A stretch of 64,000 nt of DNA from assembly GCF_007990525.1 (NCBI RefSeq), contig NZ_AP019823.1, forward strand, positions 1,054,001-1,118,000, written 5' to 3'. This DNA comes from Leptotrichia hofstadii (GTDB taxonomy: Bacteria; Fusobacteriota; Fusobacteriia; Fusobacteriales; Leptotrichiaceae). Both the position numbers and the translations under genes were made by a program. Positions 1-64,000 of this stretch are shown here, piece after piece. Positions within the stretch are counted from its first letter, which is position 1, and each line of letters opens with the position of its first letter. Under the pieces are notes generated by a model. The model was not told the DNA's origin. It saw only the letters and a list, made by a program, of their open reading frames with translations, and did no database searches.

Positions 1-1
1 A

Positions 2-256
2 AAAATTAATTCACTTGGAATAGCTGCAATATGTGTTTCAACTGTAATAGGTATCTGGTTTTCACATTTGATGCTTTTTTCAATAAAATCTAAAATGGGA
101 ATATTTGAAGTTCTTTCAGACAGAATTTTAGTTAACAGATTATTAATAACGGGAGATATGATAACAGCTGTTGTACTTGGTATTGGGATGTCAATATTTG
201 GTGCAAGGATGTCTTCAAAGGAACTTGAAGGAGTATACGAAATAAAAAGATTTTAG
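2..256 (+). CDS. C-terminal part of an unidentified membrane protein (5' end outside window)
   Basis: The frame is open from base 2 and ends with TAG at 254-256, giving at least 84 residues with no start codon required inside the window. Two hydrophobic stretches are visible: one around residues 4-25 (IAAICVSTVIGIWF) and one around 50-68 (MITAVVLGIGMSIFGA). A short charged tail follows, so the C-terminus probably lies in the cytoplasm. I do not recognise the family. The downstream YwqK-like gene starts right after the stop and is probably co-transcribed. Confidence 0.6.
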   Translation, partial: KINSLGIAAICVSTVIGIWFSHLMLFSIKSKMGIFEVLSDRILVNRLLITGDMITAVVLGIGMSIFGARMSSKELEGVYEIKRF

Positions 257-757
257 ATGGGATTTGAAAAGATGGAAGAAACGCTGAGAGTACGGGAAGA
301 TAAAATGGCATTAAAATATTTTCGCATTGTAAAAGAAGGAAATGTGGATGTTTATTTTAGAAAAGGGAAAAGGTACACAGGAATGGTTGAAATGACAACC
401 AAAGATGATGTTGTTACTGGAACAGAAAAAATAGTTGACGGATATAAGGAAGGCGAGTGGAAGTTTTTTTATCCAAATGGAAAATATTTGGGTTTAAATG
501 TATTTTTTGAAGGCGAAAAAAATGGTAAAATTGAGAAGTATTATGAAAATGGACAACTGGAATTTGAAGGGCAGTATAAAAACGACAGGAAAATTGGGGA
601 ATGGAAGTGGTTTGATGAAAGCGGAAATATTATTGATACCCAAACTTATGATGGAACTCAGATTGAAAAATCAGACAGTGTAGTTGTGAAAAAGAGTGGA
701 AGTGGATTTTTGAACATATTGGAAATAATTTTGAGAATTATAAGGGTATTTAGATAA
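257..757 (+). CDS. MORN-repeat protein, YwqK-type antitoxin family
   Basis: A 166-residue soluble protein with a central set of MORN_2-like repeats of the pattern KEGEWKFFYPNGK, KNGKIEKYYENGQ and KIGEWKWFDESGN (about residues 58-115). These repeats characterise the toxin-antitoxin system YwqK family of Firmicutes and Fusobacteria, whose biochemical role is mostly unproven. The C-terminus ends in a hydrophobic/basic helix (FLNILEIILRIIRVF), perhaps a membrane contact. The ATG directly abuts the preceding stop. ATG codons at 272 (GGGA nine bases before it) and 305 are also plausible starts. It precedes DUF2262-like and YwqG-like genes, which often sit together with YwqK genes as immunity or housekeeping proteins. 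Confidence 0.75.
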   Translation: MGFEKMEETLRVREDKMALKYFRIVKEGNVDVYFRKGKRYTGMVEMTTKDDVVTGTEKIVDGYKEGEWKFFYPNGKYLGLNVFFEGEKNGKIEKYYENGQLEFEGQYKNDRKIGEWKWFDESGNIIDTQTYDGTQIEKSDSVVVKKSGSGFLNILEIILRIIRVFR

Positions 758-795
758 AAAATAAATATAAAAAATAATGAAAGTAAAGAGAAAAT

Positions 796-1707
796 ATGAA
801 AAATTTTGGATTGACAAGGGAAAGCCATTATAAAAGTAAGATTAATTGGGCTAGGAAATTAATTGATGTGGATTTGAGTCTGGAGGATTATGACAATGAT
901 GAAGGTATAAATTCAAGTTATTTATTATTAGATATTTTAGTAAAAAATAGTGAAAAATTGGCAGAAGAATTTAAAGAAAAAATAATTGAAGAAGTTAAAA
1001 TTGATGATTTTGAAAAATTGGATATAAAAGTTTTAATTTTGTATAGTACGAAGTTTAAATTTTTTTATGAAAATGGAAATAATTTAATTTCTTTGTCAGG
1101 AAGAGTTAAGGAACTTTTTTCACTGGAAGAAGATAAGGAAGATGAATATTTAGAGCAGATTGAAGAAAGTGTCAAAATTGAAATTTTGGAAAAAAATAAA
1201 GATTTTATTGAAGATAAGATATTGGGATTACTTATAAAAGATGAAGATGACTTGGGATATGCAGGAAATATTGAATTGCCGGATGGGAAAAAGGTAAATT
1301 TGTGTCTGAACTATGATGAAGAAGAAAATACAATGGAAGATTTGGAAAAAACTATTCAAAATGGCAGAAAAGTATTGGAAAATATAAAAGATTTGTATAA
1401 AAAAATATATGATGGATACGTTGAATATACGCTAGAAATGGCACAGGACTGGTGGAAAGATAACGGTTTTGATGACGATGTGCTAAGTTATTTGGACAGA
1501 TTTTTGGATAAAGAAAGTGCCGAAAAAATGAAAAATGGGGAATTAACGGAAAAGGCGTATAGAAAAATGATATATTTAACAGATATTTCCGTTGATTTTG
1601 AAGAAACTTTATCTGTGATAGCTTATGACGGAGAATGGATTTTTGGAGGACATTATATTTATTTGGAAGGGAATATTGAAGGAGAATTTAATTACGGAGA
1701 TATTTAG
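796..1707 (+). CDS. DUF2262-like protein
   Basis: A 303-residue acidic soluble protein. The C-terminal half (about 150-303) has the layout I associate with DUF2262/DUF6985-type proteins: a beta-rich start (GNIELPDGKKVNLCLNYD), a helical middle and a closing strand pair (IAYDGEWIFGGHYIYLEGNI). The N-terminal half is helical and very rich in Glu, Lys and Asp. The start is supported by AAAGAG upstream of the ATG. Function is unknown; members often cluster with YwqG/YwqK proteins, as here. The family call rests on pattern recognition only. Confidence 0.6.
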   Translation: MKNFGLTRESHYKSKINWARKLIDVDLSLEDYDNDEGINSSYLLLDILVKNSEKLAEEFKEKIIEEVKIDDFEKLDIKVLILYSTKFKFFYENGNNLISLSGRVKELFSLEEDKEDEYLEQIEESVKIEILEKNKDFIEDKILGLLIKDEDDLGYAGNIELPDGKKVNLCLNYDEEENTMEDLEKTIQNGRKVLENIKDLYKKIYDGYVEYTLEMAQDWWKDNGFDDDVLSYLDRFLDKESAEKMKNGELTEKAYRKMIYLTDISVDFEETLSVIAYDGEWIFGGHYIYLEGNIEGEFNYGDI

Positions 1708-1823
1708 CGAGGATAAGTTTTTATATCTACATAGATTTATTAGTTTGATTTAAAAAATTAGAGAATAATTTTTGCAAAATAGACTAAACTTAAATGGTAT
1801 AAAAATCCAGAAAGAGGTGTAAA

Positions 1824-2666
1824 ATGGAAGAGAAAGAATTAAAAATTTCAGCAAAAGATATTTTTAAGGAAATAGAGAAAAAATATCAGGAAACGGCAAA
1901 AGAAATGATGGTTGCAGATGCTTCGGTCAATGCTTCAAAAGAAATAAAAATAACGGATAGCAAAATTGAAGGGATTCCGTATATTCCAAAAGGGAGAAAA
2001 ATTCCAACAAATTCAAAAGGACAACAATTTATGTTCCTTGCACAGATAAATTGTGAGGATTTGAAGGGGCTTGAAGATTTCCCGCAGGAAGGGATTTTGC
2101 AGTTTTGGATTTTGGGAGAAGATTTGCTGGGATTGGATTTTGATGATTATACAAATCGAGATGGATTTGATGTGATTTATTATGAAAAAATTGAAGATTA
2201 CTATTCGGAAGATGAGTTTAAGGAAATGTACAATCCTTATAAATTTGATTTAAAGTATATGGAAACTTTAATAGCAAGTGAACCTTGTAAAATGAAATTT
2301 TCTTTGGAAAAACAGAAAGAAAGTTTTAATTATGAACTTTTAGATAACTTGTTTAAAGAAGTGCTGGAAGAAGAAAGTTTAGGATTTAATGAAAAAGATA
2401 AATTATACGAAGAAGTAGAAAAATTATACGATGACGAATTCTATGAAGAAATTGTTGGGACAAAATGCAATGGATTTCCATATTTTACTCAATGGGAACC
2501 AAGAGATGATAAGCAGATGAAAGAGTACGATACATCATTGTTTCAAATTGATAGTGGAAAAGAAGTTATGATTGGAGATAGTGGGGTAATGCACTTTTTT
2601 ATTAATCGTGAAAAATTGAAAAACAAAGATTTTTCAGATGTTTTTTATCATTGGGACTGCTATTAA
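1824..2666 (+). CDS. YwqG family protein (DUF1963)
   Basis: A 280-residue protein with the DUF1963 signature: an early GxPYIPKG-type segment (residues 50-58), FLAQINCEDL (about 71-80), GILQFWI (about 91-97) and a late GYPYFTQ-like motif, here GFPYFTQWEPR (about 218-228), ending with an HFFINREKL strand. In the family these strands form a beta sandwich of unknown function. AGAGGTG sits just before the ATG. It lies about 115 bases after the DUF2262-like gene and about 28 before the Fic gene, so the group may be one transcript. Confidence 0.8.
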   Translation: MEEKELKISAKDIFKEIEKKYQETAKEMMVADASVNASKEIKITDSKIEGIPYIPKGRKIPTNSKGQQFMFLAQINCEDLKGLEDFPQEGILQFWILGEDLLGLDFDDYTNRDGFDVIYYEKIEDYYSEDEFKEMYNPYKFDLKYMETLIASEPCKMKFSLEKQKESFNYELLDNLFKEVLEEESLGFNEKDKLYEEVEKLYDDEFYEEIVGTKCNGFPYFTQWEPRDDKQMKEYDTSLFQIDSGKEVMIGDSGVMHFFINREKLKNKDFSDVFYHWDCY

Positions 2667-2693
2667 TTTTATAAGAATAGAAAGTTGGAGAAA

Positions 2694-3368
2694 ATGGATA
2701 TAAAAAATATAAATTATGAATATTTTTTAGATTTATCAGTAAGAATGACATATCATTCAAATGCCATTGAAGGAAATACATTGACATTGAATGAGACGGC
2801 TACAATTATTTTGGATAGCATAATACCAGATAGCAAGAGTGTTCGTGAAATTTTTGAAGTTTTGAATCATAAAAGGGCGATTGACTATATGATAAGTGAA
2901 CTTGAAAATGATAAAAAACTTGATATTTACGTGATAAAGAGTATAAATAAGGAAATTTTGGATAGGTTAAATGATAATGCAGGAAATTTTAAAAGAAATA
3001 GTAATGCCATAATTGGTGCAAATTTTGAAACTTCTGCACCAAGTCAAGCACCAATCCTTACAAAAAATTGGATTGAAAATCTTAATTATAGACTTGAATT
3101 ATGTAAAAATGATGATGAAAAATTATTGGAGATATTAAACTCTCATATAGAATTTGAACGAATTCATCCTTTTAGTGATGGAAATGGACGAACGGGAAGA
3201 CTGATTATGATGTATCTGTGTTTTCAGGAAAAAATAACTCCATTTGTAATCGAAAAGGAAGATAGAGCCTTGTATATGAGTTATTTAAGGGAACAAAATG
3301 TAGATATTATTTTTGAAAAAGTAAAGGAATTACAGAAATTTGAACAAAAAAGAATAGATAAATTTTAA
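2694..3368 (+). CDS. Fic family protein (probable AMP transferase, class II)
   Basis: A 224-residue Fic-fold protein. The catalytic loop [12 protein letters not shown] is complete, with His near residue 158, so it should transfer AMP (or another nucleotide moiety) to a hydroxyl side chain of a target protein. An inhibitory helix motif of the (S/T)xxxE(G/N) type, SNAIEGN, is seen near residues 21-27, placing it among Fic proteins with an N-terminal autoinhibitory helix. The ATG at 2694 follows GGAG closely; a TTG at 2685 would add three residues. Target unknown. It can be contrasted with the His-less Fic protein at 52.7 kb. Confidence 0.87.
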
Positions 3369-3418
3369 AAAAATTTATAAATAAAAAAATTTGGAGAGAA
3401 AAATCGGAGGATAAAAAG

Positions 3419-4837
3419 ATGTCAGAAATAAAAAATGAAATGAAAAAACCAAAAACTTTGTTTGATAAAGTTTGGGAGAAACACGTAATTACAGGAGAGC
3501 CTGGAGAAGCACAATTGCTTTATATAGATTTACACTTAATTCACGAGGTTACTTCGCCACAGGCGTTTTCAGGATTGAGACTTGCTGGAAGAAAGGTTAG
3601 ACGGCCTGACTTGACTTTTGGAACGATGGATCATAACACGCCTACTATAATGTCGCAAAGAATGAATATTAGAGATAAGATTTCTAAGGCACAGCTTGAT
3701 GCTCTTGCTGTCAACTGTAAGGAATTTGGGATTGAACTTGTTGATATGTTTAATGAAAATAATGGAATTGTGCATATGGTAGGGCCTGAGCAAGGACTTA
3801 CGCAACCTGGAAAAACTGTAGTTTGTGGGGATAGCCATACTGCGACTCATGGGGCATTTGGAGCGATTGCATTTGGAATAGGGACAAGTGAAGTTGAGCA
3901 TGTTCTGGCAACACAGACAATTTGGCAAAAGAAACCTAAGACAATGGGAATTGAAATTACTGGAAAATTACAAAAGGGTGTATACGCAAAAGATATTATT
4001 TTACATATAATCAAGACTTATGGAATTGGACTTGGAAATGGATATGCCTTTGAATTTTTTGGAGATACGATAAGAGGGCTTTCGATGGAAGAAAGAATGA
4101 CAATATGCAATATGGCGATTGAAGGTGGAGGAAAATCAGGAATTATCGCACCTGATGAAACTACATTTAATTATGTGAAAGGAAGAAGATTTGCACCAAA
4201 AGGTGAGGAATTTGAGAAAAAGGTGGCTGAATGGAAGGAATTGTATACAGATTCTGTAGAAGCCTTTGATAAGCATATAAAAATAGATGTTACAAATCTT
4301 GAGCCACAAGTTACCTGGGGAACAAATCCTGAAATGGGAATCAATGTTACTGAAAAATTTCCAGAAATCAAAGATCACAATGATGAAAAAGCATACGAAT
4401 ACATGGGCTTAAAACCAGGACAAACTCCATTTGACATACCTTTAAAGCACGTATTTATCGGATCTTGTACAAATGGAAGATTGAGCGACCTGGAAATTGT
4501 TGCAAAAATTGTAAAAGGAAAGAAAGTTGCGCCAAATATTACGGCAGTTGTAGTTCCTGGCTCACAAGTTGTTAAAAAAGCGGCTGAAGAAAATGGAATT
4601 GCACAAATCTTGAAAGATGCGGGATTTGAATGGAGAGAAGCTGGATGTTCAACTTGTCTTGGGATGAACCCTGACTTGATACCAGCTGGAGAGCATTGTG
4701 CCTCAACTTCTAACAGAAATTTTGAAGGACGGCAAGGAAAAGGTGCAAGAACACATTTGGTAAGTCCAGCGATGGCTGCTGCTGCTGCAATTTATGGGAA
4801 ATTTGTGGATGTAAGGGAATTGGATGAGGTAAAATAA
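3419..4837 (+). CDS. leuC: 3-isopropylmalate dehydratase large subunit
   Basis: LeuC isomerises 2-isopropylmalate to 3-isopropylmalate in leucine synthesis, as a heterodimer with LeuD. The protein is 472 residues, normal for the bacterial LeuC type. The three [4Fe-4S] ligands are visible: Cys350 in GSCTNG, and Cys410 and Cys413 in [10 protein letters not shown]. The aconitase-type segments [14 protein letters not shown] and [16 protein letters not shown] are intact. GGAGG precedes the ATG. leuD follows after an inserted GST-like gene, and leuB lies 6.8 kb downstream, so the pathway genes are split. Confidence 0.97.
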
Positions 4838-4900
4838 GAGAATAGATACTGGTTAATGATAATTAATAAGAATAAAAAAATTGAAAGAGAGAAAAATACT

Positions 4901-5530
4901 ATGAAAAAGATAACTTTTTATACAAATCCATATTCAAGAGGAGTATCTGTAAGATGGATGTTAGAAGAATGTGGAGCAGAATATGATGTAGTACCTGTTC
5001 ATTTCGGTAAAGAAATGAAATCTGAAAAATATCTTTCAGTAAATCCAATGGGAAAAGTACCAGCACTAAAAGTAGATGGAAAAGTAATTGTAGAAACAGC
5101 GGCAATTTTGACATTTTTAGCAGATATGTACCCTGAAAAAAACTTGATTCCACCAGTTAATTCTTTAGAAAGAGGAGAATTTTATCGTTGGATGTTTTTT
5201 GCACTTCATCTGGAGTATGCTTTCATGGATAAATTCTTTGATGTTCCGTCAAGTAAAAAGAAAAGAAGGAGCATAGGATATGGAGATTATGATACAGCTT
5301 TAAATACATTAACTGAATTTTTAAAAGATAAAAAATATGCAATAGGAAATAGATTTACTGTGCTAGATTTATATTTGACAGGATTATTGAGATGGGCGAT
5401 ATTTGCGGCTGGAGTTCTTCCAAAAGAGGGTATGCTCGCAGATTACATGAAACTGCACGGAACAAGAGAAGCTAATATAAAAGGACAGGAGCTAGATCAA
5501 GAATTAGCAAAATCAATGGGATTAGATTAA
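4901..5530 (+). CDS. Glutathione S-transferase family protein
   Basis: A 209-residue GST-fold protein. Residues 1-75 show the thioredoxin-like N-domain (KITFYTNPYSRGVSVRWML) with the cis-Pro segment GKVPAL and the ETAAIL helix (glutathione gamma-Glu site ES/ET). Residues 85-209 form the helical C-domain, including FTVLDLYLTGLLRW. The ATG at 4901 is preferred because AAAGAGAG precedes it; an ATG at 4856 would add a 15-residue lysine-rich tail. The gene sits between leuC and leuD, where no GST is needed. Whether the host makes glutathione cannot be judged here, so the thiol substrate is unknown. Confidence 0.85.
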   Translation: MKKITFYTNPYSRGVSVRWMLEECGAEYDVVPVHFGKEMKSEKYLSVNPMGKVPALKVDGKVIVETAAILTFLADMYPEKNLIPPVNSLERGEFYRWMFFALHLEYAFMDKFFDVPSSKKKRRSIGYGDYDTALNTLTEFLKDKKYAIGNRFTVLDLYLTGLLRWAIFAAGVLPKEGMLADYMKLHGTREANIKGQELDQELAKSMGLD

Positions 5531-5557
5531 AAAATTAATAAAAGCAAGGAGAGAAAA

Positions 5558-6133
5558 ATGAAACCATTTACAAAATATGAAGGAACAATCGTTCCAATAA
5601 TGAATGACAATATTGATACGGATCAATTAATTCCAAAACAATATTTAAAAAGTATCGAAAAAACAGGATTTGGGCAATATGTGTTTGATGAGTGGAGATA
5701 CAATGAGGACAGAACAGATAATATGGATTTTAATTTAAATAAGCCTGAATATAAGACAGGGACAATTTTGATTACAGGAGATAACTTTGGCTGTGGTTCG
5801 AGCAGGGAACATGCGGCTTGGGCATTGCAGGATTATGGATTTCATGTAATTGTTGCAGGAGGGTATTCAGGAATATTCTACATGAACTGGCTAAATAACG
5901 GACATTTGCCAATAACTTTGCCAGAAGCTGATAGACTGGAACTGGCTAAACTTCCTGGGGATGCTAAAGTGGTAGTTGATTTGGAAAATAACAAGCTGAC
6001 TGCAAATGGAAAAGACTATTTCTTTGAACTGGAAGAAAGCTGGAAACAGAGGTTGCTTAAGGGGTTGGATTCGATTGGGCTGACATTGGAGCATGAGGAT
6101 GAGATTAGGAAGTATGAGGAGAATCTTAGATAA
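5558..6133 (+). CDS. leuD: 3-isopropylmalate dehydratase small subunit
   Basis: LeuD is the swivelling small subunit that completes the LeuCD active site. The 191-residue length fits the bacterial type. The diagnostic segments are present: DNIDTDQLIPKQYLK near residues 17-31, and GDNFGCGSSREHAAWAL near 69-85 with the substrate-binding Ser-Arg-Glu-His run. AAGGAGAG precedes the ATG. It follows the GST-like gene by 27 bases, so leuC, GST and leuD are probably one transcript. Confidence 0.97.
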   Translation: MKPFTKYEGTIVPIMNDNIDTDQLIPKQYLKSIEKTGFGQYVFDEWRYNEDRTDNMDFNLNKPEYKTGTILITGDNFGCGSSREHAAWALQDYGFHVIVAGGYSGIFYMNWLNNGHLPITLPEADRLELAKLPGDAKVVVDLENNKLTANGKDYFFELEESWKQRLLKGLDSIGLTLEHEDEIRKYEENLR

Positions 6134-6333
6134 TTTAAATAACTTAATTTGTAAAAAGGAAGATTTTAAAAATAGTCAGAAAAGTCAAAAAGACAATTAA
6201 AAATGGAAGAATATTTTAAATAAAATGGGATAGAGTATGATAAAAATTTTGTTTATGGTATTAATAAAAAAGAAAGAAATTTTGAATTTGTAACTGAAAT
6301 TTTTTGTATTTTGCGAAGGGAGAATATTGATTT

Positions 6334-6708
6334 ATGTTTTCAATATTAGGTGCAGTATTATTTGGAGTTATAGCAGCTATGACAGTTCTTGTTGCTTGCG
6401 GTTTACCTTTGGGGGAATTTACAATGGGTGGACAACATAAAATCTTACCTAAGAAATTTAGAGTTATGGCAGTCATTTCAGTGGCTATCCAAATTTTTGC
6501 AATGATAATTATTTTGCAAGCTGGAGGTTTTATTCCCTTGTGGCTGTCTTTTAAGGTTACTAAATATATTTGTTTCTTCTTTGCCGCTTATCTATCTTTG
6601 AATACTATTATGAACATGATTTCAAAAAGTAAGAAAGAAAAATATGTTATGACTCCGTTTTCACTTATAGCCGGAATATGTTTTTGGATAACGGCATTTC
6701 AGATGTAG
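6334..6708 (+). CDS. Small four-helix membrane protein of unknown function
   Basis: A 124-residue protein with four evident membrane segments, about residues 4-24, 46-66, 73-93 and 104-122. Between the first two is a conserved-looking loop, CGLPLGEFTMGGQHKILP, that I recall from small Firmicutes membrane proteins of unassigned role. GAAGGGAG lies upstream of the ATG with a rather long spacing. It is not obviously linked to leucine synthesis. Confidence 0.7.
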   Translation: MFSILGAVLFGVIAAMTVLVACGLPLGEFTMGGQHKILPKKFRVMAVISVAIQIFAMIIILQAGGFIPLWLSFKVTKYICFFFAAYLSLNTIMNMISKSKKEKYVMTPFSLIAGICFWITAFQM

Positions 6709-6764
6709 TATGTAAGATAAGGATAATTTATAGTGCATCAAATTAAAAATTTGGGAGAGTAATT

Positions 6765-7250
6765 ATGGAATACAATTGTGGTTTTATAGAAGGAAATAAG
6801 TGGTTTAGATACCGAGCGGCAGCAATCATTGTAGAAGAAGGATGTGTACTATTTGCCGGAAACGAAATAGAAGATTATTTCTATTCTATTGGTGGAGCCG
6901 TTCATATGGGTGAAACAGCAGAAACCGCCGTTAAGAGAGAAGTTCTTGAAGAAACAGGTGTTGAGTACGAAATAGATTATCTTGCTGTAATCCATGAGAA
7001 TTTCTTTAATGACGATAAAGGTTCGCACAAAGGAATGGACTGTCACGAGATAGCTATGTACTTTATGATGAAGCCTAGAGGTACAAGAGAACTTAACAGT
7101 GAAAGCTATGTAATGGGAGTTAAAGAAACAATGCATTGGATTCCTGTTGAAGATATTAATAAATATAAGGCTTTCCCGTCGTTTATGAAAGAGTATCTGC
7201 AATCAGGATACAATGGAATTAAACATATTATAACTGATCAAAGAGTTTAA
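6765..7250 (+). CDS. Nudix hydrolase
   Basis: A 161-residue protein with a textbook Nudix box beginning at Gly46: GAVHMGETAETAVKREVLEE then TGV, matching Gx5Ex7REUxEExGU. The REVLEE glutamates bind the catalytic Mg2+ or Mn2+. Such enzymes hydrolyse nucleoside diphosphates linked to another group; the substrate cannot be read from the sequence. A second motif, DCHEIAMYFMM, is a strand common in this subgroup. GGGAGAG precedes the ATG. Confidence 0.92.
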   Translation: MEYNCGFIEGNKWFRYRAAAIIVEEGCVLFAGNEIEDYFYSIGGAVHMGETAETAVKREVLEETGVEYEIDYLAVIHENFFNDDKGSHKGMDCHEIAMYFMMKPRGTRELNSESYVMGVKETMHWIPVEDINKYKAFPSFMKEYLQSGYNGIKHIITDQRV

Positions 7251-7329
7251 TAGTTCCCAGTTTACAAAGAAAAGAAAAAATAGATTTCTGAGAAAATATC
7301 TACAATAAAGCTGGAGGTGTATTGTTAAT

Positions 7330-8739
7330 TTGAAAAAAACTATGAAACAAAAATTGACTAATTTAGCTGTTGGAGAATTAGTGGCGGTAGTAGTATTCTG
7401 GATAAATTTTTTTCTGTTCAAAAAATTGATTATTACTACAAAATCTCTAATTTCTATTTCTTTCTCCTTATTTATACTAAGTTTTATTCTTGTACAGGGC
7501 TCTATTTTTTGGTGTATTTTGATAAAAAGAATTTCAAAACCAGGATTTGCTGCAAAATATACAGGCAAGATTTACAATAAACTAAAGATATTAGATGTAA
7601 TTTTGCTATGCATGGGAGTCCTAGTGATAATATTAAATTACAGTACGTTTTTTACAATGATTCTCTCTTTTGCTATTTGGATATTTGCTGTGATAGAGTG
7701 GGTAAATTACTATAAATTACAATTATCGTATAGCCTTAATCCTGTCGTTTTATTAAAATACATAATACAGAGAAAATTAAGAAAAAGTAGAATAGCAAAT
7801 GAAATTGACAATAGTTTTGATTTTGAAATATATGGAGAAACATTGGAAGAGGCTCATAAAAATTTTAAGACAAAGATTGTCGATGGGCAAAAAACGGAAT
7901 TTGAGCCAGATGGAAAACCAGGTATTCCGCCTAAAAACAGTAAGTTTTCATTGGTAAATTATCCATCAAAATTAGGAGAAATGCCAATGTATATTACAGC
8001 AAAAGAAAATAACGGGAAAAAATATCCAGCGATCATATATTTAAATGGTGGATTTGGTGGAATTGGAGATAGTGAGTTTGGCTGGGATGAAGAATCGCCT
8101 AAAAATAATTATCAAGGGGCAGGTGCATTTAAAAGAGATGATTTTGTACTTGCAATACCAAGTGCTAGAGGAGAAAATGCAAATGCTGGAAAATATGAAA
8201 TGTTTTATGGGGAAATTGAAGACTTGGAAGAAGCTAGAAAATATGTGGCATCACTGCCTTATGTTGATTCAAATAGAATTTATCTTGTTGGACACAGTAC
8301 AGGTGGGACAAAGGCGTTGCTTCTAAGCGAATATTCAAAAGGTTTTCGAGCAGTTTTTGCAATAGGTGGCTTGCCAGATTTCTTTTGGGCAACAGAAAAA
8401 CCGGATGAATATGGCGGAGTTCCATTTGATTTGACAAATCCTAGAGAAATAGCAGTAAGATCATCACTTCGATACGTCCGTTCAATAACAGCACCAACTT
8501 TCCACTTTGAAGGGCAAGAAGAAAGAAGAGATATTTTATTTGAGCCTATGCAAAAAGCCGCAGACAAATACAAAATACCATTCAAGAAATACCAAATTGC
8601 AGGTGGAGATCATTTTAATATACTTTATCCATTAACAACAATGATTGCACAAAAAATACTAGCTGATACAGGGGCGAAAACGAATATTCAGTTTACAGCA
8701 GAGGATTTGGAAAAAATTTCAAAAAATATTGTTAAATAG
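7330..8739 (+). CDS. Membrane-anchored alpha/beta hydrolase (dienelactone hydrolase / prolyl oligopeptidase-like)
   Basis: A 469-residue two-part protein. Residues 1-125 carry about four membrane segments (around 14-31, 38-60, 86-105 and 108-125). Residues 150-469 are an alpha/beta hydrolase domain with an oxyanion-type GGFGG strand end, the nucleophile elbow GHSTGG (Ser near 322) and a late GGDHFN segment supplying the probable catalytic His. The start is TTG at 7330: GGAGGTGT ends nine bases before it, whereas the first in-frame ATG (7342) would be too far away. An ester or peptide substrate at the membrane is likely but unknown. Confidence 0.82.
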   Translation: MKKTMKQKLTNLAVGELVAVVVFWINFFLFKKLIITTKSLISISFSLFILSFILVQGSIFWCILIKRISKPGFAAKYTGKIYNKLKILDVILLCMGVLVIILNYSTFFTMILSFAIWIFAVIEWVNYYKLQLSYSLNPVVLLKYIIQRKLRKSRIANEIDNSFDFEIYGETLEEAHKNFKTKIVDGQKTEFEPDGKPGIPPKNSKFSLVNYPSKLGEMPMYITAKENNGKKYPAIIYLNGGFGGIGDSEFGWDEESPKNNYQGAGAFKRDDFVLAIPSARGENANAGKYEMFYGEIEDLEEARKYVASLPYVDSNRIYLVGHSTGGTKALLLSEYSKGFRAVFAIGGLPDFFWATEKPDEYGGVPFDLTNPREIAVRSSLRYVRSITAPTFHFEGQEERRDILFEPMQKAADKYKIPFKKYQIAGGDHFNILYPLTTMIAQKILADTGAKTNIQFTAEDLEKISKNIVK

Positions 8740-8859
8740 CAGATAATTTAATTTTAGAAATTTGATTGAAAATGAAAAATTGTCGATATAAAAGTAGAAG
8801 ATACGAGTTAGAAAATAAATTTCAAGTTTCAGATATAATCTGAAAAAAAGGAGATATCT

Positions 8860-9117
8860 ATGTGGTCAAAAGGAATTGAGTATAGAAAGCGGGAAAAAGA
8901 AAAACTTTCTAAAATAAGTTCAAAAAATTTACCGTTTGATGTGTTTGTAAAAAATGGAGAACTAGTCAGCTGGAGAAGAAGTGGCTGGTGTAAGAGAGCT
9001 TATCAGTTTTACAAAAAAAGCTGTAATCGGAATTTTAGAAGAAATAAAAATCTTGAAACTTCAGTTAAAGGGAATTATTATAGAAAGTGCTATGAGTTGC
9101 AGTATGCTTGGATTTAA
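8860..9117 (+). CDS. Small basic hypothetical protein
   Basis: An 85-residue, strongly basic protein rich in Lys, Arg, Tyr and Trp, with two or three cysteines (GWCKRAYQFYKKSC). A strong AAGGAGAT site precedes the ATG, which is the main reason to accept it. I do not recognise a family. The Trp/Cys pattern is unlike random low-GC sequence. It stands between the hydrolase and another orphan gene. Confidence 0.5.
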   Translation: MWSKGIEYRKREKEKLSKISSKNLPFDVFVKNGELVSWRRSGWCKRAYQFYKKSCNRNFRRNKNLETSVKGNYYRKCYELQYAWI

Positions 9118-9152
9118 CAAAAAATTTTCAGATGACTAGGAGATAAAAAATT

Positions 9153-9599
9153 ATGCGAACTATCAAAGAATGGAATAAGATAATAGAAAATTATTTTAAT
9201 GAAAATAATATTGAGTATGACAGAAATTATTTGTGTTTTTTTCCTGAAATCAATTTTATAAAAGTATTTTTTGATAAAAATCTTTTTTATGATTTTAACA
9301 AGGATTTGAAAGGAAGTATCATAATTTTGTTTAAGAAAGATAATATAGAAATATTTTCGTGTGATGTAACATTTAAAATATCTTCTGGAATGGAGCTTTC
9401 AAATATAGGTAAAATGAGGAAAATAATCCCACGGGAAAAAGTGAAGGTTTTAAAATTAGTAAAAAAAATAATGAGATATAAATTATATTTTAAATTAGAT
9501 AATAAAGGTAAAGTTTTTAGAATTGAGAAATTTTTTAGATTTAATAAAAGTTGGATATCTGAAAATATAAATTATTTGATAGAAAATAAACTGATATAA
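9153..9599 (+). CDS. Hypothetical protein
   Basis: A 148-residue protein rich in Phe, Asn, Lys and Ile with no signal peptide and no motif that I recognise. AGGAGAT sits eight to ten bases before the ATG. It starts 35 bases after the preceding small basic gene, so the two may form a pair. It may be a lineage-restricted gene. Confidence 0.55.
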   Translation: MRTIKEWNKIIENYFNENNIEYDRNYLCFFPEINFIKVFFDKNLFYDFNKDLKGSIIILFKKDNIEIFSCDVTFKISSGMELSNIGKMRKIIPREKVKVLKLVKKIMRYKLYFKLDNKGKVFRIEKFFRFNKSWISENINYLIENKLI

Positions 9600-9655
9600 C
9601 TTCATAATGAAGAAAACGGCTGAAAAAATAAAATTTACGATAGGGAGAAAAATTA

Positions 9656-10621
9656 ATGAAAAGAAAAATACTGTTTTTAATTATGTTATTAACATTTGTA
9701 ATGTCTTGTGGGAGTAAAAAAAATAGTGATAGTAGCGGCAATGACTTAAAAGATGTTGGAAAGTTTAATTATTATGCGAGTGTCTATAATGATATGTCAG
9801 AGATTAATGCAGGAATTTCTGAATATTTTAGGGAAGCAGGAGAAGCGGAGAAGATTAAAAAGTCTGAAACTGTGAAAAATATAACTGTCAATGAAGGTAC
9901 GATTGAGAAACTTCAAAAAGGGATTTCTATAAATTATAGAATGGAAAATCTGGATAAGGTGGCGAAGGAATTGCTGCCAGTATTGAAAGAATTAAAAATT
10001 GTTACAGATGATATGAATAATTATTATTCTGGAAAAGATTATACAAGTGATAATTTTTCAAAGGCACAGGAGTTACATACCAAATTTCTTGCAATTATAA
10101 AAAAATATGAAAAACTTGATAATGAATTTGGAGCTGCGCTTGTGGTACGGGAAAAGGAAAATTTTGAAAGCAGCTTGAACAAATATAAGAAAGACAATAG
10201 TTTGATAAAGTATAATATGCTTGTACTAATAAATGAGTCCAAAAACTTTATTGGAGAAATGAAAACTCAAAATCTGAATACAGCAAACTATACTCAAGGC
10301 GACTTGACAAAGTTAAAGCCAATACAGCAAAAAATAGTAGAAACTTCAAATAATCTTCAGAAGCTGATAAAGGATGAAAAGCAGCTAAAAAAAGAGAAAT
10401 TTAGAGCTGAAGAATTTACAACGTTCCAACGCAGTCTTGCGAGTTACAAGGCTTCTGTAGCTTCATTTATTTCAAGAATAGAAAGAAAGCACCCAGCCAA
10501 TCCTGGAGAAATTAAACAGCCTTGGATGACAGAAAGTACAGAAGGCATGCCTAACAATGTCTTGAGGGAATATGGAAATCTGGTTGATGATTATAACAGC
10601 ATTATGGGAAAATCGAATTAA
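9656..10621 (+). CDS. DUF3829 (YiiG-like) lipoprotein
   Basis: A 321-residue secreted protein. The N-terminus is a lipoprotein signal with lipobox VMSC, Cys at 18, so it should be lipidated through Lgt (35.2 kb) and tethered to a membrane. The mature part is helical and fits the DUF3829/YiiG family: FNYYASVYNDMSEI near the start, long amphipathic helices, and the closing LREYGNLVDDYNSIM. Function of the family is unknown. GGGAGAA precedes the ATG. Confidence 0.82.
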   Translation: MKRKILFLIMLLTFVMSCGSKKNSDSSGNDLKDVGKFNYYASVYNDMSEINAGISEYFREAGEAEKIKKSETVKNITVNEGTIEKLQKGISINYRMENLDKVAKELLPVLKELKIVTDDMNNYYSGKDYTSDNFSKAQELHTKFLAIIKKYEKLDNEFGAALVVREKENFESSLNKYKKDNSLIKYNMLVLINESKNFIGEMKTQNLNTANYTQGDLTKLKPIQQKIVETSNNLQKLIKDEKQLKKEKFRAEEFTTFQRSLASYKASVASFISRIERKHPANPGEIKQPWMTESTEGMPNNVLREYGNLVDDYNSIMGKSN

Positions 10622-10741
10622 TTTACTGAGTTAGAGTTTTTTTATGAAAATATAAATAATTTAAAATATGAGGTTGATTTTTACACTATTTAATAATATA
10701 ATTACGTTGTATAACAAAAGTATTACAAAGGAGTGGTGAAA

Positions 10742-10996
10742 ATGGCTACAGTAACAGCTAGAGTTGATGAAAATGTGAAAAAAGAAGCGGAAACATTATT
10801 TAAAAAAATGGGTCTTAATATGAGTACTGCTATGAATTTATTTTTGAAGAAGTGTATTTTGGAGCAGGGGATTCCGTTTGAATTGAAAGTTCCAAATGGA
10901 GAAACTAGAAAGGTTCTGGATGAAGTTGAGAAAGGTGTTGGATTAAGTAAAACTTTTGATAGCATAGATGAGCTAATAGAAGACTTACAAAAATGA
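10742..10996 (+). CDS. RelB/DinJ family antitoxin
   Basis: An 84-residue ribbon-helix-helix antitoxin. The N-terminal strand and helices TVTARVDENVKKEAE and GLNMSTAMNLFLKK match RelB/DinJ, and the C-terminal tail (about 48-84) is the disordered toxin-wrapping part. The ATG at 10742 is used because AAGGAGTGGTG precedes it; the upstream GTG lies within the ribosome site. The stop overlaps an ATG (ATGA, 10993-10996), the usual arrangement with a YafQ/RelE toxin, but only a 39-codon stub follows. Likely autoregulated, as in its family. Confidence 0.87.
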   Translation: MATVTARVDENVKKEAETLFKKMGLNMSTAMNLFLKKCILEQGIPFELKVPNGETRKVLDEVEKGVGLSKTFDSIDELIEDLQK

Positions 10997-11112
10997 TGAG
11001 AAAATTTCAATTAAAGAAACACTTGAGACAATGTAGGAAATCTCAAGATATTTTTAAGAGGGTACAGCAGAATAAAGTTAGTCAAAAGAGGTGTAAATGG
11101 AAAATTATGTAG
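10993..11112 (+). pseudogene. Truncated stub in the position of a YafQ/RelE-type toxin
   Basis: Starting in the ATGA overlap with the antitoxin stop, this frame gives 39 residues beginning MMRKFQLKKHLRQCRKSQDI and then stops. Spacing of basic residues resembles the N-terminal helix of YafQ-type toxins (FKKDxKRxKK), whose usual length is about 90 residues. The catalytic C-terminal half is missing and the frame runs into the next gene. Position and start overlap are seen directly; identity as a toxin remnant is inference. Confidence 0.4.
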
Positions 11113-11633
11113 ATTGGAAATCAACAGAAATATTTGAAGATGGAGAAGAAAATTATTTTAAAGAAATTATATGGAGAAATCACAAAGTAAAAGTTTTTGT
11201 ATTTTGGGACAATGAGTCAAAATTTACAAAAAAAATTATAATATCGAAAACAAATAACTTATTGGAAAATGAGATAGATTATTATTTGGAAAAAACTAAA
11301 GATACAATTATAGAATGCCTTATGAATAATTCTGAACCCTCAGAAGATATGCCAAAAATAATTTTGAAACATATAGAATTTTATGGAATAGAAAATGTAA
11401 AAAAGAAATTATTGAAAATAATTGGAAAAAATGATACAGAAAAAATCTTGCAGAAAAAAATTGTTACAAAAGAAATGTTAAAAAAGTTGTTAGAATCCGA
11501 AAAAATTGATATTGATGTGGAATATGAGGAAATAATAGTCAATATGTACGAAGGTAAATTTTTTATACATGAGTTATTTACTGTTGTCTGGGATTCTTTA
11601 AATAAAAAAATAAAAGAAATAAATATTTGTTAA
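11097..11633 (+). CDS. Hypothetical acidic protein
   Basis: A 178-residue soluble protein preceded by AGAGGTGT. The end, VEYEEIIVNMYEGKFFIHELFTVVWD, faintly resembles the closing strands of DUF2004/DUF6985 proteins, like the gene at 0.8 kb. The middle is helical and lysine-rich. No catalytic motif is visible. It lies between the antitoxin and leuB and is probably part of the accessory insert that separates leuB from leuCD. Confidence 0.55.
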   Translation: MENYVDWKSTEIFEDGEENYFKEIIWRNHKVKVFVFWDNESKFTKKIIISKTNNLLENEIDYYLEKTKDTIIECLMNNSEPSEDMPKIILKHIEFYGIENVKKKLLKIIGKNDTEKILQKKIVTKEMLKKLLESEKIDIDVEYEEIIVNMYEGKFFIHELFTVVWDSLNKKIKEINIC

Positions 11634-11654
11634 TAAAAGAAAGGAAGTGCAAAA

Positions 11655-12713
11655 ATGAACTACAAAATTGCAGTATTAAATGGAGATGGAATTGGACCGG
11701 AAATAGTGGCTGAGGCGATAAAGGTTTTAGACAAGGTTGGAGAGAAGTTTGGACATCAATTTGAGTATGTTCGGGGGTATCTTGGAGGGGAGTCTGTGGA
11801 TAAGTATGGAGTTCCTTTGTCAAGTGAAACTGTGGAAGTTTGTAAAAATAGTGATGCTATTTTGCTTGGGGCTATTGGCGGGCCTAAATGGGATAATATT
11901 GAGCCTGAGAAACGTCCTGAGAGAGGGCTTCTTGCGATTAGGAAGGAACTTGGAGTTTATACGAATTTACGTCCTGCGATTTTGTTTAAATCGTTAAAAA
12001 GTGCAAGTCCTTTGAAGGAAGAAATAATTGGAGATGGGCTTGATGTGATGATAGTAAGGGAACTTACTGGAGGGCTTTATTTTGGGCATAGGGAATATTC
12101 TGATGAAAAGGCGTTTGATACACTTCCTTACACAAGACCTGAAATTGAAAGAATTGCGAAAAAAGCATTTGAAATTGCAAAACTTAGAAATAAAAAACTT
12201 ACGAGTGTAGATAAACACAATGTTTTGGATACTTCAAAATTGTGGAGAAAAGTAGTGGAGGAAATTTCAAAAGATTATCCAGAAGTGGAAGTTTCACACA
12301 TGTATGTGGATAATGCCGCAATGCAGCTAATTGCCAATCCTAGACAATTTGATGTGATTTTGACTGAAAATATGTTTGGAGATATTTTGTCAGATGAGGC
12401 TTCAATGCTTACAGGATCGCTTGGAATGTTACCATCAGCTAGTCTTGGAGATGGAAAAGTCGGACTTTATGAACCAAGTCACGGTTCAGCACCTGATATT
12501 GCTGGAAAAAATATTGCAAACCCAATAGCGACAATACTTTCAGCAGTAATGATGTTAAGATATTCATTTAATCTTCAAAAAGAGGCTGATGCAATAGAAA
12601 AGGCTGTGGAAGAAGTACTGCAAGAAGGATTTAGAACAGCTGATATTTATACAGATGGTATGAAAAAGGTTGGAACTGATGAAATGGGAACTGAAATTGC
12701 TAATAGAATTTAA
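11655..12713 (+). CDS. leuB: 3-isopropylmalate dehydrogenase
   Basis: LeuB oxidises and decarboxylates 3-isopropylmalate with NAD+, the third step of leucine synthesis. The 352-residue length is typical. Visible family segments are GDGIGPEI at the start, [11 protein letters not shown], the substrate arginines in [29 protein letters not shown], and [12 protein letters not shown] followed by [28 protein letters not shown] precedes the ATG. It is 5.5 kb from leuD, with unrelated genes between. Confidence 0.97.
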
Positions 12714-12751
12714 TAAATTTTACATTAAAAGAAAGGAATAAATATAAATTT

Positions 12752-13414
12752 ATGAAAAAAATTTTATTATTTTTATTATTGATTTTATCTTTTCAAATTA
12801 TTGCAAAGGAAGAAGAAGTAAGAATTTGGTATCAAAATGGTAAAATAACTGAAGTTGGTATAACGATTGAAGAAATAGTTGATTTAAGAAATATAAAAAT
12901 TGATGAAAATAACAAAGTAGAAATAGAAATGAAAAATTATAAATTTTTTGTTGATAAATCGGACTTAATACAAGAACATAATAATAATAAAGAAAATATT
13001 CGAAATAAAGTTCCTAAATTAAGTAACTTAGGAAGTAAAATTGATAAGAAACAACTTAAAGATATTGATTTTAGAGAAACTTTATTTTCATTAATAAAGA
13101 ATAAAAAAGTTATTATTTATGATAAAACGAAAAAGAAAAATTTACAAGAAGTAGCTATTTGTAGTGGTTATTCTGAAGAAACAAATCAAAAAAGACAAGA
13201 TTTTTCGGGAGTTATATATGAAAAACTTATTTATAGCGTTGATTTAAAAGATAAAATAATTATTCCTGATTGGAGATTTCACTATAGTGGAGTGGTAAAT
13301 AATAAGCCAAAAGATAATACAAAACGTAGTGAAAAATCCGAGAATGTAAAAAAATTTAAAGAAGAAGCTATAAAAAATCCAGGAAAAGAATTTAGATTTC
13401 ATGTGACTAAATAA
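12752..13414 (+). CDS. Secreted hypothetical protein
   Basis: A 220-residue protein with a clear signal peptide (MKKILLFLLLILSFQIIAK, cleavage likely after IIA). The mature part is lysine-rich and beta/alpha mixed, with no Cys at the cleavage site, so it is probably periplasmic rather than lipidated. I do not recognise the family. A segment at residues 40-50 (IEEIVDLRNIKI) loosely echoes IIDLRNQRY in the lipoprotein at 25.4 kb, which may only reflect composition. Confidence 0.55.
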   Translation: MKKILLFLLLILSFQIIAKEEEVRIWYQNGKITEVGITIEEIVDLRNIKIDENNKVEIEMKNYKFFVDKSDLIQEHNNNKENIRNKVPKLSNLGSKIDKKQLKDIDFRETLFSLIKNKKVIIYDKTKKKNLQEVAICSGYSEETNQKRQDFSGVIYEKLIYSVDLKDKIIIPDWRFHYSGVVNNKPKDNTKRSEKSENVKKFKEEAIKNPGKEFRFHVTK

Positions 13415-13443
13415 ATTATAAAAAGAAAACGAGGGATATTTTT

Positions 13444-14229
13444 ATGGAAGAAATATTACACTATGAAAATGTAACTTTTAAGCGTAATGGAAGAGAAATA
13501 TTGAAAGGAATTGACTGGCATATAAATAAAGGTGAGAATTGGGTACTTTTGGGACTTAATGGTTCTGGAAAGTCAACCCTTCTTGGAATGATACCAGCCT
13601 ACATTTTTCCAACTTCTGGAGAAGTGAGAGTTTTTGGTCATAAATTTGGTAATTATTCTTGGAAAAAAATAAAGAATCGAGTCGGATTTGTAAGTTCCAC
13701 ATTAAATAATTTTTCAAGCACATTAAATGGCGAAAAACTGGAAGATGTTGTAATTTCTGGAAAGTTTAGTTCTATTGGGATTTATGATGAAGTTACAGAT
13801 GAGGACAGGGAAAAGGCGGATAAGATTATTGAGGATTTTAGGATTTCGTATATAAAAAGTAATCATTTTGGCACTTTGTCACAAGGAGAGCAACGACGGA
13901 CATTGCTTGCAAGAGCGTTTATGAATGAGCCTGATTTGCTTATACTGGACGAGCCTTGTTCAGGGCTTGATGTAACTTCGAGAGAGTATTTTTTGAAAGT
14001 GCTTGAGGAAAATTCCAAAAATGATAATGCAATACCATTTATTTACGTAACTCATCAGATTGAAGAAATTATGCCGTCAGTAACTCACGTGGCACTTCTT
14101 CACGATGGAAAGATTTTGGCAAAAGGGCTTAAAAAGGATATTTTAACAGGTAAATTGCTTTCTCAGATGTTTGGTTTGGATGTGAAGATTGTATGGGAAA
14201 ATGAAAGACCTTGGATGATTGTGAGATGA
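13444..14229 (+). CDS. ABC transporter ATP-binding protein (YlmA/ModF-like)
   Basis: A 261-residue ATPase. Walker A is GLNGSGKST (about 38-46), the ABC signature is LSQGEQRR (about 146-153), and Walker B is LLILDEPCSGLD (about 167-178), followed by the switch His in YVTHQ. The start VTFKRNGREILKGIDWHINKGENW is typical of the YlmA/ModF-like group, which often works without a known permease. No permease gene adjoins it here. CGAGGGAT precedes the ATG. Confidence 0.88.
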   Translation: MEEILHYENVTFKRNGREILKGIDWHINKGENWVLLGLNGSGKSTLLGMIPAYIFPTSGEVRVFGHKFGNYSWKKIKNRVGFVSSTLNNFSSTLNGEKLEDVVISGKFSSIGIYDEVTDEDREKADKIIEDFRISYIKSNHFGTLSQGEQRRTLLARAFMNEPDLLILDEPCSGLDVTSREYFLKVLEENSKNDNAIPFIYVTHQIEEIMPSVTHVALLHDGKILAKGLKKDILTGKLLSQMFGLDVKIVWENERPWMIVR

Positions 14230-14266
14230 ATTTAGGATTTATCTAAAAGGAGATGATTTATTAAAC

Positions 14267-15322
14267 ATGGATAAAAGCAGAAAATTTATGGCAGTAATTT
14301 TAGCATTGCTTGCGGCTATTTTTTATGCAATAAATACACCGTTTTCTAAAGTACTTTTAAATAAGGTTCCTCCCACATTGATGGCATCTTTTTTATATTT
14401 GGGAGCTGGAATGGGCGTAGGTATTATGTACTTGTTTCGTAGGAAAGCCGAAGAAAAGTATAAAAAGTTGAATAAGGAAGATCTTCCTTATACTATTGGA
14501 ATGATTGTCCTTGATATTGCGGCACCTGTATTCCTGATGATTGGTATAAATATTGGTTCAGCCTCAAATGCTTCACTGCTTGGTAACTTTGAAATTGTAG
14601 CAACAACAATTATTGCTCTTTTAATATTTAGGGAAAAAGTAACATCAAAGTTATGGATTGCTATTGGCTTTATCACAGTGTCAAGTATAGTTCTTTCAGT
14701 TGAAGGGGCTGAAAGTTTCAAGTTCTCATTAGGTTCATTGTTTGTTATACTGGCAACTTGCTGTTGGGGACTTGAAAATAACTGCACTAGAAAAATTTCA
14801 GATAAAAGTACTTATGAGATTGTTTTGCTGAAAGGCTTTTTCTCTGGCAGCGGCTCATTTATAGTCGCCCTTATTTTGGGAGAAAGAATTCCTGAAATCA
14901 AATATATAATAGCTGCTTTGTTACTTGGATTTGTGGCATACGGACTCAGCATTTTTATGTATATCAGGGCACAAAGGGATTTAGGCGCTGCAAAAACTAG
15001 TGCATATTATGCTGTAGCTCCGTTTGTAGGAACTTTTTTAGCATTTATAGTAAATGGAGAAAAACTTACTTTGGTATATTTCATTGGTCTTGTTTTTATG
15101 ATAATCGGCAGCGTAATTGTTGTATATGATACAATGGTTAAACGTCACAGTCATAGTCATTCTCACATAATTGTTCATACGCATGATGGGAAAACACATA
15201 CTCATATTATCACGCATGAACATGAGCATAGTCATTTTATATCAGAGAAAAAGCATAATCATAAACATAAAGATTATATAAATAGCAAAGAACATAAATT
15301 GATACATGAAAAGGAATTGTAG
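14267..15322 (+). CDS. DMT superfamily transporter (EamA) with histidine-rich C-terminal tail
   Basis: A 351-residue protein. Residues 1-295 hold about ten membrane segments in two EamA repeats (start FYAINTPFSKVLL; second repeat around AKTSAYYAVAPFVGTFLAF). Residues 300-351 form a soluble tail with about twenty histidines in HSHSHSH, HTHDGKTHTH and HEHEHSH clusters, a pattern seen in metal exporters and metal-binding chaperones. Metal sensing or transport is therefore an inference. AAGGAGAT lies about 12 bases before the ATG, a long spacing. Confidence 0.87.
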   Translation: MDKSRKFMAVILALLAAIFYAINTPFSKVLLNKVPPTLMASFLYLGAGMGVGIMYLFRRKAEEKYKKLNKEDLPYTIGMIVLDIAAPVFLMIGINIGSASNASLLGNFEIVATTIIALLIFREKVTSKLWIAIGFITVSSIVLSVEGAESFKFSLGSLFVILATCCWGLENNCTRKISDKSTYEIVLLKGFFSGSGSFIVALILGERIPEIKYIIAALLLGFVAYGLSIFMYIRAQRDLGAAKTSAYYAVAPFVGTFLAFIVNGEKLTLVYFIGLVFMIIGSVIVVYDTMVKRHSHSHSHIIVHTHDGKTHTHIITHEHEHSHFISEKKHNHKHKDYINSKEHKLIHEKEL

Positions 15323-15489
15323 ATTTATAAAAATTCTATATTTAAAACATAATAAATTAAAGTTTAAAATAAAAGAAGTATTAGAAAAAATAAAAAAATT
15401 TTTAAGCAAGATTAAAACGGCTTAAGAAATTAGAATTTTGTAATTAATAGAAATTAATGTTTTTAATAAAATAAAAAAAGAGGAAACTT

Positions 15490-16146
15490 ATGAATTTTAA
15501 TAAACTTTATGAAGAAATGATTCAGCATAAAAATGAAGAACAGGCTCAAAGAATGTCAAAATATATGCTTAATAAATTTGAATACATTGGAATCAAGACA
15601 CCAGAAAGACGGGAAATATTTAAAAATTTTTTCAAGGAATACAAGAATGGAGAAAAAATCGACTGGGAATTTGTAAATAAATGCTGGGAAAATAAGTGCA
15701 GGGAATTTCAGTATATTGCAGCAGATTACCTAAAGAATATGAAAGATAAGTTGACAATAGATGATATTCCCAAGTTTAAACAGTTAATCTTGGAAAAATC
15801 GTGGTGGGATACGATAGACAATTTAGATATGACAATAGGAGCTTTGGCATTAAAAGATTCAAATGTGAATAAAATATTGCTGGAATGGAGTCTTGATGAA
15901 AATATTTGGCTCAGAAGAATTGCGATTGATCATCAGCTTTTGAGAAAAGAAAAAACAGATATTGAATTGTTGGAAAAAATTTTGAAAAACAATTTGGAAC
16001 AGACGGAATTTTTTATCAATAAGGCGATAGGCTGGGCTTTGAGAGATTATAGCAAGACTAATCCTGAGTGGGTAAAAACTTTTATTGAGAAAAATAGAGA
16101 AAATATGGCAAAATTAAGTATTAAAGAAGCTAGTAAATATTTGTAA
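15490..16146 (+). CDS. DNA alkylation repair protein (AlkD-like, HEAT repeats)
   Basis: A 218-residue all-helical protein of the AlkD/AlkC superfamily, DNA glycosylases that remove cationic alkyl bases such as N7-methylguanine and N3-methyladenine. Conserved motifs are visible: GIKTPERREIFKNF near residue 36, WWDTIDNLDMTIGAL near 117-131 (Trp-Trp-Asp of the active cleft) and ENIWLRRIAIDHQL near 141-154. AGAGGAAAC precedes the ATG. Confidence 0.9.
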   Translation: MNFNKLYEEMIQHKNEEQAQRMSKYMLNKFEYIGIKTPERREIFKNFFKEYKNGEKIDWEFVNKCWENKCREFQYIAADYLKNMKDKLTIDDIPKFKQLILEKSWWDTIDNLDMTIGALALKDSNVNKILLEWSLDENIWLRRIAIDHQLLRKEKTDIELLEKILKNNLEQTEFFINKAIGWALRDYSKTNPEWVKTFIEKNRENMAKLSIKEASKYL

Positions 16147-16183
16147 GTATTAAAGCAAAAAATATTGAAAGGATTTATAAATT

Positions 16184-16639
16184 ATGAAAAAAATAATAAT
16201 GATAATGGGAACGGCTCTTGTTCTTTCATCTTGTGGAGTTGTTGGAGCGGCAGGAAGTATTGCTGGAGGGACAATTAAAGCGGCTGGAACTGTTACAGGA
16301 GCGGTAATTAAGACAACTGGAAATATTATTGGCGGAATAATCGGCGGAAATGATGGAGAAATTAATGCGAAAGGTGTTAAGTATAAATTTTCTAAGGCAA
16401 AAGTTGAAAATGATGGGAATACGACAATTGTAACAGGAGTTTTAACAAATAGTGGAAGCAGAAAGGAAAATGTTACTATTGAAATCCCTTGCTTTGATAA
16501 AAAAGGAACAAAAGTCGGAGATGCTGTGGACAGCACTGATTCCATTGATAAAAATAAAAAATGGGAATTTAGGGCTGTTCTAAATTCGGGAGATGTAAAG
16601 GCGTGTAAAGTGAAAGATGCTTATGTAAATGCTCAGTAA
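16184..16639 (+). CDS. FxLYD-like lipoprotein
   Basis: A 151-residue lipoprotein: signal with lipobox LSSC (Cys17), then a Gly/Ala-rich flexible segment (residues 18-55, GAAGSIAGGTIKAAGTVTG), then a beta domain with NTTIVTGVLTNSGSRKENVTIEI, the pattern of FxLYD/DUF3426-type extracellular domains. AAAGGAT precedes the ATG. Its stop is just 11 bases from the convergent small-RNA locus, whose last stem may also terminate this transcript. Confidence 0.75.
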   Translation: MKKIIMIMGTALVLSSCGVVGAAGSIAGGTIKAAGTVTGAVIKTTGNIIGGIIGGNDGEINAKGVKYKFSKAKVENDGNTTIVTGVLTNSGSRKENVTIEIPCFDKKGTKVGDAVDSTDSIDKNKKWEFRAVLNSGDVKACKVKDAYVNAQ

Positions 16640-16650
16640 AAATATTAAAT

Positions 16651-16745
16651 AAAAAATTGCTGTATGTATTGTTCTAAATCATCCAAAGAAAATGGGGAAT
16701 CGAACCCCTTTAGAAGTAGGAACAATTTATTGACAGCAATTTTTT
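16651..16745 (-). ncRNA. Y-RNA/tRNA-like RNA unit A (last unit of the locus)
   Basis: Read on the minus strand. Outer stem: 13 perfect pairs between 16733-16745 and 16651-16663. After an asymmetric loop (ACAU on the 3' side) comes an inner stem of 7 perfect pairs, 16720-16726 with 16668-16674. The apical part opens with the shared CTACTTCTA (complement of 16711-16719) and contains a tRNA T-arm mimic, GGGG-TTCGATT-CCCC (complement of 16694-16708). The outer stem ends in six U residues, as in an intrinsic terminator. Structure is read from the sequence; the RNA identity is inference. Confidence 0.65.
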
Positions 16746-16840
16746 TTCCGTATGTGTTATTCAAATGGAGCCGATAATTTTATGGGCTATCGGCAGAACC
16801 CTTCCAAATAGCTAGAAGTAGGAATAACTTTTTGACGGAA
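16746..16840 (-). ncRNA. Y-RNA/tRNA-like RNA unit B (middle unit)
   Basis: Same architecture as its neighbours with different stem sequences. The outer stem pairs 16746-16751 with 16835-16840 (6 bp). The loop again has ACAU on the 3' side. The inner stem pairs 16756-16762 with 16822-16828 (7 bp, GTTATTC/GAATAAC on plus). The conserved CTACTTCTA is the complement of 16813-16821. The apical part differs: a 7-bp hairpin GCCGATA/TATCGGC (16769-16794) replaces the canonical T-arm, although GGGTTC is retained just before it. Compensatory stem changes relative to units A and C support a folded RNA. Confidence 0.6.
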
Positions 16841-16936
16841 TGTTATTGTATGTAATGTTCATAGAGCGGGAGTCGAACCCACAAGGGAAAATCCCATTAC
16901 CATAATAGAAGTAGGAACAACCTTTTGACAATAATT
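16841..16936 (-). ncRNA. Y-RNA/tRNA-like RNA unit C (first unit after the promoter)
   Basis: Outer stem: 16843-16849 pairs with 16928-16934 (7 bp). The inner stem pairs 16856-16860 with 16915-16919 (5 bp). The same ACAU loop strand and CTACTTCTA (complement of 16906-16914) are present. The apical part shows two arms on the minus strand: a small GGGA-TTT-TCCC hairpin (a possible D-arm mimic), then a perfect T-arm, GTGGG-TTCGACT-CCCGC, 5 pairs and a 7-base loop as in tRNA. No acceptor stem or anticodon arm exists, so it is not a tRNA. Confidence 0.65.
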
Positions 16937-16945
16937 CTTACAATG

Positions 16946-16974
16946 ATAATAACATAAATTTTAATAAATTTCAA
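16946..16974 (-). promoter_or_regulatory. Promoter of the tandem small-RNA locus
   Basis: On the minus strand TTGAAA (16974-16969) is followed after exactly 17 bases by TATTAT (16951-16946). The predicted start, about seven bases on, is at 16937-16939, immediately before the outer stem of unit C. It lies in the 45-base gap after the stop of the TerD-domain gene, so the RNA locus can be transcribed independently of it. Confidence 0.65.
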
Positions 16975-16981
16975 ATAAAAG

Positions 16982-19312
16982 TTAAAAATAATTTGCTAAA
17001 ATATCATTTAAAGGCAATGGATTATCATTATCAAGTTTATCGAAAATAATATCTGCATTTTCTTTTTCAAAAACCTGTGTTCCTCTGGCTATTGCATTTA
17101 ATTGTAAAAGTTCATACATTGTAACATATTTTTTATTCACAAAATATTTAAGCACATCTTCCAAATGGGCAATATCCGTTTGATTCAAATAATTATTGGA
17201 AGAAAAGTTTTCAGAAACAGGCATATTCATATCAATCCAGATATATTCATTTTTTTCAAAATCAATCAAAATTGTATTAGTTGTTCTTGTATTTGACAAA
17301 ATTTGAAAACCTTGTGTAACTGCTGATGAATAAAGATTTTTGTCACTCATAGCCTCTTTTTTTGTCAGTTCAAGCACTCCAGCATACACACTTCCAATTT
17401 CTTCAAAAGAAAATCCATTATATGAACGGATTTCCATAAGAACATAACGAGTGTCAGAATTTTTCAATTTTTCCAAATTATAAACATCAATAAATTCCAA
17501 AGCTCCATTTGGTGCATTTGTAATATCCCCACTAAATACAAAATTAGGTTCAACTTGATTATAATAAGCGACTGTTTTCAAAAATTTGAAATTTTCATCA
17601 AAACAAATAACCGATAAATCAATATCAACTCGTATATCATTTTTCTTTTCTTTAATATTTTTCCAGCCAACAAAAAATCTTAAAACTTCCGCATCATTAT
17701 TAAATGAAAATCTTGATCCTCTTGTCATCGGTTTAAGGGAAATATTACTATCTTTTTCACTTGTTGTAATTGCAATATTTTTATAGCTTTCATCAATGAA
17801 AATATTTTCTAGCGGATTTTTTAATTTTAAATTTTCCAAAATTCCATTTTTTACAGTTTCAAGTAAAAATTTTAGTAAACTTTCATTCAAAAATACAGTT
17901 TCATCTAATTTTCTCCAAGTTCCTTTACTATTTACAATTCTTGGAATAATTTCGGTTTCTTGCTCAATTTCATTATTTTCAATTTCTTTGTTTTCTAAAT
18001 TTTCATCCTTATTAATGGTACTTCTAAAAATATTTCTAATCTTAAAAAAGTTTTTACTTTTTTCTTCGCTTATTTCCTGTTTTTTAACAATATTTTTCAA
18101 ATTTTCTTTTTCCAATAAATTCAAAATTCTATCATAAAGTTGAAAAAGAATACGATTATTTACATCTTTCATACAATTTTTTAATCCGTTTGTAATAATT
18201 TCATATTGAGTTTCGCTGGCATTATTTAAAAGGGATAAAACATTTCTGACATAATCTCCAGAGTATTTTGAAAATTTGGTAATAAAAATTTTCAATTCAT
18301 CATTGTTCAGATTTTGAATATTAACGCTCATTTTATTAAAATACCCTTTTTCTGTTTCAAAAAAAAACTCTCCAAACAGCATATCAATTGCTTTTTTAAC
18401 ATTTTTATATTTTTTCAAATTAATTTTTTTCGCATAAAACATAAAAAACTTATGCCAAACTTTTCTGTATCTTTTAATATCTGGTAAAATATTTGAAATA
18501 CTATCCAATTTTTCCATAATTAAATTTAATTCGGTTCGATTAAAATATTTAAAATGTATATGTTTTGTATTCAAAATATTATTTTCATTAAGTTTATCAT
18601 TTGAAATTTTCGTAATTAATCGTAAAATATCAGTTGCAGTGTTAAAATTTCCAGCCAAAAAATTTCTATGTTTCAAAGTATGACTGGCAAGCGTTGTCAA
18701 AGTTTCTTTCATTTGAATATTATCACAATATTGTTCAAGTTCTTCATCAGAAAATCCGTCAGATAGAAAACAAACATCATCTAAATATTGCTGGGAAAGT
18801 GTAATATTACTTGAAAGTAAGTTCACAAAAAGTGTTTCAATTTCTTGATCTCCTACAAACTTTAAATGAGAAAGTGTAAATAATTCAGCTGGTTCTGATC
18901 CTAAATCTTCTTTTTCAGTATTTTCATATGGTAAATATCCAAACCAGTAGTGTAAAATCTGATTTAAATAAATATCGGCTTTTTCCATATTTATCACTTC
19001 GTTTGGAAAATTTTTATAAAAAATAGTATAATTTTTATCAGATTTAAACTCTTTTATATTTTCCAATACTTCTTCACATAATAAAATTGCATATTCTCTA
19101 TCCAATCTAGAGATTATATAAGCCAAGTCTTTTTCAAAAGTATAACCAAATCCTTGAAATTTTTTTACGATAGTTGCAAATTCACTAACAGACAATGTAT
19201 TTCTATTTTCATCAAAGAAATTCCTGTTATTATCAATTTTTTTTAGTTCATCTTTTTGAATATAAATACCATTTAAATGTCTTAAAGTTATATTATTTAT
19301 AGATTTTATCAT
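16982..19312 (-). CDS. Helical-repeat protein with C-terminal TerD-like domain
   Basis: A 776-residue cytosolic protein. Residues 1-420 are all-helical, HEAT-like by eye, and contain a conserved-looking FPNEVINMEKADIYLNQILH segment (about 103-122). Residues 420-460 are a charged linker. The last 300 residues carry a TerD-like beta domain: VGWKN, then RVDIDLSVICFDENFK with the DxDxS calcium-type motif, YYNQ, and the SGDITNAPNG loop. TerD proteins belong to tellurite/stress-response systems. A canonical promoter and AGAGGAG site precede the ATG. The three RNA units follow directly downstream on the same strand. It lacks an obvious TROVE or vWA domain. Function not established. Confidence 0.75.
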   Translation of the reverse strand: MIKSINNITLRHLNGIYIQKDELKKIDNNRNFFDENRNTLSVSEFATIVKKFQGFGYTFEKDLAYIISRLDREYAILLCEEVLENIKEFKSDKNYTIFYKNFPNEVINMEKADIYLNQILHYWFGYLPYENTEKEDLGSEPAELFTLSHLKFVGDQEIETLFVNLLSSNITLSQQYLDDVCFLSDGFSDEELEQYCDNIQMKETLTTLASHTLKHRNFLAGNFNTATDILRLITKISNDKLNENNILNTKHIHFKYFNRTELNLIMEKLDSISNILPDIKRYRKVWHKFFMFYAKKINLKKYKNVKKAIDMLFGEFFFETEKGYFNKMSVNIQNLNNDELKIFITKFSKYSGDYVRNVLSLLNNASETQYEIITNGLKNCMKDVNNRILFQLYDRILNLLEKENLKNIVKKQEISEEKSKNFFKIRNIFRSTINKDENLENKEIENNEIEQETEIIPRIVNSKGTWRKLDETVFLNESLLKFLLETVKNGILENLKLKNPLENIFIDESYKNIAITTSEKDSNISLKPMTRGSRFSFNNDAEVLRFFVGWKNIKEKKNDIRVDIDLSVICFDENFKFLKTVAYYNQVEPNFVFSGDITNAPNGALEFIDVYNLEKLKNSDTRYVLMEIRSYNGFSFEEIGSVYAGVLELTKKEAMSDKNLYSSAVTQGFQILSNTRTTNTILIDFEKNEYIWIDMNMPVSENFSSNNYLNQTDIAHLEDVLKYFVNKKYVTMYELLQLNAIARGTQVFEKENADIIFDKLDNDNPLPLNDILANYF

Positions 19313-19347
19313 AAAAATCGTCTCCTCTAGTTAGATTTTTTTTGTTT

Positions 19348-19376
19348 ATTATATCTTATTATCTGTGTTTATGCAA
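19348..19376 (-). promoter_or_regulatory. Promoter of the TerD-domain gene
   Basis: Minus strand: TTGCAT (19376-19371), a 17-base spacer, then TATAAT (19353-19348). It lies about 35 bases before the start codon, with an AGAGGAG ribosome site between. Confidence 0.7.
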
Positions 19377-19457
19377 GAATATTAAGTAAGATTTATAGAA
19401 AAAGAAAAATAAAATTCAAAAATATATAAAATATATAGTTACATTAAAAAGAAATAT

Positions 19458-19485
19458 TTGCAAAAATTTTTAAAAAGTGTATAAT
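19458..19485 (+). promoter_or_regulatory. Promoter of ilvC
   Basis: TTGCAA (19458-19463), a 16-base spacer and TATAAT (19480-19485), about 30 bases before the ilvC start. No T-box or leader peptide can be seen in the short leader, so regulation, if any, would have to be by a protein repressor. Confidence 0.6.
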
Positions 19486-19512
19486 ATATACATATAAAAT
19501 TTAGGAGGATAA

Positions 19513-20526
<1,014 letters not shown>

Positions 20527-20557
20527 AATTAGAAAATAAAAATACAACTTAGAATTT

Positions 20558-20592
20558 TAGCAGTCTTTTAAATAAGGCTGCTATATTTTTGA
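20558..20592 (+). terminator. Intrinsic terminator after ilvC
   Basis: TAGCAG (20558-20563) pairs with CTGCTA (20578-20583), extended by inner weak pairs, and is followed by TATTTTT. It lies 30 bases after the ilvC stop. Confidence 0.65.
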
Positions 20593-20610
20593 AAAATAAA
20601 GGAAATAAAA

Positions 20611-21288
20611 ATGGGAAAATTGATAATTATAGAAGGCACAGATGGCAGTGGAAAACAGACACAGGCGGAATTGCTTTATAAAAAATTAAAAGAAATAAAA
20701 GGGGAAGGAAAAGTAAAAAAAATATCTTTTCCAAATTATGAAAGCAGAGCTTCTGAGCCTGTAAAAATGTATCTTGCAGGCGAATTTGGAAAAACAGCCG
20801 AAAGTGTCAATGCTTATGCGGCTTCTGTACTTTATTCAGTTGACAGGTTTGCCTCGTTTAAGACTGATTGGGAAGAGTTTTACAATGATGGGGGAATTGT
20901 GATTAGCGACAGGTATACAATTTCAAACATGATTCATCAGGTGCCAAAAATTTTGGATAAATCTAAACGTGAAATATATTTGAACTGGCTAATAGACTTG
21001 GAATGGGAAAAAATAGCGATACCAGAGCCAGATGTTATATTTTTCCTGGATATTTCTTTTGAATTTAGCCAGCAGCTTATGAAAAACAGGGAGAATAAGA
21101 TAACTGGAGAAAAAGAGAAGGATATTCACGAAAAAGATAAAAATTACTTGAAAAATGCCTATGAAGTGGCAAAGGAACTATCGGAAAAATATAAGTGGAA
21201 TGTAATTTCCTGCGTTAAAGATGACAAATTAAGAACAATAGAGGATATAAACGATGAGATAATGAAAACAACTTTAAAAAAAATATAG
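20611..21288 (+). CDS. tmk: Thymidylate kinase
   Basis: Phosphorylates dTMP to dTDP with ATP. The 225-residue protein has the P-loop IEGTDGSGKQTQAE (residues 7-20), the FPNYESRASEPVKMYLAGEFG segment for nucleotide binding, and SDRYTISNMIHQ (about 98-109) holding the DR(Y/W) motif. FLDIS and the LID region (MKNRENKITGEKEKD) follow. The family variant with the GTDGSGKQTQ start is common in Clostridia and Fusobacteria. AAAGGAA precedes the ATG. The thymidine kinase at 60.7 kb supplies the salvage substrate. Confidence 0.94.
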   Translation: MGKLIIIEGTDGSGKQTQAELLYKKLKEIKGEGKVKKISFPNYESRASEPVKMYLAGEFGKTAESVNAYAASVLYSVDRFASFKTDWEEFYNDGGIVISDRYTISNMIHQVPKILDKSKREIYLNWLIDLEWEKIAIPEPDVIFFLDISFEFSQQLMKNRENKITGEKEKDIHEKDKNYLKNAYEVAKELSEKYKWNVISCVKDDKLRTIEDINDEIMKTTLKKI

Positions 21289-21304
21289 TGTAAGGAAAAA
21301 AAAC

Positions 21305-21333
21305 TTGACAACTTGAAAAAATTTTAGTATAAT
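21305..21333 (+). promoter_or_regulatory. Strong consensus promoter of rpsP
   Basis: A perfect TTGACA (21305-21310), 17-base spacer and perfect TATAAT (21328-21333), fitting a highly expressed ribosomal protein gene 59 bases downstream. Confidence 0.85.
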
Positions 21334-21391
21334 CATATTATACTTAAAATAATAAATTTTCAAGTTATTAAATAAATGGAGGTAAAATTTA

Positions 21392-21661
21392 ATGTTAAAA
21401 TTAAGATTAACTAGATTAGGAAGAAAAAAAGTTCCTTTTTATAGAATAGCGGCTATGGAAGCTTTATCAAAAAGAGATGGAAAAGCAGTTGCTTACTTAG
21501 GAACATTCAATCCGCTTGCTGAAGAAGGAAAACAAGTAGTATTAAAAGAGGAAGAAATCTTAAAATACTTATCACATGGAGCTCAACCAACTGAAACTGT
21601 TAAAAGCATTTTAACAAAAGCAGGAATCTGGGCAAAATTCCAAGAAACTAAGAAAAAATAG
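21392..21661 (+). CDS. rpsP: 30S ribosomal protein S16
   Basis: An 89-residue protein with the S16 signature MLKLRLTRLGRKKVPFYRI at the N-terminus and AYLGTFNPL near residue 34; it binds 16S rRNA early in 30S assembly. GGAGGT precedes the ATG. In most bacteria rpsP heads an operon with rimM, trmD and rplS. Here it has its own consensus promoter and terminator and is followed by folC, so that operon has been split. Confidence 0.98.
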   Translation: MLKLRLTRLGRKKVPFYRIAAMEALSKRDGKAVAYLGTFNPLAEEGKQVVLKEEEILKYLSHGAQPTETVKSILTKAGIWAKFQETKKK

Positions 21662-21671
21662 TTATTTATAA

Positions 21672-21698
21672 AAAGGCACTTATACTGGTGTCTTTTTA
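21672..21698 (+). terminator. Intrinsic terminator after rpsP
   Basis: AAAGGCAC pairs with GTGTCTTT (21688-21695) around a short loop and runs into a TTTTTATT tract, 10 bases after the rpsP stop. Confidence 0.75.
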
Positions 21699-21833
21699 TT
21701 TGCCCTAAATTTAAGAAAATTTATTATAAATTTTTAATTATACACTATTTCATAAGAGGAAATCCTTCTCGTTGTTAAAAAGATTTTATTTTTTAATAAG
21801 GTATAATGTTAGAGTGAAAGGAAAAATTAGATA

Positions 21834-23219
21834 ATGAAAGTAGATGAAGTTCTAGAAAAAATTTTTAATATGAGAACAATTAATAAAAGAATAACCAATG
21901 AATCTTTGAAACAAAATAATGAAAAGTTGAGAAAAATTTATGAGTTGCTGGGAAAGCCGTGTAAAAATAAGAAAATTATTCATATTGCAGGAACGAATGG
22001 GAAAGGTTCGACGGCTACATTTTTAGAGGGTATTTTTTTTGCAGCGGGATATTCTGTTGCAAAGTTTACTTCGCCACATATTTTACGGTTTAATGAGAGA
22101 ATTTTAGTAGATAAAGAGATGATTTCTGATGTGGATGTTGTGAAGTATTATGAAGCTGTTATGGATATTTTGGAAAAAACCTCGTTGCAGATAAATTTTT
22201 TTGAGATAACGACTTTTATGGCTTTACTTTATTTTGAGGCAAAAAATCCTGACTTTATATTTCTGGAAACTGGTCTTGGTGGAAGATACGACGCTACAAA
22301 TGTTGTAAATTCGGCAATTGCGGTTATAACAAATGTGAGTTTTGATCATATCAGCCTTTTGGGAAATTCACTTGAAAAGATTGCAGACAGGAAAGCGGGG
22401 ATTATAAAGGACGGACAGCTGTGCATTTATGCCCAGAATTTGGCTGAATTGGAGAATGCTGTAAAAAAGGAAACTAATAATTCGGTAAATGTCTTGAAAA
22501 AGTATGAGAATTTACAAGTTGAACTGGATACTCAAAATTATAAGACAATTGTGAAGATTTTGGAAAATGAAAATTTAGATGAATCTGAAAATATTGAAGA
22601 TAAAAAAAATAAACATAATTTGGAAAAAATATTTAAATTGCCACTTTTTGGAAAATTTCAGGCAAACAATTTTTTGATTGCTTACGAAATTGCTAAGATT
22701 TATGGTATCAGCGATGAAATTATTCAGAAAGGGCTTGATGAAATTTCGCTGGCTGGGCGGTTTGAGATTTTTTCACAAAATCCAGATACAATACTGGATG
22801 TGGCTCATAATGATGATTCTGTACGAGTTCTTGTAGAAAATTTGAATGAACTTTTTAAAAATGATGAAGTAATTTTTATTCTTTCGATACTTGGAACAAA
22901 GGACATTGCAAATATTTTTGAGAAAATTTTGGAAAAAAATTACAAAATCTTTATAACTTCTCTAAAAGACGTTACTTACGGACTTTCTGCCAATGAAATA
23001 AAGAAAAATCTGGAAAATGCAAATATTTTGACAAATAATATTATTTTTGAAGATAATATTTTAGATGCCTATAATCAAGCAAAACAAATGGTTTTGGAAA
23101 AGAATAGCCGGTATAAGGCGATAGTGGTTTGTGGCTCTTTTTATGAAATTGCGAAATTTAAGAAGCTTTGTGGCAAGAGGGATGAGCATTTAAAAGGGAA
23201 TTATTTCACGCCTGTATAG
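21834..23219 (+). CDS. folC: Folylpolyglutamate synthase / dihydrofolate synthase
   Basis: FolC adds glutamate to dihydropteroate or folates using ATP. The 461-residue protein has the Mur-ligase P-loop HIAGTNGKGST (about 51-61), the omega loop FTSPHILRFNERI, FLETGLGGRYDATN, and TNVSFDHISLLG. The end is odd: after CGSFYEIAKFKKL the last 8-16 codons align at the DNA level with an IS3 transposase (KGN followed by the bases of NACIES in another frame), so the native C-terminus seems to have been replaced by IS sequence. AAAGGA lies upstream of the ATG. Confidence 0.93.
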   Translation: MKVDEVLEKIFNMRTINKRITNESLKQNNEKLRKIYELLGKPCKNKKIIHIAGTNGKGSTATFLEGIFFAAGYSVAKFTSPHILRFNERILVDKEMISDVDVVKYYEAVMDILEKTSLQINFFEITTFMALLYFEAKNPDFIFLETGLGGRYDATNVVNSAIAVITNVSFDHISLLGNSLEKIADRKAGIIKDGQLCIYAQNLAELENAVKKETNNSVNVLKKYENLQVELDTQNYKTIVKILENENLDESENIEDKKNKHNLEKIFKLPLFGKFQANNFLIAYEIAKIYGISDEIIQKGLDEISLAGRFEIFSQNPDTILDVAHNDDSVRVLVENLNELFKNDEVIFILSILGTKDIANIFEKILEKNYKIFITSLKDVTYGLSANEIKKNLENANILTNNIIFEDNILDAYNQAKQMVLEKNSRYKAIVVCGSFYEIAKFKKLCGKRDEHLKGNYFTPV

Positions 23220-23429
23220 AATTGTTTTACAGGACGTTGAAAAATAGACACACAATGAAAGATTTGAAAAGTTAAGGGATAGAATGTACGAGTATATAGA
23301 AATATGGTATAATAACAGCAGAATACACAGTAAAATAGGATTTACAAGTCCGAATGAATACGAAGAAAGCATGAAGAAAGGAAACAAAGAAATTGCTTAA
23401 AAATAGTCTAAATTTTTGGGGACACTCCA
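23193..23429 (+). mobile_element. IS3-family (IS150-like) 3'-end remnant 1
   Basis: Contains the last part of an OrfB transposase, including MYEYIEIWYNNSRIHSKIG and FTSPNEYEESMKK, ended by TAA at 23397-23399. Upstream bases align with remnant 2 but with frameshifts and a stop, so it is dead. After the stop comes the presumed right end, TAGTCTAAATTTTTGGGGAC then ACTCCA, identical in both remnants. The DDE catalytic core is absent. Its left edge overlaps the folC stop codon. Confidence 0.8.
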
Positions 23430-23740
23430 ATAAACTATCCCCAAAACATAAAGGACCTAAAATGCCTCCAAATGCAAGTCCCGATTCAATTCCTGATATT
23501 AAAACAGGTAATGATTTATTAAAAAATCATTCTTATAATTCGGCGACCAAAAAACAGAGGTTTGCTATATATGAAGGAAAAATGATAATATTTCAACCAA
23601 CTGGTGGTACTAAAAATGAATGGCATGCTTATGAAATAACAGAAAATTTAAGAAAACATGTTCCTAATGATACTCTAAAACAAATGTTAAAAGACGGAAA
23701 AATTACAAAAGTGCAATATAATAAAAATAGAATGAAATAA
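23393..23740 (+). CDS. Fragment of a polymorphic-toxin C-terminal domain, 5' end supplied by IS3 sequence
   Basis: The open frame gives 115 residues from a TTG within the IS end. The first 12 (MLKNSLNFWGHS) are IS-derived, and an ATG at 23462 is an alternative start. The body, KKQRFAIYEGKMIIFQPTGG then WHAYEIT, LRKHVPNDTLKQMLKDGKI and a terminal YNKNRMK, resembles small toxin tips at the ends of large CDI- or Rhs-type proteins (pattern FQP...WHxY...VP...L...G.I...YN). It has no secretion module, so it is an orphan or displaced cassette. The toxin activity is inference. Confidence 0.5.
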   Translation: MLKNSLNFWGHSNKLSPKHKGPKMPPNASPDSIPDIKTGNDLLKNHSYNSATKKQRFAIYEGKMIIFQPTGGTKNEWHAYEITENLRKHVPNDTLKQMLKDGKITKVQYNKNRMK

Positions 23741-23755
23741 TGAAAGGAAAGAAAC

Positions 23756-24649
23756 GTGAAAAATAAAAAATTTTATTTTGATTTTGAATACTTCCCAGAG
23801 ATTTCGTATGAAAGTTATATTTTGAAATTTTATGTAGATGGGAAAGATTTATGTGAATTAAAAAATGAAAAATATAAATATGATAAATTGGGAGATATAT
23901 ATTTCACAGCATACTTACTTAAAGATAAACTGGATAAAGTCTTAAATGAGCCTTTTCCAGATAAAGAATTGAAAATAAAAAAGGACAGAAAAGATACTGC
24001 AATCGAATTAGTAAAGAAAGCTAATGAACTTTATAAAGATGTAGCGTTTAATTTAGATAGCACGGAATTTTGGCTTTTGTACGAGTGGGCATACAATCAT
24101 CAATTACCTCAAGCGAGTGGAGAAATATATCCAAGAGTTTTTTTTTCTGTAACAGGAAACAAAATTGAAATTACATGGGAAAGTGATAAAGAATTTAAAA
24201 ACAGAAAAGGTGTTTATTATATCTCAAAGAAACTTTTTGAAGAAGAAGTTTTAAAATTTATAGAAATAATGTTTGAGAGAAGAGAAATTGTGGAACAAAA
24301 ATTAGATCTTGTAGTAATAAATGGTAAAAAAATTTCTGCTAAAAGAAATTATGATACCGAAATGGAATTTGAAGATCAAATGTTGGAAGAATTGAAAAAT
24401 GTAAATTATAATTTAAAAACAGTTTATGAATTAATTCATATGACGGAAAAAGATAGAATAATAGTGCCTATTATTTTAAAATATATAAAATTGACGAATA
24501 ATATATATGATAAAGCAAATTTAATTAGATTTTTGGGAATAAAAGGGCTTTTTGAAGCGTTGCCTGATTTGGAAGAGCAATTAAAAGGGGAGGATAATTT
24601 GGATATAAAAGCGGCGATTTTGAATACAATTTCAGTAATAAAAAAATGA
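23756..24649 (+). CDS. Hypothetical protein, candidate immunity protein
   Basis: A 297-residue acidic soluble protein starting with GTG behind AAGGAAAG. Residues 100-145 include EFWLLYEWAYNHQLPQASGE then IYPRVFFSV and IEITWESD, a strand pattern I associate with immunity-like proteins. The C-terminal 80 residues look like helical repeats (VYELIHMTEKDRIIVPIILK, ...LFEALPDLEEQL). It starts 16 bases after the toxin-like fragment, the usual toxin-immunity order. The function is inferred from position. Confidence 0.55.
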   Translation: MKNKKFYFDFEYFPEISYESYILKFYVDGKDLCELKNEKYKYDKLGDIYFTAYLLKDKLDKVLNEPFPDKELKIKKDRKDTAIELVKKANELYKDVAFNLDSTEFWLLYEWAYNHQLPQASGEIYPRVFFSVTGNKIEITWESDKEFKNRKGVYYISKKLFEEEVLKFIEIMFERREIVEQKLDLVVINGKKISAKRNYDTEMEFEDQMLEELKNVNYNLKTVYELIHMTEKDRIIVPIILKYIKLTNNIYDKANLIRFLGIKGLFEALPDLEEQLKGEDNLDIKAAILNTISVIKK

Positions 24650-24720
24650 TAATAAAGTCTCAAAATTTTCATCTATGAAGTAAAAAAATATTTAGTAAAG
24701 TAGCAGCTTTATTTAAAATG

Positions 24721-25126
24721 AGAGTGTCCAGAATTTTGTGTAAACTAAATATGAACTAAACGATAAACAAATAAAATCTAAACAAGTTACAACAGATAGA
24801 GGAAGCCAGTATATTAGTAAAGAATATCGTAAATTTTGTGCAAAAAAAGGCATAAGCATATCTTACAGCAGAAAAGGAAATCCTTATGATAATGCATGTA
24901 TAGAATCATTCCATGCAACATTGAAAAAAGAATATGTACATAATGAAAACTTTGAAAATCTAGAAAGTTTAAGAAGTGGAATGTACAAGTATATAGAAAT
25001 ATGGTATAATAACAGCAGAATACACAGTAAAATATGATTTACAAGTCCGAATGAATACGAAGAAAGCATGAAGAAAGAAAACAAAGAAATTGCTTAAACA
25101 TAGTCTAAATTTTTGGGGACACTCCA
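24721..25126 (+). mobile_element. IS3-family (IS150-like) transposase remnant 2
   Basis: From about 24747 the frame reads the second half of an OrfB DDE transposase: VTTDRGSQYISKEYRKF (second Asp), SRKGNPYDNACIESFHATLK (Glu), YIEIWYNNSRIHSKI, an in-frame TGA at 25035-25037, then FTSPNEYEESMKK and TAA. The first catalytic Asp region is missing and the stop kills it. It ends in the same right terminus as remnant 1. At 24721-24745 the sequence GAGTGTCCAGAATTTTGTGT followed by AAAC looks like the end of a different (IS256-type) element, suggesting a composite scar. Confidence 0.8.
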
Positions 25127-25410
25127 AACAAACTATAAAAACAAGAGATGAAGAAGGTAATATAGTAGATAAAAAAGTAAAGTATGTTTATTTCGAAGAT
25201 CAAGTTAAAATAGAAAAAGATAAAAATACTGGAAAAATTATATATAAATTTTTTGGAGTTCCTGTATATGAAGCTAACTCAATTTATATGGAAAATGTAG
25301 GAAGAAAGAATCAAGATAAGCGAAGATTATATATGCCTGATGATTCTCAATTTATAATAGAAGTTCAAAGTGATAAAGAAAAAGAAAATCTTTTTAAAGG
25401 AGTGAAGTAA
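25090..25410 (+). CDS. Second toxin-like C-terminal fragment fused to an IS3 end
   Basis: A 106-residue frame opening with the IS-derived MLKHSLNFWGHS from a TTG, then TIKTRDEEGNIVDKKVKYVY, FGVPVYEANSIYMENVGRKN and a lysine-rich end. I cannot name the domain. The arrangement (IS end, short C-terminal fragment, directly abutting gene with its own start) copies the 23.4 kb cassette. Probably a truncated gene whose 5' part was lost by IS recombination; expression is doubtful. Confidence 0.45.
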   Translation: MLKHSLNFWGHSKQTIKTRDEEGNIVDKKVKYVYFEDQVKIEKDKNTGKIIYKFFGVPVYEANSIYMENVGRKNQDKRRLYMPDDSQFIIEVQSDKEKENLFKGVK

Positions 25411-26055
25411 ATGAATAAAATAATAATCTTATACTTATTGCTCTTTTCTTGTATGTTGTCTAAAGGAAAAGAATTATTAGATGTGGAAATAATAGACTTG
25501 CGAAATCAAAGATACGCCTTAACTTCAAAAATTAAGAGTTCAGATTATAAATTACCTTTTACAAAAATTATTTATAATTCAAATGGAATAATTAATATAA
25601 AAAAATTTACAAAAGAAAAGAATGGAAGTTTTAAAAGCTATATAGAAAATAAAAACTATGATTCAACTGAATTAAAAGAAATTTTAAAAAATGTTTTTGA
25701 TAAAAATTTTTCTAATAAAAAATTATTTGTAAGTTGTACAATTTGTAAAATATTACAAAATGATATAGAATTAACTACAGAAGCTATGGTTCAGCCTCCT
25801 AAAAATATAGTTAGACTTTATAAAAGAATTCTGGAAGAAGAAGGGAAAGAATTGTTTTTAAATAATGTATCAGTTAGTGCCGAAGGAAGATTATACAAAG
25901 TAGAATATGAAAATACTGCAATAATATTATATGAAGATGAAAATTTCTATAAAGATGAAACTATAAAAAATCTTATTATTTTTATCAATACTTCCTTGAA
26001 TTATACACCTCAAAGAGAATATATGAAAAATTATATAAAAAATATGTCCAAATAA
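25411..26055 (+). CDS. Lipoprotein, possible immunity protein
   Basis: A 214-residue protein whose ATG directly follows the stop of the toxin-like fragment; AAAGGAG precedes it. The signal ends in a lipobox LFSC (Cys14), so it should be lipidated. The mature part is beta/alpha with a CTIC pair near residues 110-113. I do not recognise the family. Membrane-tethered lipoproteins often act as immunity factors against periplasmic or envelope toxins, which suits its position, but this is inference. Confidence 0.55.
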   Translation: MNKIIILYLLLFSCMLSKGKELLDVEIIDLRNQRYALTSKIKSSDYKLPFTKIIYNSNGIINIKKFTKEKNGSFKSYIENKNYDSTELKEILKNVFDKNFSNKKLFVSCTICKILQNDIELTTEAMVQPPKNIVRLYKRILEEEGKELFLNNVSVSAEGRLYKVEYENTAIILYEDENFYKDETIKNLIIFINTSLNYTPQREYMKNYIKNMSK

Positions 26056-26088
26056 AAGAATGTATTGAATGTTTTTTCGAGACTTTAG

Positions 26089-26140
26089 AAAGAAGTAGCA
26101 ACTTTGAAAAATTTCAAATTAGATTGCTACTTCTTTTTTT
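26089..26140 (+). terminator. Intrinsic terminator
   Basis: A 13-bp stem (AAAGAAGTAGCAA at about 26090-26102 with TTGCTACTTCTTT at 26124-26136) and a T-rich tail. It closes the cassette ahead of the iterons. The left arm shares GAAGTAG with the small-RNA units by chance. Confidence 0.8.
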
Positions 26141-26240
26141 ATTTATACCTTTTTATATATTTACTTTTTGTGTTATAGCTTTTTATCTCCTCGCAAACAC
26201 TTATAATTAATGTATTTAAGCATATTAAAAAAGTAGTTTT

Positions 26241-26329
26241 TCAGTAAATAAAAACAAGTAAATCAGTAGATTTAAAACTAGGAAATCAGTAAATAAAAAC
26301 TAGGTTTTCAGTAGAGTATAAACAAGGAC
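26241..26329 (+). repeat. Four iterons upstream of the replication initiator
   Basis: Four direct repeats starting with TCAGTA at 26241, 26263, 26286 and 26308, spaced 22, 23 and 22 bases. Consensus is TCAGTARATNNAAAACNAGG. The array ends 49 bases before the rep start. Such arrays, bound by Rep_3-family initiators, form the origin of iteron plasmids. Confidence 0.8.
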
Positions 26330-26377
26330 TTGTTATTATTTTTGGTTAATGATATAATAAGAAAAAAGGAGTTTTTT

Positions 26378-27205
26378 ATGAATGAAGTTTTAAAATACAA
26401 TAATAATTTTAATAACATAAGTCTTCGTAATTTTAATGCCAATGAACTTGATATTTTGATGGCAATTTGTAGCAGAATGAAAGAAAAAGGTGAAGAGGAG
26501 ATAACTTTTCATTTTGATAAGCTGAAAAAACTTGTTAATTATTCTGATAATACATCAGCAACTTTTATAAAAGATCTTGAAAGCACTTATGATAAATTAA
26601 TCAGTATTAAGCTGAAAGTTGGAGATGAAAGACGCTTTATAAAATTTGTGCTGTTTACTCGATATTCAGTTGATGTGGACGAAAAGACAGTTGAGATAGC
26701 AGTTAATAAAGAATTTGCTTGGGTTCTAAATGAATTGAATGTTGCTTTTACAGCATTTGAATTAAAAGAGTTTATCAGTTTAAAATCAAGTTATGCAAAA
26801 GAATTTTATCGAAGAATGAAACAGTTTAAGTCTACTGGAAAATGGAATATATCACTTGAAGATTTTAAAAGAATAATGGATGTTCCTGTGAACTATAGAA
26901 TGTGTGATATTGATGTTTGGGTTTTAAAGCCAATACAAAAAGAACTTGGGGATAAGTTTAAATTAAAAATCAAAAAAATATACAGCAAGAAATCAAGAGG
27001 TCGTCCAAGCGTTTCAGGATTTGAATTTACTTTTTCAAATGTGAATTTGAATATTCCGTTTTTTGATTATCCAACTAATAAAGAAGAAATTAACACAACG
27101 GGAATAAAAGGTAGTAAATATGAAAAATCATCCACTCCAAACTCTACTGAAGTTAAAATTATGATAAATCATGGTAAAGAAAATTTAAAAAGAGGTGTAT
27201 ACTAA
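26378..27205 (+). CDS. Replication initiation protein, RepB/Rep_3 superfamily
   Basis: A 275-residue initiator of iteron plasmids. Features of the double winged-helix fold are visible: ISLRNFNANELDILMAICSR (first wing region), DLESTYDKLISIKLKVGDE, and FISLKSSYAKEFYRRMKQFK with FKRIMDVPVNYRMCDIDVWV (second winged helix). The tail of about 55 residues is low-complexity. The ATG at 26378 is chosen because AAAAAGGAG lies six bases before it. It sits in the chromosome with its iterons but no partition genes, so it is an integrated plasmid origin or its relic. Confidence 0.87.
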   Translation: MNEVLKYNNNFNNISLRNFNANELDILMAICSRMKEKGEEEITFHFDKLKKLVNYSDNTSATFIKDLESTYDKLISIKLKVGDERRFIKFVLFTRYSVDVDEKTVEIAVNKEFAWVLNELNVAFTAFELKEFISLKSSYAKEFYRRMKQFKSTGKWNISLEDFKRIMDVPVNYRMCDIDVWVLKPIQKELGDKFKLKIKKIYSKKSRGRPSVSGFEFTFSNVNLNIPFFDYPTNKEEINTTGIKGSKYEKSSTPNSTEVKIMINHGKENLKRGVY

Positions 27206-27945
27206 TGAACTATTTAAAAAAAATAATTATTTTTTTTCTGATTGGTATCAGTGTAAATTGTGAAGAAATAACTAGAATAAATAATAATGTAAGAGATGAT
27301 AAAAATTGGTTAAGTATGGAAATAGAGAAAGATGAAAAAATAAAAATATTAAAAACGAAACAAAAATTATCTTTATGTCTTAAAAAATATAATTTATCAA
27401 ATTTTTTGGTTTCAAATTGCTCCCTTTTGATAGATAAAGATAAAATAAAAGAATTTACTATAAAAGAAGATGAATTAAAAAATTATAGTGATGAAATTAA
27501 AAATTTAGTAAAACAATTAGATAAAAAAATGTATTTATCAAAGGGTATATCAGTTATTCCATTTAGAAATACTTATCTTCCTGAAACAACATTTTTTAAT
27601 AAGATAATTGATTCAGAAGTAATAATATATTTATCAAAAGATTTTAATTATTATTTAGATTTGCATGAATATGAAAAAATGAAAAAAAAGATGGAAAAAA
27701 TAGATGATTTTCAAGATAAATTAAAAAAAATAGAAAAAGTAGCAGAATACATTTATTCTAAGAAAGAAGAATATAAAACTATAATTAATTTCGATTCTAA
27801 TTTTAGTATTTATTCAGATTTAAGCGAATATTTAAATTTTTCTAAAGAAGTATATTTTGAAGATTGGTTTCTAGATACTTATTACTATTCTTTGAACGAG
27901 GATTTAATAAAATTGTATAATTTACTTGAAAATAATAAAAAATAG
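27205..27945 (+). CDS. Putative lipoprotein coupled to rep
   Basis: A 246-residue protein whose ATG shares one base with the rep stop (TAATG) and whose AGAGGTG site lies inside the rep end, so translation is probably coupled. The N-terminus is a signal with a possible lipobox SVNC (Cys near 18). The body is highly charged with a coiled-coil stretch (YEKMKKKMEKIDDFQDKLKK). No family recognised. It may be a passenger of the plasmid. Confidence 0.6.
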   Translation: MNYLKKIIIFFLIGISVNCEEITRINNNVRDDKNWLSMEIEKDEKIKILKTKQKLSLCLKKYNLSNFLVSNCSLLIDKDKIKEFTIKEDELKNYSDEIKNLVKQLDKKMYLSKGISVIPFRNTYLPETTFFNKIIDSEVIIYLSKDFNYYLDLHEYEKMKKKMEKIDDFQDKLKKIEKVAEYIYSKKEEYKTIINFDSNFSIYSDLSEYLNFSKEVYFEDWFLDTYYYSLNEDLIKLYNLLENNKK

Positions 27946-28010
27946 AAAAAGTTAATACAGAAAAATTTTAAATTAGAAATTGAAAGTGAGAGTTGAATTA
28001 TAAAATTTCA

Positions 28011-28048
28011 AATAATCGTTGTTGTAAAAGACAGCGGTTATTTTTTTT
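28011..28048 (+). terminator. Intrinsic terminator
   Basis: AATAATCGTTGT (28011-28022) pairs with ACAGCGGTTATT (28031-28042) and runs into eight T. It ends the rep-lipoprotein unit. Confidence 0.8.
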
Positions 28049-28166
28049 GTTTGTAATTTTAAAAAATTTATTTAATAAAATCTCCAATCCCTTTTCTTTC
28101 ATAAAAAATATGTTATACTTATAATGAGAAAAAGTAAAAGTTCAGGTATGCAGTAAAGAGGAAAAT

Positions 28167-28775
28167 ATGGAAAAATATGTGATGTTTCGAGGAAAAGTTA
28201 TAGATAAATGGTACGACTTTGATAAAAGGGCACATTATCATATTGTAGCGATGGATGATGAGGGGAAAAGATTTGATTTGGCGGTTAATATTGGGAGTAT
28301 TTATGAGAAGATGAATGAGATTGTTTCTTCTAATTTGAAGGTTTATTATGATGAGAATTATAATTGCCGAAAGAGAATTGTCCGTAAAATGCTGTCACAA
28401 AAAAATGGTATTACAGAATGTCACAAGGGTTTATATCTGGATTATATTAGAATGAAACTTTTTCCACACGAAAAGATGATACAGATGAAGGGGTTTGATG
28501 TAACAAGTATTTATTTGACCGGGATTATTGAAAAGAATGTTGTGCAGGCTATGAATAATGATGATTTTGAGGTAATTGCGTTTGGAAGGCTTTATGCGAA
28601 TGGGAAAGGTTTGCACGATATTCATATGAATCAGGGAAGTGTGGATAAATTTAGGAAAAATGATGCATCGTATTCTGATGGAGGGCTGTTTTTTAGAAAT
28701 AGACGAGATAATAAGATTACAGTTGTATTTATTGCATTTATTACTCAAAGTTTGAATATGCCTGAAAGTGTTTAG
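28167..28775 (+). CDS. YukJ-like protein (DUF2278)
   Basis: A 202-residue soluble protein. The N-terminal GKVIDKW, HYHIVAMDDEGKRFDLAVNI block, the central GLYLDYIRMKLFP, and the C-terminal GKGLHDIHMNQGSV then SDGGLFF and VFIAFITQS all fit the DUF2278/YukJ pattern. The conserved HDIHMNQG motif suggests a hydrolase or metal site, but no activity is known to me. AAAGAGGAAA precedes the ATG. Confidence 0.85.
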   Translation: MEKYVMFRGKVIDKWYDFDKRAHYHIVAMDDEGKRFDLAVNIGSIYEKMNEIVSSNLKVYYDENYNCRKRIVRKMLSQKNGITECHKGLYLDYIRMKLFPHEKMIQMKGFDVTSIYLTGIIEKNVVQAMNNDDFEVIAFGRLYANGKGLHDIHMNQGSVDKFRKNDASYSDGGLFFRNRRDNKITVVFIAFITQSLNMPESV

Positions 28776-28891
28776 AGTCAGATTAATAAAAATTAGACGG
28801 AATTTATGAGATGGATTTTAAAATAAATTTTTATAAAAATAATTAATAAAATATGGGGAAATATAAAAGTTGGAAAAGAGGTGTGACAAAA

Positions 28892-29545
28892 ATGTCTATA
28901 AGAAATTTTGCTACAAAACTTAAAATGAAACGTGAAGAGTTTTGGAAATACATTTCCATATCGCATAAAAAAGCCAAAAATAATAATGAGTTTGTAGACT
29001 ATTTAATAGATATTCTATCAAAAAAAACAGATGAGGAAATTTTTGATTTTGAAATAATTACATTTGAATTAATGCGTGAAAGTTACAATGAAAAGTTGTG
29101 GTGTGCCTCGTATCTTGTGAACGGTGACACAGCGAGCTGGAGCTTTGATTTTTTTAGGCTATGGTTAATTTCGCAGGGGGAAAAAATATATCATTCAATT
29201 ATAAAAAATCAGGATAATTTATCAAAATATATAAATATATCTTTTGGAGCGAAATTTATGACAAATTATTTTGAAAATGAAAACTTTGCTTTTATCCCAG
29301 CCTATGCTTTTTCAAGAAAAAACTGCTCACACAATATTTTAAGCAAGGAAAGTTACAAAATTAATAGTAAAACTATTTTTCAGGATGATTTTATCGATGA
29401 TTATAATAAAAGATTGAATACCTATAAGAGAAAAATAGGATATATTAATAAAAAATATCCAAAAATAATATTTCACTGGTGTGCACAATTTCCAAACAGC
29501 ATGAAAGAAGTGTGTCCAACATTATTTAAAAAAATGTATTTTTAA
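28892..29545 (+). CDS. DUF4240 domain protein
   Basis: A 217-residue protein. The N-terminal REEFWKYISISHKKAKNN, the IFDFEIITFELMRESYNEKLW block and SWSFDFFRLWLISQGEKIY follow the DUF4240 pattern, a family of unknown function often found next to polymorphic toxins or YwqK/DUF1963-type genes. GAGGTG lies ten bases before the ATG at 28892; an ATG at 28853 lacks such a site. Confidence 0.75.
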   Translation: MSIRNFATKLKMKREEFWKYISISHKKAKNNNEFVDYLIDILSKKTDEEIFDFEIITFELMRESYNEKLWCASYLVNGDTASWSFDFFRLWLISQGEKIYHSIIKNQDNLSKYINISFGAKFMTNYFENENFAFIPAYAFSRKNCSHNILSKESYKINSKTIFQDDFIDDYNKRLNTYKRKIGYINKKYPKIIFHWCAQFPNSMKEVCPTLFKKMYF

Positions 29546-29549
29546 AAAA

Positions 29550-29586
29550 ACAAGGGAGTGCCTCAATTTACGGGACATTCCCTCTT
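29550..29586 (+). terminator. Probable intrinsic terminator
   Basis: AAGGGAGTG (about 29552-29560) pairs with CATTCCCTCTT (from 29576) around a loop that contains CC/GG. The downstream T tract is broken by C residues, so it is weaker than usual. Confidence 0.45.
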
Positions 29587-29659
29587 CTCTAATGAGATTT
29601 AGTATTGAATTATTTTGTTTAATAACAGTTTTACTATTTTTATTATATTTTTTCTTTAT

Positions 29660-29795
29660 TTATTTTCGTAGGATTGCTCATTGCCGCAAATCCTACAACC
29701 TATGGCTAGTCTACGACATTTTTCTGCACTGACAAAAAACTCGCTATGCTCAGACAGTTTTGCCAGCACAGAAAAATGCTCCGACGGATTAGTTT
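29660..29795 (+). repeat. Dispersed ~130-bp repeat, copy 1
   Basis: A stretch with nested inverted repeats, such as GTAGGATT/AATCCTAC at 29669-29696. It recurs almost identically in inverted orientation at 50650-50781. It is noncoding, noticeably more GC-rich than the flanks, and lies in the 364-base gap between the DUF4240 gene and the M24 peptidase gene, which holds nothing else I can assign. Likely a MITE-like or structured repeat. Confidence 0.75.
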
Positions 29796-29909
29796 ATGCT
29801 ATACTCTGTTAAAAAATGAAAATTATATTTTAATTATTTGAAAATATTAAGTTTATATCCTCTATCGGAAAAGTTTGTAATAAATTTGTTATGTAAATCG
29901 AAAATAGAA

Positions 29910-30986
29910 TTAACGCAAAATAATTAATTCCTTATTACTTTTATTTAATATTTCTCTGCCATCTTTTTTGACTACAACATCATCTTCAATTCTAACTCCA
30001 CCCCATCCGTCAAAATAAAGTCCTGGTTCAGAAGTTACAACCATATTTTCTTTCAGTTCAATATGTGAAGCAGTTGATAAGTAAGGTAATTCATGAATTT
30101 CCGCACCAATTCCGTGTCCCAGTCCATGTCCAAAATACTCGCCATATCCTTTTTCAGTTAAAAAGTTTCTAACAACTTTGTCAACATCATCTGACATGAT
30201 TCCTTCTTTTATAGTATTTACACCTAGTATTTGCGCTTCTAAAACAGTATTATAAATTTCTACGTGTCTATCAGAAATATTGTCTCCATAGTAAACAGTT
30301 CTTGTCATATCTGACACATATCCTTCATAATATGCCCCAAAATCCATTGTAATAAATTCTTCCTTTTGAATTTTTTTGTCAGAAGCTACTCCGTGTGGCA
30401 TAGCTGAACGGTATCCGCTGGCAAAAATTGTAGTAAATGAACGGTCATCAGCACCTAGTTTTCTTTGAATGTATTCCATATATGAAGAAACTTCCTTTTC
30501 AGAAACGCCTTCCTTTATAATTTTTAAAGCCTCTGAAAATGCTACATCACTAATTTCTACAGCCTTTTTAATAAGTGCAATTTCTTCTTCTGATTTTACC
30601 ATTCTTTCCATTACAAGTTTATTTCCAACTGGTACTAATTCTACTTTAAAAATGTCTTTTATCGTTTGATAAAGGGAAAACGACACATTTACATCTTCAA
30701 ATCCCACATTTTTTAGCCCAAATTTTTTTATATATTCTCCAACTGTCTGCAGTGAGCCACGTGAGACTTCCACAAATTCAAATCCCATTTCACTAACTTG
30801 TTTAGTCGCTTGCGTCTTGTATCTAAAATCCGAAAAGAAAAAATTCCCGTTTTTTGTCGCAAGAGCAACTCCAGTTGTCCCAGTAAACCCAGTAAAATAT
30901 CGAAGGTTATACAAGTCTGTAATAAATAATCCATCAATATTCAGTTCATTTAAAATTCTTGATAATTTTTCAGTTCTTTTTTCCAT
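29910..30986 (-). CDS. Xaa-Pro aminopeptidase (M24B)
   Basis: A 358-residue metallopeptidase that removes residues N-terminal to proline. Residues 1-125 are the creatinase-type N-domain. The pita-bread domain shows the five metal ligands in order: FITMDFGAYYEGYVSDMTRT (Asp, Asp), GHGLGHGIGAEIHE (His), TSEPGLY (Glu) and RIEDDV (Glu). AGAGGAAAAAAC precedes the ATG. It is on the minus strand, alone or leading nothing obvious. Confidence 0.93.
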   Translation of the reverse strand: MEKRTEKLSRILNELNIDGLFITDLYNLRYFTGFTGTTGVALATKNGNFFFSDFRYKTQATKQVSEMGFEFVEVSRGSLQTVGEYIKKFGLKNVGFEDVNVSFSLYQTIKDIFKVELVPVGNKLVMERMVKSEEEIALIKKAVEISDVAFSEALKIIKEGVSEKEVSSYMEYIQRKLGADDRSFTTIFASGYRSAMPHGVASDKKIQKEEFITMDFGAYYEGYVSDMTRTVYYGDNISDRHVEIYNTVLEAQILGVNTIKEGIMSDDVDKVVRNFLTEKGYGEYFGHGLGHGIGAEIHELPYLSTASHIELKENMVVTSEPGLYFDGWGGVRIEDDVVVKKDGREILNKSNKELIILR

Positions 30987-31074
30987 GTTTTTTCCTCTTT
31001 TTTATTAAAATTTTTTTACTTTTAAAGTGTAACATAAATTCAAAATTTTTTCTATTTATTTTTTGTAAGAAATT

Positions 31075-32058
31075 TTAATTAATATTAAATTGCAATGTAA
31101 CTATTCCAGAAGAACAGTTGTTTGTCAAAAAACTTACGTGTACATTACTGGCAGCTCTTCTCGCAGCTGCTTGAGACTGACTGTTTCCTCCTGTAACAGA
31201 CTGGATAGCGACAGAGCCGCCACGGGTAAATCTGATTGTAGCAACAATGGTTTCTTTCCGTTTTAACCGTTGATTTGCAGTTGGTACTTCCAGATGGCTA
31301 TTGTAAGAAACAGAAAAATCTACGCCACGTCGACATCCACCACCTCGTGTACTTCCAGACTTTTTATCATTTCCATTTCCAGAACTAGTTGAATTTGCGC
31401 TTGTTCCTGTTCCATTTCCGTTTTTGTTACTTGTAGAGTTTCCGTTAGCAGTATTTCCATTTTTATTTCCATGTGAAGTTCCTGAATTTGAGGGAGTGTT
31501 TTTATGTCCAGAATTATTGGAAATAGTGGAGTTTGAAGCAGTTATGGTGTTTTGTACTGGTTTTGTACTGGCAGAATTTCCTGTGGATTGTGAAATTACT
31601 GGTTGTGTAGCATTTTTAGGGGTGGAGGTAACTGGGGGGATAATTGGGTGTGATGTAGGTTTTGGTTGTTCTTTTGGTATGGTCTCTTGGGGTACTTTGG
31701 GAGGTTGTGGTAATGGTTGCTGTGGTTGTTTTGGCTGTATTGGCTGTGATGGTGAAAGTTCGGGCTGTTTTAGATTTTTAGGCTGTTTACTTGGTTCTAT
31801 GTTTTGAGTTTCGGAAATTGCATTGTTTTTATTTTGCGGATTTCCCTTTTGTAACCCAGACGTTCCGTTACTTTCCTCATTGCTATCCGTATCAACTGTG
31901 CTTTTTGTCTTATTTTCTTCCAAAATACTATTTTTTAAGTCAACAACAATAGTCTGCTTTTCTTTTTTTTCTTCAAGTTTCTGTTTTAAAACTGGAGTTG
32001 CAATTGGAATAAGAAGTATTCCCAAGTTTATTGCAGCTGAAATTATGTAATATTTCAT
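31075..32058 (-). CDS. TonB-like energy transducer with long low-complexity linker
   Basis: A 327-residue protein. The N-terminal membrane anchor (YIISAAINLGILLIPIATPV) is followed by about 200 residues of Pro/Gln-rich and then Asn/Gly/Ser/Thr-rich linker that would span the periplasm. The C-terminal 90 residues form a TonB-like domain with two cysteines (GGCRRGVDFSVSY ... NNCSSGIVTLQFNIN). It sits downstream of exbB and exbD on the minus strand, the standard order. It should pass the proton motive force to outer-membrane receptors. The linker is long for TonB. Confidence 0.8.
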   Translation of the reverse strand: MKYYIISAAINLGILLIPIATPVLKQKLEEKKEKQTIVVDLKNSILEENKTKSTVDTDSNEESNGTSGLQKGNPQNKNNAISETQNIEPSKQPKNLKQPELSPSQPIQPKQPQQPLPQPPKVPQETIPKEQPKPTSHPIIPPVTSTPKNATQPVISQSTGNSASTKPVQNTITASNSTISNNSGHKNTPSNSGTSHGNKNGNTANGNSTSNKNGNGTGTSANSTSSGNGNDKKSGSTRGGGCRRGVDFSVSYNSHLEVPTANQRLKRKETIVATIRFTRGGSVAIQSVTGGNSQSQAAARRAASNVHVSFLTNNCSSGIVTLQFNIN

Positions 32059-32104
32059 TTTTCACCTTCATTCGTTTTCTTTAAATATCTAATTTTATAT
32101 AGTT

Positions 32105-32521
32105 TTAATTTTTATTTTGAATATTTAAACTTATATTTTCTATGTTCATATTTTTTAAAATACTCATCGTATCCACAATGTCCTTATATTCCAAATGTTC
32201 GTCGGCAGTTAAAGTTATATTTTTTAATGCTTTCTTTGGTAATTTTGAAAATTCGGAAGCTATTTCATTTTGGGAAAGTTCCCTAGTTTTGTCGTCTATT
32301 TTTAAGAAGTATTTTTTGTCTTTATTTACGATTACTTCTATTTTTGTATCTTCCTTTTTTTCAAGCTGTGCTGATGTTTTTGGAACAGACAGCTGAAATT
32401 GTGAATAATTGTTAAATGTAGTTGCAAGCATAAAAAATATTAGCAGCATAAAAATTACATCAATTAAGTTTAACATTGATATATCAACGTTTTGACGTTT
32501 TCGTCTGTTAGAAAATTTCAT
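32105..32521 (-). CDS. exbD: ExbD/TolR family proton channel subunit
   Basis: A 138-residue protein with a single N-terminal membrane segment (NLIDVIFMLLIFFMLATTF) carrying the essential Asp in LIDV, then a periplasmic domain ending in MSILKNMNIENISLNI. With ExbB it forms the proton channel that drives TonB. AGGAGAAAA precedes the ATG. Lies between exbB and the TonB-like gene. Confidence 0.93.
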   Translation of the reverse strand: MKFSNRRKRQNVDISMLNLIDVIFMLLIFFMLATTFNNYSQFQLSVPKTSAQLEKKEDTKIEVIVNKDKKYFLKIDDKTRELSQNEIASEFSKLPKKALKNITLTADEHLEYKDIVDTMSILKNMNIENISLNIQNKN

Positions 32522-32644
32522 ATTTTTCTCCTAAGAAATTTGATTTGTAAATTTTACTTAAATTTGTTTGAAGTTAAACTAATCTAAATCGGATAAAATT
32601 AGTTTGAATTTTAAGTATAAAATTAGAATAAAAGGTTGTAAAAA

Positions 32645-33271
32645 TCAATCTTTTACTCGGCTCAAAAACTGCAATGCCGCCCTTTCCATCTCGGCTACAA
32701 TAACATCAATTCGTCTGTTAAAATAATTATAAAAAACTAATGCAGGTATTGCAACTATTAATCCAAATGCAGTTGTGTAAAGTGCTTCTGAAATTCCGCC
32801 AGCTACTATTTTTGCAGTGCTTGTACCGTTTCGGGTAAGGGCTGAAAAGGCTGCAATCATTCCTGTAACAGTTCCCAGAAGTCCAAGTTGAGGAGCAGCA
32901 TTTACAACTGTTCCCAATAAGCTCATACCTTTTTCAAGTTCAGTAGTCTGCTCTAGAATACTTTCACTTATGATGCCCTCGATAACCTGTCTATGTGAAT
33001 TATCAAGCTCATCAAAGTTAATATCCGTATTGGAAACAATTTTTGTCACACTCTTAGAAACAGAATCAGTCTTATCTTTGCAAAGTTTTAAAATTTCTTC
33101 TCTGCTGCCTGTTCTAAGTGCTTTATAAAGCTGATTTTTCTCGTTTTCTGACAATTTCTTCTCTTTTGATAAAAAAGTATACAATTTTTCAATAATAACA
33201 GCAAGTCCAGATATTGAGGCAAGTAAAATTACCCACATAAATATTCCGCCGTCAAAAAGGTATTTTAGCAT
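32645..33271 (-). CDS. exbB: ExbB/TolQ/MotA family proton channel protein
   Basis: A 208-residue protein with three membrane segments: residues 9-29, then a pair near 108-133 and 155-178. Segments PQLGLLGTVTGMIAAFSAL and GGISEALYTTAFGLIVAIPA are diagnostic of MotA/TolQ/ExbB. It forms the pentameric ring around ExbD. It is the first gene of the minus-strand exbB-exbD-tonB set and has a near-consensus promoter. Confidence 0.95.
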   Translation of the reverse strand: MLKYLFDGGIFMWVILLASISGLAVIIEKLYTFLSKEKKLSENEKNQLYKALRTGSREEILKLCKDKTDSVSKSVTKIVSNTDINFDELDNSHRQVIEGIISESILEQTTELEKGMSLLGTVVNAAPQLGLLGTVTGMIAAFSALTRNGTSTAKIVAGGISEALYTTAFGLIVAIPALVFYNYFNRRIDVIVAEMERAALQFLSRVKD

Positions 33272-33310
33272 AGTTCTTCCTTCTTTCCATATTATTTCGT
33301 TAATAAAATT

Positions 33311-33339
33311 ATTTTACTATAAAAATATTTCTGTGTCAA
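33311..33339 (-). promoter_or_regulatory. Promoter of the exbB-exbD-tonB genes
   Basis: On the minus strand TTGACA (33339-33334), a 17-base spacer and TAAAAT (33316-33311), about 40 bases before exbB. No Fur-like palindrome is evident. Confidence 0.7.
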
Positions 33340-33545
33340 ATTTTATTTGATAAATTAGTAAGCCACTATTCATTGTGGCAAGATTATTTGAAGCCAAATG
33401 CTGAAAAATAGGATATTTTATTTAAATACTAATATTTTTTGATTTTAATAATTTGCTAAAAAAGTAATAGTTACAGCTCATGACACATAAAAAATGATAT
33501 AAAATTTTAAAAATTTAAAATATTTAGGTTGAATATAATTAAAAT

Positions 33546-33579
33546 ACCTGTTATAATAAATTAGAGTATTATAACAGGT
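33546..33579. repeat. Perfect 13-bp palindromic stem-loop in a 567-base gene-free gap
   Basis: ACCTGTTATAATA (33546-33558) is followed by an 8-base loop and its exact complement (33567-33579). There is no T tract on either side, so it is not a simple terminator. It could be an operator or a dispersed repeat. The remainder of 33272-33838 holds only AT-rich sequence, the exbB promoter and no convincing gene. Confidence 0.55.
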
Positions 33580-33838
33580 GATATATTTTATAAAAGAGTT
33601 AAAATTGTAATTATAATAAAACTATATTATTTGAAAAGCCAAAAAAATAAAACTAATTTATAAGGAAAAAAACATGATTTATAAAAATTTATATGGTATT
33701 ATTATAATATAAGTGGTTTATTTTAAAATTGATTTTATGTTCAGATAACTTAAAAAATGGGATATTATAAACATTTATCAACTATATCATACTACATGTT
33801 TAAATATAAAAAATATCTTTGTATCTGAAAGGAAAAAT

Positions 33839-34516
33839 ATGAATAAAAAAACTAAGAGCAATAATTCACTCAATGATATACATAAAAAAGCTGAAAATTT
33901 TTCGCGTGGAGAAGAAATTGCAAATTTTGTAAGTCATACTGTGGGTGCAGGGCTGGCCGTGCTGGCATTTCTGATACTTACAATCCGTGCGAGCTGGACG
34001 CGCGATATTGGAACTGTTGCTTCATTTATGGCATTCGGATTTGGACTTATCGTTCTTTATACGATGTCATCAATATATCATGGCTTAAATCCTGGAACAG
34101 CCAAAATGATTTTTGAAATCTTTGATCATTCGGCAATTTACATCCTTATAGCATCGTCGTATACGCCTTTTCTCTATTTGGTAGTTAATTCTCCAATGAA
34201 TAAGATTATACTAGCTATTCAGTGGACGGTATGTGTGCTGGGGATTGTATTTAAGGTGTTTTTCACAGGAAAATTCAAGATGCTGTCAACATTGCTGTAT
34301 CTAATTATGGGATGGATGATTGTATTTGCGTGGAATGATCTTGTAAGTAATATAAATCGTGTTTCATTGATTTATCTGATTGCGGGAGGTGTGCTGTATT
34401 CACTTGGAACAATTTTCTATTCATGGAAAATATGTAAATTTAACCATATGATATGGCATATTTTCGTAATACTTGGAAGTATAGCTCATTTTTTTGCAGT
34501 ATATTTTCTAGTATAG
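33839..34516 (+). CDS. Hemolysin III family membrane protein (PAQR/YqfA-like)
   Basis: A 225-residue seven-helix membrane protein. Family landmarks are visible: EEIANFVSHTVGAG near the start, SSIYHGL (about 78-84), FDHSAIYILIASSYTPF (about 97-113) and NHMIWHIFVILGSIAHF near the end. The conserved His and Asp residues form the presumed zinc site of PAQR-type proteins, probable hydrolases. The hemolysin name is historical. AAAGGAAA precedes the ATG. Confidence 0.92.
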   Translation: MNKKTKSNNSLNDIHKKAENFSRGEEIANFVSHTVGAGLAVLAFLILTIRASWTRDIGTVASFMAFGFGLIVLYTMSSIYHGLNPGTAKMIFEIFDHSAIYILIASSYTPFLYLVVNSPMNKIILAIQWTVCVLGIVFKVFFTGKFKMLSTLLYLIMGWMIVFAWNDLVSNINRVSLIYLIAGGVLYSLGTIFYSWKICKFNHMIWHIFVILGSIAHFFAVYFLV

Positions 34517-34600
34517 CAATTTATTTATTTTTAAGCAGTTTCATTACTATCATTAAACAAATTAAAGAATATATATTTTATTTATAGAAAGGGAATTTTA

Positions 34601-35176
34601 ATGGGAAGAAAATCAAAAGTATCTAACGAACTAAAAATTGAACTAGTAAAGAAAGTATTAGATGGAAAAGCAACTATTCAAGGATTGGCAAAAGAATATG
34701 GAATTGCTAAATCTTCAATAATGACTTGGAAAAAGAAATATCTTGAGCTGGGGGAAGAAAGCATAGTTGTAGGAGATAAAAATAGACATTATACTCGTGA
34801 GCTTAGGGAAAAAGCCATTAAGAGCTATCTTAACAATGAAGGTTCCCTATTTGATATCTGTAAAAAATACGATATTGCTTCTGTGAGCGTTCTGAACTAC
34901 TGGATAAGAGATTACAGAAGAAGCGTGGATGCTAATGGAAACTACACTGTGATAAAAAAACACGTAAGAAAAACAATAGAAGCAAAGGTAGAAGCAGTAA
35001 CTTTCTGTCTGAACAATAATTATGACTATAATCAGACAATTAGAAAGTTTGGAGTTTCTTATCAGCAAATTTATTCTTGGGTAAAAAAATATGAAAAAGG
35101 TGGAATCGATGCATTGGTGGATAATCGTGGAAAAAGAACTTCCAGCCGAAAAACTATAATTACTGAAAATAAATAA
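34601..35176 (+). CDS. Orphan IS3 OrfA-like helix-turn-helix protein
   Basis: A 191-residue basic protein with three successive helix-turn-helix units (about residues 10-50, 60-105 and 118-160), such as TIQGLAKEYGIAKSSIMTWKK and NQTIRKFGVSYQQIYSWVKK. This matches OrfA of IS150-type elements, but the usual C-terminal leucine-zipper tail is missing and no OrfB follows; a terminator comes at once. It may be a truncated transposase subunit or a domesticated DNA-binding protein. AAAGGGAA precedes the ATG. Confidence 0.75.
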   Translation: MGRKSKVSNELKIELVKKVLDGKATIQGLAKEYGIAKSSIMTWKKKYLELGEESIVVGDKNRHYTRELREKAIKSYLNNEGSLFDICKKYDIASVSVLNYWIRDYRRSVDANGNYTVIKKHVRKTIEAKVEAVTFCLNNNYDYNQTIRKFGVSYQQIYSWVKKYEKGGIDALVDNRGKRTSSRKTIITENK

Positions 35177-35186
35177 AAGCAATAAA

Positions 35187-35224
35187 AAAACTGTCAGTCC
35201 TGAATATGGATATGACAGTTTTTA
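35187..35224. terminator. Bidirectional intrinsic terminator
   Basis: AAAACTGTCA pairs with TGACAGTTTT; A-rich on the left and T-rich on the right. It can serve both the OrfA-like gene (+) and lgt (-), which converge here. Confidence 0.8.
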
Positions 35225-35229
35225 ATTTC

Positions 35230-36129
35230 CTATTTATTATTTGAATTTTTAACAGGTACAAATTTTCTTTCCGGACTGCTAAAGAATTTTATTCCGATAA
35301 TTGCAATTATAATCATGGCAATGCTTATCAGATACGGAAGACGTATTCCTAAAATCAGTAAGTCTTCTGCCCTGAATGTACTTACAAATGTTCTTATAAC
35401 CGCATACATAATTAGATAAATCATTGAGAGTACTCCGGGATTGTATTCCTTTTTTCTGAAATAGAACCATAGTATTATAAATCCAATCAGATTTAAAGCG
35501 CCTTCGTAAAGCATGGCAGGATGCAGAGGTATATTTGGAAATTCCGATCCTGCAGGTGTATCTAGCGGAAATGTTATTCCCCAAGGTACAAGCTGTTTGA
35601 ACTGGGCTTTGGCAGAAAGGCTTAGAGTCTGGTATCCAGCCCACCATTTGCTAAATGTTCCTGAAAAGATTACGTTAAACGGAGTAACAGTTGGAACACC
35701 GTGAACTTCCCCGTTTGCCAGATTTCCAAATCTTCCTAAAAACTGCCCAAACAGTAAAGGTCCTACTGCCATATCTGTAAGTACCCACAAATTTCGCTTG
35801 TTTTTTTTAGCATACAGATATGAGCCTATAAATGCACCGATAATTCCACCATGAATAGCAAGTCCGCCTTCCCAGATGTAAAAGATTGATAAAGGATTTC
35901 CTATGTAATCTGAGAATTTGAAAATAACATAATAAAGCCTTGCTCCAATTAATCCAGCCAAAATTGTTGTAAATGCAAAATCTTCAATAATTTTTCTATC
36001 ATCAACGCCTCTTTTTTCAGCAACATCATCAGCAAGTGCGATAAACATTCCAAAAAGAAAGGCTAAAATATACATTAAACTATAAATCCTAAGTTCAAAA
36101 CCTCCAATTTTAAATAAATATGGTTTCAT
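35230..36129 (-). CDS. lgt: Prolipoprotein diacylglyceryl transferase
   Basis: Lgt adds diacylglycerol to the lipobox cysteine of prolipoproteins; at least four lipoproteins in this window should be substrates. The 299-residue protein has seven membrane segments. The signature GGLAIHGGIIGAFIG, with the catalytic His, is seen near residues 90-104, and GQFLGRFGNLANGEVHG (Lgt signature with Arg, Asn and Glu) near 127-143. AAAAGGAGC precedes the ATG. Confidence 0.96.
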   Translation of the reverse strand: MKPYLFKIGGFELRIYSLMYILAFLFGMFIALADDVAEKRGVDDRKIIEDFAFTTILAGLIGARLYYVIFKFSDYIGNPLSIFYIWEGGLAIHGGIIGAFIGSYLYAKKNKRNLWVLTDMAVGPLLFGQFLGRFGNLANGEVHGVPTVTPFNVIFSGTFSKWWAGYQTLSLSAKAQFKQLVPWGITFPLDTPAGSEFPNIPLHPAMLYEGALNLIGFIILWFYFRKKEYNPGVLSMIYLIMYAVIRTFVSTFRAEDLLILGIRLPYLISIAMIIIAIIGIKFFSSPERKFVPVKNSNNK

Positions 36130-36159
36130 TTATGCTCCTTTTCAATATTTTGCAACAGG

Positions 36160-36222
36160 AACTGCCAAAGCATTTTATTTTTTATTAGGAAATAAAACCT
36201 TTAAAGCAGTTCCAGCACTTCA
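36160..36222 (-). terminator. Probable terminator hairpin between aminotransferase and lgt
   Basis: GGAACTGC (about 36161-36168) pairs with GCAGTTCC around a large AT-rich loop with an inner ATTTTATT/AATAAAAT pairing. It lies in the 111-base gap between two minus-strand genes. Confidence 0.5.
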
Positions 36223-36240
36223 TTTATTTTTTTGTAAATT

Positions 36241-37326
36241 TTATAATTGTTTTTTTAGCTCTTCTTCAAAGATTACAAAGAAGTCATCAATCTGCTCTTT
36301 TGAAATTTGCCCTAAAATTCCAATTCTCATAAGGCTTTCGGCGTATTTACCTTTTCCACCTGTAACAGTGTATCCTTTTTCTTCAAGAGCGGCAATAATT
36401 GATTTTATGACAATTCCTTCTCTATACACTGAAATTAATGTATTTGTCCTATTTTCTTCATTTTTTACTAATAGTTCAAATCCTAATTTCTGTGCTTTTT
36501 CTTCAACATATTTTCTTAAATCGTGTTTTTGCTTAATTGTGCTTTCAACTCCATTTTTAACTAAGTCTTTTAGCGATTGATTCAATGCCAAAATTAAAGC
36601 GATTGCTGGAGTGTATGGCGTTTCTGCGTTAGCATCAAAATATTTTTCATATTGTTTCAAATCAAAATAGTATTTTGGCAAATCAGATGTTTCCATAGCT
36701 TTTTTTGCCTTGTCACTTACAGCAACAAAAGCAAGTCCTGGTGGTATTAAAAATGCTTTCTGGCTTCCTGCGATTGCTACATCAATGTGCCAAGCGTCAA
36801 AATCAAAATCATTTACTACAAGTCCACTAATTGTATCAATAACTAATAGAATATCAGTATTTTTTGTTAAATCCCCAAGCGCTTTTATATTATTTAAAAT
36901 TCCAACTGAAGTTTCGCTATGAGTTGCTAAAATTCCTTTTAAATCTGGATTTTCTGAAATAACTTTCTTTACATCGTCCAAATTGTAGCTTTCTCCAAAT
37001 TCATACTGTAAATTAATTACGTTTAATCCATAAATTTCAGCAATTTTTCTAAATCTGTCTCCAAAATATCCAGTATTTATTGCTAAAACTTTATCTCCTT
37101 TTGAAAAGAAATTTACAATGGCAGTTTCCATTGAGCCTGTTCCAGATGAAGTTATGACAGCAACATCGTTTTTAGTTTTGAATACTTTTTTCAAGTTTTC
37201 ATTGTTTTCTTTCATAATTCTTCTAAATTCAGGTGTTCTGTGATGAATAATATCATTTCCCAAAATTTCTAAATATTCTTCGGGTATGTTAGTTGGCCCG
37301 GGTGTTAATAATAATTTTGAACTCAT
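36241..37326 (-). CDS. Class V aminotransferase (alanine/serine-glyoxylate type)
   Basis: A 361-residue PLP enzyme. It begins LLTPGPTNIPEEYLEI, the hallmark of the alanine-glyoxylate/serine-glyoxylate/phosphonopyruvate group. TSSGTGSMETAIVNF binds the phosphate, VIDTISGLVVNDFDFD carries the PLP-stacking Asp, and GSQKAFLIPPGLAF holds the Schiff-base Lys. GGAGGAT precedes the ATG. It follows kdsA by 44 bases on the same strand and is probably co-transcribed, although no pathway link is evident. Confidence 0.9.
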   Translation of the reverse strand: MSSKLLLTPGPTNIPEEYLEILGNDIIHHRTPEFRRIMKENNENLKKVFKTKNDVAVITSSGTGSMETAIVNFFSKGDKVLAINTGYFGDRFRKIAEIYGLNVINLQYEFGESYNLDDVKKVISENPDLKGILATHSETSVGILNNIKALGDLTKNTDILLVIDTISGLVVNDFDFDAWHIDVAIAGSQKAFLIPPGLAFVAVSDKAKKAMETSDLPKYYFDLKQYEKYFDANAETPYTPAIALILALNQSLKDLVKNGVESTIKQKHDLRKYVEEKAQKLGFELLVKNEENRTNTLISVYREGIVIKSIIAALEEKGYTVTGGKGKYAESLMRIGILGQISKEQIDDFFVIFEEELKKQL

Positions 37327-37370
37327 AATTATAATCCTCCTAAAAATTTATTAAAATAGATATTTTTATT

Positions 37371-38207
37371 TTATAATTCTTTTGTCAATTTATCATACTG
37401 TAATAATTTTGTTAAAATATCTTCAACATTGTCAAGTTTTAACATATTTGGTCCGTCAGATAATCCTTTGTCAGGTTCAGGATGTACTTCTGCAAAAACT
37501 CCATCGACTCCAACAGACACAGCTGCTCTGGCAAGTGGATAAACATAGGCTCGGTTTCCACCTGAAGTTTCTCCTTGTCCTCCTGGAATTTGTACTGAAT
37601 GTGTTGCATCAAACACAACAGGGTAGCCAAATTTTCTCATTTCCAGAAGTCCACGCATATCTACGACTAAATTATTGTATCCAAATGAAGCTCCACGTTC
37701 GCAAAGCATTATATTTTCATTTCCAACTTCCTCAAATTTTCTTACAACATTTTTCATATCCCAAGGTGCTAAAAACTGCCCTTTTTTTATATTCACAGCT
37801 TTTCCAGTTTCTGCGGCGGCAACAAGCAAGTCGGTCTGTCGTGATAAAAATGCAGGTATTTGAAGCAAATCAATTACTTTGGAAGCTTCTTTACATTGCC
37901 AGGGTTCATGAATGTCTGTTGCAAGAGCCACACCGTATTTTTCTTTAACTCGTGCCAAAATTTCAAGTCCTTTTTCAAGTCCTGGTCCTCTAAATGAAGA
38001 GATGGAAGAACGGTTAGCCTTGTCAAATGAAGCCTTAAAAACATATTGGATACCTAGTTTGTCAGTAATGTCTTTCATTTTTGCAGCCACTTCCATAACC
38101 AAATCTTCTGATTCGATTACGCAAGGTCCGGCAATTAAAAAAATCTTGTCATTACCAATTGTAATGTTATCAGTAATTTTAACTTTTTTCACTTTATCTA
38201 TTAACAT
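37371..38207 (-). CDS. kdsA: 3-deoxy-8-phosphooctulonate synthase (Kdo-8-P synthase)
   Basis: Condenses arabinose 5-phosphate with phosphoenolpyruvate to Kdo-8-phosphate for LPS. A 278-residue protein with [21 protein letters not shown] then [32 protein letters not shown], and [15 protein letters not shown]. The ATG at 38207 is used because AAAGGA lies seven bases before it; a TTG at 38213 is the alternative. Its substrate is supplied by kdsD at 39.6 kb, encoded divergently. Confidence 0.96.
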
Positions 38208-38294
38208 ATCCAATTCCTTTCTAAAAAGTTTTCTTATACTTTCATTTTATCATAATATTACTTTTTTTGCTAATATTTTTCTAAAATATTCCTT

Positions 38295-38323
38295 TTGATA
38301 AAACAAATAAATTATGTTATACT
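38295..38323 (+). promoter_or_regulatory. Promoter of the mannose-1-P guanylyltransferase operon
   Basis: TTGATA (38295-38300), a 17-base spacer and TATACT (38318-38323), 75 bases before the first gene. Confidence 0.65.
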
Positions 38324-38397
38324 TTTAATTGAAAAAACAACTGAAAAATAACAAAGCAGAATAATAAATAAATCGAATTGAAGAACAGGAGAAAGAT

Positions 38398-39516
38398 ATG
38401 AATAAAGTAGCTTTAATTATGGCTGGAGGAAGTGGAACAAGGTTCTGGCCGTTATCTACAAATGATAAGCCAAAGCAGTTTTTGGATCTTGTATCAAAAA
38501 AGACTATGATAAAGGAAACAATTGACAGGATAAAGAAACTTATTCCAATAGAGAGAATTTTTATTTCCACAAACATTAAATACTTTGATATAATAAAAAA
38601 GGAACTTCCGGAGATTGCTGACAGGAATATAATTTTTGAGCCGATGGCTAGGGACACGGCGGCGTGTATCGGATATGCGGCCTGTATTATCAGGAAAATT
38701 TATGAGAACAGCATTATGGCAGTTTTGCCGTCAGATCATCTGATTAAGAAGGAAAAGGAATTTTTGGACAGCTTGGAGTTTGCATTTAAGGAGGCTGAGA
38801 AAAATAAGATTGTTACGCTGGGAGTTAAGCCTACTTATGCTGAAACTGGGTATGGATATATTGAGTATGTGGATAGAAAAAAAGCAAAAGATGACAAAAA
38901 TAACTGCGAAAATAAAGAAAGATTCAAGTCATATAAAGTGAAGAAATTTAGGGAAAAGCCTAATAAGGAGCTGGCTGAAAAATATATCGAGCAGGGAAAT
39001 TATCTTTGGAATAGCGGAATGTTCCTTTGGAAAACGGAATTTATTCTGCATGAAATAAAAAAACACATGGAAACACATGGCATTATTTTGGAAAAAATTG
39101 AAGAAATGCTGGAAAATGTGGATTTAAATGAGATTTATGGTGAAAAATTAAGTGATTTTGTGAAGGATGAATTTGAAAAATTTGAAAAAATTTCGATAGA
39201 TTTTGGAGTGATGGAACATACGAAATCTGTAAGTGTGATTCCTGTTGACATTGACTGGAATGATGTTGGAAACTTCAAGTCGCTTGAGGATATTTTTCCA
39301 AAGGACAAGGACAGCAACGTTGTGCAGGCTGATTACTTTGAACAGATTGAATCAGAAGGAAATATCGTAATTAATAAGGAAAATGACAAAATTATTGCTA
39401 CAATTGGGATAGAAAATATTGTCATTGTAAACACAAAAGATGCCTTGCTTGTCTGCCATAAGGATAAAAGTCAGGAAGTTAAGAAAATACTGAATAAAAT
39501 TGAAATGAAAAAGTAG
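38398..39516 (+). CDS. manC: Mannose-1-phosphate guanylyltransferase
   Basis: Makes GDP-mannose from mannose-1-phosphate and GTP. The 372-residue protein has the nucleotidyltransferase motif AGGSGTRFWPLS (about 10-21) and PKQFLDL, EPMARDTAACIGYAA (about 81-95), PSDHLI (about 112-117), and FREKPN, characteristic of the GMP/ManC family. It stops at the GMP domain, without the fused isomerase of long ManC. AGGAGAAAG precedes the ATG. It heads an operon for surface polysaccharide. Confidence 0.9.
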   Translation: MNKVALIMAGGSGTRFWPLSTNDKPKQFLDLVSKKTMIKETIDRIKKLIPIERIFISTNIKYFDIIKKELPEIADRNIIFEPMARDTAACIGYAACIIRKIYENSIMAVLPSDHLIKKEKEFLDSLEFAFKEAEKNKIVTLGVKPTYAETGYGYIEYVDRKKAKDDKNNCENKERFKSYKVKKFREKPNKELAEKYIEQGNYLWNSGMFLWKTEFILHEIKKHMETHGIILEKIEEMLENVDLNEIYGEKLSDFVKDEFEKFEKISIDFGVMEHTKSVSVIPVDIDWNDVGNFKSLEDIFPKDKDSNVVQADYFEQIESEGNIVINKENDKIIATIGIENIVIVNTKDALLVCHKDKSQEVKKILNKIEMKK

Positions 39517-39648
39517 TATTCCAAAATAATATTTGACTATTTTGAAACGCTGATAATTTAATTTAAATAGACAGATGTTAAAAGAGGATAGGTGTAACTA
39601 AAAGTATCAATATAAAAATATTGTGTGAAAAAAGGAGCAGAGTTAAAA

Positions 39649-40629
39649 ATGGAAATAGATATTTTAAAGGAAGCTAAAAATGTATTTGACATTGAAATTG
39701 CAGAACTGGAAAAATTAAAAAGCAAGCTAGGAGATGATTTTCAAAAATTAGTCCGAATGATTTTAGAATTGAAAAACAACAATAAAATTGTTGTGACAGG
39801 GATTGGAAAGTCTGGAATAATTGGTAAAAAAATTACAGCGACACTTGCCTCAACTGGTACAACAGCAGTATTTATAAATGCCACAGAGGCACTTCATGGT
39901 GATTTGGGAATGCTCAGTGATGGAGATGTCGTAATTGCCATTTCAAACAGTGGAAATTCTGACGAAGTACTAAGCATTTTAGCGCCAATAAGAAAAATTG
40001 GAGGAAAAATTGTTGCATTTACTGGAAATCCTAATTCTACATTGGGGAAATATGCCGAACTTACAATAAATGTGGGAGTGGAAAAGGAAGCGTGTCCGCT
40101 GGGGCAAGCTCCGATGAGTTCGACTACAGCGACACTTGTAACTGGGGACGCTCTAGCTGTGTGCCTTATGAAATTAAAAGATTTTACAGAAAATGATTTT
40201 GCCAAATATCACCCGGGAGGAAGCCTTGGAAAACGGCTGTTATTACATGTTTCAGATTTAATGCACATTGGAGAAGAATTGCCAGTTGTAAAAGAAGATG
40301 AGAAAATTGAGAATGTATTAATGCTTCTTACAAAGAAAAAATTAGGAGCTGTGTGTATCTCAGATACAGGATTTGAAAATGGTAAGTTACTTGGAATTAT
40401 AACAGAAGGAGATATTCGGCGTGCATTGGAGCATAAGGAGAAATTTTTTGATTATGTGGCTTCTGATATTATGATTTCTACGCCAGTAACGATTGAAAAG
40501 GATGCGATGGCTCTCGATGCACTTCATCTGATGGAAAACAGAAAAAGCCAGATAAATGTATTGCCTGTTGTGGAAAATGGAAATGTTGTGGGCTTAATAA
40601 GAGTGCACGATTTAATAGGATTAAGATAA
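39649..40629 (+). CDS. kdsD: Arabinose-5-phosphate isomerase (KpsF/GutQ)
   Basis: Converts ribulose 5-phosphate to arabinose 5-phosphate, the KdsA substrate. The 326-residue protein has an N-terminal SIS domain (VVTGIGKSGIIGKKITATLA; ATEALHGDLGM; ISNSGNSDEVL; CPLGQAPMSSTTATLV) and a C-terminal pair of CBS domains from about residue 205. Start at 39649 is chosen for the AAAGGAG site; an upstream frame would add eight residues. It is followed 15 bases later by the flippase. Confidence 0.95.
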   Translation: MEIDILKEAKNVFDIEIAELEKLKSKLGDDFQKLVRMILELKNNNKIVVTGIGKSGIIGKKITATLASTGTTAVFINATEALHGDLGMLSDGDVVIAISNSGNSDEVLSILAPIRKIGGKIVAFTGNPNSTLGKYAELTINVGVEKEACPLGQAPMSSTTATLVTGDALAVCLMKLKDFTENDFAKYHPGGSLGKRLLLHVSDLMHIGEELPVVKEDEKIENVLMLLTKKKLGAVCISDTGFENGKLLGIITEGDIRRALEHKEKFFDYVASDIMISTPVTIEKDAMALDALHLMENRKSQINVLPVVENGNVVGLIRVHDLIGLR

Positions 40630-40644
40630 GGGGAATTTTTTTGA

Positions 40645-42105
40645 ATGGATAATAAGAATTTATTGAAGGGGACAATGGTTTATTCTCTTATGAATTTGGT
40701 TACAAAGATGGGGTCGTTTATATTTTTGCCGATAATAACGAGGTTATTGACACAGGAAGAATTTGGGATTGTGGGAACATTGGCTCCGATTACTTCGCTA
40801 TTTACGGTAATTTTAGGGCTAGGACTTTATAATGCTCAGATGAAGAAATATGTAGATTTGAAGGAAAGTGAAGATGAATTTGGAAGCTATATGTTTTCCT
40901 CAACTTTGATTATAATAGTTTTTAACGTATTCACTTATGTTTTTCTATTTACACCAGCATCCAAAAAACTGTTTTCATATATAGTTGATTTAAGCAAGGT
41001 AAGTTACTATCCTTTGATAATTGTCAGCGTCTTAATTGCCACAACGAACGCTTTTAACAATCTTTCGACAACTTTGTTTAGAATGAAGAGAATGTATATG
41101 AAGGTTGCGATAGGGAGTGTTGTAAGCCTTTTTACAACTTATATTCTGGCAATTTACTTTATAAAATACTTAAAATGGGGAGTTTTTGGAAACCAGTTTG
41201 CAAATTTAATTGCGCTGATTATAGTATTTCTGTTCTATTTTAAGGATTATTTTGGAAATTTTAGATTTAAGCTGAATTTTGATTATGTGAAATATTCGCT
41301 AAGAAATGGATTGCCATTAATTTTTATTGAACTTACGGATCAGGTTGTGAATTTGAGTGATAGGCTTGTTTTGGCAAAATTTGTTTCTCTTGCGGTAGTT
41401 GGGGGATATACGCTTGCATTTACTGGAGGAAGGGTTTTGTCGGTTGTTACAGGTTCTTTTGTGAACAGCTGGACGCCAGAGTTTTATGAGGCGATGAAGG
41501 AGGATAGAACAAATCCGAGAATAACACGAAGCGTGGAAAACTTTATTGCGATTATTTCCTTTGCCTGTGTAATCGCACAGTTATTTGCTCCAGAAGGAAT
41601 AAAGCTGATATTTCCAAAAAGTTATTATCAGGCGATAAATTATATGCCTTTAATTCTAGCTGGAATTGTCGTTCAGGCACTATTTTGCCTTGATTATTTT
41701 TTTCATTTTCACGAAGATAGCATATACATTTTTTATTTTACAATGTTTGCAATGATATTTAATTTAGTTGGAAATATAATTTTTATACCGAAATTTCCAG
41801 AAATTGGGCCTATTATTGCGGCGTGGACTACGTTACTTGCCTTTTTGTTTAGAGCGATAATGGAAATGATGATTATAAGAAAAAAATACAAGATTTCGTT
41901 TAATTATAAAAAATTATTTTTATATTTCATAATTATTGTAAATCCTATAATATTCTATTTGTCAAATGATCAGCTTTCGTGGATGAAATTTGGCTTGAAA
42001 ATAGTTTATTTGGCGATAGTGACAAAATTGCTTGTAAATAGTGAAGTTTACGCTAAAATTGCAAATCTTGTAAATGGAATAAAAAGAAAAATTATAAAAC
42101 GTTAA
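40645..42105 (+). CDS. Oligosaccharide flippase / polysaccharide biosynthesis protein (Wzx-like)
   Basis: A 486-residue protein with about 12-14 membrane segments of the MATE/MVF fold. The N-terminus KGTMVYSLMNLVTKMGSFIF then LPIITRLLTQEEFGIVGTLAP is typical of Wzx and RfbX proteins. It should move lipid-linked sugar repeats across the inner membrane. It is preceded by kdsD and followed by a GT2 gene, so it is part of a surface glycan operon. Confidence 0.88.
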   Translation: MDNKNLLKGTMVYSLMNLVTKMGSFIFLPIITRLLTQEEFGIVGTLAPITSLFTVILGLGLYNAQMKKYVDLKESEDEFGSYMFSSTLIIIVFNVFTYVFLFTPASKKLFSYIVDLSKVSYYPLIIVSVLIATTNAFNNLSTTLFRMKRMYMKVAIGSVVSLFTTYILAIYFIKYLKWGVFGNQFANLIALIIVFLFYFKDYFGNFRFKLNFDYVKYSLRNGLPLIFIELTDQVVNLSDRLVLAKFVSLAVVGGYTLAFTGGRVLSVVTGSFVNSWTPEFYEAMKEDRTNPRITRSVENFIAIISFACVIAQLFAPEGIKLIFPKSYYQAINYMPLILAGIVVQALFCLDYFFHFHEDSIYIFYFTMFAMIFNLVGNIIFIPKFPEIGPIIAAWTTLLAFLFRAIMEMMIIRKKYKISFNYKKLFLYFIIIVNPIIFYLSNDQLSWMKFGLKIVYLAIVTKLLVNSEVYAKIANLVNGIKRKIIKR

Positions 42106-42140
42106 ATTTTAAAGCTTTGGAAAATAAGGGGAAATAAAAA

Positions 42141-43019
42141 ATGAAATTTACGATTTTTACACCAACTTTTAATCGAAAGGAACTGCTTGAAAAATTGTAT
42201 AAATCACTTCAAAAGCAAACGTACAAGGATTTTGAATGGCTTATTGTCGATGATGGCTCTGCTGATGGAACTAAAGAGAAGGTAGAAGAATTTTTGAGTG
42301 AAAAAAAGCTGGATATAAAGTATTATTTTAAGGAAAACGGAGGTAAACAGCGGGCGTATAATTTTGCAACTGATAAAGCAAATGGAGAGCTTTTTATCTG
42401 TCTTGATTCTGATGATGAATATGTTGAAAATGGCCTTGAAACTATTTTGAAATATTGGAAAAAATATGAAAAAAATAGCAATATTGCGGGAATGGGGTAT
42501 TTGTCAATTTATCCAAATCGAGAAGTTATAGGCTCTAGTTTTCCAGAAAAAGAGATGGTTTCAACACAGTTTGATATTTACAATAAATACGGAGTTAAGG
42601 GCGATAAAGGGCTTATGTTTCGGACTGAAATTATAAAAAAATATAAATTTCCAGTTTTTGATGATGAGAAATTTATTACAGAAGCTGTTGTCTATAACAG
42701 AATTTGTGAAAAATATAAGATGGTTTATGTAAATGAGAAAATCGAGATAAAAGAATATCAGGAAGATGGATTGACAGCCAAATACAACAATTTATTGCTG
42801 CGAAATCCGAAAGGACAGGCACTTTATCATAATGAAATCAATTCCCAGAATTTATCTTTTAAGCAGAAAATTCTAAATAATGCTGTTTATTACAAATTTT
42901 GCAAGGCAGCAGGATATAAATTTGGAAAAATATTTAAAGAAAATAAAAATAAATTGTTTTTAATTTTTGCTTTAGGAATTGGGGAATACATGTGGCAAAA
43001 AGAGAAAAATAAAAAATAA
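42141..43019 (+). CDS. Glycosyltransferase family 2
   Basis: A 292-residue GT-A enzyme. The fold is clear: FTIFTPTFNRKELLEKLYKS, LIVDDGSADGT (about 34-44), GGKQRAYNFA, and CLDSDDEYVENG containing the metal-binding DSDD motif (about 91-94). The acceptor and donor sugar cannot be read. AAGGGGAAA precedes the ATG. Lies behind the flippase; mnmA follows 57 bases downstream. Confidence 0.92.
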   Translation: MKFTIFTPTFNRKELLEKLYKSLQKQTYKDFEWLIVDDGSADGTKEKVEEFLSEKKLDIKYYFKENGGKQRAYNFATDKANGELFICLDSDDEYVENGLETILKYWKKYEKNSNIAGMGYLSIYPNREVIGSSFPEKEMVSTQFDIYNKYGVKGDKGLMFRTEIIKKYKFPVFDDEKFITEAVVYNRICEKYKMVYVNEKIEIKEYQEDGLTAKYNNLLLRNPKGQALYHNEINSQNLSFKQKILNNAVYYKFCKAAGYKFGKIFKENKNKLFLIFALGIGEYMWQKEKNKK

Positions 43020-43076
43020 GATTTTAAGTTTTGAAACATAGAAATTAAAAATTTAGAAAAGAGAAAGAAATACGAA

Positions 43077-44174
43077 ATGAACAAAAAATTAGATGATAAA
43101 AAAGTAGTAGTTGGAATGAGTGGCGGCATAGACAGTTCTGTCGCTGCTCTTTTGTTGAAACAGCAAGGTTATGAAGTTATAGGGGTTACGTTAAAGCATT
43201 TGCCTGACGAACTTTCAGAAAATCCAGGGAAAACGTGCTGTTCCCTTGATGATATAAATGATGCCAGATACACTTGCTACACATTGGGAATCCCTCATTA
43301 TGTCCTAAACGTCGTGGAAGAATTTAAAAAGGATGTAATGGATTATTTTATAAAAATGTATAATGCTGGAAAAACCCCTTCACCTTGTGTAATTTGCGAT
43401 GAAAAGGTAAAAATAAAAAAACTCGTAGAATTTGCTGATAAAATGGGAATAAAATACATTTCGACAGGGCATTATTCAAAAGTTAGCGAGAATAATATGC
43501 TTTTATGGGACAAAAATAATAGAAAAGATCAGACTTATATGCTTTATCGGCTGGATAAGAATGTTGTGGAAAGATTTTTGTTTCCGCTTGCAGAATATGA
43601 AAAATCAGAAGTTCGTGAAATTGCAAGACAAAATGGCATTCACACTCATAACAAGCCTGACAGCCAAGGAATCTGCTTTGCTCCCAACGGATATATTCCA
43701 TTTTTGAAAAAAGTACTTGGAAATGATGTAAAAAAGGGGAATTTTGTGGATAAAAATGGTAAAATTATTGGAGAGCATATAGGTTATCAGTTTTATACGG
43801 TTGGTCAACGGCGTGGACTGGGGCTTAATTTAGGAAAGCCATTTTTTGTACTTGAACTTCGCCCTGAAACAAATGAGGTTGTTGTGGGAGATTTTGAGGA
43901 ATTGCTAATAAAGGAAATAGAAGTGATAAATTGTAAATTTCATTATGATTTAGAAGAAATGATTGGAAAAAAATTAACCGCACGTCCGAGATTTTCTTCA
44001 AAAGGACTGGCTGGGGAATTGAAACTTTTGAAAAGTGAAGAAAGTAATGAAAATAGGATAATTTTTGAGTTTGATGAAAAAACTCACGAAAATTCAGAAG
44101 GACAGCACATTGTATTTTATTTAGATAATGAAATTGTTGGTGGCGGGGAAATAAAAATATTTGACAAAATTTAA
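43077..44174 (+). CDS. mnmA: tRNA-specific 2-thiouridylase
   Basis: Thiolates U34 of Lys, Glu and Gln tRNAs. The 365-residue protein has the PP-loop GMSGGIDSSVAALLL (residues 13-27), NPGKTCCSLDD, TPSPCVICDEKVK with the first catalytic Cys (near 104), QTYMLYRLD, and DSQGICFAPNG with the second Cys (near 200). GQRRGLGLN lies in the C-terminal beta domains. The tRNA-Cys promoter begins within its last codons. Confidence 0.96.
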   Translation: MNKKLDDKKVVVGMSGGIDSSVAALLLKQQGYEVIGVTLKHLPDELSENPGKTCCSLDDINDARYTCYTLGIPHYVLNVVEEFKKDVMDYFIKMYNAGKTPSPCVICDEKVKIKKLVEFADKMGIKYISTGHYSKVSENNMLLWDKNNRKDQTYMLYRLDKNVVERFLFPLAEYEKSEVREIARQNGIHTHNKPDSQGICFAPNGYIPFLKKVLGNDVKKGNFVDKNGKIIGEHIGYQFYTVGQRRGLGLNLGKPFFVLELRPETNEVVVGDFEELLIKEIEVINCKFHYDLEEMIGKKLTARPRFSSKGLAGELKLLKSEESNENRIIFEFDEKTHENSEGQHIVFYLDNEIVGGGEIKIFDKI

Positions 44175-44189
44175 AAAATATGATAAACT
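44161..44189 (+). promoter_or_regulatory. Promoter of tRNA-Cys, overlapping the mnmA stop
   Basis: A perfect TTGACA (44161-44166), a 17-base spacer and TAAACT (44184-44189), 15 bases before the mature tRNA. The -35 box lies inside the last codons of mnmA. Confidence 0.75.
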
Positions 44190-44203
44190 TATCAAAGTCA
44201 AGT

Positions 44204-44278
44204 GGCGACATGGTCGAGGGGCTTAGGCAGAGGTCTGCAAAACCTTGTACACCGGTTCGAATCCGGTTGTCGCCTCCA
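44204..44278 (+). tRNA. tRNA-Cys (anticodon GCA)
   Basis: Acceptor arm GGCGACA (44204-44210) pairs with TGTCGCC (44268-44274). The anticodon loop is CTGCAAA with GCA. The T arm is CCGG-TTCGAAT-CCGG. The discriminator is U, as in Cys tRNAs, and CCA is encoded (44276-44278). Confidence 0.97.
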
Positions 44279-44308
44279 TTAACTGATTACTGATAATAAT
44301 TAATAGTT

Positions 44309-44342
44309 ATAACTACTGAATCCTTAGTAGTTATTTTTTTAT
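44309..44342 (+). terminator. Intrinsic terminator after tRNA-Cys
   Basis: ATAACTACT (44309-44317) pairs with AGTAGTTAT (44326-44334), followed by a T tract. The rest of 44343-44614 is AT-rich and apart from the hairpin motif at 44350 shows nothing I can assign. Confidence 0.8.
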
Positions 44343-44349
44343 TGAGAAA

Positions 44350-44384
44350 AAGGCATGGCGTCTGATGTCTTTACATTAAAAAAT
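44350..44384 (+). repeat. Hairpin motif with GGCGTYTR loop, copy 1
   Basis: AAGGCAT pairs with ATGTCTT around a GGCGTCTG loop and is followed by TTAAAAAA. It matches the hairpin at 54465 in loop and 3' flank while its stem differs in a compatible way. Purpose unknown. Confidence 0.4.
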
Positions 44385-44614
44385 AGAAAAAATATTATTT
44401 ATCCATAACGCTTATAAATAAAATTATAAAAGTCTTTAAGATGTGCACTTAATGATTAAATTTAATTAAAGGATTTTTAATAGCTATACAGGTTGGATAA
44501 TAGCATAACCCTATAAAAAATGACTTTAAATTCATAAATTTTTTGATTTCTACTCTTTAAATAGAAAATAGTATTAGATGATTTTTAAGCAAATCAATAT
44601 GATAAATTATTTCT

Positions 44615-45415
44615 TTAATACAAATATAACTCGTTTCCCAAGTCCTTTTCCAATTCTAAAATTTCTTTAGTCAATTCTGAATAAAAATTAGTTTCATAAA
44701 TTTCTTTTTCCATAAATTCATTATACTTTTTTTCTGGAATTTTACCATCTTTATCCGTATTTTTTGCTATAAACTGCTTTAAATATTTATTCAGTTCATC
44801 TAAATTTCTCCCTGCATACTCTTTCACCATAACTGCTGTATCAACATTTCCATAATCAAAAATATAAAAATACGGATATGATAATTCAGGAATTTTTATT
44901 ACAATGTAATCTGAAAAAACTTTTGTTTTATGCTCTCTGCCAAATAAATAATCATCCCCACCTTCTGGTGAAACTATTATTTCATCAGTAACAATATTTT
45001 TTATTGCGTCATGAATTATCAGCATCTTCTTAATTTTTTTTATTCTTTCTTTAACAAAATCTTTTAACGTAACATCTGATTCTTTGTTAAAGTACAGTTT
45101 ATCATCTTTAAAACTAATATCCCAATATCTCTTTGCTTTAAAATTTGATAAATCGGTATTAAGTTTAACTAAAATACCTATATTTCGTTCATCCCAACCC
45201 AAGGATTTTGGATCTGTGATAAACAATGAACCTAGACATTTTCCTGTGGTAAATTCACAATATCCTCTTACTTTTTGGATTTCAAATCCAGTTTCTAATT
45301 TTTGAACAAGATTTTGAGCATAGTGATAGTAAACTCTTTTATCCATTTCTATAGACTTAGAAAATATTATTGTTTGTAATATAAAAAAATATAAAATAAT
45401 TTTTACTGCTCTCAT
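44615..45415 (-). CDS. Secreted hypothetical protein
   Basis: A 266-residue protein with an N-terminal signal (IILYFFILQTIIFSKS), probably cleaved after FSKS or SKS and exported to the periplasm. The mature part has two Cys (YCEFTTGKCLGS near 48-59) and ends in acidic helices. No family recognised. AAAGGAGAC precedes the ATG. It stands alone on the minus strand between tRNA-Cys and the flavoprotein. Confidence 0.6.
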   Translation of the reverse strand: MRAVKIILYFFILQTIIFSKSIEMDKRVYYHYAQNLVQKLETGFEIQKVRGYCEFTTGKCLGSLFITDPKSLGWDERNIGILVKLNTDLSNFKAKRYWDISFKDDKLYFNKESDVTLKDFVKERIKKIKKMLIIHDAIKNIVTDEIIVSPEGGDDYLFGREHKTKVFSDYIVIKIPELSYPYFYIFDYGNVDTAVMVKEYAGRNLDELNKYLKQFIAKNTDKDGKIPEKKYNEFMEKEIYETNFYSELTKEILELEKDLGNELYLY

Positions 45416-45679
45416 TTTGTCTCCTTTCTTTATTATATATCATAAATTTTAATTAATAACATTAATGTTTTTTATTATTTTAACATAATTTATATATAAA
45501 TGTAAATGTTAAAATTTTTATTAGGGAAATAAATTTTTGAAATATAAGTTTAGTAAACCGATAAGATTAAGTAATCTTGTTTTTTTATAAAAAATGTGGT
45601 ATTCTTAAGACAAGGAAATCTAATTTTATAATGAATACAATTATGTAACTGATTGTATAAAATGGAAAGGACGAAGAAA

Positions 45680-47053
45680 ATGAAAAAATATGATGCAATA
45701 ATAATTGGATTTGGAAAAGGTGGAAAAACTTTGGCAGGATTTTTGGCTGGGAAAGGTCAAAATGTGGCTTTGATTGAGAAATCGGACAAGATGTACGGAG
45801 GGACTTGTATAAATATTGGGTGTATTCCTACGAAAAAACTTGTTGACAGTACAAAAGTTCTTAAAAATAAAGGATTAAGCGGTATTGAGGAAAAGGAAAG
45901 ATTTTATGAGGAAAGCATAAATAATAAAAATACATTGATTGGTGCATTACGTGGAAAAAATTATGAAATGCTGGCTACAAAGGAAAATATTGATATTTAT
46001 GATGGATTTGGAAGCTTTGTTTCAAAAAATGTTGTTAATATTGAAAGTAATGGGGAAAATGTTCAGATTGAAGGAGAAAAAATATTTATAAATACAGGTT
46101 CAGTTACAATAATTCCTGGTATAAAAGGGCTTAAAGAAAGTAATCACGTTTATACAAGCACTTCAATTATGGAATTAAAGGAACTTCCTAAAAAATTGAC
46201 TATTTTGGGAGCAGGGTACATTGGGCTGGAATTTGCTTCAATGTATGCTGATTTTGGGTCAGAAGTTACAGTGATTGATTTGGCACAAAGACTTATGCCT
46301 AGGGAAGATGAAGAAATTGCTGATAGAGCAAAGGCTATATTTGAGGCAAAAGGAATTAAATTTTTACTGGAATCAAAAATTGAGGAAATTGTTGATAAAA
46401 ATGGAAAAGGATACGTGCAAATTTCACAAGGAGCAAGCAAGAGCGAAATTGAATCAGACGCAATTCTTGTGGCAATTGGAAGAAAACCTAATACAGAAGG
46501 ACTTAATTTAGAAGCAGCAGGAGTAAAAACTGACGAAAAAGGTGCGGTTGTAGTTGACGAAACATTGAAAACGACAGCTGATAACATTTGGGCAATGGGA
46601 GATGTGAAAGGCGGACTTCAATTTACATATATTTCTCTTGACGACTTTAGAATAATAAGAGATAATCTTTACAATGGAGGAAATAGAACAGTAAATGACA
46701 GAAATGTAATTCCATATAGCGTATTCATAAATCCACCTTTATCAAGAGTTGGAATGACTGAAAGCGAAGCAATTGCCAAAGGATATGAAGTAAAAACAGG
46801 AAGACTTGAAGCAATGGCAATTCCAAAAGCAAAAATAGAAGGTGTAACAGATGGACTGCTTAAAGCAGTTATAGATGCAAAAACAGACAAAATATTGGGA
46901 TGTACTTTATTATGCAATACTTCCCACGAAATGATAAACATTGTTGCAGCGGCTATGAAAGCTGAACAAAAATATACATTCCTAAAAGATATGATATTTA
47001 CTCACCCAACAATGAGCGAGGCTTTGAATGATTTGTTTGGGAGCGTGAAATAA
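45680..47053 (+). CDS. FAD-dependent pyridine nucleotide-disulfide oxidoreductase, RclA/hypothiocyanite reductase-like
   Basis: A 457-residue class I flavoprotein. FAD motif IIGFGKGGKTLAG, redox cysteines 43 and 48 in GGTCINIGCIPTK, NAD(P)H motif ILGAGYIGLEF, second FAD motif WAMGDVKGGLQFTYIS, and C-terminal dimer domain ending FTHPTMSEALNDLF. The start IIGFGKGGKTLA and GGTCINIGCIPTK are closer to RclA (reactive chlorine defence) than to lipoamide dehydrogenase, and no 2-oxoacid dehydrogenase genes are near. Related enzymes reduce hypothiocyanous acid made by lactoperoxidase, which would suit an oral bacterium. The ATG at 45680 follows AAAGGA. Confidence 0.87.
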   Translation: MKKYDAIIIGFGKGGKTLAGFLAGKGQNVALIEKSDKMYGGTCINIGCIPTKKLVDSTKVLKNKGLSGIEEKERFYEESINNKNTLIGALRGKNYEMLATKENIDIYDGFGSFVSKNVVNIESNGENVQIEGEKIFINTGSVTIIPGIKGLKESNHVYTSTSIMELKELPKKLTILGAGYIGLEFASMYADFGSEVTVIDLAQRLMPREDEEIADRAKAIFEAKGIKFLLESKIEEIVDKNGKGYVQISQGASKSEIESDAILVAIGRKPNTEGLNLEAAGVKTDEKGAVVVDETLKTTADNIWAMGDVKGGLQFTYISLDDFRIIRDNLYNGGNRTVNDRNVIPYSVFINPPLSRVGMTESEAIAKGYEVKTGRLEAMAIPKAKIEGVTDGLLKAVIDAKTDKILGCTLLCNTSHEMINIVAAAMKAEQKYTFLKDMIFTHPTMSEALNDLFGSVK

Positions 47054-47054
47054 A

Positions 47055-47561
47055 TTGAAAGAACTGATTGTACTTATATTTTTAAATTTATTGATGTTTT
47101 ATAGCTTATTTAGATTACTTTTTTGTTTTATAAAAGTTTTTCAGAAAAAAGAAATTAAGAAGTTTTTATGGGGTGATTTAGTTTTTGGAATAGTGTATTT
47201 GTTTTTCATAGAAGTTTTGGGTAAGGATTTTTTTTCACAAAACCAAGGCTTACATGTAATAGTATGTATTTTGGTTGTTTTATTGTTTATGCTAATGAAA
47301 AGAAAAACTAACAAGTTCTTGTCTTATGTTGCTTTTTCTTTAGTTTTTATTGATTTATTAGGATTGATTTATCATGGAAATATGCAATTTTATGGAATTA
47401 TAGTTTTACAAATGCCGATTTTTATAATTGCAAATTTTGTAAAAGATGATAATAGGTTAAATAAATATACATATTCGGCATTAATAATGGCTAATTCACT
47501 CAATATATCTGCAATTTCACTTAAAACTTTAATGTTGTTGGAAAAGACAGGAAAAATTTGA
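47055..47561 (+). CDS. Membrane protein of unknown function (paralog 1)
   Basis: A 168-residue protein with five hydrophobic segments (about 3-28, 39-58, 67-80, 88-104 and 110-128). The start is TTG, one base after the flavoprotein stop, with GGGAG about 12 bases before. The arrangement (FIKVFQKKEIKKFLWGDLVFG followed by paired helices) is repeated in the downstream frame-broken gene, so the two arose by tandem duplication. No family name. Confidence 0.6.
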   Translation: MKELIVLIFLNLLMFYSLFRLLFCFIKVFQKKEIKKFLWGDLVFGIVYLFFIEVLGKDFFSQNQGLHVIVCILVVLLFMLMKRKTNKFLSYVAFSLVFIDLLGLIYHGNMQFYGIIVLQMPIFIIANFVKDDNRLNKYTYSALIMANSLNISAISLKTLMLLEKTGKI

Positions 47562-47578
47562 ATCAAGGAGAAGGTAAA

Positions 47579-48084
47579 ATGGTATTAATTTTAATGACAG
47601 TTGTAGTACTTTTTTACGAATTATTCAAAATTCTCTTTAATATTATAAGGTTTTTTTTTTTAAAAAAAGGATAAAAAAATTTTTGGAAATTGACTTGGCT
47701 GCTGGGATGATTTGTTTCATTTTATGGTTAGCGGCAATGGGAAATTACTCTTATTTGTTTCCTAATCAAATATTTCATTCAATATTTTATGTTGTTGCTG
47801 TTTTAATATTTTTAACAAATGAAACAGAGAAAAAAGTTTATAATTATTTGTTATTTGCAATAACGGTGATTGATATAATAATCTTTTTAATTGCATTATT
47901 CAGTATATTTGGTTTGTATCCTGTTATGTTTTTTCTACCTGTTATATTGATTTGTATAGTATTAATTCTAAGAAAAAAGAATGATAAATTGGATTATGGA
48001 TATTTAATGTTGTCTTTAATTAATATTGTAAATATTTTATTGCCATATGCAATGATGATTGCTTATATAGCTTCGGAGTTATAA
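47579..48084 (+). pseudogene. Membrane protein (paralog 2) broken at a T11 tract
   Basis: ATG at 47579, behind AAGGAGAAGG, opens MVLILMTVVVLFYELF, aligned with the start of paralog 1, but stops at 47672-47674 after a run of 11 T (47651-47661) and 7 A. The adjacent frame continues KKRIKKFLEIDLAAG and four more membrane segments to 48084. Twelve T would restore one ORF of about 168 codons, the same size as paralog 1. Either a slippage (phase-variable) site in the off state, a real mutation, or a sequencing error. Confidence 0.7.
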
Positions 48085-48295
48085 AAAAATTGTTTTTACT
48101 TTTTGTTAATTAATGTTATAATTATTTATAGATTTTTTACTGTACTTTTTGGCATAAATTGGAAAAAAAGATAAAAAATAATCTCAACACTAAGAGTTTA
48201 ATATCAATAAATTTTATTTTATATCATATTTTAGATAAAAATTAAGATAGAAATTAGAAATGAAAGTAATATTTTTTAGAAAGGAAATTAGAAAA

Positions 48296-48517
48296 ATGGA
48301 AGATATTATTAAAAAAGTAAATGAATTTTCAAAGTTGGCACGTGAGAGGGAATTGACGAAAGAAGAGAAGAAAGAGCGTGAAAAATATAGAAAAATGTAT
48401 ATTGAAAAATTTAAGGAAAGTGTGAGAGGGCATTTGGACAGCATTAAGGTTGTTAGAGTGGATGACGATGGAAATCCAATTGATGATGACGGGAATGTTA
48501 TTGAGCCTGAAGCGTAA
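48296..48517 (+). CDS. DUF896 (YnzC-like) protein
   Basis: A 73-residue protein made of a helical hairpin: VNEFSKLARERELTKEEKKE, then REKYRKMYIEKFKESVRGHL, then DSIKVV. This is the DUF896/YnzC signature; B. subtilis YnzC is part of an SOS-regulated operon, but the function is unknown. The acidic tail VDDDGNPIDDDGNV is longer than usual. The ATG at 48296 is supported by AAAGGAAA; an upstream start would add twelve residues. Confidence 0.88.
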   Translation: MEDIIKKVNEFSKLARERELTKEEKKEREKYRKMYIEKFKESVRGHLDSIKVVRVDDDGNPIDDDGNVIEPEA

Positions 48518-48630
48518 ATAAAACAGTAATAATAGCATTTAGAGATTAATCTTTTAAAATCTTGAAAGTTGGATTGATAAGATTTTGGTAATTGTTTAAA
48601 GTGGATTAGGAAGGGAATGAGTGGAAATTT

Positions 48631-49293
48631 ATGAAATATGATTTAGTTATATTTGATTTGGACGGAACGCTTATGGATACGTCGAAATCTATTACAAAGA
48701 CTGTAAATTCAGCGATGGAAGAACTTGGGAAAAAGCAATATTCTGCTAATGAATGCGTAAAATTTGTTGGTGGTGGAGTTTCAGGGCTTGCACGGAATAT
48801 TTTGGGAAAAGAGAAATATGAGGATGTAACGAATGAGGAAATGGAAAAAGTTATAAGAAAATATTATGATATTTACTTTGACTATGGTGTTGAGCCTTAT
48901 GAAGGAATACCTGAATTGCTTGATTTTTTGGAACAGAATGGCGTGAAAAAAGGTATTGTAACAAACAAGGATCATGAAACAGCCTTATCTGCAGTTGATA
49001 AAAAGTTATCCAAATGGAAATTTGATGGAATATTTGGCTCAAATGAAAAGGAATATCCAAATAAGCCAAATCCGTACAATGTTTATAAAATGGCACAAAA
49101 CTTAAATATTTCAAAAGAAAAAATATTATTTGTTGGAGATATGCTTGTGGATGTAAATACAGCTAAAAATGCTGGAATTGATATTGTTTACTGCAAATGG
49201 GGATTTGGCGAAGTAAAAGGCGAGGATGGAATTGATGAAGATGTGAAGGTGTCTGATGTTCAGGAAATTATTGAGAGAATAAAAGGTGAATAG
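48631..49293 (+). CDS. HAD family phosphatase (phosphoglycolate phosphatase-like)
   Basis: A 220-residue HAD hydrolase. Motif I is FDLDGTLMDT (residues 8-17, nucleophile Asp), motif II KGIVTNKDH (Thr), motif III Lys in YPNKPNP, and motif IV FVGDMLVDVNTAKNAG. The helical cap between residues 18 and 85 is the Gph/PgmB type. Substrate not determined by sequence. Confidence 0.92.
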   Translation: MKYDLVIFDLDGTLMDTSKSITKTVNSAMEELGKKQYSANECVKFVGGGVSGLARNILGKEKYEDVTNEEMEKVIRKYYDIYFDYGVEPYEGIPELLDFLEQNGVKKGIVTNKDHETALSAVDKKLSKWKFDGIFGSNEKEYPNKPNPYNVYKMAQNLNISKEKILFVGDMLVDVNTAKNAGIDIVYCKWGFGEVKGEDGIDEDVKVSDVQEIIERIKGE

Positions 49294-49306
49294 AAAGTTT
49301 TTAGAG

Positions 49307-49346
49307 AAATCGTTTTAGTATTTTATATTAAAGCGATTTTTTTTGA
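49307..49346 (+). terminator. Intrinsic terminator after the HAD gene
   Basis: AAATCGTTTTA (49307-49317) pairs with TAAAGCGATTT (49329-49339), followed by more T. Confidence 0.75.
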
Positions 49347-49448
49347 TTTGTAAAGTGCTATACATTTACTAGAGAAAATGATAAAATAAAATCAAGATAA
49401 AAAAGTTTGGGTAACAAATGAAAAGCAGAAGAAGGAACGGTGGGATGT

Positions 49449-50522
49449 ATGAAAGAGCAGAGAAGTCAGAAGATTTTGGTAATAAATACAGGTGGGACAA
49501 TCAGCATGGTTCATTCAGATAAAGATGACAATAAAAGTGCATTGAAGCCCTCTTCATCTTGGGAGGAAGTTATATATAACTATCAATTTTTAAAGGATAT
49601 GAAAGTTGATTATGTTCAGACAAGCAAAATCATTGATTCTTCTGATATGAATTATGAAATTTGGCTGGAAATTGGTAAAATAATTGAAGAAAATTACGAT
49701 AAATACAAAGGTTTTGTAATACTGCATGGAACGGATACAATGTCCTACACTGCAAGTGTTCTTTCTTTTATGTTAAAAAATCTTGGGAAAACGGTTATTT
49801 TGACAGGAGCACAGCGTCCGATTCAGGAAATAAGAAGTGATGGACTGCAAAATTTGCTAACTTCTATTGAAATAATTGAAAAACAGACTCAGGTAAATAG
49901 TGAAATTTGTAATTCAGAAAATGAAATACTGCCTGTAATTCCAGAAGTATGCGTATTTTTCAGGGATCATCTTTTTAGGGGAAATCGTTCAAGAAAGCTT
50001 GATTCTACGAATTATTTTGGATTTTCTTCCCCAAATTATCTTCCATTAGGGCAGGCAGGCTCAAAAATAAAAATATATGAAAACAGGCTATTATCAAAGC
50101 CAGAGGGAAAATTTTATGTAGATTACAAAATTAATCCAAATGTACTGATGATGGATGTATTCCCTGGATTTAATCCTAAAATTTTAAAACGGATATTCCA
50201 AGATGATGATAGTATAAAAGGACTTGTATTACGAACTTACGGAAGTGGAAATACTCCACAAAATAAAGAATTTTTAGAAACAATAAAATATATAATTGAT
50301 ATGGGAGTTATAATTCTGAATGTAACTCAATGCACAGTTGGAAGTGTGGAAATGGGACTTTATGAGTCAAATGCAATACTTACGGAACTAGGTGTTGTAA
50401 ATGGATACGATATGACACCAGAAGCTGCAATTACAAAATTTATGTGCCTTTTAGGGAAATATGATGTGGAAAAAGTTAAGGAAAGATTGGTAATGAATAT
50501 TGCGGGAGAGCTTACTAAATAG
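49449..50522 (+). CDS. ansA: Type I (cytoplasmic) L-asparaginase
   Basis: Hydrolyses asparagine to aspartate and ammonia. The 357-residue protein has the first Thr motif VINTGGTISM near the start, VILHGTDTMSYTASVL (second Thr-Asp pair and following) near 93-108, TGAQRPIQEIRSDG, and GYDMTPEAAITKF near the end. No signal peptide. The ATG at 49449 follows AAGGAAC; a GTG at 49440 would overlap that site. Confidence 0.93.
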   Translation: MKEQRSQKILVINTGGTISMVHSDKDDNKSALKPSSSWEEVIYNYQFLKDMKVDYVQTSKIIDSSDMNYEIWLEIGKIIEENYDKYKGFVILHGTDTMSYTASVLSFMLKNLGKTVILTGAQRPIQEIRSDGLQNLLTSIEIIEKQTQVNSEICNSENEILPVIPEVCVFFRDHLFRGNRSRKLDSTNYFGFSSPNYLPLGQAGSKIKIYENRLLSKPEGKFYVDYKINPNVLMMDVFPGFNPKILKRIFQDDDSIKGLVLRTYGSGNTPQNKEFLETIKYIIDMGVIILNVTQCTVGSVEMGLYESNAILTELGVVNGYDMTPEAAITKFMCLLGKYDVEKVKERLVMNIAGELTK

Positions 50523-50649
50523 ATTTTATACTAAACCCCATTTAAAAACGAATTCGTTAAAAACTTTTTTAATAAAGGATATAAACCTAATATTTCAAAT
50601 AATCAAAATATAATTTTTTATTTTTTAAATAAAGTCTAGTATAAATATA

Positions 50650-50781
50650 ATCTGTCGGAGCATTTTTATGTACTGGCAAAACTGTCTGAGCATAGCGAGT
50701 TTTTTGTCAGTGCAGAAAAATGCGTAGACTAGCCATAGGTTGTAGGATTTGCGGCAATGAGCAATCCTACGAAAATAAAAA
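50650..50781 (-). repeat. Dispersed ~130-bp repeat, copy 2 (inverted)
   Basis: Reverse complement of the repeat at 29660-29795 with only a few differences, including the GTAGGATT...AATCCTAC hairpin and the TGCCAG...ACTCGCTATGCTCAGACAG block. The surrounding gap (50523-51003) holds no gene. Its ends carry imperfect inverted copies of TACTAAA(T/C)CCCATT (50530-50546 and 50884-50900), which could be termini of a 380-base element. Confidence 0.75.
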
Positions 50782-51003
50782 TGAAAAAAATTTATTAATT
50801 AAAATATCTAAAAAATAATAAAAAACAATTTAGTTGAATGATTTATGAATTAACTATCAAACAATCCTACTATAAAAATTTAATGGGATTTAGTATTAGA
50901 TTTAGAATTATAATATTTATTATGTTAGTAAAATTGCTTTTAACTTATGAAGTATTCTGGTGTTATAAAGAAAAGTGAGTAATAAATTGATAAAGGATAT
51001 AAA

Positions 51004-52026
51004 ATGGAAAATATTAATACAGAAAAAATAAAGCTAGATAAATTAATAAGAGATTTTGAGAATACAAAATATTTTGGATATATGTTTTTTGTAGAATATG
51101 ATGGACAGAAATTTGAATCTTTTGATGAAAATCCTAATAAAAAGAGTGTTAAATCAGAATTCAGAAAAATGTTGGAAAATAACAAAATCAAGATTTTTAA
51201 AGGTATTCAGCAGGCTGGAAGGACTGATGCAAATGTGAGTGCAAAAGAAAATATACTTTATATAAATTCCAAAGAGATAATTGATTTTTCAAAATTAAAA
51301 TTTTTGGAAACAGAAGGGCTGAAAGTCAATAAAATAGTGAGAACATTGCCATTTCTTGAATTTCCACAAATGATTGAAAAAAGATATTATATTTATGAAT
51401 ATCCAAAAAAACTTAAGAAAAACGATGAAGAGAGAATAAATCAGATTTGCAATAAAGTATCTGGGAAAAAGAATTTTTACGAATTTACTTCAGAAAAGGG
51501 GAAAAAATTAAAAAATCACACAAGAGAAATTTTTGTGAAATATGAAAATGATAAACTGTATTTTGTGGGAGATGGATTTTTGCCACAGCAGGTGCGGATT
51601 ATGAGCAATTTTATTTTAAATAATACAAAATTTGATATTGAAAAATTAAATGATGAAAATTTTGAAAATAGGAAATTGGGGATAAAAGATAAAACGCTTG
51701 ATGGGAAATATTTGACACTTGTGAAAGTTGAATTTTCAGAAAAATTAGAGAAAATCAGTTTTTTTGATGTGAAAAATATTGAAGAATTGATAAATTTGAA
51801 AAAGAATAATAATGAAATTTTTGAAATAGAAAATTCTGAAATCAAAATAGATGATTTGAATGAACAATTAAAAAGCATTGATAAAGTTAAAAAAATTGAG
51901 AGAAATAGTTATTTTACAGTATTTTTCATTGAGAAGAAAGATAAAGGGGAATTTATTGGAAAAAGAGGGAAAAATATTAGGAAGTTAAAGAAGATTTTGG
52001 GGGATATAGTTGTAAAAGAGATTTGA
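51004..52026 (+). CDS. TruA-like tRNA pseudouridine synthase with C-terminal KH-type segment
   Basis: A 340-residue protein. Residues 20-250 resemble TruA: FFVEYDGQKFESF, then the catalytic GIQQAGRTDANVSAKENI with Asp75, and GDGFLPQQVRIM like the TruA FLxxMVRxM helix. Residues 260-340 are extra: a charged stretch, then VFFIEKKDKGEFIGKRGKNI with a GxxG loop (GKRG) typical of KH RNA-binding domains. The protein departs a good deal from standard TruA, so it may be a second paralog with another target uridine. AAAGGAT precedes the ATG. Confidence 0.75.
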   Translation: MENINTEKIKLDKLIRDFENTKYFGYMFFVEYDGQKFESFDENPNKKSVKSEFRKMLENNKIKIFKGIQQAGRTDANVSAKENILYINSKEIIDFSKLKFLETEGLKVNKIVRTLPFLEFPQMIEKRYYIYEYPKKLKKNDEERINQICNKVSGKKNFYEFTSEKGKKLKNHTREIFVKYENDKLYFVGDGFLPQQVRIMSNFILNNTKFDIEKLNDENFENRKLGIKDKTLDGKYLTLVKVEFSEKLEKISFFDVKNIEELINLKKNNNEIFEIENSEIKIDDLNEQLKSIDKVKKIERNSYFTVFFIEKKDKGEFIGKRGKNIRKLKKILGDIVVKEI

Positions 52027-52197
52027 AAAAATTGAAAAATATTTTATAGATTATGTAAAAATTTATTGTTTTTAAAAATTTTTAGATACTGTTTATAGAA
52101 AAATATTGAATGATGAGATTTGATAGCAGGATATTAACATATTTTGTCAGAAAGTGTAGAAAAATGAGAAAATCAAGATTAGGAAAAGAGTGGAAAA

Positions 52198-52614
52198 ATG
52201 TATATAATTAGAAAAGCAATGGAATATTTTAAACCGAAAATTAACAGGGCTTATATGAATGAGGCTTTGAAAAAATTGACAGAAAAAGAAAAGAAAATAT
52301 TTTTGGAAATGTCCGATTACGATAAGTTTCATTCGCTTGAAGTTTATAAAAAAATAAAAAAAACGGAACTGAAAAACAATGAGAAATATTTGAAATTGGC
52401 ACTTCTACATGACTGTGGAAAAGAAAATGTGTCGATTATAACGAGAGTTTTGCATAAATTAGGATTTAAAACGCAGTTGCAAAATCACGCACAAAGAAGT
52501 TTTGAAAAGCTGGAGAAAGTCGATGAGGAAGTAGCGGTTTTGGCGAAAAATCATCATAATAGAGGTTATTCTCAGGAAATGGATATTTTTCAGAAATGTG
52601 ATGATGAGAGTTAA
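52198..52614 (+). CDS. Small HD-domain protein
   Basis: A 138-residue HD-superfamily protein: DYDKFHSLEVYKKIK supplies the first His, LALLHDCGKEN the HD pair (about 76-86), NHAQRSFEKLEK a later His and LAKNHHNRGYS the final pair. These metal-binding residues suggest a phosphohydrolase acting on a nucleotide or phosphorylated substrate. AGGAAAAGAGTGG lies before the ATG. Confidence 0.83.
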   Translation: MYIIRKAMEYFKPKINRAYMNEALKKLTEKEKKIFLEMSDYDKFHSLEVYKKIKKTELKNNEKYLKLALLHDCGKENVSIITRVLHKLGFKTQLQNHAQRSFEKLEKVDEEVAVLAKNHHNRGYSQEMDIFQKCDDES

Positions 52615-52650
52615 GAAATTGATGAAAAATTTTTAGAAAAGAGTGATTTT

Positions 52651-53319
52651 ATGGAAGACAAGTATAAAATGACATTGGAGGAGAATATTTTTGTCGCAAA
52701 AAGAAATATAGTGGATTCAATTTGGAAATCGGCAAATCTGGAAGGAATAGCTGTAACTTATCCTCAGACAGAAACGATTTTTCAGGGACTGGGAGTTCAG
52801 AATATGAAAGTTAAGGATATAAATGCCATTGTTAATTTAAAACATTCGTGGGAATTTATTTTGGAAAATATTGAATATCCTCTTGATTTAAACTATATTT
52901 GCAAAATTAATCAGCTTATTGGAGAGGCAAATGTAAATCCTTTTCCTGGACAATTAAGATTTTCTGATGTAAGTATGGGTGGAACAGATTGGAAGCCTGA
53001 AATTCCAAATAAGGAAAAAGTGAATGATAATTTGAATGAAATTTTGGAAAGTGAAAACTCTGCAACAGAAAAAGCAATAAATTTAATGCTATATTTAATG
53101 AGAAGCCAACTTTTTTATGATGGAAATAAAAGAACAAGCATGATGACAGCAAATCACGTAATGATTCAAAACGGTGCTGGAATTATTTCTGTACCGATAA
53201 AACAGCAGGAGAAATTTTTGGAACTGCTTGTCAAATTTTATGAAACTAATGATACGAGTGAAATTAAGGAATTGATTTATAATCATTGTATTGATGGAAT
53301 AAATTTTAAAAGAGAATAA
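52651..53319 (+). CDS. Fic-fold protein with Gln in place of the catalytic His
   Basis: A 222-residue Fic/DOC-type protein. The active loop reads SQLFYDGNKRTSMM: the anion-binding DGNKR is intact but the first residue, normally His, is Gln153. An inhibitory helix motif SANLEG (about 27-32) is present, followed by GLGVQNMKVKDINAIVNLKH. Without His, AMP transfer by the usual mechanism is not expected; Fic homologs with altered loops use other chemistry or act as regulators. It is unlike the complete Fic enzyme at 2.7 kb. Confidence 0.82.
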   Translation: MEDKYKMTLEENIFVAKRNIVDSIWKSANLEGIAVTYPQTETIFQGLGVQNMKVKDINAIVNLKHSWEFILENIEYPLDLNYICKINQLIGEANVNPFPGQLRFSDVSMGGTDWKPEIPNKEKVNDNLNEILESENSATEKAINLMLYLMRSQLFYDGNKRTSMMTANHVMIQNGAGIISVPIKQQEKFLELLVKFYETNDTSEIKELIYNHCIDGINFKRE

Positions 53320-53365
53320 AATTTTTGGAAATAAAAAATTATAAAAGAAAGAAAAATAGATAATT

Positions 53366-54346
53366 ATGAATGAAAAATATGAAGTTGAAAATGAATTTGA
53401 AGATGAAATAGATGTTGAAAATAGTGAAAATGAGGAAAATATTGTTGTTTTAAATGAAGAGGCAGGGAGCAGGATTGATAAATTTTTGTCGGAAAGGCTG
53501 GAGTTGACACGGACACGCATTCAACAGCTTATAAAAGATGAAAATATTTTGGTAAATGAAAAAAAAACAAAGCCTGCTTATAAAATTGAAGAAAATGATA
53601 CAATAAAAGTTGTAATTCCAGAACTGGAAACTGTTGAAATAAAACCTGAAAACATTGATATTGAAATAATTTATGAAGATAATGATTTGGCAGTTATAAA
53701 TAAAAAAGCTGGAATTGTCGTACATCCTGCAAACGGACATTATTCGGGAACGCTTGTAAATGCAATTTTGTATCACATCAAAGATTTGTCAGGAATAAAT
53801 GGAGAAATCCGTCCTGGCATTGTGCATAGGCTAGACAAGGACACAAGCGGACTTTTAATAATCGCCAAAAATGACAAGGCACATCTAAAATTGTCACAAA
53901 TGTTTCACGATAAAACTGTAAAAAAAACTTATCTTGCAATTTTAAAAGGAAAACTAAACAAAAAAAGCGGAAGAATTGTAACACAAATTGGGCGTGATAA
54001 AAACGACAGGAAGAAAATGACCGTAATAAATGACTTAAATTCAGGAAAAACTGCAATTACAAATTACGAAGCAATTTCACAGACGGAAAAATTTACGCTT
54101 GTTAAAGTTCATATTGAAACTGGAAGAACTCACCAAATAAGAGTTCACATGAAATATTTAGGATACCCAATTCTAGGTGACAGTGTCTACGGCAGAACAG
54201 ACACCGAAAAACGCCAAATGCTTCATGCCTACAAATTGGAATTTGAACATCCAATTACAGAAGAAGAAATAGAATTTATTGCAGAATTACCTGAAGATTT
54301 TGAAAAGGCATTGAAAAAATGTGGGCTAGAATTTGAAATTTTTTGA
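53366..54346 (+). CDS. RluA/RluD family 23S rRNA pseudouridine synthase
   Basis: A 326-residue protein. Residues 1-30 are an acidic extension. An S4 RNA-binding domain follows (SRIDKFLSERLELTRTRIQQ), then the catalytic domain with IVHRLDKDTSGLLI (catalytic Asp), KTYLAILKG, and HIETGRTHQIRVHMKYLG then PILGDSVYG. The S4 domain and length suit RluD. The ATG lacks a strong ribosome site. Confidence 0.93.
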   Translation: MNEKYEVENEFEDEIDVENSENEENIVVLNEEAGSRIDKFLSERLELTRTRIQQLIKDENILVNEKKTKPAYKIEENDTIKVVIPELETVEIKPENIDIEIIYEDNDLAVINKKAGIVVHPANGHYSGTLVNAILYHIKDLSGINGEIRPGIVHRLDKDTSGLLIIAKNDKAHLKLSQMFHDKTVKKTYLAILKGKLNKKSGRIVTQIGRDKNDRKKMTVINDLNSGKTAITNYEAISQTEKFTLVKVHIETGRTHQIRVHMKYLGYPILGDSVYGRTDTEKRQMLHAYKLEFEHPITEEEIEFIAELPEDFEKALKKCGLEFEIF

Positions 54347-54464
54347 TTTTTTTAAATATTCATTCTAATTAAATGAATAATTATAGTTAAATTAAAAATA
54401 TCGAATTTATAAGTTATTAGTATTAGATAAATTAATTAGAAATTTTTGTGTCAAGTGGGAGTGT

Positions 54465-54498
54465 AGAGGTATGGCGTTTAATACCTCTGTGTTAAAAA
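54465..54498 (+). repeat. Hairpin motif with GGCGTYTR loop, copy 2
   Basis: AGAGGTAT (54465-54472) and ATACCTCT (54481-54488) form an 8-bp stem with loop GGCGTTTA, then GTGTTAAAAAA. It is homologous to the element at 44350 and may act as a terminator, but the conserved loop suggests more. Confidence 0.45.
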
Positions 54499-54599
54499 AA
54501 CTAATAAAAATATTAAATTTGAAATAGAATTTGAGAAACTAATTTAAGATTATCAAATTTTAAGTTTAGAAATATTATAAAAAGTAAAGGAATATGCTT

Positions 54600-55214
54600 A
54601 TGGATAAAAAAAATGAATTAATGGAATTTGACGAAAAATATAATAAGATTGTTGTTGGGGTTGATGAGGCTGGTAGAGGGCCTTTGGCAGGGCCAGTCGT
54701 GGCTGGAGCTGTAATTGTGATTCAGGATTTCCCAGAATTGCAGGAGATTAATGATTCGAAGAAGTTGACTGAGAAAAAAAGGGAAAGATTGTTTGAAGCG
54801 ATAGAAAAGAATTGTATCGTGGGAATCGGAATCGCTTCAGAAAAAGAAATTGATGAGATGAATATTTTGAATGCAACATTTCTAGCAATGCGTCGAGCGA
54901 TAAATCAAGTGACTGAAAAATCAGCATTTGATATAGTTCTAGTTGATGGTAATCATTTGATTCGAGAGTATGAAGGAGAGCAGGAATGCATTGTAAAGGG
55001 AGACAGCAAATCATTAGCTATTGCGACAGCTTCGATTGTGGCAAAGGTTACAAGAGACAGAATGCTTTGTGAGATTGCAAAGGAATTTCCTGAGTATGAA
55101 TTTGAGAAACATAAAGGATATGGAACTAAGAAACATAGGGAGATTTTACTTGAAAAAGGGGCTTGTAGGTATCATAGGAAGATGTTTTTGAAGAAGATAT
55201 TGGGAAATCAGTAA
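54600..55214 (+). CDS. rnhB: Ribonuclease HII
   Basis: Removes ribonucleotides from RNA-DNA hybrids. The 204-residue protein has VVGVDEAGRGPLAGPVVAGA (catalytic Asp-Glu), INDSKKLTEKKRERL, VDGNH and VKGDSKSLAIATASIVAKVTRD, and HKGYGTKKH near the C-terminus. The ATG at 54600 fits the AAAGGA spacing better than the ATG at 54594. Confidence 0.96.
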   Translation: MDKKNELMEFDEKYNKIVVGVDEAGRGPLAGPVVAGAVIVIQDFPELQEINDSKKLTEKKRERLFEAIEKNCIVGIGIASEKEIDEMNILNATFLAMRRAINQVTEKSAFDIVLVDGNHLIREYEGEQECIVKGDSKSLAIATASIVAKVTRDRMLCEIAKEFPEYEFEKHKGYGTKKHREILLEKGACRYHRKMFLKKILGNQ

Positions 55215-55238
55215 AATAATCATATTTAGGAGTAATTT

Positions 55239-56423
55239 ATGGAAAGTGAATTAAAAAAAATATTAAATACAATTTACCAAGAAGAAAAAAAACTAACTAT
55301 AGAAGAATACATGAATTTAAATAGAGGTATTTGTATTAATCCATTAAGAATATGTGGAATAAAATATATAAAAGAAAATATTAATAAGGTAACGTTTCGA
55401 GAGGAAATTGTCAATTTACAAAAAGAAAAATTAGAGCAACAAATACAAAAAGAAAAATTAAAAAAAATTGATATAAAAAATAAAGAAATATATGAAAAAA
55501 ACATACGAAGAATAGAAAAAGAGAAAAAAGAAATTGATTTCTTAAAAATGATTCATAATTTTAAAATATATTATGAAGATGCAAATTATGAAATGTCAAT
55601 AGAGGAATTTGTGTATAATGAAATTTTAAAATTGTTGTATGAAAAATACAGAAGTATTGTAGAAGAACCAGATTATAAAATAAATGAAAAAAATAATATG
55701 TTAGAAAAAACTTATGAGTTTATCAATGATGACACGCAGTATAAAAAATATAAATTATTGAAGATAAATAAATACAGAAAGCTAATAAAAATACGTTTTT
55801 TTTGTTTAAAGGATGTAAGAATGAAAACTAATAATTATATCATGTTAGATAATCATTTATCAGAAAAAATTTGTGAAAAATTAAAGCAATTAAAAGATAA
55901 AAAATATATAAAAGATTTGTCTTTAAAACCTAATTATTATTTAGGAATTTTAGAAAAAATTCCGAGTGCAGAAGATATAAATTTTGGAAAAACATTTAAA
56001 TTTGAAAATTTAAAAGAAATTTTACCAACTAAGTTAGTTTCTTATGAAAAAGGTGAAAATTTATGGATTAATATTGAAAGAAACAGTATCACTTTTGAAG
56101 AAATTTCTGAAAATTTTGAAATTATAGAAGATGATATTATAAAAACTCAAGTAATACATTGTGAATATTTTGAAAAAGCAGGGAAATTTTATATCTCTCA
56201 TATGGATCATGAATATATTTTTTACTCTATTGAAGAATATGAAAAAAGACTATGTGATATAAAACAAAAAGGAAAAGCCTTAAAAAAAGTAAAAACATTT
56301 AAAATTGATAATTCTGAAATTCCTTTTATATTAGATGACGGAACAAATATCTTGTTATTTTTTTTAAATGAATATTTTAATTCTGAAAAATTATTGCTAG
56401 AATATTTTGAAAATATAAATTAA
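55239..56423 (+). CDS. Large hypothetical protein with coiled coil
   Basis: A 394-residue charged protein. Residues 60-105 form a long Lys/Glu coiled coil (KEKLEQQIQKEKLKKIDIKN...). The rest alternates helices and strands, with a C-terminal block (GKFYISHMDHEYIFYSIEEY) of unknown kind. No signal peptide. AGGAG precedes the ATG. Codon use is even more AT-rich than in rnhB next to it, which may mark it as accessory. No family recognised. Confidence 0.6.
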   Translation: MESELKKILNTIYQEEKKLTIEEYMNLNRGICINPLRICGIKYIKENINKVTFREEIVNLQKEKLEQQIQKEKLKKIDIKNKEIYEKNIRRIEKEKKEIDFLKMIHNFKIYYEDANYEMSIEEFVYNEILKLLYEKYRSIVEEPDYKINEKNNMLEKTYEFINDDTQYKKYKLLKINKYRKLIKIRFFCLKDVRMKTNNYIMLDNHLSEKICEKLKQLKDKKYIKDLSLKPNYYLGILEKIPSAEDINFGKTFKFENLKEILPTKLVSYEKGENLWINIERNSITFEEISENFEIIEDDIIKTQVIHCEYFEKAGKFYISHMDHEYIFYSIEEYEKRLCDIKQKGKALKKVKTFKIDNSEIPFILDDGTNILLFFLNEYFNSEKLLLEYFENIN

Positions 56424-56774
56424 AAAAATTATCAATATTTAGATATTGTAATATTATTAAATTTATAATATAAATAAAGACTTTTGTGTATAAAAATTTT
56501 TCCTTTATAAATCCCTTATTTATTTGGGAAAATAAAAAAATTAACTTTTTTAAAAATTTTAAAATAAATAAAATTGAGAAAATATTTAAAGAAAGTGGAT
56601 TAGAGTGGAAAGATAAGGAAAAAAATTAAAAAAATCAAATAATAAAAAAAGAAGAGGAAATTTTCCAGTCTTGAAAAATAAGTAAAAAATTGGTATCATA
56701 TAATATAAAATTAAAAGAATAAATATAGATATTTGTGATACAATATTAAAAAAGGGGATGGGACGAGAAATATT

Positions 56775-57122
56775 ATGAATAAAAGGGAAATTGGGTTTAA
56801 GTATGAGAATGTGGCGAAGGAATATTTGATTTTGCAAGGGCTTACGTTTGTTGAGAGTAATTTTTATACCAGGTTTGGGGAGATTGACTTGATTTTTTTT
56901 GAAAAGAGGAGTCAGACGCTGGTGTTTGTGGAGGTCAAATATCGGAAGAATGATTTTTTTGGATCAGCGATTGAGATGGTGACGGAGGATAAGCAGAATA
57001 AGATTCTTGCAAGTTCACAAATTTATCTTTTAAAAAAGGAATGGGATAAAAATGTAAGGTATGATATTGTCGGAGTAAGTCGTGGCTCTAACAGTATTGA
57101 GTGGTTAAAAAATGCGTTTTGA
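56775..57122 (+). CDS. YraN family protein (UPF0102)
   Basis: A 115-residue restriction endonuclease-like fold protein: GFKYENVAKEYLILQGLTFV, then FYTRFGEIDLIFFE (Glu, Asp), then VFVEVKYRKND (Glu-x-Lys) and SAIEMVTEDKQNKILAS. The GEIDLI...EVK residues mirror nuclease active sites. Function unknown, although often near rnhB, as here. The gap 56424-56774 contains AT-rich sequence with no gene that I can support. Confidence 0.93.
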   Translation: MNKREIGFKYENVAKEYLILQGLTFVESNFYTRFGEIDLIFFEKRSQTLVFVEVKYRKNDFFGSAIEMVTEDKQNKILASSQIYLLKKEWDKNVRYDIVGVSRGSNSIEWLKNAF

Positions 57123-57131
57123 GGTGATTAT

Positions 57132-57332
57132 ATGAGAAATGATGAGAAATGTTGCAAATGTGGAGAAGAAATGTTTGAAATGAAAAAGGTGGCAATTCCT
57201 ACAAAAAAAGTTGCTGGAACTCAGATTGCCATTGATACATTTTATTTAAAAATATGTAAAAATTGTGGATATACAGAAATGTACTCAACTAAAATAGTTC
57301 AAAAGGTTGAGGATCCTGTTGAAGGATATTAA
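57132..57332 (+). CDS. Zinc-ribbon protein
   Basis: A 66-residue protein with CCKCGEEM and a second CKNCGYTEMY pair, the layout of the nucleic-acid-binding zinc-ribbon type (zinc_ribbon_13-like). GAGGTGAT precedes the ATG. Its last codons overlap the comF start by 14 bases, so the two are translationally coupled. Confidence 0.8.
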   Translation: MRNDEKCCKCGEEMFEMKKVAIPTKKVAGTQIAIDTFYLKICKNCGYTEMYSTKIVQKVEDPVEGY

Positions 57333-58014
57333 ATTTTTTAAGGAAATAATATTTAATTTTAAAGGAATTTTATTTAGAAACCAGGATATAATTTCAGGGG
57401 TGGAATTAGTTGAGTACGGTATTGTATCGAAGGATACGAAAAATATTCTGAAAAGTTTGAAAAAATTGCGAAAATTAAATAATATTTATTATGTATGGGA
57501 TTACAATAAGGAGTTTAAGAGGTTAATTTATTCTTATAAATATAATCATAGAAAAATCATGGCAAAGTTGATTGCTGAATTGATAAAGGAAGAATTTTAT
57601 TATGTCTTGAAACGTGAAAAGATAGATATTGTCGTGAGTGTGCCTGTCAGCAGAAAAAGAAAGAATGAAAGAGGGTATAATCAGGTTGATGAGATTTTGA
57701 ACTGTCTGAAAGTGAATTATGTTCGGATTGAGAGAATAAAAAATACAAAAAAGATGGCTGAAATTTTGGACGAAGAAGAAAGAAACAGGAATATTGAGGG
57801 AGCTTTTAGGGTTTCTAAGAATGTTGACTTGAGTAATAAAAAAATTTTGATACTCGATGATATTGTAACGACAGGAGCGACACTTAGGGAAATAAAAAAT
57901 AGCATTTTAAGGCAATTTGATAATAAAGATAAAAAAAATGGAAATAATATAAAAATTACTGTTTTTTGTCTGGCTGCGGCTAGGGAGATTAAGGTAAATA
58001 GAGGAGAAATATGA
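57319..58014 (+). CDS. ComF family phosphoribosyltransferase-like protein
   Basis: A 231-residue protein. The PRTase domain shows VVSVPVSRKRKNERGYNQVD, then NIEGAFRV and the PRPP loop KKILILDDIVTTGATLREI. ComF homologs serve in natural transformation. The usual N-terminal zinc finger is absent; interestingly a separate zinc-ribbon gene is immediately upstream and overlapping. TTG at 57319 is favoured as start because GAGGAT lies at 57309-57314; the TTG at 57307 is an alternative. Confidence 0.85.
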   Translation: MKDIKFFKEIIFNFKGILFRNQDIISGVELVEYGIVSKDTKNILKSLKKLRKLNNIYYVWDYNKEFKRLIYSYKYNHRKIMAKLIAELIKEEFYYVLKREKIDIVVSVPVSRKRKNERGYNQVDEILNCLKVNYVRIERIKNTKKMAEILDEEERNRNIEGAFRVSKNVDLSNKKILILDDIVTTGATLREIKNSILRQFDNKDKKNGNNIKITVFCLAAAREIKVNRGEI

Positions 58015-60590
58015 GTTTTAAATTAAAAATGAAAGTTTTATTGTTTTTGGTAAGTTCAGTTGTTTCATTTTCTGCACAAAATGAAAATTTTCAAATGAAT
58101 ATTAAAAATAATGATGTAAACAATCGTGAAGGTTATTTGATTAGTGCAGTAAAAAGAAAAAATAAGAATAAACAGGAAAATATTGAAAATTCAGAGAATA
58201 ATGAAACAGGGCAAAACGAGGAAAATTCAACAGAATCATTGAAATATAGCCAAAGAAATGATGGGGTTATCGACTTGAATTCGTTAGTTCATAAGGAAGA
58301 TTCTGAATTCAGGGTACTTAATGGAAATAATGTAAAGATTATGTTAAGAACGAAAAATAACGATGTTTATTCTGCGGAAGTTGTCTACAGTGGCGGGAAA
58401 AAAATGATGCGTGGAATTGGAAATTATGGCGGTAATGAAATTTTTATGGCTGAAATTCCAAGCAATGTGTCAAGTTATTATTTTGTATTGACTGATGACA
58501 AGACTAAATATTATATGGGAAGAAATATTGCGAAAAATCCTGCAAATGTAGAGAAATTTGAATATTCACGTTCTACAAAGCTTACAACAATTCCAGAATG
58601 GGCTAGAGGCTCAGTTGGATATCAGATTTATATTGATTCATTTAGAAATGGCGATGTGGATAATGATGCGATTTTTAACGAATTTGGGACAGATGACTTT
58701 TCAGAGCCTACTGGAGAAATTCGTTCAGGAACATCTAAGAAAGACTTAGTGCTGGCATATTGGGGTGGAAATGAAAAACCGCAGTTTTCTTTGAATGAAT
58801 GGAACAGTAACTATGAGGAAAAAAATGAATGGGAAGAAAATACGCTAAATGACGTGCAAAACTACACACGTTACTATGGTGGGGATTTACAGGGAATAAT
58901 TGACAAACTTGACTACATCAAAAATCTTGGTGTGGAATACATAATTCTATCATCGCCATTTTATTCGCTTTCAAACCATAAATATGATACGATTTATTTT
59001 AATCATGTGGATCCGTATTTTGGCTACATTGAGCAGACTGGAACATCAAAAGGGCTTGATATAAAGGCAAAAGTTCATAATAACAACGGGGATAAGGAAT
59101 TAAACTTGCTTATTTTCAATCCTGAAACGGATAAAAATTTACTTGACGAGGATTTACTTAATGTAAAAAGCTGGATTTGGACAGATTCTGATTTGCAGTT
59201 GGCAAGCCTTGTAAAACAGGCTCACCAGAAAGGTCTGAAAGTAGTTCTGGAAGTGGCTCCTGATACAACATCAAGCAGATTTTTTGCTAGAAATAATAAA
59301 GAATTTTCCAACTGGTATTTAAAGGATACTGTACTTGACTTAAAAAATCCGCAAGTTAGAAATTACATTGAAAATGCAATGAAAAAATGGATTTTAGGGC
59401 CTGATGAGACTTTTAAAAAAGATGTATATGATGACGGAATTGACGGAATAAGATATGTTTATTACGACAACGAGAATAAAGAATATCTTGCACAAATTAC
59501 AGAAAATTTGAAAAAATATAAACCTGACTTGCTAATTACAGGAGAGGTTTCAAATAGTATTACAAAAGATGTTGAAGATGGGATTTATGACAGTGGGGCA
59601 GATTATAATATTGTCAATAATATTATAAAATATACTGTAAATACTAATCCAAATTACCGAATTAACGGTGTAGAATTTGCAACAAAATTAAATGAGATTT
59701 ATAACAGATATTCAAGCAATCGTTTTAATATGACACAAGTTTTTATTGGGTCGCTTGATACAGATAGAATCTTTAGTGGAATGATAAATCCGAATAGAGT
59801 TTATGATAGAAATAATCAGTCGGATCAGGGATACTTGAATATTCGTCCTGATTTGTATGACGGAACAGCTGTAAGTAAACTTAAAAGAGTCGTTGCAATA
59901 CAAATGATGCTGCCTGCAACACCAGTTATATATTATGGTGATGAAAAGGGAATGTGGGGAGCAGATTCGCCACGAAATAGAAAGCCTATGCTGTGGGAAG
60001 ATTACGCGCCATACGACCCTGAAACAGATAACATAAGCAAATATAAAGACAGACTTAGAAGTTTTCCTAGTGTTGTGGAAGTAAACGAAGTGCAAAAATG
60101 GATTTCATATCCTGTAAACAGCAATGCAGATATAGAAAACCATTATAAAGCATTGCTAAAAGTCAGAAAGGAACATAAAAATCTGTTTAAAAACGGGAAA
60201 TTAAGAATCCTTGAAGTTTACAGCGATCCAAAAACACAAGGTCGTATTGATTCAGAAATATCTGCTTATTTAGCAGATCAGAACAGACGGGCAAAATTGT
60301 ACCAAGGACGTGATTTTACGCCAGCAAGACCAAATACAGACTTTATTTCCTATGAAATTTCAGCTGGAAATGAATCAATGATAATTGTAGTAAATAACGG
60401 AGCAGACGAATATCCATTATCATTGCAGGTACCAAAATTATTTGGATTTTATCGAAATCAGCTGAATTTAAAAGAAAATTACGCAATTTCTGATAAAAAA
60501 ATTCAAATTAACGTAAAACCTTATGAAGTTAAGGTTTTATATAGTAACGCAAAAAACATGTTTGATTCATTTAGACAAAATAAAGATTAA
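58011..60590 (+). CDS. Secreted GH13 (alpha-amylase) family protein with degenerate active site
   Basis: An 859-residue protein starting in an ATGA overlap with comF. A signal peptide (VLLFLVSSVVSFSAQ) is followed by an Asn/Glu-rich spacer, an N-terminal beta domain (about 85-190) and a GH13 barrel from GYQIYIDSFRNGD with YYGGDLQGIIDKLDYIKNLG. The canonical catalytic nucleophile is lost: region II reads DGIRYVYYD, Val483 instead of Asp. Region I reads VVLEVAPDT instead of DVxxNH. The acid/base Glu512 (ITGEVS) and region IV Asp583 (GSLDTDR) remain. It may bind glycan without hydrolysing it. Confidence 0.87.
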   Translation: MSFKLKMKVLLFLVSSVVSFSAQNENFQMNIKNNDVNNREGYLISAVKRKNKNKQENIENSENNETGQNEENSTESLKYSQRNDGVIDLNSLVHKEDSEFRVLNGNNVKIMLRTKNNDVYSAEVVYSGGKKMMRGIGNYGGNEIFMAEIPSNVSSYYFVLTDDKTKYYMGRNIAKNPANVEKFEYSRSTKLTTIPEWARGSVGYQIYIDSFRNGDVDNDAIFNEFGTDDFSEPTGEIRSGTSKKDLVLAYWGGNEKPQFSLNEWNSNYEEKNEWEENTLNDVQNYTRYYGGDLQGIIDKLDYIKNLGVEYIILSSPFYSLSNHKYDTIYFNHVDPYFGYIEQTGTSKGLDIKAKVHNNNGDKELNLLIFNPETDKNLLDEDLLNVKSWIWTDSDLQLASLVKQAHQKGLKVVLEVAPDTTSSRFFARNNKEFSNWYLKDTVLDLKNPQVRNYIENAMKKWILGPDETFKKDVYDDGIDGIRYVYYDNENKEYLAQITENLKKYKPDLLITGEVSNSITKDVEDGIYDSGADYNIVNNIIKYTVNTNPNYRINGVEFATKLNEIYNRYSSNRFNMTQVFIGSLDTDRIFSGMINPNRVYDRNNQSDQGYLNIRPDLYDGTAVSKLKRVVAIQMMLPATPVIYYGDEKGMWGADSPRNRKPMLWEDYAPYDPETDNISKYKDRLRSFPSVVEVNEVQKWISYPVNSNADIENHYKALLKVRKEHKNLFKNGKLRILEVYSDPKTQGRIDSEISAYLADQNRRAKLYQGRDFTPARPNTDFISYEISAGNESMIIVVNNGADEYPLSLQVPKLFGFYRNQLNLKENYAISDKKIQINVKPYEVKVLYSNAKNMFDSFRQNKD

Positions 60591-60596
60591 AAATAT

Positions 60597-60616
60597 GGGG
60601 GCAAGTCCCCCTTTTT
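60597..60616 (+). terminator. Intrinsic terminator after the GH13 gene
   Basis: GGGGG (60597-60601) pairs with CCCCC (60607-60611) around CAAGT and is followed by five T; the GC stem is striking in this AT-rich sequence. Confidence 0.85.
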
Positions 60617-60709
60617 AAAACGTAAATATGCTAAGCAAAAGGGATATTTTTGTTCAAAAAATTGTGGCAATGAGAAATCTGTAAAAAATAAATAAAAAAG
60701 GAAGATAAA

Positions 60710-61789
60710 ATGATACAAAATTCTAAAATAGGAACGTTGGAAGTTGTTACTGGAAGCATGTTTTCAGGAAAAAGCGAGGAACTTATAAGAAGGCTTAGAA
60801 GGGCTGAGTATGCGAAGCAAAAAATTGTAGCATTTAAACATGCTATTGATAACAGATATGGGGAAGAGGGAGTATTTTCGCATGGGAATGACAGTTTTAG
60901 AGCTTATCCCGTGAGTGATGTTTCTCAAATGGAAGAAATTATGGAAAAAAATGTTGATGCGGAAGTAATTGGTATTGATGAAGTGCAGTTTTTTGGGGAA
61001 AAAGTTGTTGAGTTTTGTAAGAAGTATGTAGAATATGGGAAAAGAGTGATTGTCGCAGGGCTTGATATGAGCTTTAGGGCAGAACCTTATGAGCCGGTGC
61101 CAGAACTTATGAGCATTGCTGATCAGGTGGATAAGCTTCACGCAATTTGCATGGTTTGCGGAAAGACTGCTTATGCGAGCCAGCGTCTTATCAATGGGGA
61201 GCCTGCTTATTATGACGATCCGCTGGTTATGGTTGGTGCAAATGAAAATTATGAGGCAAGATGCCGAAGGCATCACATTGTAAGGCATAGAACTGATAAA
61301 AAAGGAAAAATATATTTTGTAGTTGGAACAGAAATTAACGTTGGCAAGAAATTTGTTGAAAAAATGTATGAAGAACAGCTGTTTGAAAATAAAAAAGTGT
61401 CAACAATAGTTATAAAAGGGCAAATGGAGGAAAATGAAAAAAGTGATTTAATAAATTTACGTGAAAAAATAAATTTGGCATTGATTGAAAACGACTATAT
61501 CTTTGTCAGAATTACTGGCGGACTTTTGTTAAAACTGGAAGGAAGCTACAGTATTCTGGACTTTATGTGTGAATTTAGAAAAAATTCAGAAGTTATCATT
61601 GTTTCAAAAAATAAAAAAGGTGTACTTAACCAGATTTTATTAACAGTGGATTTACTAAAAAAATCGGATTTGAACTTGAAGGAAATTGTCTATAAGAATG
61701 GGAGTAGTCACGCTGGGGAAGAAAAGGAAGAAAATGGCGTTATTGAGAAAATATCGAAAATAACGGAAGTTAAATATAGAGAATTGTAA
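60710..61789 (+). CDS. tdk: Thymidine kinase fused to a BioD-like P-loop domain
   Basis: A 359-residue protein, about 160 longer than ordinary type II thymidine kinases. Residues 1-192 are a full TK: P-loop TGSMFSGKSEEL, lasso DEVQFFGE, ADQVDKLHAICMVCGKTA with the zinc cysteines, and RCRRHH. From about residue 198 a second domain begins IYFVVGTEINVGKKF, like the dethiobiotin synthetase start (FVTGTDTxVGKT) but with a changed P-loop. ITGGLLLKLEG and VIIVSKNKKGVLNQILLTVD follow, as in BioD. AAAGGAAG precedes the ATG. The second domain's role is unknown. Confidence 0.88.
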   Translation: MIQNSKIGTLEVVTGSMFSGKSEELIRRLRRAEYAKQKIVAFKHAIDNRYGEEGVFSHGNDSFRAYPVSDVSQMEEIMEKNVDAEVIGIDEVQFFGEKVVEFCKKYVEYGKRVIVAGLDMSFRAEPYEPVPELMSIADQVDKLHAICMVCGKTAYASQRLINGEPAYYDDPLVMVGANENYEARCRRHHIVRHRTDKKGKIYFVVGTEINVGKKFVEKMYEEQLFENKKVSTIVIKGQMEENEKSDLINLREKINLALIENDYIFVRITGGLLLKLEGSYSILDFMCEFRKNSEVIIVSKNKKGVLNQILLTVDLLKKSDLNLKEIVYKNGSSHAGEEKEENGVIEKISKITEVKYREL

Positions 61790-61814
61790 AAAATAATGAA
61801 AAAAAAGGAGAAAT

Positions 61815-64000
61815 ATGAGCAGTATTTTAGATGAATTAAATGAAGAGCAGAGAAAAGCTGCAGAAAAAATAGAAGGGCCTGTATTGATACTGGCTGGAGC
61901 GGGAAGCGGTAAAACACGGACAGTTACTTATAGAATTGCACACATGGTAAAAGAGATAGGGATTTCGCCGCTTAATATTCTGGCACTTACTTTTACGAAT
62001 AAGGCGGCAAGAGAGATGAAGGAAAGGGCTGCGGCACTTATTGGACATGAGGCGAATAATCTTGTAGTTTCTACATTTCACTCGTTTTCGGTAAGACTGC
62101 TTAAAACTTATTCTGAAAGAATTGGATATGGGCGAAATTTTAATATTTATGATGTGGATGATCAGAAGTCAATTATTACAAAGATAAAAAAGGATATGGG
62201 AATTAAGGATAATGACAATGTTCAGCCAGGAAAACTTGCAAACAGAATCAGTAAATTGAAGGAACAGGGGATAGGAATTAAGGAGCTTGAACGTGAAATT
62301 GATATGAGGATTCCTGCAAACAGGCTTTTCGGCGAGATTTATCAGAAGTATGATGAAGTTTTGAAGGCAAATAATGCGATGGATTTTTCAGATTTGCTTT
62401 TGAATGCAAGAAAATTGCTGGATGATGCTTTTGTTCTCGAAAGAATTCAGGAAAGGTATCAGTATATTGTGGTGGACGAGTATCAGGATACCAATGATAT
62501 TCAGTATGAAATGATTAATATGATTGCAGCAAAGTATCGAAACATCTGTGTCGTAGGGGATGAGGATCAGAGTATTTACGCATTTCGTGGAGCAAATATT
62601 AATAACATTCTGAATTTTGAGAGAGATTACAAGGAAGCATTTACGGTAAAACTGGAAAGAAATTACCGTTCTACAAAGAAAATACTGGATACAGCCAATG
62701 AGCTTATTAAAAATAATAAAAGTTCAAAAGGGAAAACACTTTGGACAGATGGCTCAGATGGAGAAAAAATCAAGATTTATAATGCAATGACTGTTTATGA
62801 TGAAGCAGATTTCATTGTGACAGAGATGAAAAAAAAGAAAAGAGATGGTGCCGATTACAAGGATATGACGATTTTGTACAGGACAAATGCACAGTCAAGA
62901 GTTTTGGAGGAAAAACTGCTGTCTGCAAATATTCCATATAAAATTTATGGCGGAATGCAGTTCTTTCAACGTAAGGAAATAAAGGATATTTTAGCATACT
63001 TGAGTCTTTTAAATAATAAAAATGATAATCACAATTTTTATCGTATAATTAACGTTCCAAAACGTTCGGTGGGGGAAAAGACTCTTGAAAAAATACAGGA
63101 AGTTGCAAATGAAAAAAATATTTCGATGCTTGAAGCACTTCATTACATTGATGAAATTCCAGTAAGAGCAGCTACAAAACTAGCATTAAAGGAATTTTAC
63201 AATTTAATGCAAGGCATTTACTCAAGCCTTGAAGAAATGTCAATTAAGGAAATATTTGATGAAATTCTTATAAAAACACGTTATATTGACTCAATTGAAG
63301 ACAATAAGGAAGACAGGGTTAGAAATATTGAGGAATTGTTAAACAGTATTACTGAAATTGAAAAGCAAAATCCAAGCATGTCCTTGAATGAGTATCTTGA
63401 TATGATTTCGTTAAGTTCAGCAACTGATCAAATGGAAGATGATGAAAATTATGTAAAACTTATGACAATTCACAGTTCAAAAGGGCTGGAATTTGATTAT
63501 GTCTTTCTTGCGGGAATGGAAGATGGGCTATTTCCGTCAATTTCTTTTGACGCTCCTGAAGAAGAGCTGGAAGAAGAGCGTAGACTTTGCTATGTTGCGA
63601 TAACCCGTGCTAAAAAAGAACTGTTTATTTCCTATTCTTCATCAAGAAAAATTTGGGGAAAAGATGATAATTTACGTCGTCCATCAAGATTTATCTACGA
63701 AATGAAGCAAGATAATCTAGAGTATGTGGGCGGAAAATACGGAAGCCTAAAAGGGCAATCTTCATCTCCAAGAAGTTTTACACCGAAAATAGAAAATTTT
63801 AATCCATTTTCTAAAGATAAATTATGGACATTTAGCAAAAAATCAGGTAATTCTCAAGATTCTTCAAATGTAAATTCAAAATATAAAGTTGGGGATGTTG
63901 TTAATCACAAGAAATTTGGACGTGGAAAAATAAAAAAAGTGGATACAAAAAGCATGATTGTGGAATTTATGGTTGGAGAAAAGAAAATAGCATTGGTTTT
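61815..64000 (+). CDS. pcrA: ATP-dependent DNA helicase PcrA/UvrD (3' end outside window)
   Basis: A superfamily 1 3'-to-5' helicase for repair and replication. 728 residues are visible and the end is close. Motifs in order: LNEEQRKA (Q motif), GAGSGKTRTV (I), TFTNKAAREMKER (Ia), VVDEYQDTNDIQYE (II), VGDEDQSIYAFRGA (III), LERNYRST (IV), LMTIHSSKGLEFDYVFL (V) and EERRLCYVAITRAKKEL (VI). Near the end KVGDVVNHKKFGRGKI is the Tudor-like tail typical of PcrA. AAAAGGAG precedes the ATG. Confidence 0.96.
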   Translation, partial: MSSILDELNEEQRKAAEKIEGPVLILAGAGSGKTRTVTYRIAHMVKEIGISPLNILALTFTNKAAREMKERAAALIGHEANNLVVSTFHSFSVRLLKTYSERIGYGRNFNIYDVDDQKSIITKIKKDMGIKDNDNVQPGKLANRISKLKEQGIGIKELEREIDMRIPANRLFGEIYQKYDEVLKANNAMDFSDLLLNARKLLDDAFVLERIQERYQYIVVDEYQDTNDIQYEMINMIAAKYRNICVVGDEDQSIYAFRGANINNILNFERDYKEAFTVKLERNYRSTKKILDTANELIKNNKSSKGKTLWTDGSDGEKIKIYNAMTVYDEADFIVTEMKKKKRDGADYKDMTILYRTNAQSRVLEEKLLSANIPYKIYGGMQFFQRKEIKDILAYLSLLNNKNDNHNFYRIINVPKRSVGEKTLEKIQEVANEKNISMLEALHYIDEIPVRAATKLALKEFYNLMQGIYSSLEEMSIKEIFDEILIKTRYIDSIEDNKEDRVRNIEELLNSITEIEKQNPSMSLNEYLDMISLSSATDQMEDDENYVKLMTIHSSKGLEFDYVFLAGMEDGLFPSISFDAPEEELEEERRLCYVAITRAKKELFISYSSSRKIWGKDDNLRRPSRFIYEMKQDNLEYVGGKYGSLKGQSSSPRSFTPKIENFNPFSKDKLWTFSKKSGNSQDSSNVNSKYKVGDVVNHKKFGRGKIKKVDTKSMIVEFMVGEKKIALV

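Follow-up and report, generated by a model that had tools for sequence, protein, structure and literature searches.

Which kind of gene occupies the interval between a TerD-domain gene and a convergent lipoprotein-like gene in Leptotrichia hofstadii, and does it act alone? An earlier note on this DNA, a stretch of 64,000 nucleotides here called the window, described the interval as a self-contained RNA gene with three tandem Y-RNA/tRNA-like modules. In the bacterial Y RNA YrlA, the basal stem tethers the protein Rsr, and tRNA enzymes modify the tRNA-like domain, which also binds PNPase (PMC8394870). Here we describe three RNA modules of an apparently new family in the window. Judging from sequence comparison, they and the product of the adjacent gene, as their dedicated protein partner, probably form a two-part RNA-protein system.

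Three tandem RNA units in the window

The minus strand from 16651 to 16937 contains three tandem direct-repeat units of about 95 nt each, spaced by 102 and 93 nt from unit to unit and transcribed in the order C, B, A. The array is located between the TerD-domain gene and the lipoprotein gene. The features of the locus are:

16982-19312, minus strand: candidate partner protein gene, 776 aa, with an N-terminal all-helical domain (about 1-404) and a C-terminal TerD-like beta domain (about 477-776)
16946-16974, minus strand: promoter TTGAAA-17-TATTAT, sigma-70-type with extended -10 (TG), ahead of unit C and just past the stop codon of the upstream gene
16937-16838, minus strand: RNA unit C, first transcribed; outer stem TTATTGT/ACAATAA, inner stem TGTTC/GAACA, CCUACUUCUA, anticodon-like hairpin, T-arm mimic at 16882-16866
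16840-16746, minus strand: RNA unit B; outer stem TTCCGT/ACGGAA, inner stem GTTATTC/GAATAAC, without T-arm
16745-16651, minus strand: RNA unit A; 13-bp outer stem AAAAAATTGCTGT/ACAGCAATTTTTT, inner stem ATTGTTC/GAACAAT, T-arm mimic at 16708-16694
16184-16639, plus strand: lipoprotein-like gene, a convergent neighbour that is not conserved with the RNA and protein genes

The stems, ACAU loops and shared strings which the earlier note had described for the three units were all found in the sequence. Outer stems measure 7 bp in unit C (up to 11 bp with a bulge), 6 bp in B and 13 bp in A, and inner stems 5 bp in C (plus a G-U pair past a mismatch) and 7 bp in both B and A. Common to the three units are ACAU on the 3' side, ahead of the 3' outer strand, and CCTACTTCTA directly after the inner stem; CTACTTCTA strings are likewise present in all of them. 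The 5' loop of each unit is short and A-rich, and the tip is variable. Compared with shuffled sequences, folding was more stable for unit A (z=-5.1) and unit B (z=-3.5), whereas unit C folded no more stably than its shuffled versions (z=-0.44).

The proposed promoter stands at 16974-16946, and its spacing is kept in three related genomes, which carry TTGATA-17-TAAAAT before their first unit. At the other end of the array the predicted U run is present, but the terminator scan did not find a canonical terminator; the U run at the 3' end of unit A may serve as one.

Neither Rfam nor ARAGORN matched the array region; in the whole window both identify tRNA-Cys at 44204 alone. Rfam matches around the array at E<=10 (snoRNA, tymovirus tRNA-like and others) were at chance level. 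A DNA similarity search of the array against phages found nothing.

Mimicry of tRNA arms

Two of the tips imitate a tRNA T arm, namely GGGG-TTCGATT-CCCC in unit A (16708-16694) and GTGGG-TTCGACT-CCCGC in unit C (16882-16866). When both strands of the 64 kb were scanned for a T arm with the loop pattern TTCGANN, only units A and C and the real tRNA-Cys matched. The mimics in A and C had been recognized before; the accompanying statement that an anticodon arm is missing does not hold for unit C, in which an anticodon-like hairpin precedes the T arm. The same arrangement is found in a lone copy in a related genome (G005, see below). A D-arm is hinted at by folding alone.

Among the units of the wider family described below, 21 of 293 tips carry a T-arm, compared with 0.24 in shuffles. 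The 21 include a few genuine tRNA genes that lie immediately downstream. Since most tips (about 93%) are without T-arm, tRNA mimicry may be optional.

Relatives of the array within the genus

Three other genomes of the genus (G005, G006 and G012) each carry two similar units after the stop codon of the protein gene. Covariation, which had been claimed from the three window units, extends over the nine genus units, where 95.7% of the cells are paired and both sides have changed in 7 of 18 pairs. When 40 related genomes were searched with a covariance model built from these nine units (R2), matches were confined to the four genomes which carry the protein. In each of the three genomes other than that of the window, R2 detected one additional lone copy.

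The lone units of G005 (L279 3138-3247; G005:C1:1374637-1374746) and G006 (L280 3154-3263) carry both anticodon-like and T-arm mimics and adjoin ilvC; in L279 the unit lies between an ABC-ATPase gene and ilvC. The window's homologues of those two genes, at 13444-14229 and 19516-20526, flank the whole system. This position of the lone unit, beside homologues of the genes that bracket the window's system, suggests that in G005 and G006 the protein gene was lost or moved and one RNA was left behind. The lone unit of G012 occupies a third site and has its own TTGATA-17-TAAAAT promoter (L281 3296-3420; G012:C1:696295-696419).

The adjacent TerD-domain protein

Within the genus, 4 of 13 genomes contain the gene at 16982-19312; elsewhere in the phylum, it was absent from every genome searched. 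Residues 348-748 of its product match NCBIfam NF041916 (MXAN_6230/SCO0854) with E=1.6e-57 and 195 of the 600 bits required, so that the curated cut-off is not reached, and a RING match is absent. By sequence, the window protein is a relative of the MXAN_6230/SCO0854 family without RING. It shares with that family homology and a TerD-like C-terminus; it differs in scoring far under the 600-bit equivalog cut-off and in lacking RING, and the entry names no RNA partner.

An AlphaFold2 model based on 65 homologues (pLDDT 82.9) predicts that the N-terminal part is helical and that the C-terminal part adopts a TerD fold, and Foldseek aligned the model with the TerD structures 3ibz (E=4.6e-5) and 2kxt (6.8e-5), each at probability 1.00. 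Sequence searches of the protein against the PDB and Pfam gave chance-level matches only, save RING matches in a few homologues. A RING cysteine pattern was found in none of 77 homologues, though this is a coarse pattern, and RING models do match some of the homologues. The first searches of genome contigs and viral sequences, started from four close proteins, gave no match, and a wider alignment was required.

Around the protein gene of G005, G006 and G012 the neighbours differ from those in the window, and clustering of the neighbourhoods found no conserved third gene. As neighbour genes do not recur, the RNA-protein pair stands alone.

A wider RNA family beside homologues of the protein

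Homologues of the protein were gathered from plasmids, phages, genomes and viral contigs, and a structured RNA recurs alongside them. Homologues accompanied by one to six RNA copies occur in Firmicutes, Acidobacteria, Pseudomonas, Vibrio plasmids and jumbo phages. The 5' half of the family consensus consists of an outer stem ending in GG, CUAU (together GGCUAU), an inner stem of 8 bp, UUCCUUCUA and a variable tip; the 3' half consists of the inner 3' strand, five nucleotides (mostly RNUUU), CC and the outer 3' strand.

Around 149 unique protein loci, the strict motif was found 218 times within 1 kb on the strand of the protein gene, never on the opposite strand and once farther away. Of these 218 matches, 185 are upstream and 33 downstream of the gene. 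They belong to 114 loci with one to six copies each. Of the 149 loci, 16 have no strict motif nearby; in the flanks read, this was the case for L022, L152, L155, L158, L171, L172, L177, L178, L179, L182 and L183. Such motif-free homologues, several of them in phages, either have an RNA that has diverged further or encode their RNA at another site.

The linkage was recovered independently of the protein. A scan of all viral contigs for GGCTAT-N7-CTTCCTTCTA returned 80 stretches; the protein is encoded in 52 of them, in every case on the strand of the motif and mostly less than 200 nt away. The 28 stretches without the protein include several true units at other phage sites, many of them within tRNA clusters; others are chance matches in coding sequence. 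Phage units in tRNA clusters whose tips resemble tRNA 3' halves (GGTTCGA arms) were seen at L221 2861-3948, L261 about 2229 and L196 about 2865. When 21 cellular genomes were searched whole, 36 of 37 model matches fell at the protein locus.

In 30 diverse units, 15 of 16 pairs are altered on both sides, and 93.1% of the cells are paired as compared to 55.2% in shuffled and 39-48% in slid alignments. The covariation recurs in 92 model matches. Rfam matched neither the window units nor their relatives in the family, in line with the earlier suggestion of a new RNA family. In one phage contig (L123 4400-4470), a skipping-rope RNA (RF02924) and a tRNA stand directly ahead of four family units, which hints that they form a common RNA island. 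The skipping-rope RNA resembles the family units in being a structured RNA that adjoins them in this contig; it differs in structure, and Rfam matches RF02924 separately and not the units.

Relationship of the window units to the wider family

A general covariance model (R1), built without sequences of this genus, did not detect the units of the window and of the related genomes, and R2 in turn detected none at the other loci. Because this cross-detection failed in both directions, the genus variant is assigned to the family by its linkage, architecture and register. The window array lies on the same strand beside the gene of a TerD-domain protein, and the two-stem plan as well as T-arms in tips are shared with the wider family. 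Directly after the inner stem the window units carry C-N-U-N-C-U-U-C-U-A; in this ten-base segment, window CCUACUUCUA and family CUUCCUUCUA stand in the same register. The score of the window segment is reached by only 5e-4 of window positions (p=5e-4 per position). The bridging variants CAUACUUCUA, CUUACUUCU and CAUCCUUCUA occur in Ruminococcus (L046, L103), Priestia (L064) and phages. On the basis of gene linkage, two-stem plan, segment register and the habit of forming T-arms, the window RNA is very probably a divergent branch of the family.

Comparison with Ro60 and Y RNA

The window units follow a Y RNA-like plan, with a long basal stem formed by the paired ends, an internal loop and an inner stem. 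As in the complex of Ro60/Rsr and YrlA (RYPER), there is a basal stem able to hold a protein, an asymmetric loop and a second stem; as with YrlA, the tip mimics tRNA in part of the members and the RNA genes adjoin the protein gene. Unlike Ro60, the partner in the window has a TerD domain and is without TROVE by sequence or profile; unlike YrlA, the new RNA has invariant segments of its own and no Rfam match.

In agreement with the earlier note, there is no TROVE protein, the domain being absent from the whole genome and also from 65 homologues. Profile comparison with TROVE by hhalign gave a probability <1% (positive control 99.8%), and Ro60 is absent among the PDB matches listed for the helical domain. 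No Rfam model of the Y-RNA type matched in the window at gathering threshold or at E<=10, and none matched in the relatives. TROVE genes co-occur with the protein in 6 of 26 cellular genomes; they are separate, and no TROVE locus bears this RNA.

Since the partner is without TROVE and the profile comparison stayed below 1%, the window RNA is not a Y RNA by membership, and the likeness is an analogy of architecture only. From the former description as Y-RNA/tRNA-like modules, the mimicry of tRNA arms remains and membership of the Y RNAs does not. The array is also not self-contained, because it has a conserved partner in the adjacent TerD-domain gene. Among the outcomes that the earlier note had named as speaking against an RNA gene (no homologous structures, protein coding or decayed tRNA sequence), none was found.

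Proposed function and alternative explanations

The tests run place neither the RNA nor the RNA-protein pair in a known kind; nearest by design is Ro60 with its Y RNA. By analogy, the RNA-protein system may work like Ro/Y. We propose that the two-stem base, the asymmetric loop and the C-[U/A/C]-U-[C/A]-C-U-U-C-U-A segment form a handle, which would be gripped by the helical domain. The tip, which is variable and often tRNA-like, could serve as a tether for tRNA-handling enzymes or as a competitor of tRNAs. The overall design would thereby resemble Ro60 with Y RNA, built from an unrelated protein and RNA handle. The TerD domain, as a guess from the Ter literature (PMC7824862), might link the particle to signals of stress or infection. 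Handling, guarding or decoying of tRNA in stress or infection is the most likely reading by analogy, since Y RNA is built likewise and phage units with tips like tRNA 3' halves lie inside tRNA clusters. The most far-reaching form of the proposal has, in our estimate, about even chances. It envisages a second, TROVE-independent Ro-like RNP in bacteria and jumbo phages, in which a TerD-domain protein grips small RNAs of one family by their invariant two-stem handle, while the tips are interchangeable and in some cases mimic tRNA; this would give a Ter-type stress protein its first RNA partner, with a likely role in phage-host tRNA conflict.

A different origin of the same plan would be a true, highly divergent Ro60/Y RNA pair whose helical N-terminal domain is a TROVE ring diverged too far for sequence methods to recognize. 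The basal stem, asymmetric loop, inner stem and tRNA-like tip do match YrlA (PMC8394870), and in a viral fold library the protein model weakly matched the phage TROVE protein A0A7M1S068 (E=0.024, probability 0.98), the first functionally named match outside its own family and TerD. Against this stand the 0 of 65 homologues matching TROVE, the hhalign result with its working control, the lack of Ro60 among the PDB matches listed for the helical domain and the separate TROVE genes in 6 of 26 cellular genomes, whose loci are without the RNA; we consider such an origin unlikely. Tandem RNA copies adjoining one protein gene in phages and on mobile DNA are also reminiscent of type III toxin-antitoxin systems (ToxIN-like), in which case the tandem RNA would neutralise the protein, and the patchy distribution (4 of 13 genus genomes) and the occurrence in phages and plasmids would fit. 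However, the protein gave no ToxN-like or other PADLOC or Pfam match and belongs to no nuclease family, and the units are long and two-stemmed, with differing tips, lone dispersed copies and positions on either side of the gene, so that a neutralising RNA appears quite improbable.

That the units are cis-regulatory elements of the protein gene or its neighbours (riboswitch, attenuator or processing site) might be argued from the majority of copies, which lie on the same strand a few hundred nucleotides upstream of the gene. However, the units of this genus, of Niallia and of many phages lie downstream of the stop codon; the array has its own promoter, lone copies are found distant from the gene, and many loci have two to six copies. 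The chance that such regulation explains the units is therefore slim. Decayed tRNA genes or a DNA repeat without RNA function would account for T-arm sequences lacking acceptor arms; they would account neither for the massive covariation in both stems nor for the exclusively same-strand gene linkage, ARAGORN calls no tRNA there, and we give this explanation hardly any weight. The two-part RNA-protein system is the reading we prefer.

The RNA appears to constitute an undescribed family with strong covariation, which ranges over Firmicutes, Acidobacteria, Proteobacteria, Verrucomicrobia, Chloroflexi, Fusobacteriota and many large phages. In openly licensed PMC papers, nothing was found on this RNA or on the RNA-protein pair. 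A protein family hitherto known just as 'RING domain-containing' gains a candidate, testable RNA partner. If true, this would be, to our knowledge, the first RNA link for any TerD-domain protein. The design of Ro60 and Y RNA may have arisen anew from unrelated parts.

RNA-related genes were seen near some copies of the system. They include an annotated RNA ligase on a Vibrio plasmid (L024 9020-9658), an apparent CCA-adding enzyme near phage copies (L168 7521-8766, with relatives in L130 and L143) and a PemK-type mRNA interferase near the copy of Lactobacillus phage LpeD (L022, 5438-5776).

Follow-up and report, generated by a model that had tools for sequence, protein, structure and literature searches.

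The window analysed here, a 64,000-nucleotide stretch of the 2.6 Mb genome of Leptotrichia hofstadii (contig NZ_AP019823.1, 1054001-1118000), a bacterium of the oral habitat, carries on its minus strand an open frame of 776 codons (16982..19312), followed on the same strand by three small RNA units. The sequence-only reading had placed the protein gene 45 bases upstream of the RNAs; the order and strand are confirmed, with the first unit lying 47 nt past the stop codon. A structure model of the whole protein (pLDDT 77) shows an N-terminal helical-repeat (TROVE-like) half, a disordered linker at residues ~406-471, and a C-terminal TerD-fold domain at residues 539-716. The long helical-repeat half that had been proposed is thus seen in the model, and the proposed TerD half is upheld by its predicted structure (Z 15.4 over 155 residues to 3ibz; Z 13.3 to 2kxt), though a Pfam scan of the protein matched neither TerD nor TROVE nor RING. 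A DXDLS motif that may include Ca2+-binding residues is visible in this domain, with residues 563-567 conserved at the level of sequence, and the protein scores 195 bits, against a cut-off of 600, with the NCBIfam model NF041916 (MXAN_6230/SCO0854 family RING-domain protein). The claim that the gene has its own promoter finds no clear backing: the 30 promoter-like sites in the region are not clearly above the 23.4 expected by chance.

The three RNA units, U1 (16843..16934), U2 (16748..16838), and U3 (16657..16739), all on the minus strand, are built on a common scaffold: an outer stem, an asymmetric internal loop in which CAAWAR faces ACAU, an inner stem of 7 bp (weakened in U1), a conserved strand of the CUUCYUUCUA type, and a variable top. 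The strand CCUACUUCUA and the inner stems (GUUAUUC/GAAUAAC in U2, AUUGUUC/GAACAAU in U3) are common to all three. The outer stems differ in sequence and keep their complementarity, reading UUAUUGU/ACAAUAA in U1, CCGU/ACGG in U2, and UUGCUGU/ACAGCAA in U3, where an A/U run lengthens the stem and a U tract comes after it. The units were recognised as repeats, and at U3 lies a perfect 13-nt inverted repeat (16651-16663/16733-16745). The fold of U3 beats 200 of 200 shuffled sequences (z -3.42) and that of U2 all but 3 of 200 (z -2.15). For U1, which was folded without the last three bases of its 3' end, the result is unexceptional against its shuffles. For the units, an Rfam scan gave only chance matches in the window, the YrlA model (RF02553) being unmatched. 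A CRISPR-like array was considered and rejected, because the repeated elements fold into hairpins whose stems covary. A candidate promoter of the RNA array (16946..16974, minus strand; TTGAAA-17-TATTAT, with TG before the -10, that is, an extended -10) lies between the stop codon and U1, 12 nt upstream of the latter. In the Leptotrichia genomes G009, G011, and G013 a unit is preceded by a counterpart of this element, TTGATA-17-TAAAAT, likewise with TG before the -10.

The earlier description of the RNAs as tRNA-like stands in part. U1 (module GUGGGUUCGACUCCCGC) and U3 (module AAGGGGUUCGAUUCCCC) bear a T-arm-like hairpin, GGGUUCGANUCCC, which U2 lacks, so the term fits two of the three units, and within the window it is the T-arm alone that is mimicked. 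The exact core CCTACTTCTA has 11 copies in the genome, only 3 of them within such units, and the 22-nt core of the U1 module is unique to U1. An origin of this module by copying from a tRNA of the same genome was rejected, with no second match found at up to 3 mismatches.

The protein is found in 4 of 13 Leptotrichia genomes and is absent from every other genus of our Fusobacteriota sample. In all four protein-positive genomes a unit lies just downstream of the gene on the same strand, and the exact longer core AARTTRTTCCTACTTCT occurs in 4/4 of these vs 0/9 of the protein-negative genomes, which contain at best one-mismatch core matches; the sequences of three of the latter (G005, G007, G015) were read and hold no unit. 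A second unit is present at another site in three of the four protein-positive genomes (G009, G011, G013), and the dispersed units of G009 and G013 have stems near-identical to those of U3. Since these second units sit at distant sites, the Leptotrichia RNAs work in trans. The site between an ABC-transporter gene and ilvC, which carries the full system in the window, holds a solitary U3-like unit without the protein in G013 (L130) and G009 (L131), both of which have the protein and one unit elsewhere.

Distant homologs of the protein, at 22-27% identity, occur in many phyla, on phages and plasmids and in genomes, and many free-living bacteria have the system on the chromosome; a viral scan using the window protein alone returned no relatives. 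The unit beside these homologs follows a consensus, outer stem - GGCUAU - inner stem - CUUCCUUCUA - variable top - inner stem' - CUUUCC - outer stem', whose motif density is 1.92/kb near the gene on its strand vs 0.16-0.27/kb on the other strand or further off. Many of the short tops in Paenibacillus and Lachnospiraceae share UUGGNGAA or UGGGUGAA (e.g. L074 3840-3903, L040 3681-3745). Covariation across 28 units is pronounced: 97.3% of cells are paired vs 61.8% in shuffled alignments, 156 two-sided changes are seen vs 47, 12 of 16 pairs are changed on both sides, and the covariation score of 0.929 compares with 0.203 for shuffled and 0.12-0.19 for slid controls. These counts are for the units taken together; a direct alignment of the six Leptotrichia units was poor, their tops being variable and units of the relatives having been taken on the wrong strand or with wrong bounds.

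A covariance model of the common unit form, R1, gave 182 matches, every one of them on the strand of the gene, with units at 87 of 89 homolog loci; because these loci were picked by protein similarity and are rich in Paenibacillus, the counts do not represent independent events. The two loci without a match are L118 and L085, whose contig starts inside the gene. R1 also detects units at phage and plasmid homologs, all outside its training set except L024, which was used in building the model. Homologs that routinely lack the RNA were one of two outcomes named beforehand as speaking against a partnership, and the 87 of 89 loci, with one of the exceptions cut by its contig end, show the opposite. 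Across 16 whole genomes, 27 of 28 R1 matches fall at the protein locus. One Paenibacillus genome has a dispersed unit (G100:C26:174355-174422) outside the protein locus. On the window itself R1 misses U1-U3 and returns only chance-level matches elsewhere (33270, 39380), the divergent Leptotrichia units being below its reach; their membership in the family is therefore founded on the architecture, the CUUCYUUCUA-type strand, and the position beside the gene. The family is absent from Rfam 15, and a literature search by family names found no paper on the protein-RNA system.

The strongest evidence for an obligate pair comes from the reverse search, because the protein was not used in it: the RNA core alone was run against 2.9 million viral contigs. 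Among the 117 stretches recovered, 67 have the core in a structured unit (shuffle control 5.4%), a number that includes stretches that are not all independent, since several contigs of the viral set are near-duplicates of one another. The protein is encoded in 52 of the 67, in 52 of 52 cases on the strand of the unit, and TROVE is encoded in none of the 67. Six of the remaining 15 belong to records of 200-463 kb with the protein elsewhere in the record, which brings the protein to 58 of the 67 stretches or their records, and the rest are fragments whose records, none longer than 61 kb, do not encode it. One 4.4 kb stretch of a 210 kb viral contig (L186) clusters five units on one strand, at least two with T-arm modules; the protein gene of this record lies outside the stretch. 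The second outcome named beforehand, RNAs routinely beside unrelated genes, is likewise contradicted, as the whole-genome matches stay at the protein with a single exception and the viral ones lead to it. The association of gene and RNA is thus near-obligate in both directions. It might still reflect co-inherited passengers of mobile elements with no physical partnership, as a patchy distribution and the presence on plasmids and phages would allow; we give this next to no credence, since the association is kept at 22-27% protein identity while the order of gene and unit changes, is kept at separate sites of one genome, and is accompanied by no RNA-only contigs among the large viral records.

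The placement of the units bears on whether they are RNAs in their own right. In Paenibacillus, Proteobacteria, and others they lie upstream of the gene, 50-250 nt before the start codon and on the same strand, as would be expected if they were cis-acting leaders or attenuators controlling that gene. This explanation has little chance of being correct, however, given that the units lie downstream in Leptotrichia, Niallia, Lachnospiraceae, Dawidia, Vibrio, and phage Weasels2, that distant second copies exist in three Leptotrichia genomes and the Paenibacillus genome, that arrays of 2-5 units with differing modules occur, that the six large virus records hold units outside the stretch with the gene, and that a candidate promoter precedes the Leptotrichia array.

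The apical modules are the most variable part of these RNAs, and some imitate tRNA more completely than those of the window do. A strict T-arm motif is present in 13 of 249 distinct modules, 12 times the background per kb, and in 9 of these 13, all from relatives, the T-arm is followed by a D-arm-like stretch, which makes the module a circularly permuted tRNA whose acceptor is closed. Bacterial Y RNAs of the YrlA type carry a circularly permuted tRNA-mimic module, and the permuted modules of the relatives have this same architecture. In five records the Rfam YrlA model (RF02553) matches on or next to units, at 31-44 bits vs a cut-off of 69. A second, sub-cut-off YrlA-like match (30.8 bits) lies at L076 9460-9529, some 3.2 kb past the unit that is found at 6139, and matches to the permuted tmRNA model (RF04321) occur near phage copies (L019 726-920, L029 1541-1843), where they overlap ordinary tmRNA matches. 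Short hairpins make up the majority of the modules, so tRNA mimicry is one of several uses to which this exchangeable position is put. The RNAs could instead be decoys that soak up enzymes which cut or modify tRNA (anticodon nucleases, pseudouridine synthase), while the protein carries and stabilises them, in which case the system would serve defence or counter-defence and not RNA quality control. The permuted tRNA modules, the very variable modules on a constant scaffold, and the distribution over phages and plasmids, where copies often sit among tRNA arrays, are in keeping with such decoys, and Ter systems have been linked to phage resistance (PMC7824862). We consider the decoy explanation unlikely: 236 of the 249 modules have no strict T-arm, most being short hairpins, the system is chromosomal in many free-living bacteria, and no defence genes were noted among the neighbours, which were not scanned by defence families.

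The genes around the homologs are mostly unrelated, with scattered exceptions that concern RNA repair. In Pelomonas (L099) the order is rtcB-rtcA-unit-gene, rtcR adjoins the gene on a Variovorax plasmid, an RNA ligase lies near the Vibrio gene, and RtcB is encoded 3 kb from the gene of phage Weasels2. An RNA-repair operon was rejected as the general context, as it is only occasional: a scan of 76 neighbours found one RtcB and one RtcA. These instances suggest an RNA-repair role for the system, and a TROVE protein with a tRNA-like partner has been described as an RNA-repair platform (PMC7824862). On a Pseudomonas chlororaphis contig a CNF1-type toxin-like gene (L110:666-3749; 112 bits, cut-off 950) adjoins the homolog and is probably unrelated.

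For the fold of the N-terminal half, we used the model of a homolog (L034, pLDDT 87.8) and re-aligned the Foldseek candidates. The two top matches are a TROVE protein (9kop, Z 8.6) and Ro60 of Thermus phage phiLo (9l5y, Z 8.5), over 252 residues each and with rmsd 4.8-5.0; these alignments are far longer than most of the others, and their Z-scores are below ~13, the safe level for helical repeats. Ro60 in complex with RNA (1yvp) follows with Z 6.6 over 275 residues. The fold comparison, in which TROVE/Ro60 ranks first and second below that safe level, makes the analogy to Ro60 drawn earlier a likely one. We regard a relation of the modelled fold to TROVE as likely and unproven, because Foldseek itself gave no E-value below 0.001 and profile-profile comparison (hhalign) against six canonical TROVE proteins gave no signal (probability 0.7%). 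The TROVE profile PF05731 matches none of 58 members at E<=0.1, no vWA domain was found, the TerD fold occupying the C-terminus, and in the same genomes the canonical TROVE genes are without an RNA unit of this kind. Because the searches for a TROVE profile match and for a vWA domain both came out negative, we do not file the protein as a TROVE member.

We interpret the locus as encoding a ribonucleoprotein of two parts that operates in the manner of the Ro60/Y-RNA particle and is separate from TROVE, with TerD in place of vWA, and we put the probability of this reading at about 0.7. The earlier suggestion of a convergent or remotely related Ro-like ribonucleoprotein is supported to that extent, both of the outcomes that would have spoken against it having turned out otherwise. 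In this particle, the TROVE-like helical half would bind the constant RNA scaffold, namely the outer stem, the asymmetric internal loop, the inner stem, and the CUUCYUUCUA strand, and the small RNAs would act in trans as separate partners of the protein. The variable top, sometimes a tRNA mimic, would point outward and control access to the ring or the choice of the partner to be recruited, possibly misfolded or damaged RNA, tRNA-handling enzymes, or nucleases. The TerD domain, in the place of vWA, may sense a ligand, either Ca2+ or a stress signal resembling a nucleotide, and so link the particle to stress, and the particle as a whole may serve in RNA surveillance or repair. A broader proposal, to which we would give even odds, is that of a widespread class of ribonucleoprotein separate from Ro60, in which a TROVE-like ring joined to TerD binds modular RNAs of a family new to Rfam 15. 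The class would exist in bacteria as well as in large phages, and the exchange of tops (among short hairpins, T-arms, and permuted tRNAs) would adjust the choice of RNA or tRNA enzyme to be captured during stress or a phage attack. If true, TerD proteins, for which a clear biochemical role has long been lacking, would gain an RNA partner, and the Ro60/Y-RNA design would occur in bacteria and phages in two or more forms that differ in sequence, each using tRNA mimicry. A defined RNA family and a covariance model are now offered for testing the role of such particles.

With the TerD stress proteins the protein shares the C-terminal fold, and it differs from them in its large fused helical half, in giving no Pfam TerD match, and in having no ter operon in the neighbourhood read. 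The MXAN_6230/SCO0854 family (NF041916; Pfam Prok-RING_4) is matched by 58 of 58 aligned homologs (best E 7.9e-154), and plasmid members so named also carry units (Kitasatospora, L026); in contrast, the Leptotrichia protein has no RING, and the family description names no RNA partner. Prok-RING_4 itself is matched by 1 of 58 homologs, and its Pfam text speaks of ROT/TROVE-like repeats joined to TerD, with a possible part in RNA processing. Unlike Ro60 and TROVE proteins, the protein described here has no TROVE sequence match and carries TerD where they carry vWA, and its RNAs differ from Y RNAs in their conserved strand (CUUCYUUCUA) and loop. What it has in common with Ro60/Y RNA, including Rsr-YrlA, is a helical-repeat protein that is probably of the ring type, as judged from the top fold matches, with an RNA gene adjoining the protein gene; an RNA built from an outer stem, an internal loop, an inner stem, and an exchangeable top, with permuted-tRNA modules in the relatives that match the YrlA model at scores under its cut-off; and, as for Rsr/YrlA, an occasional rtcBA/rtcR context.
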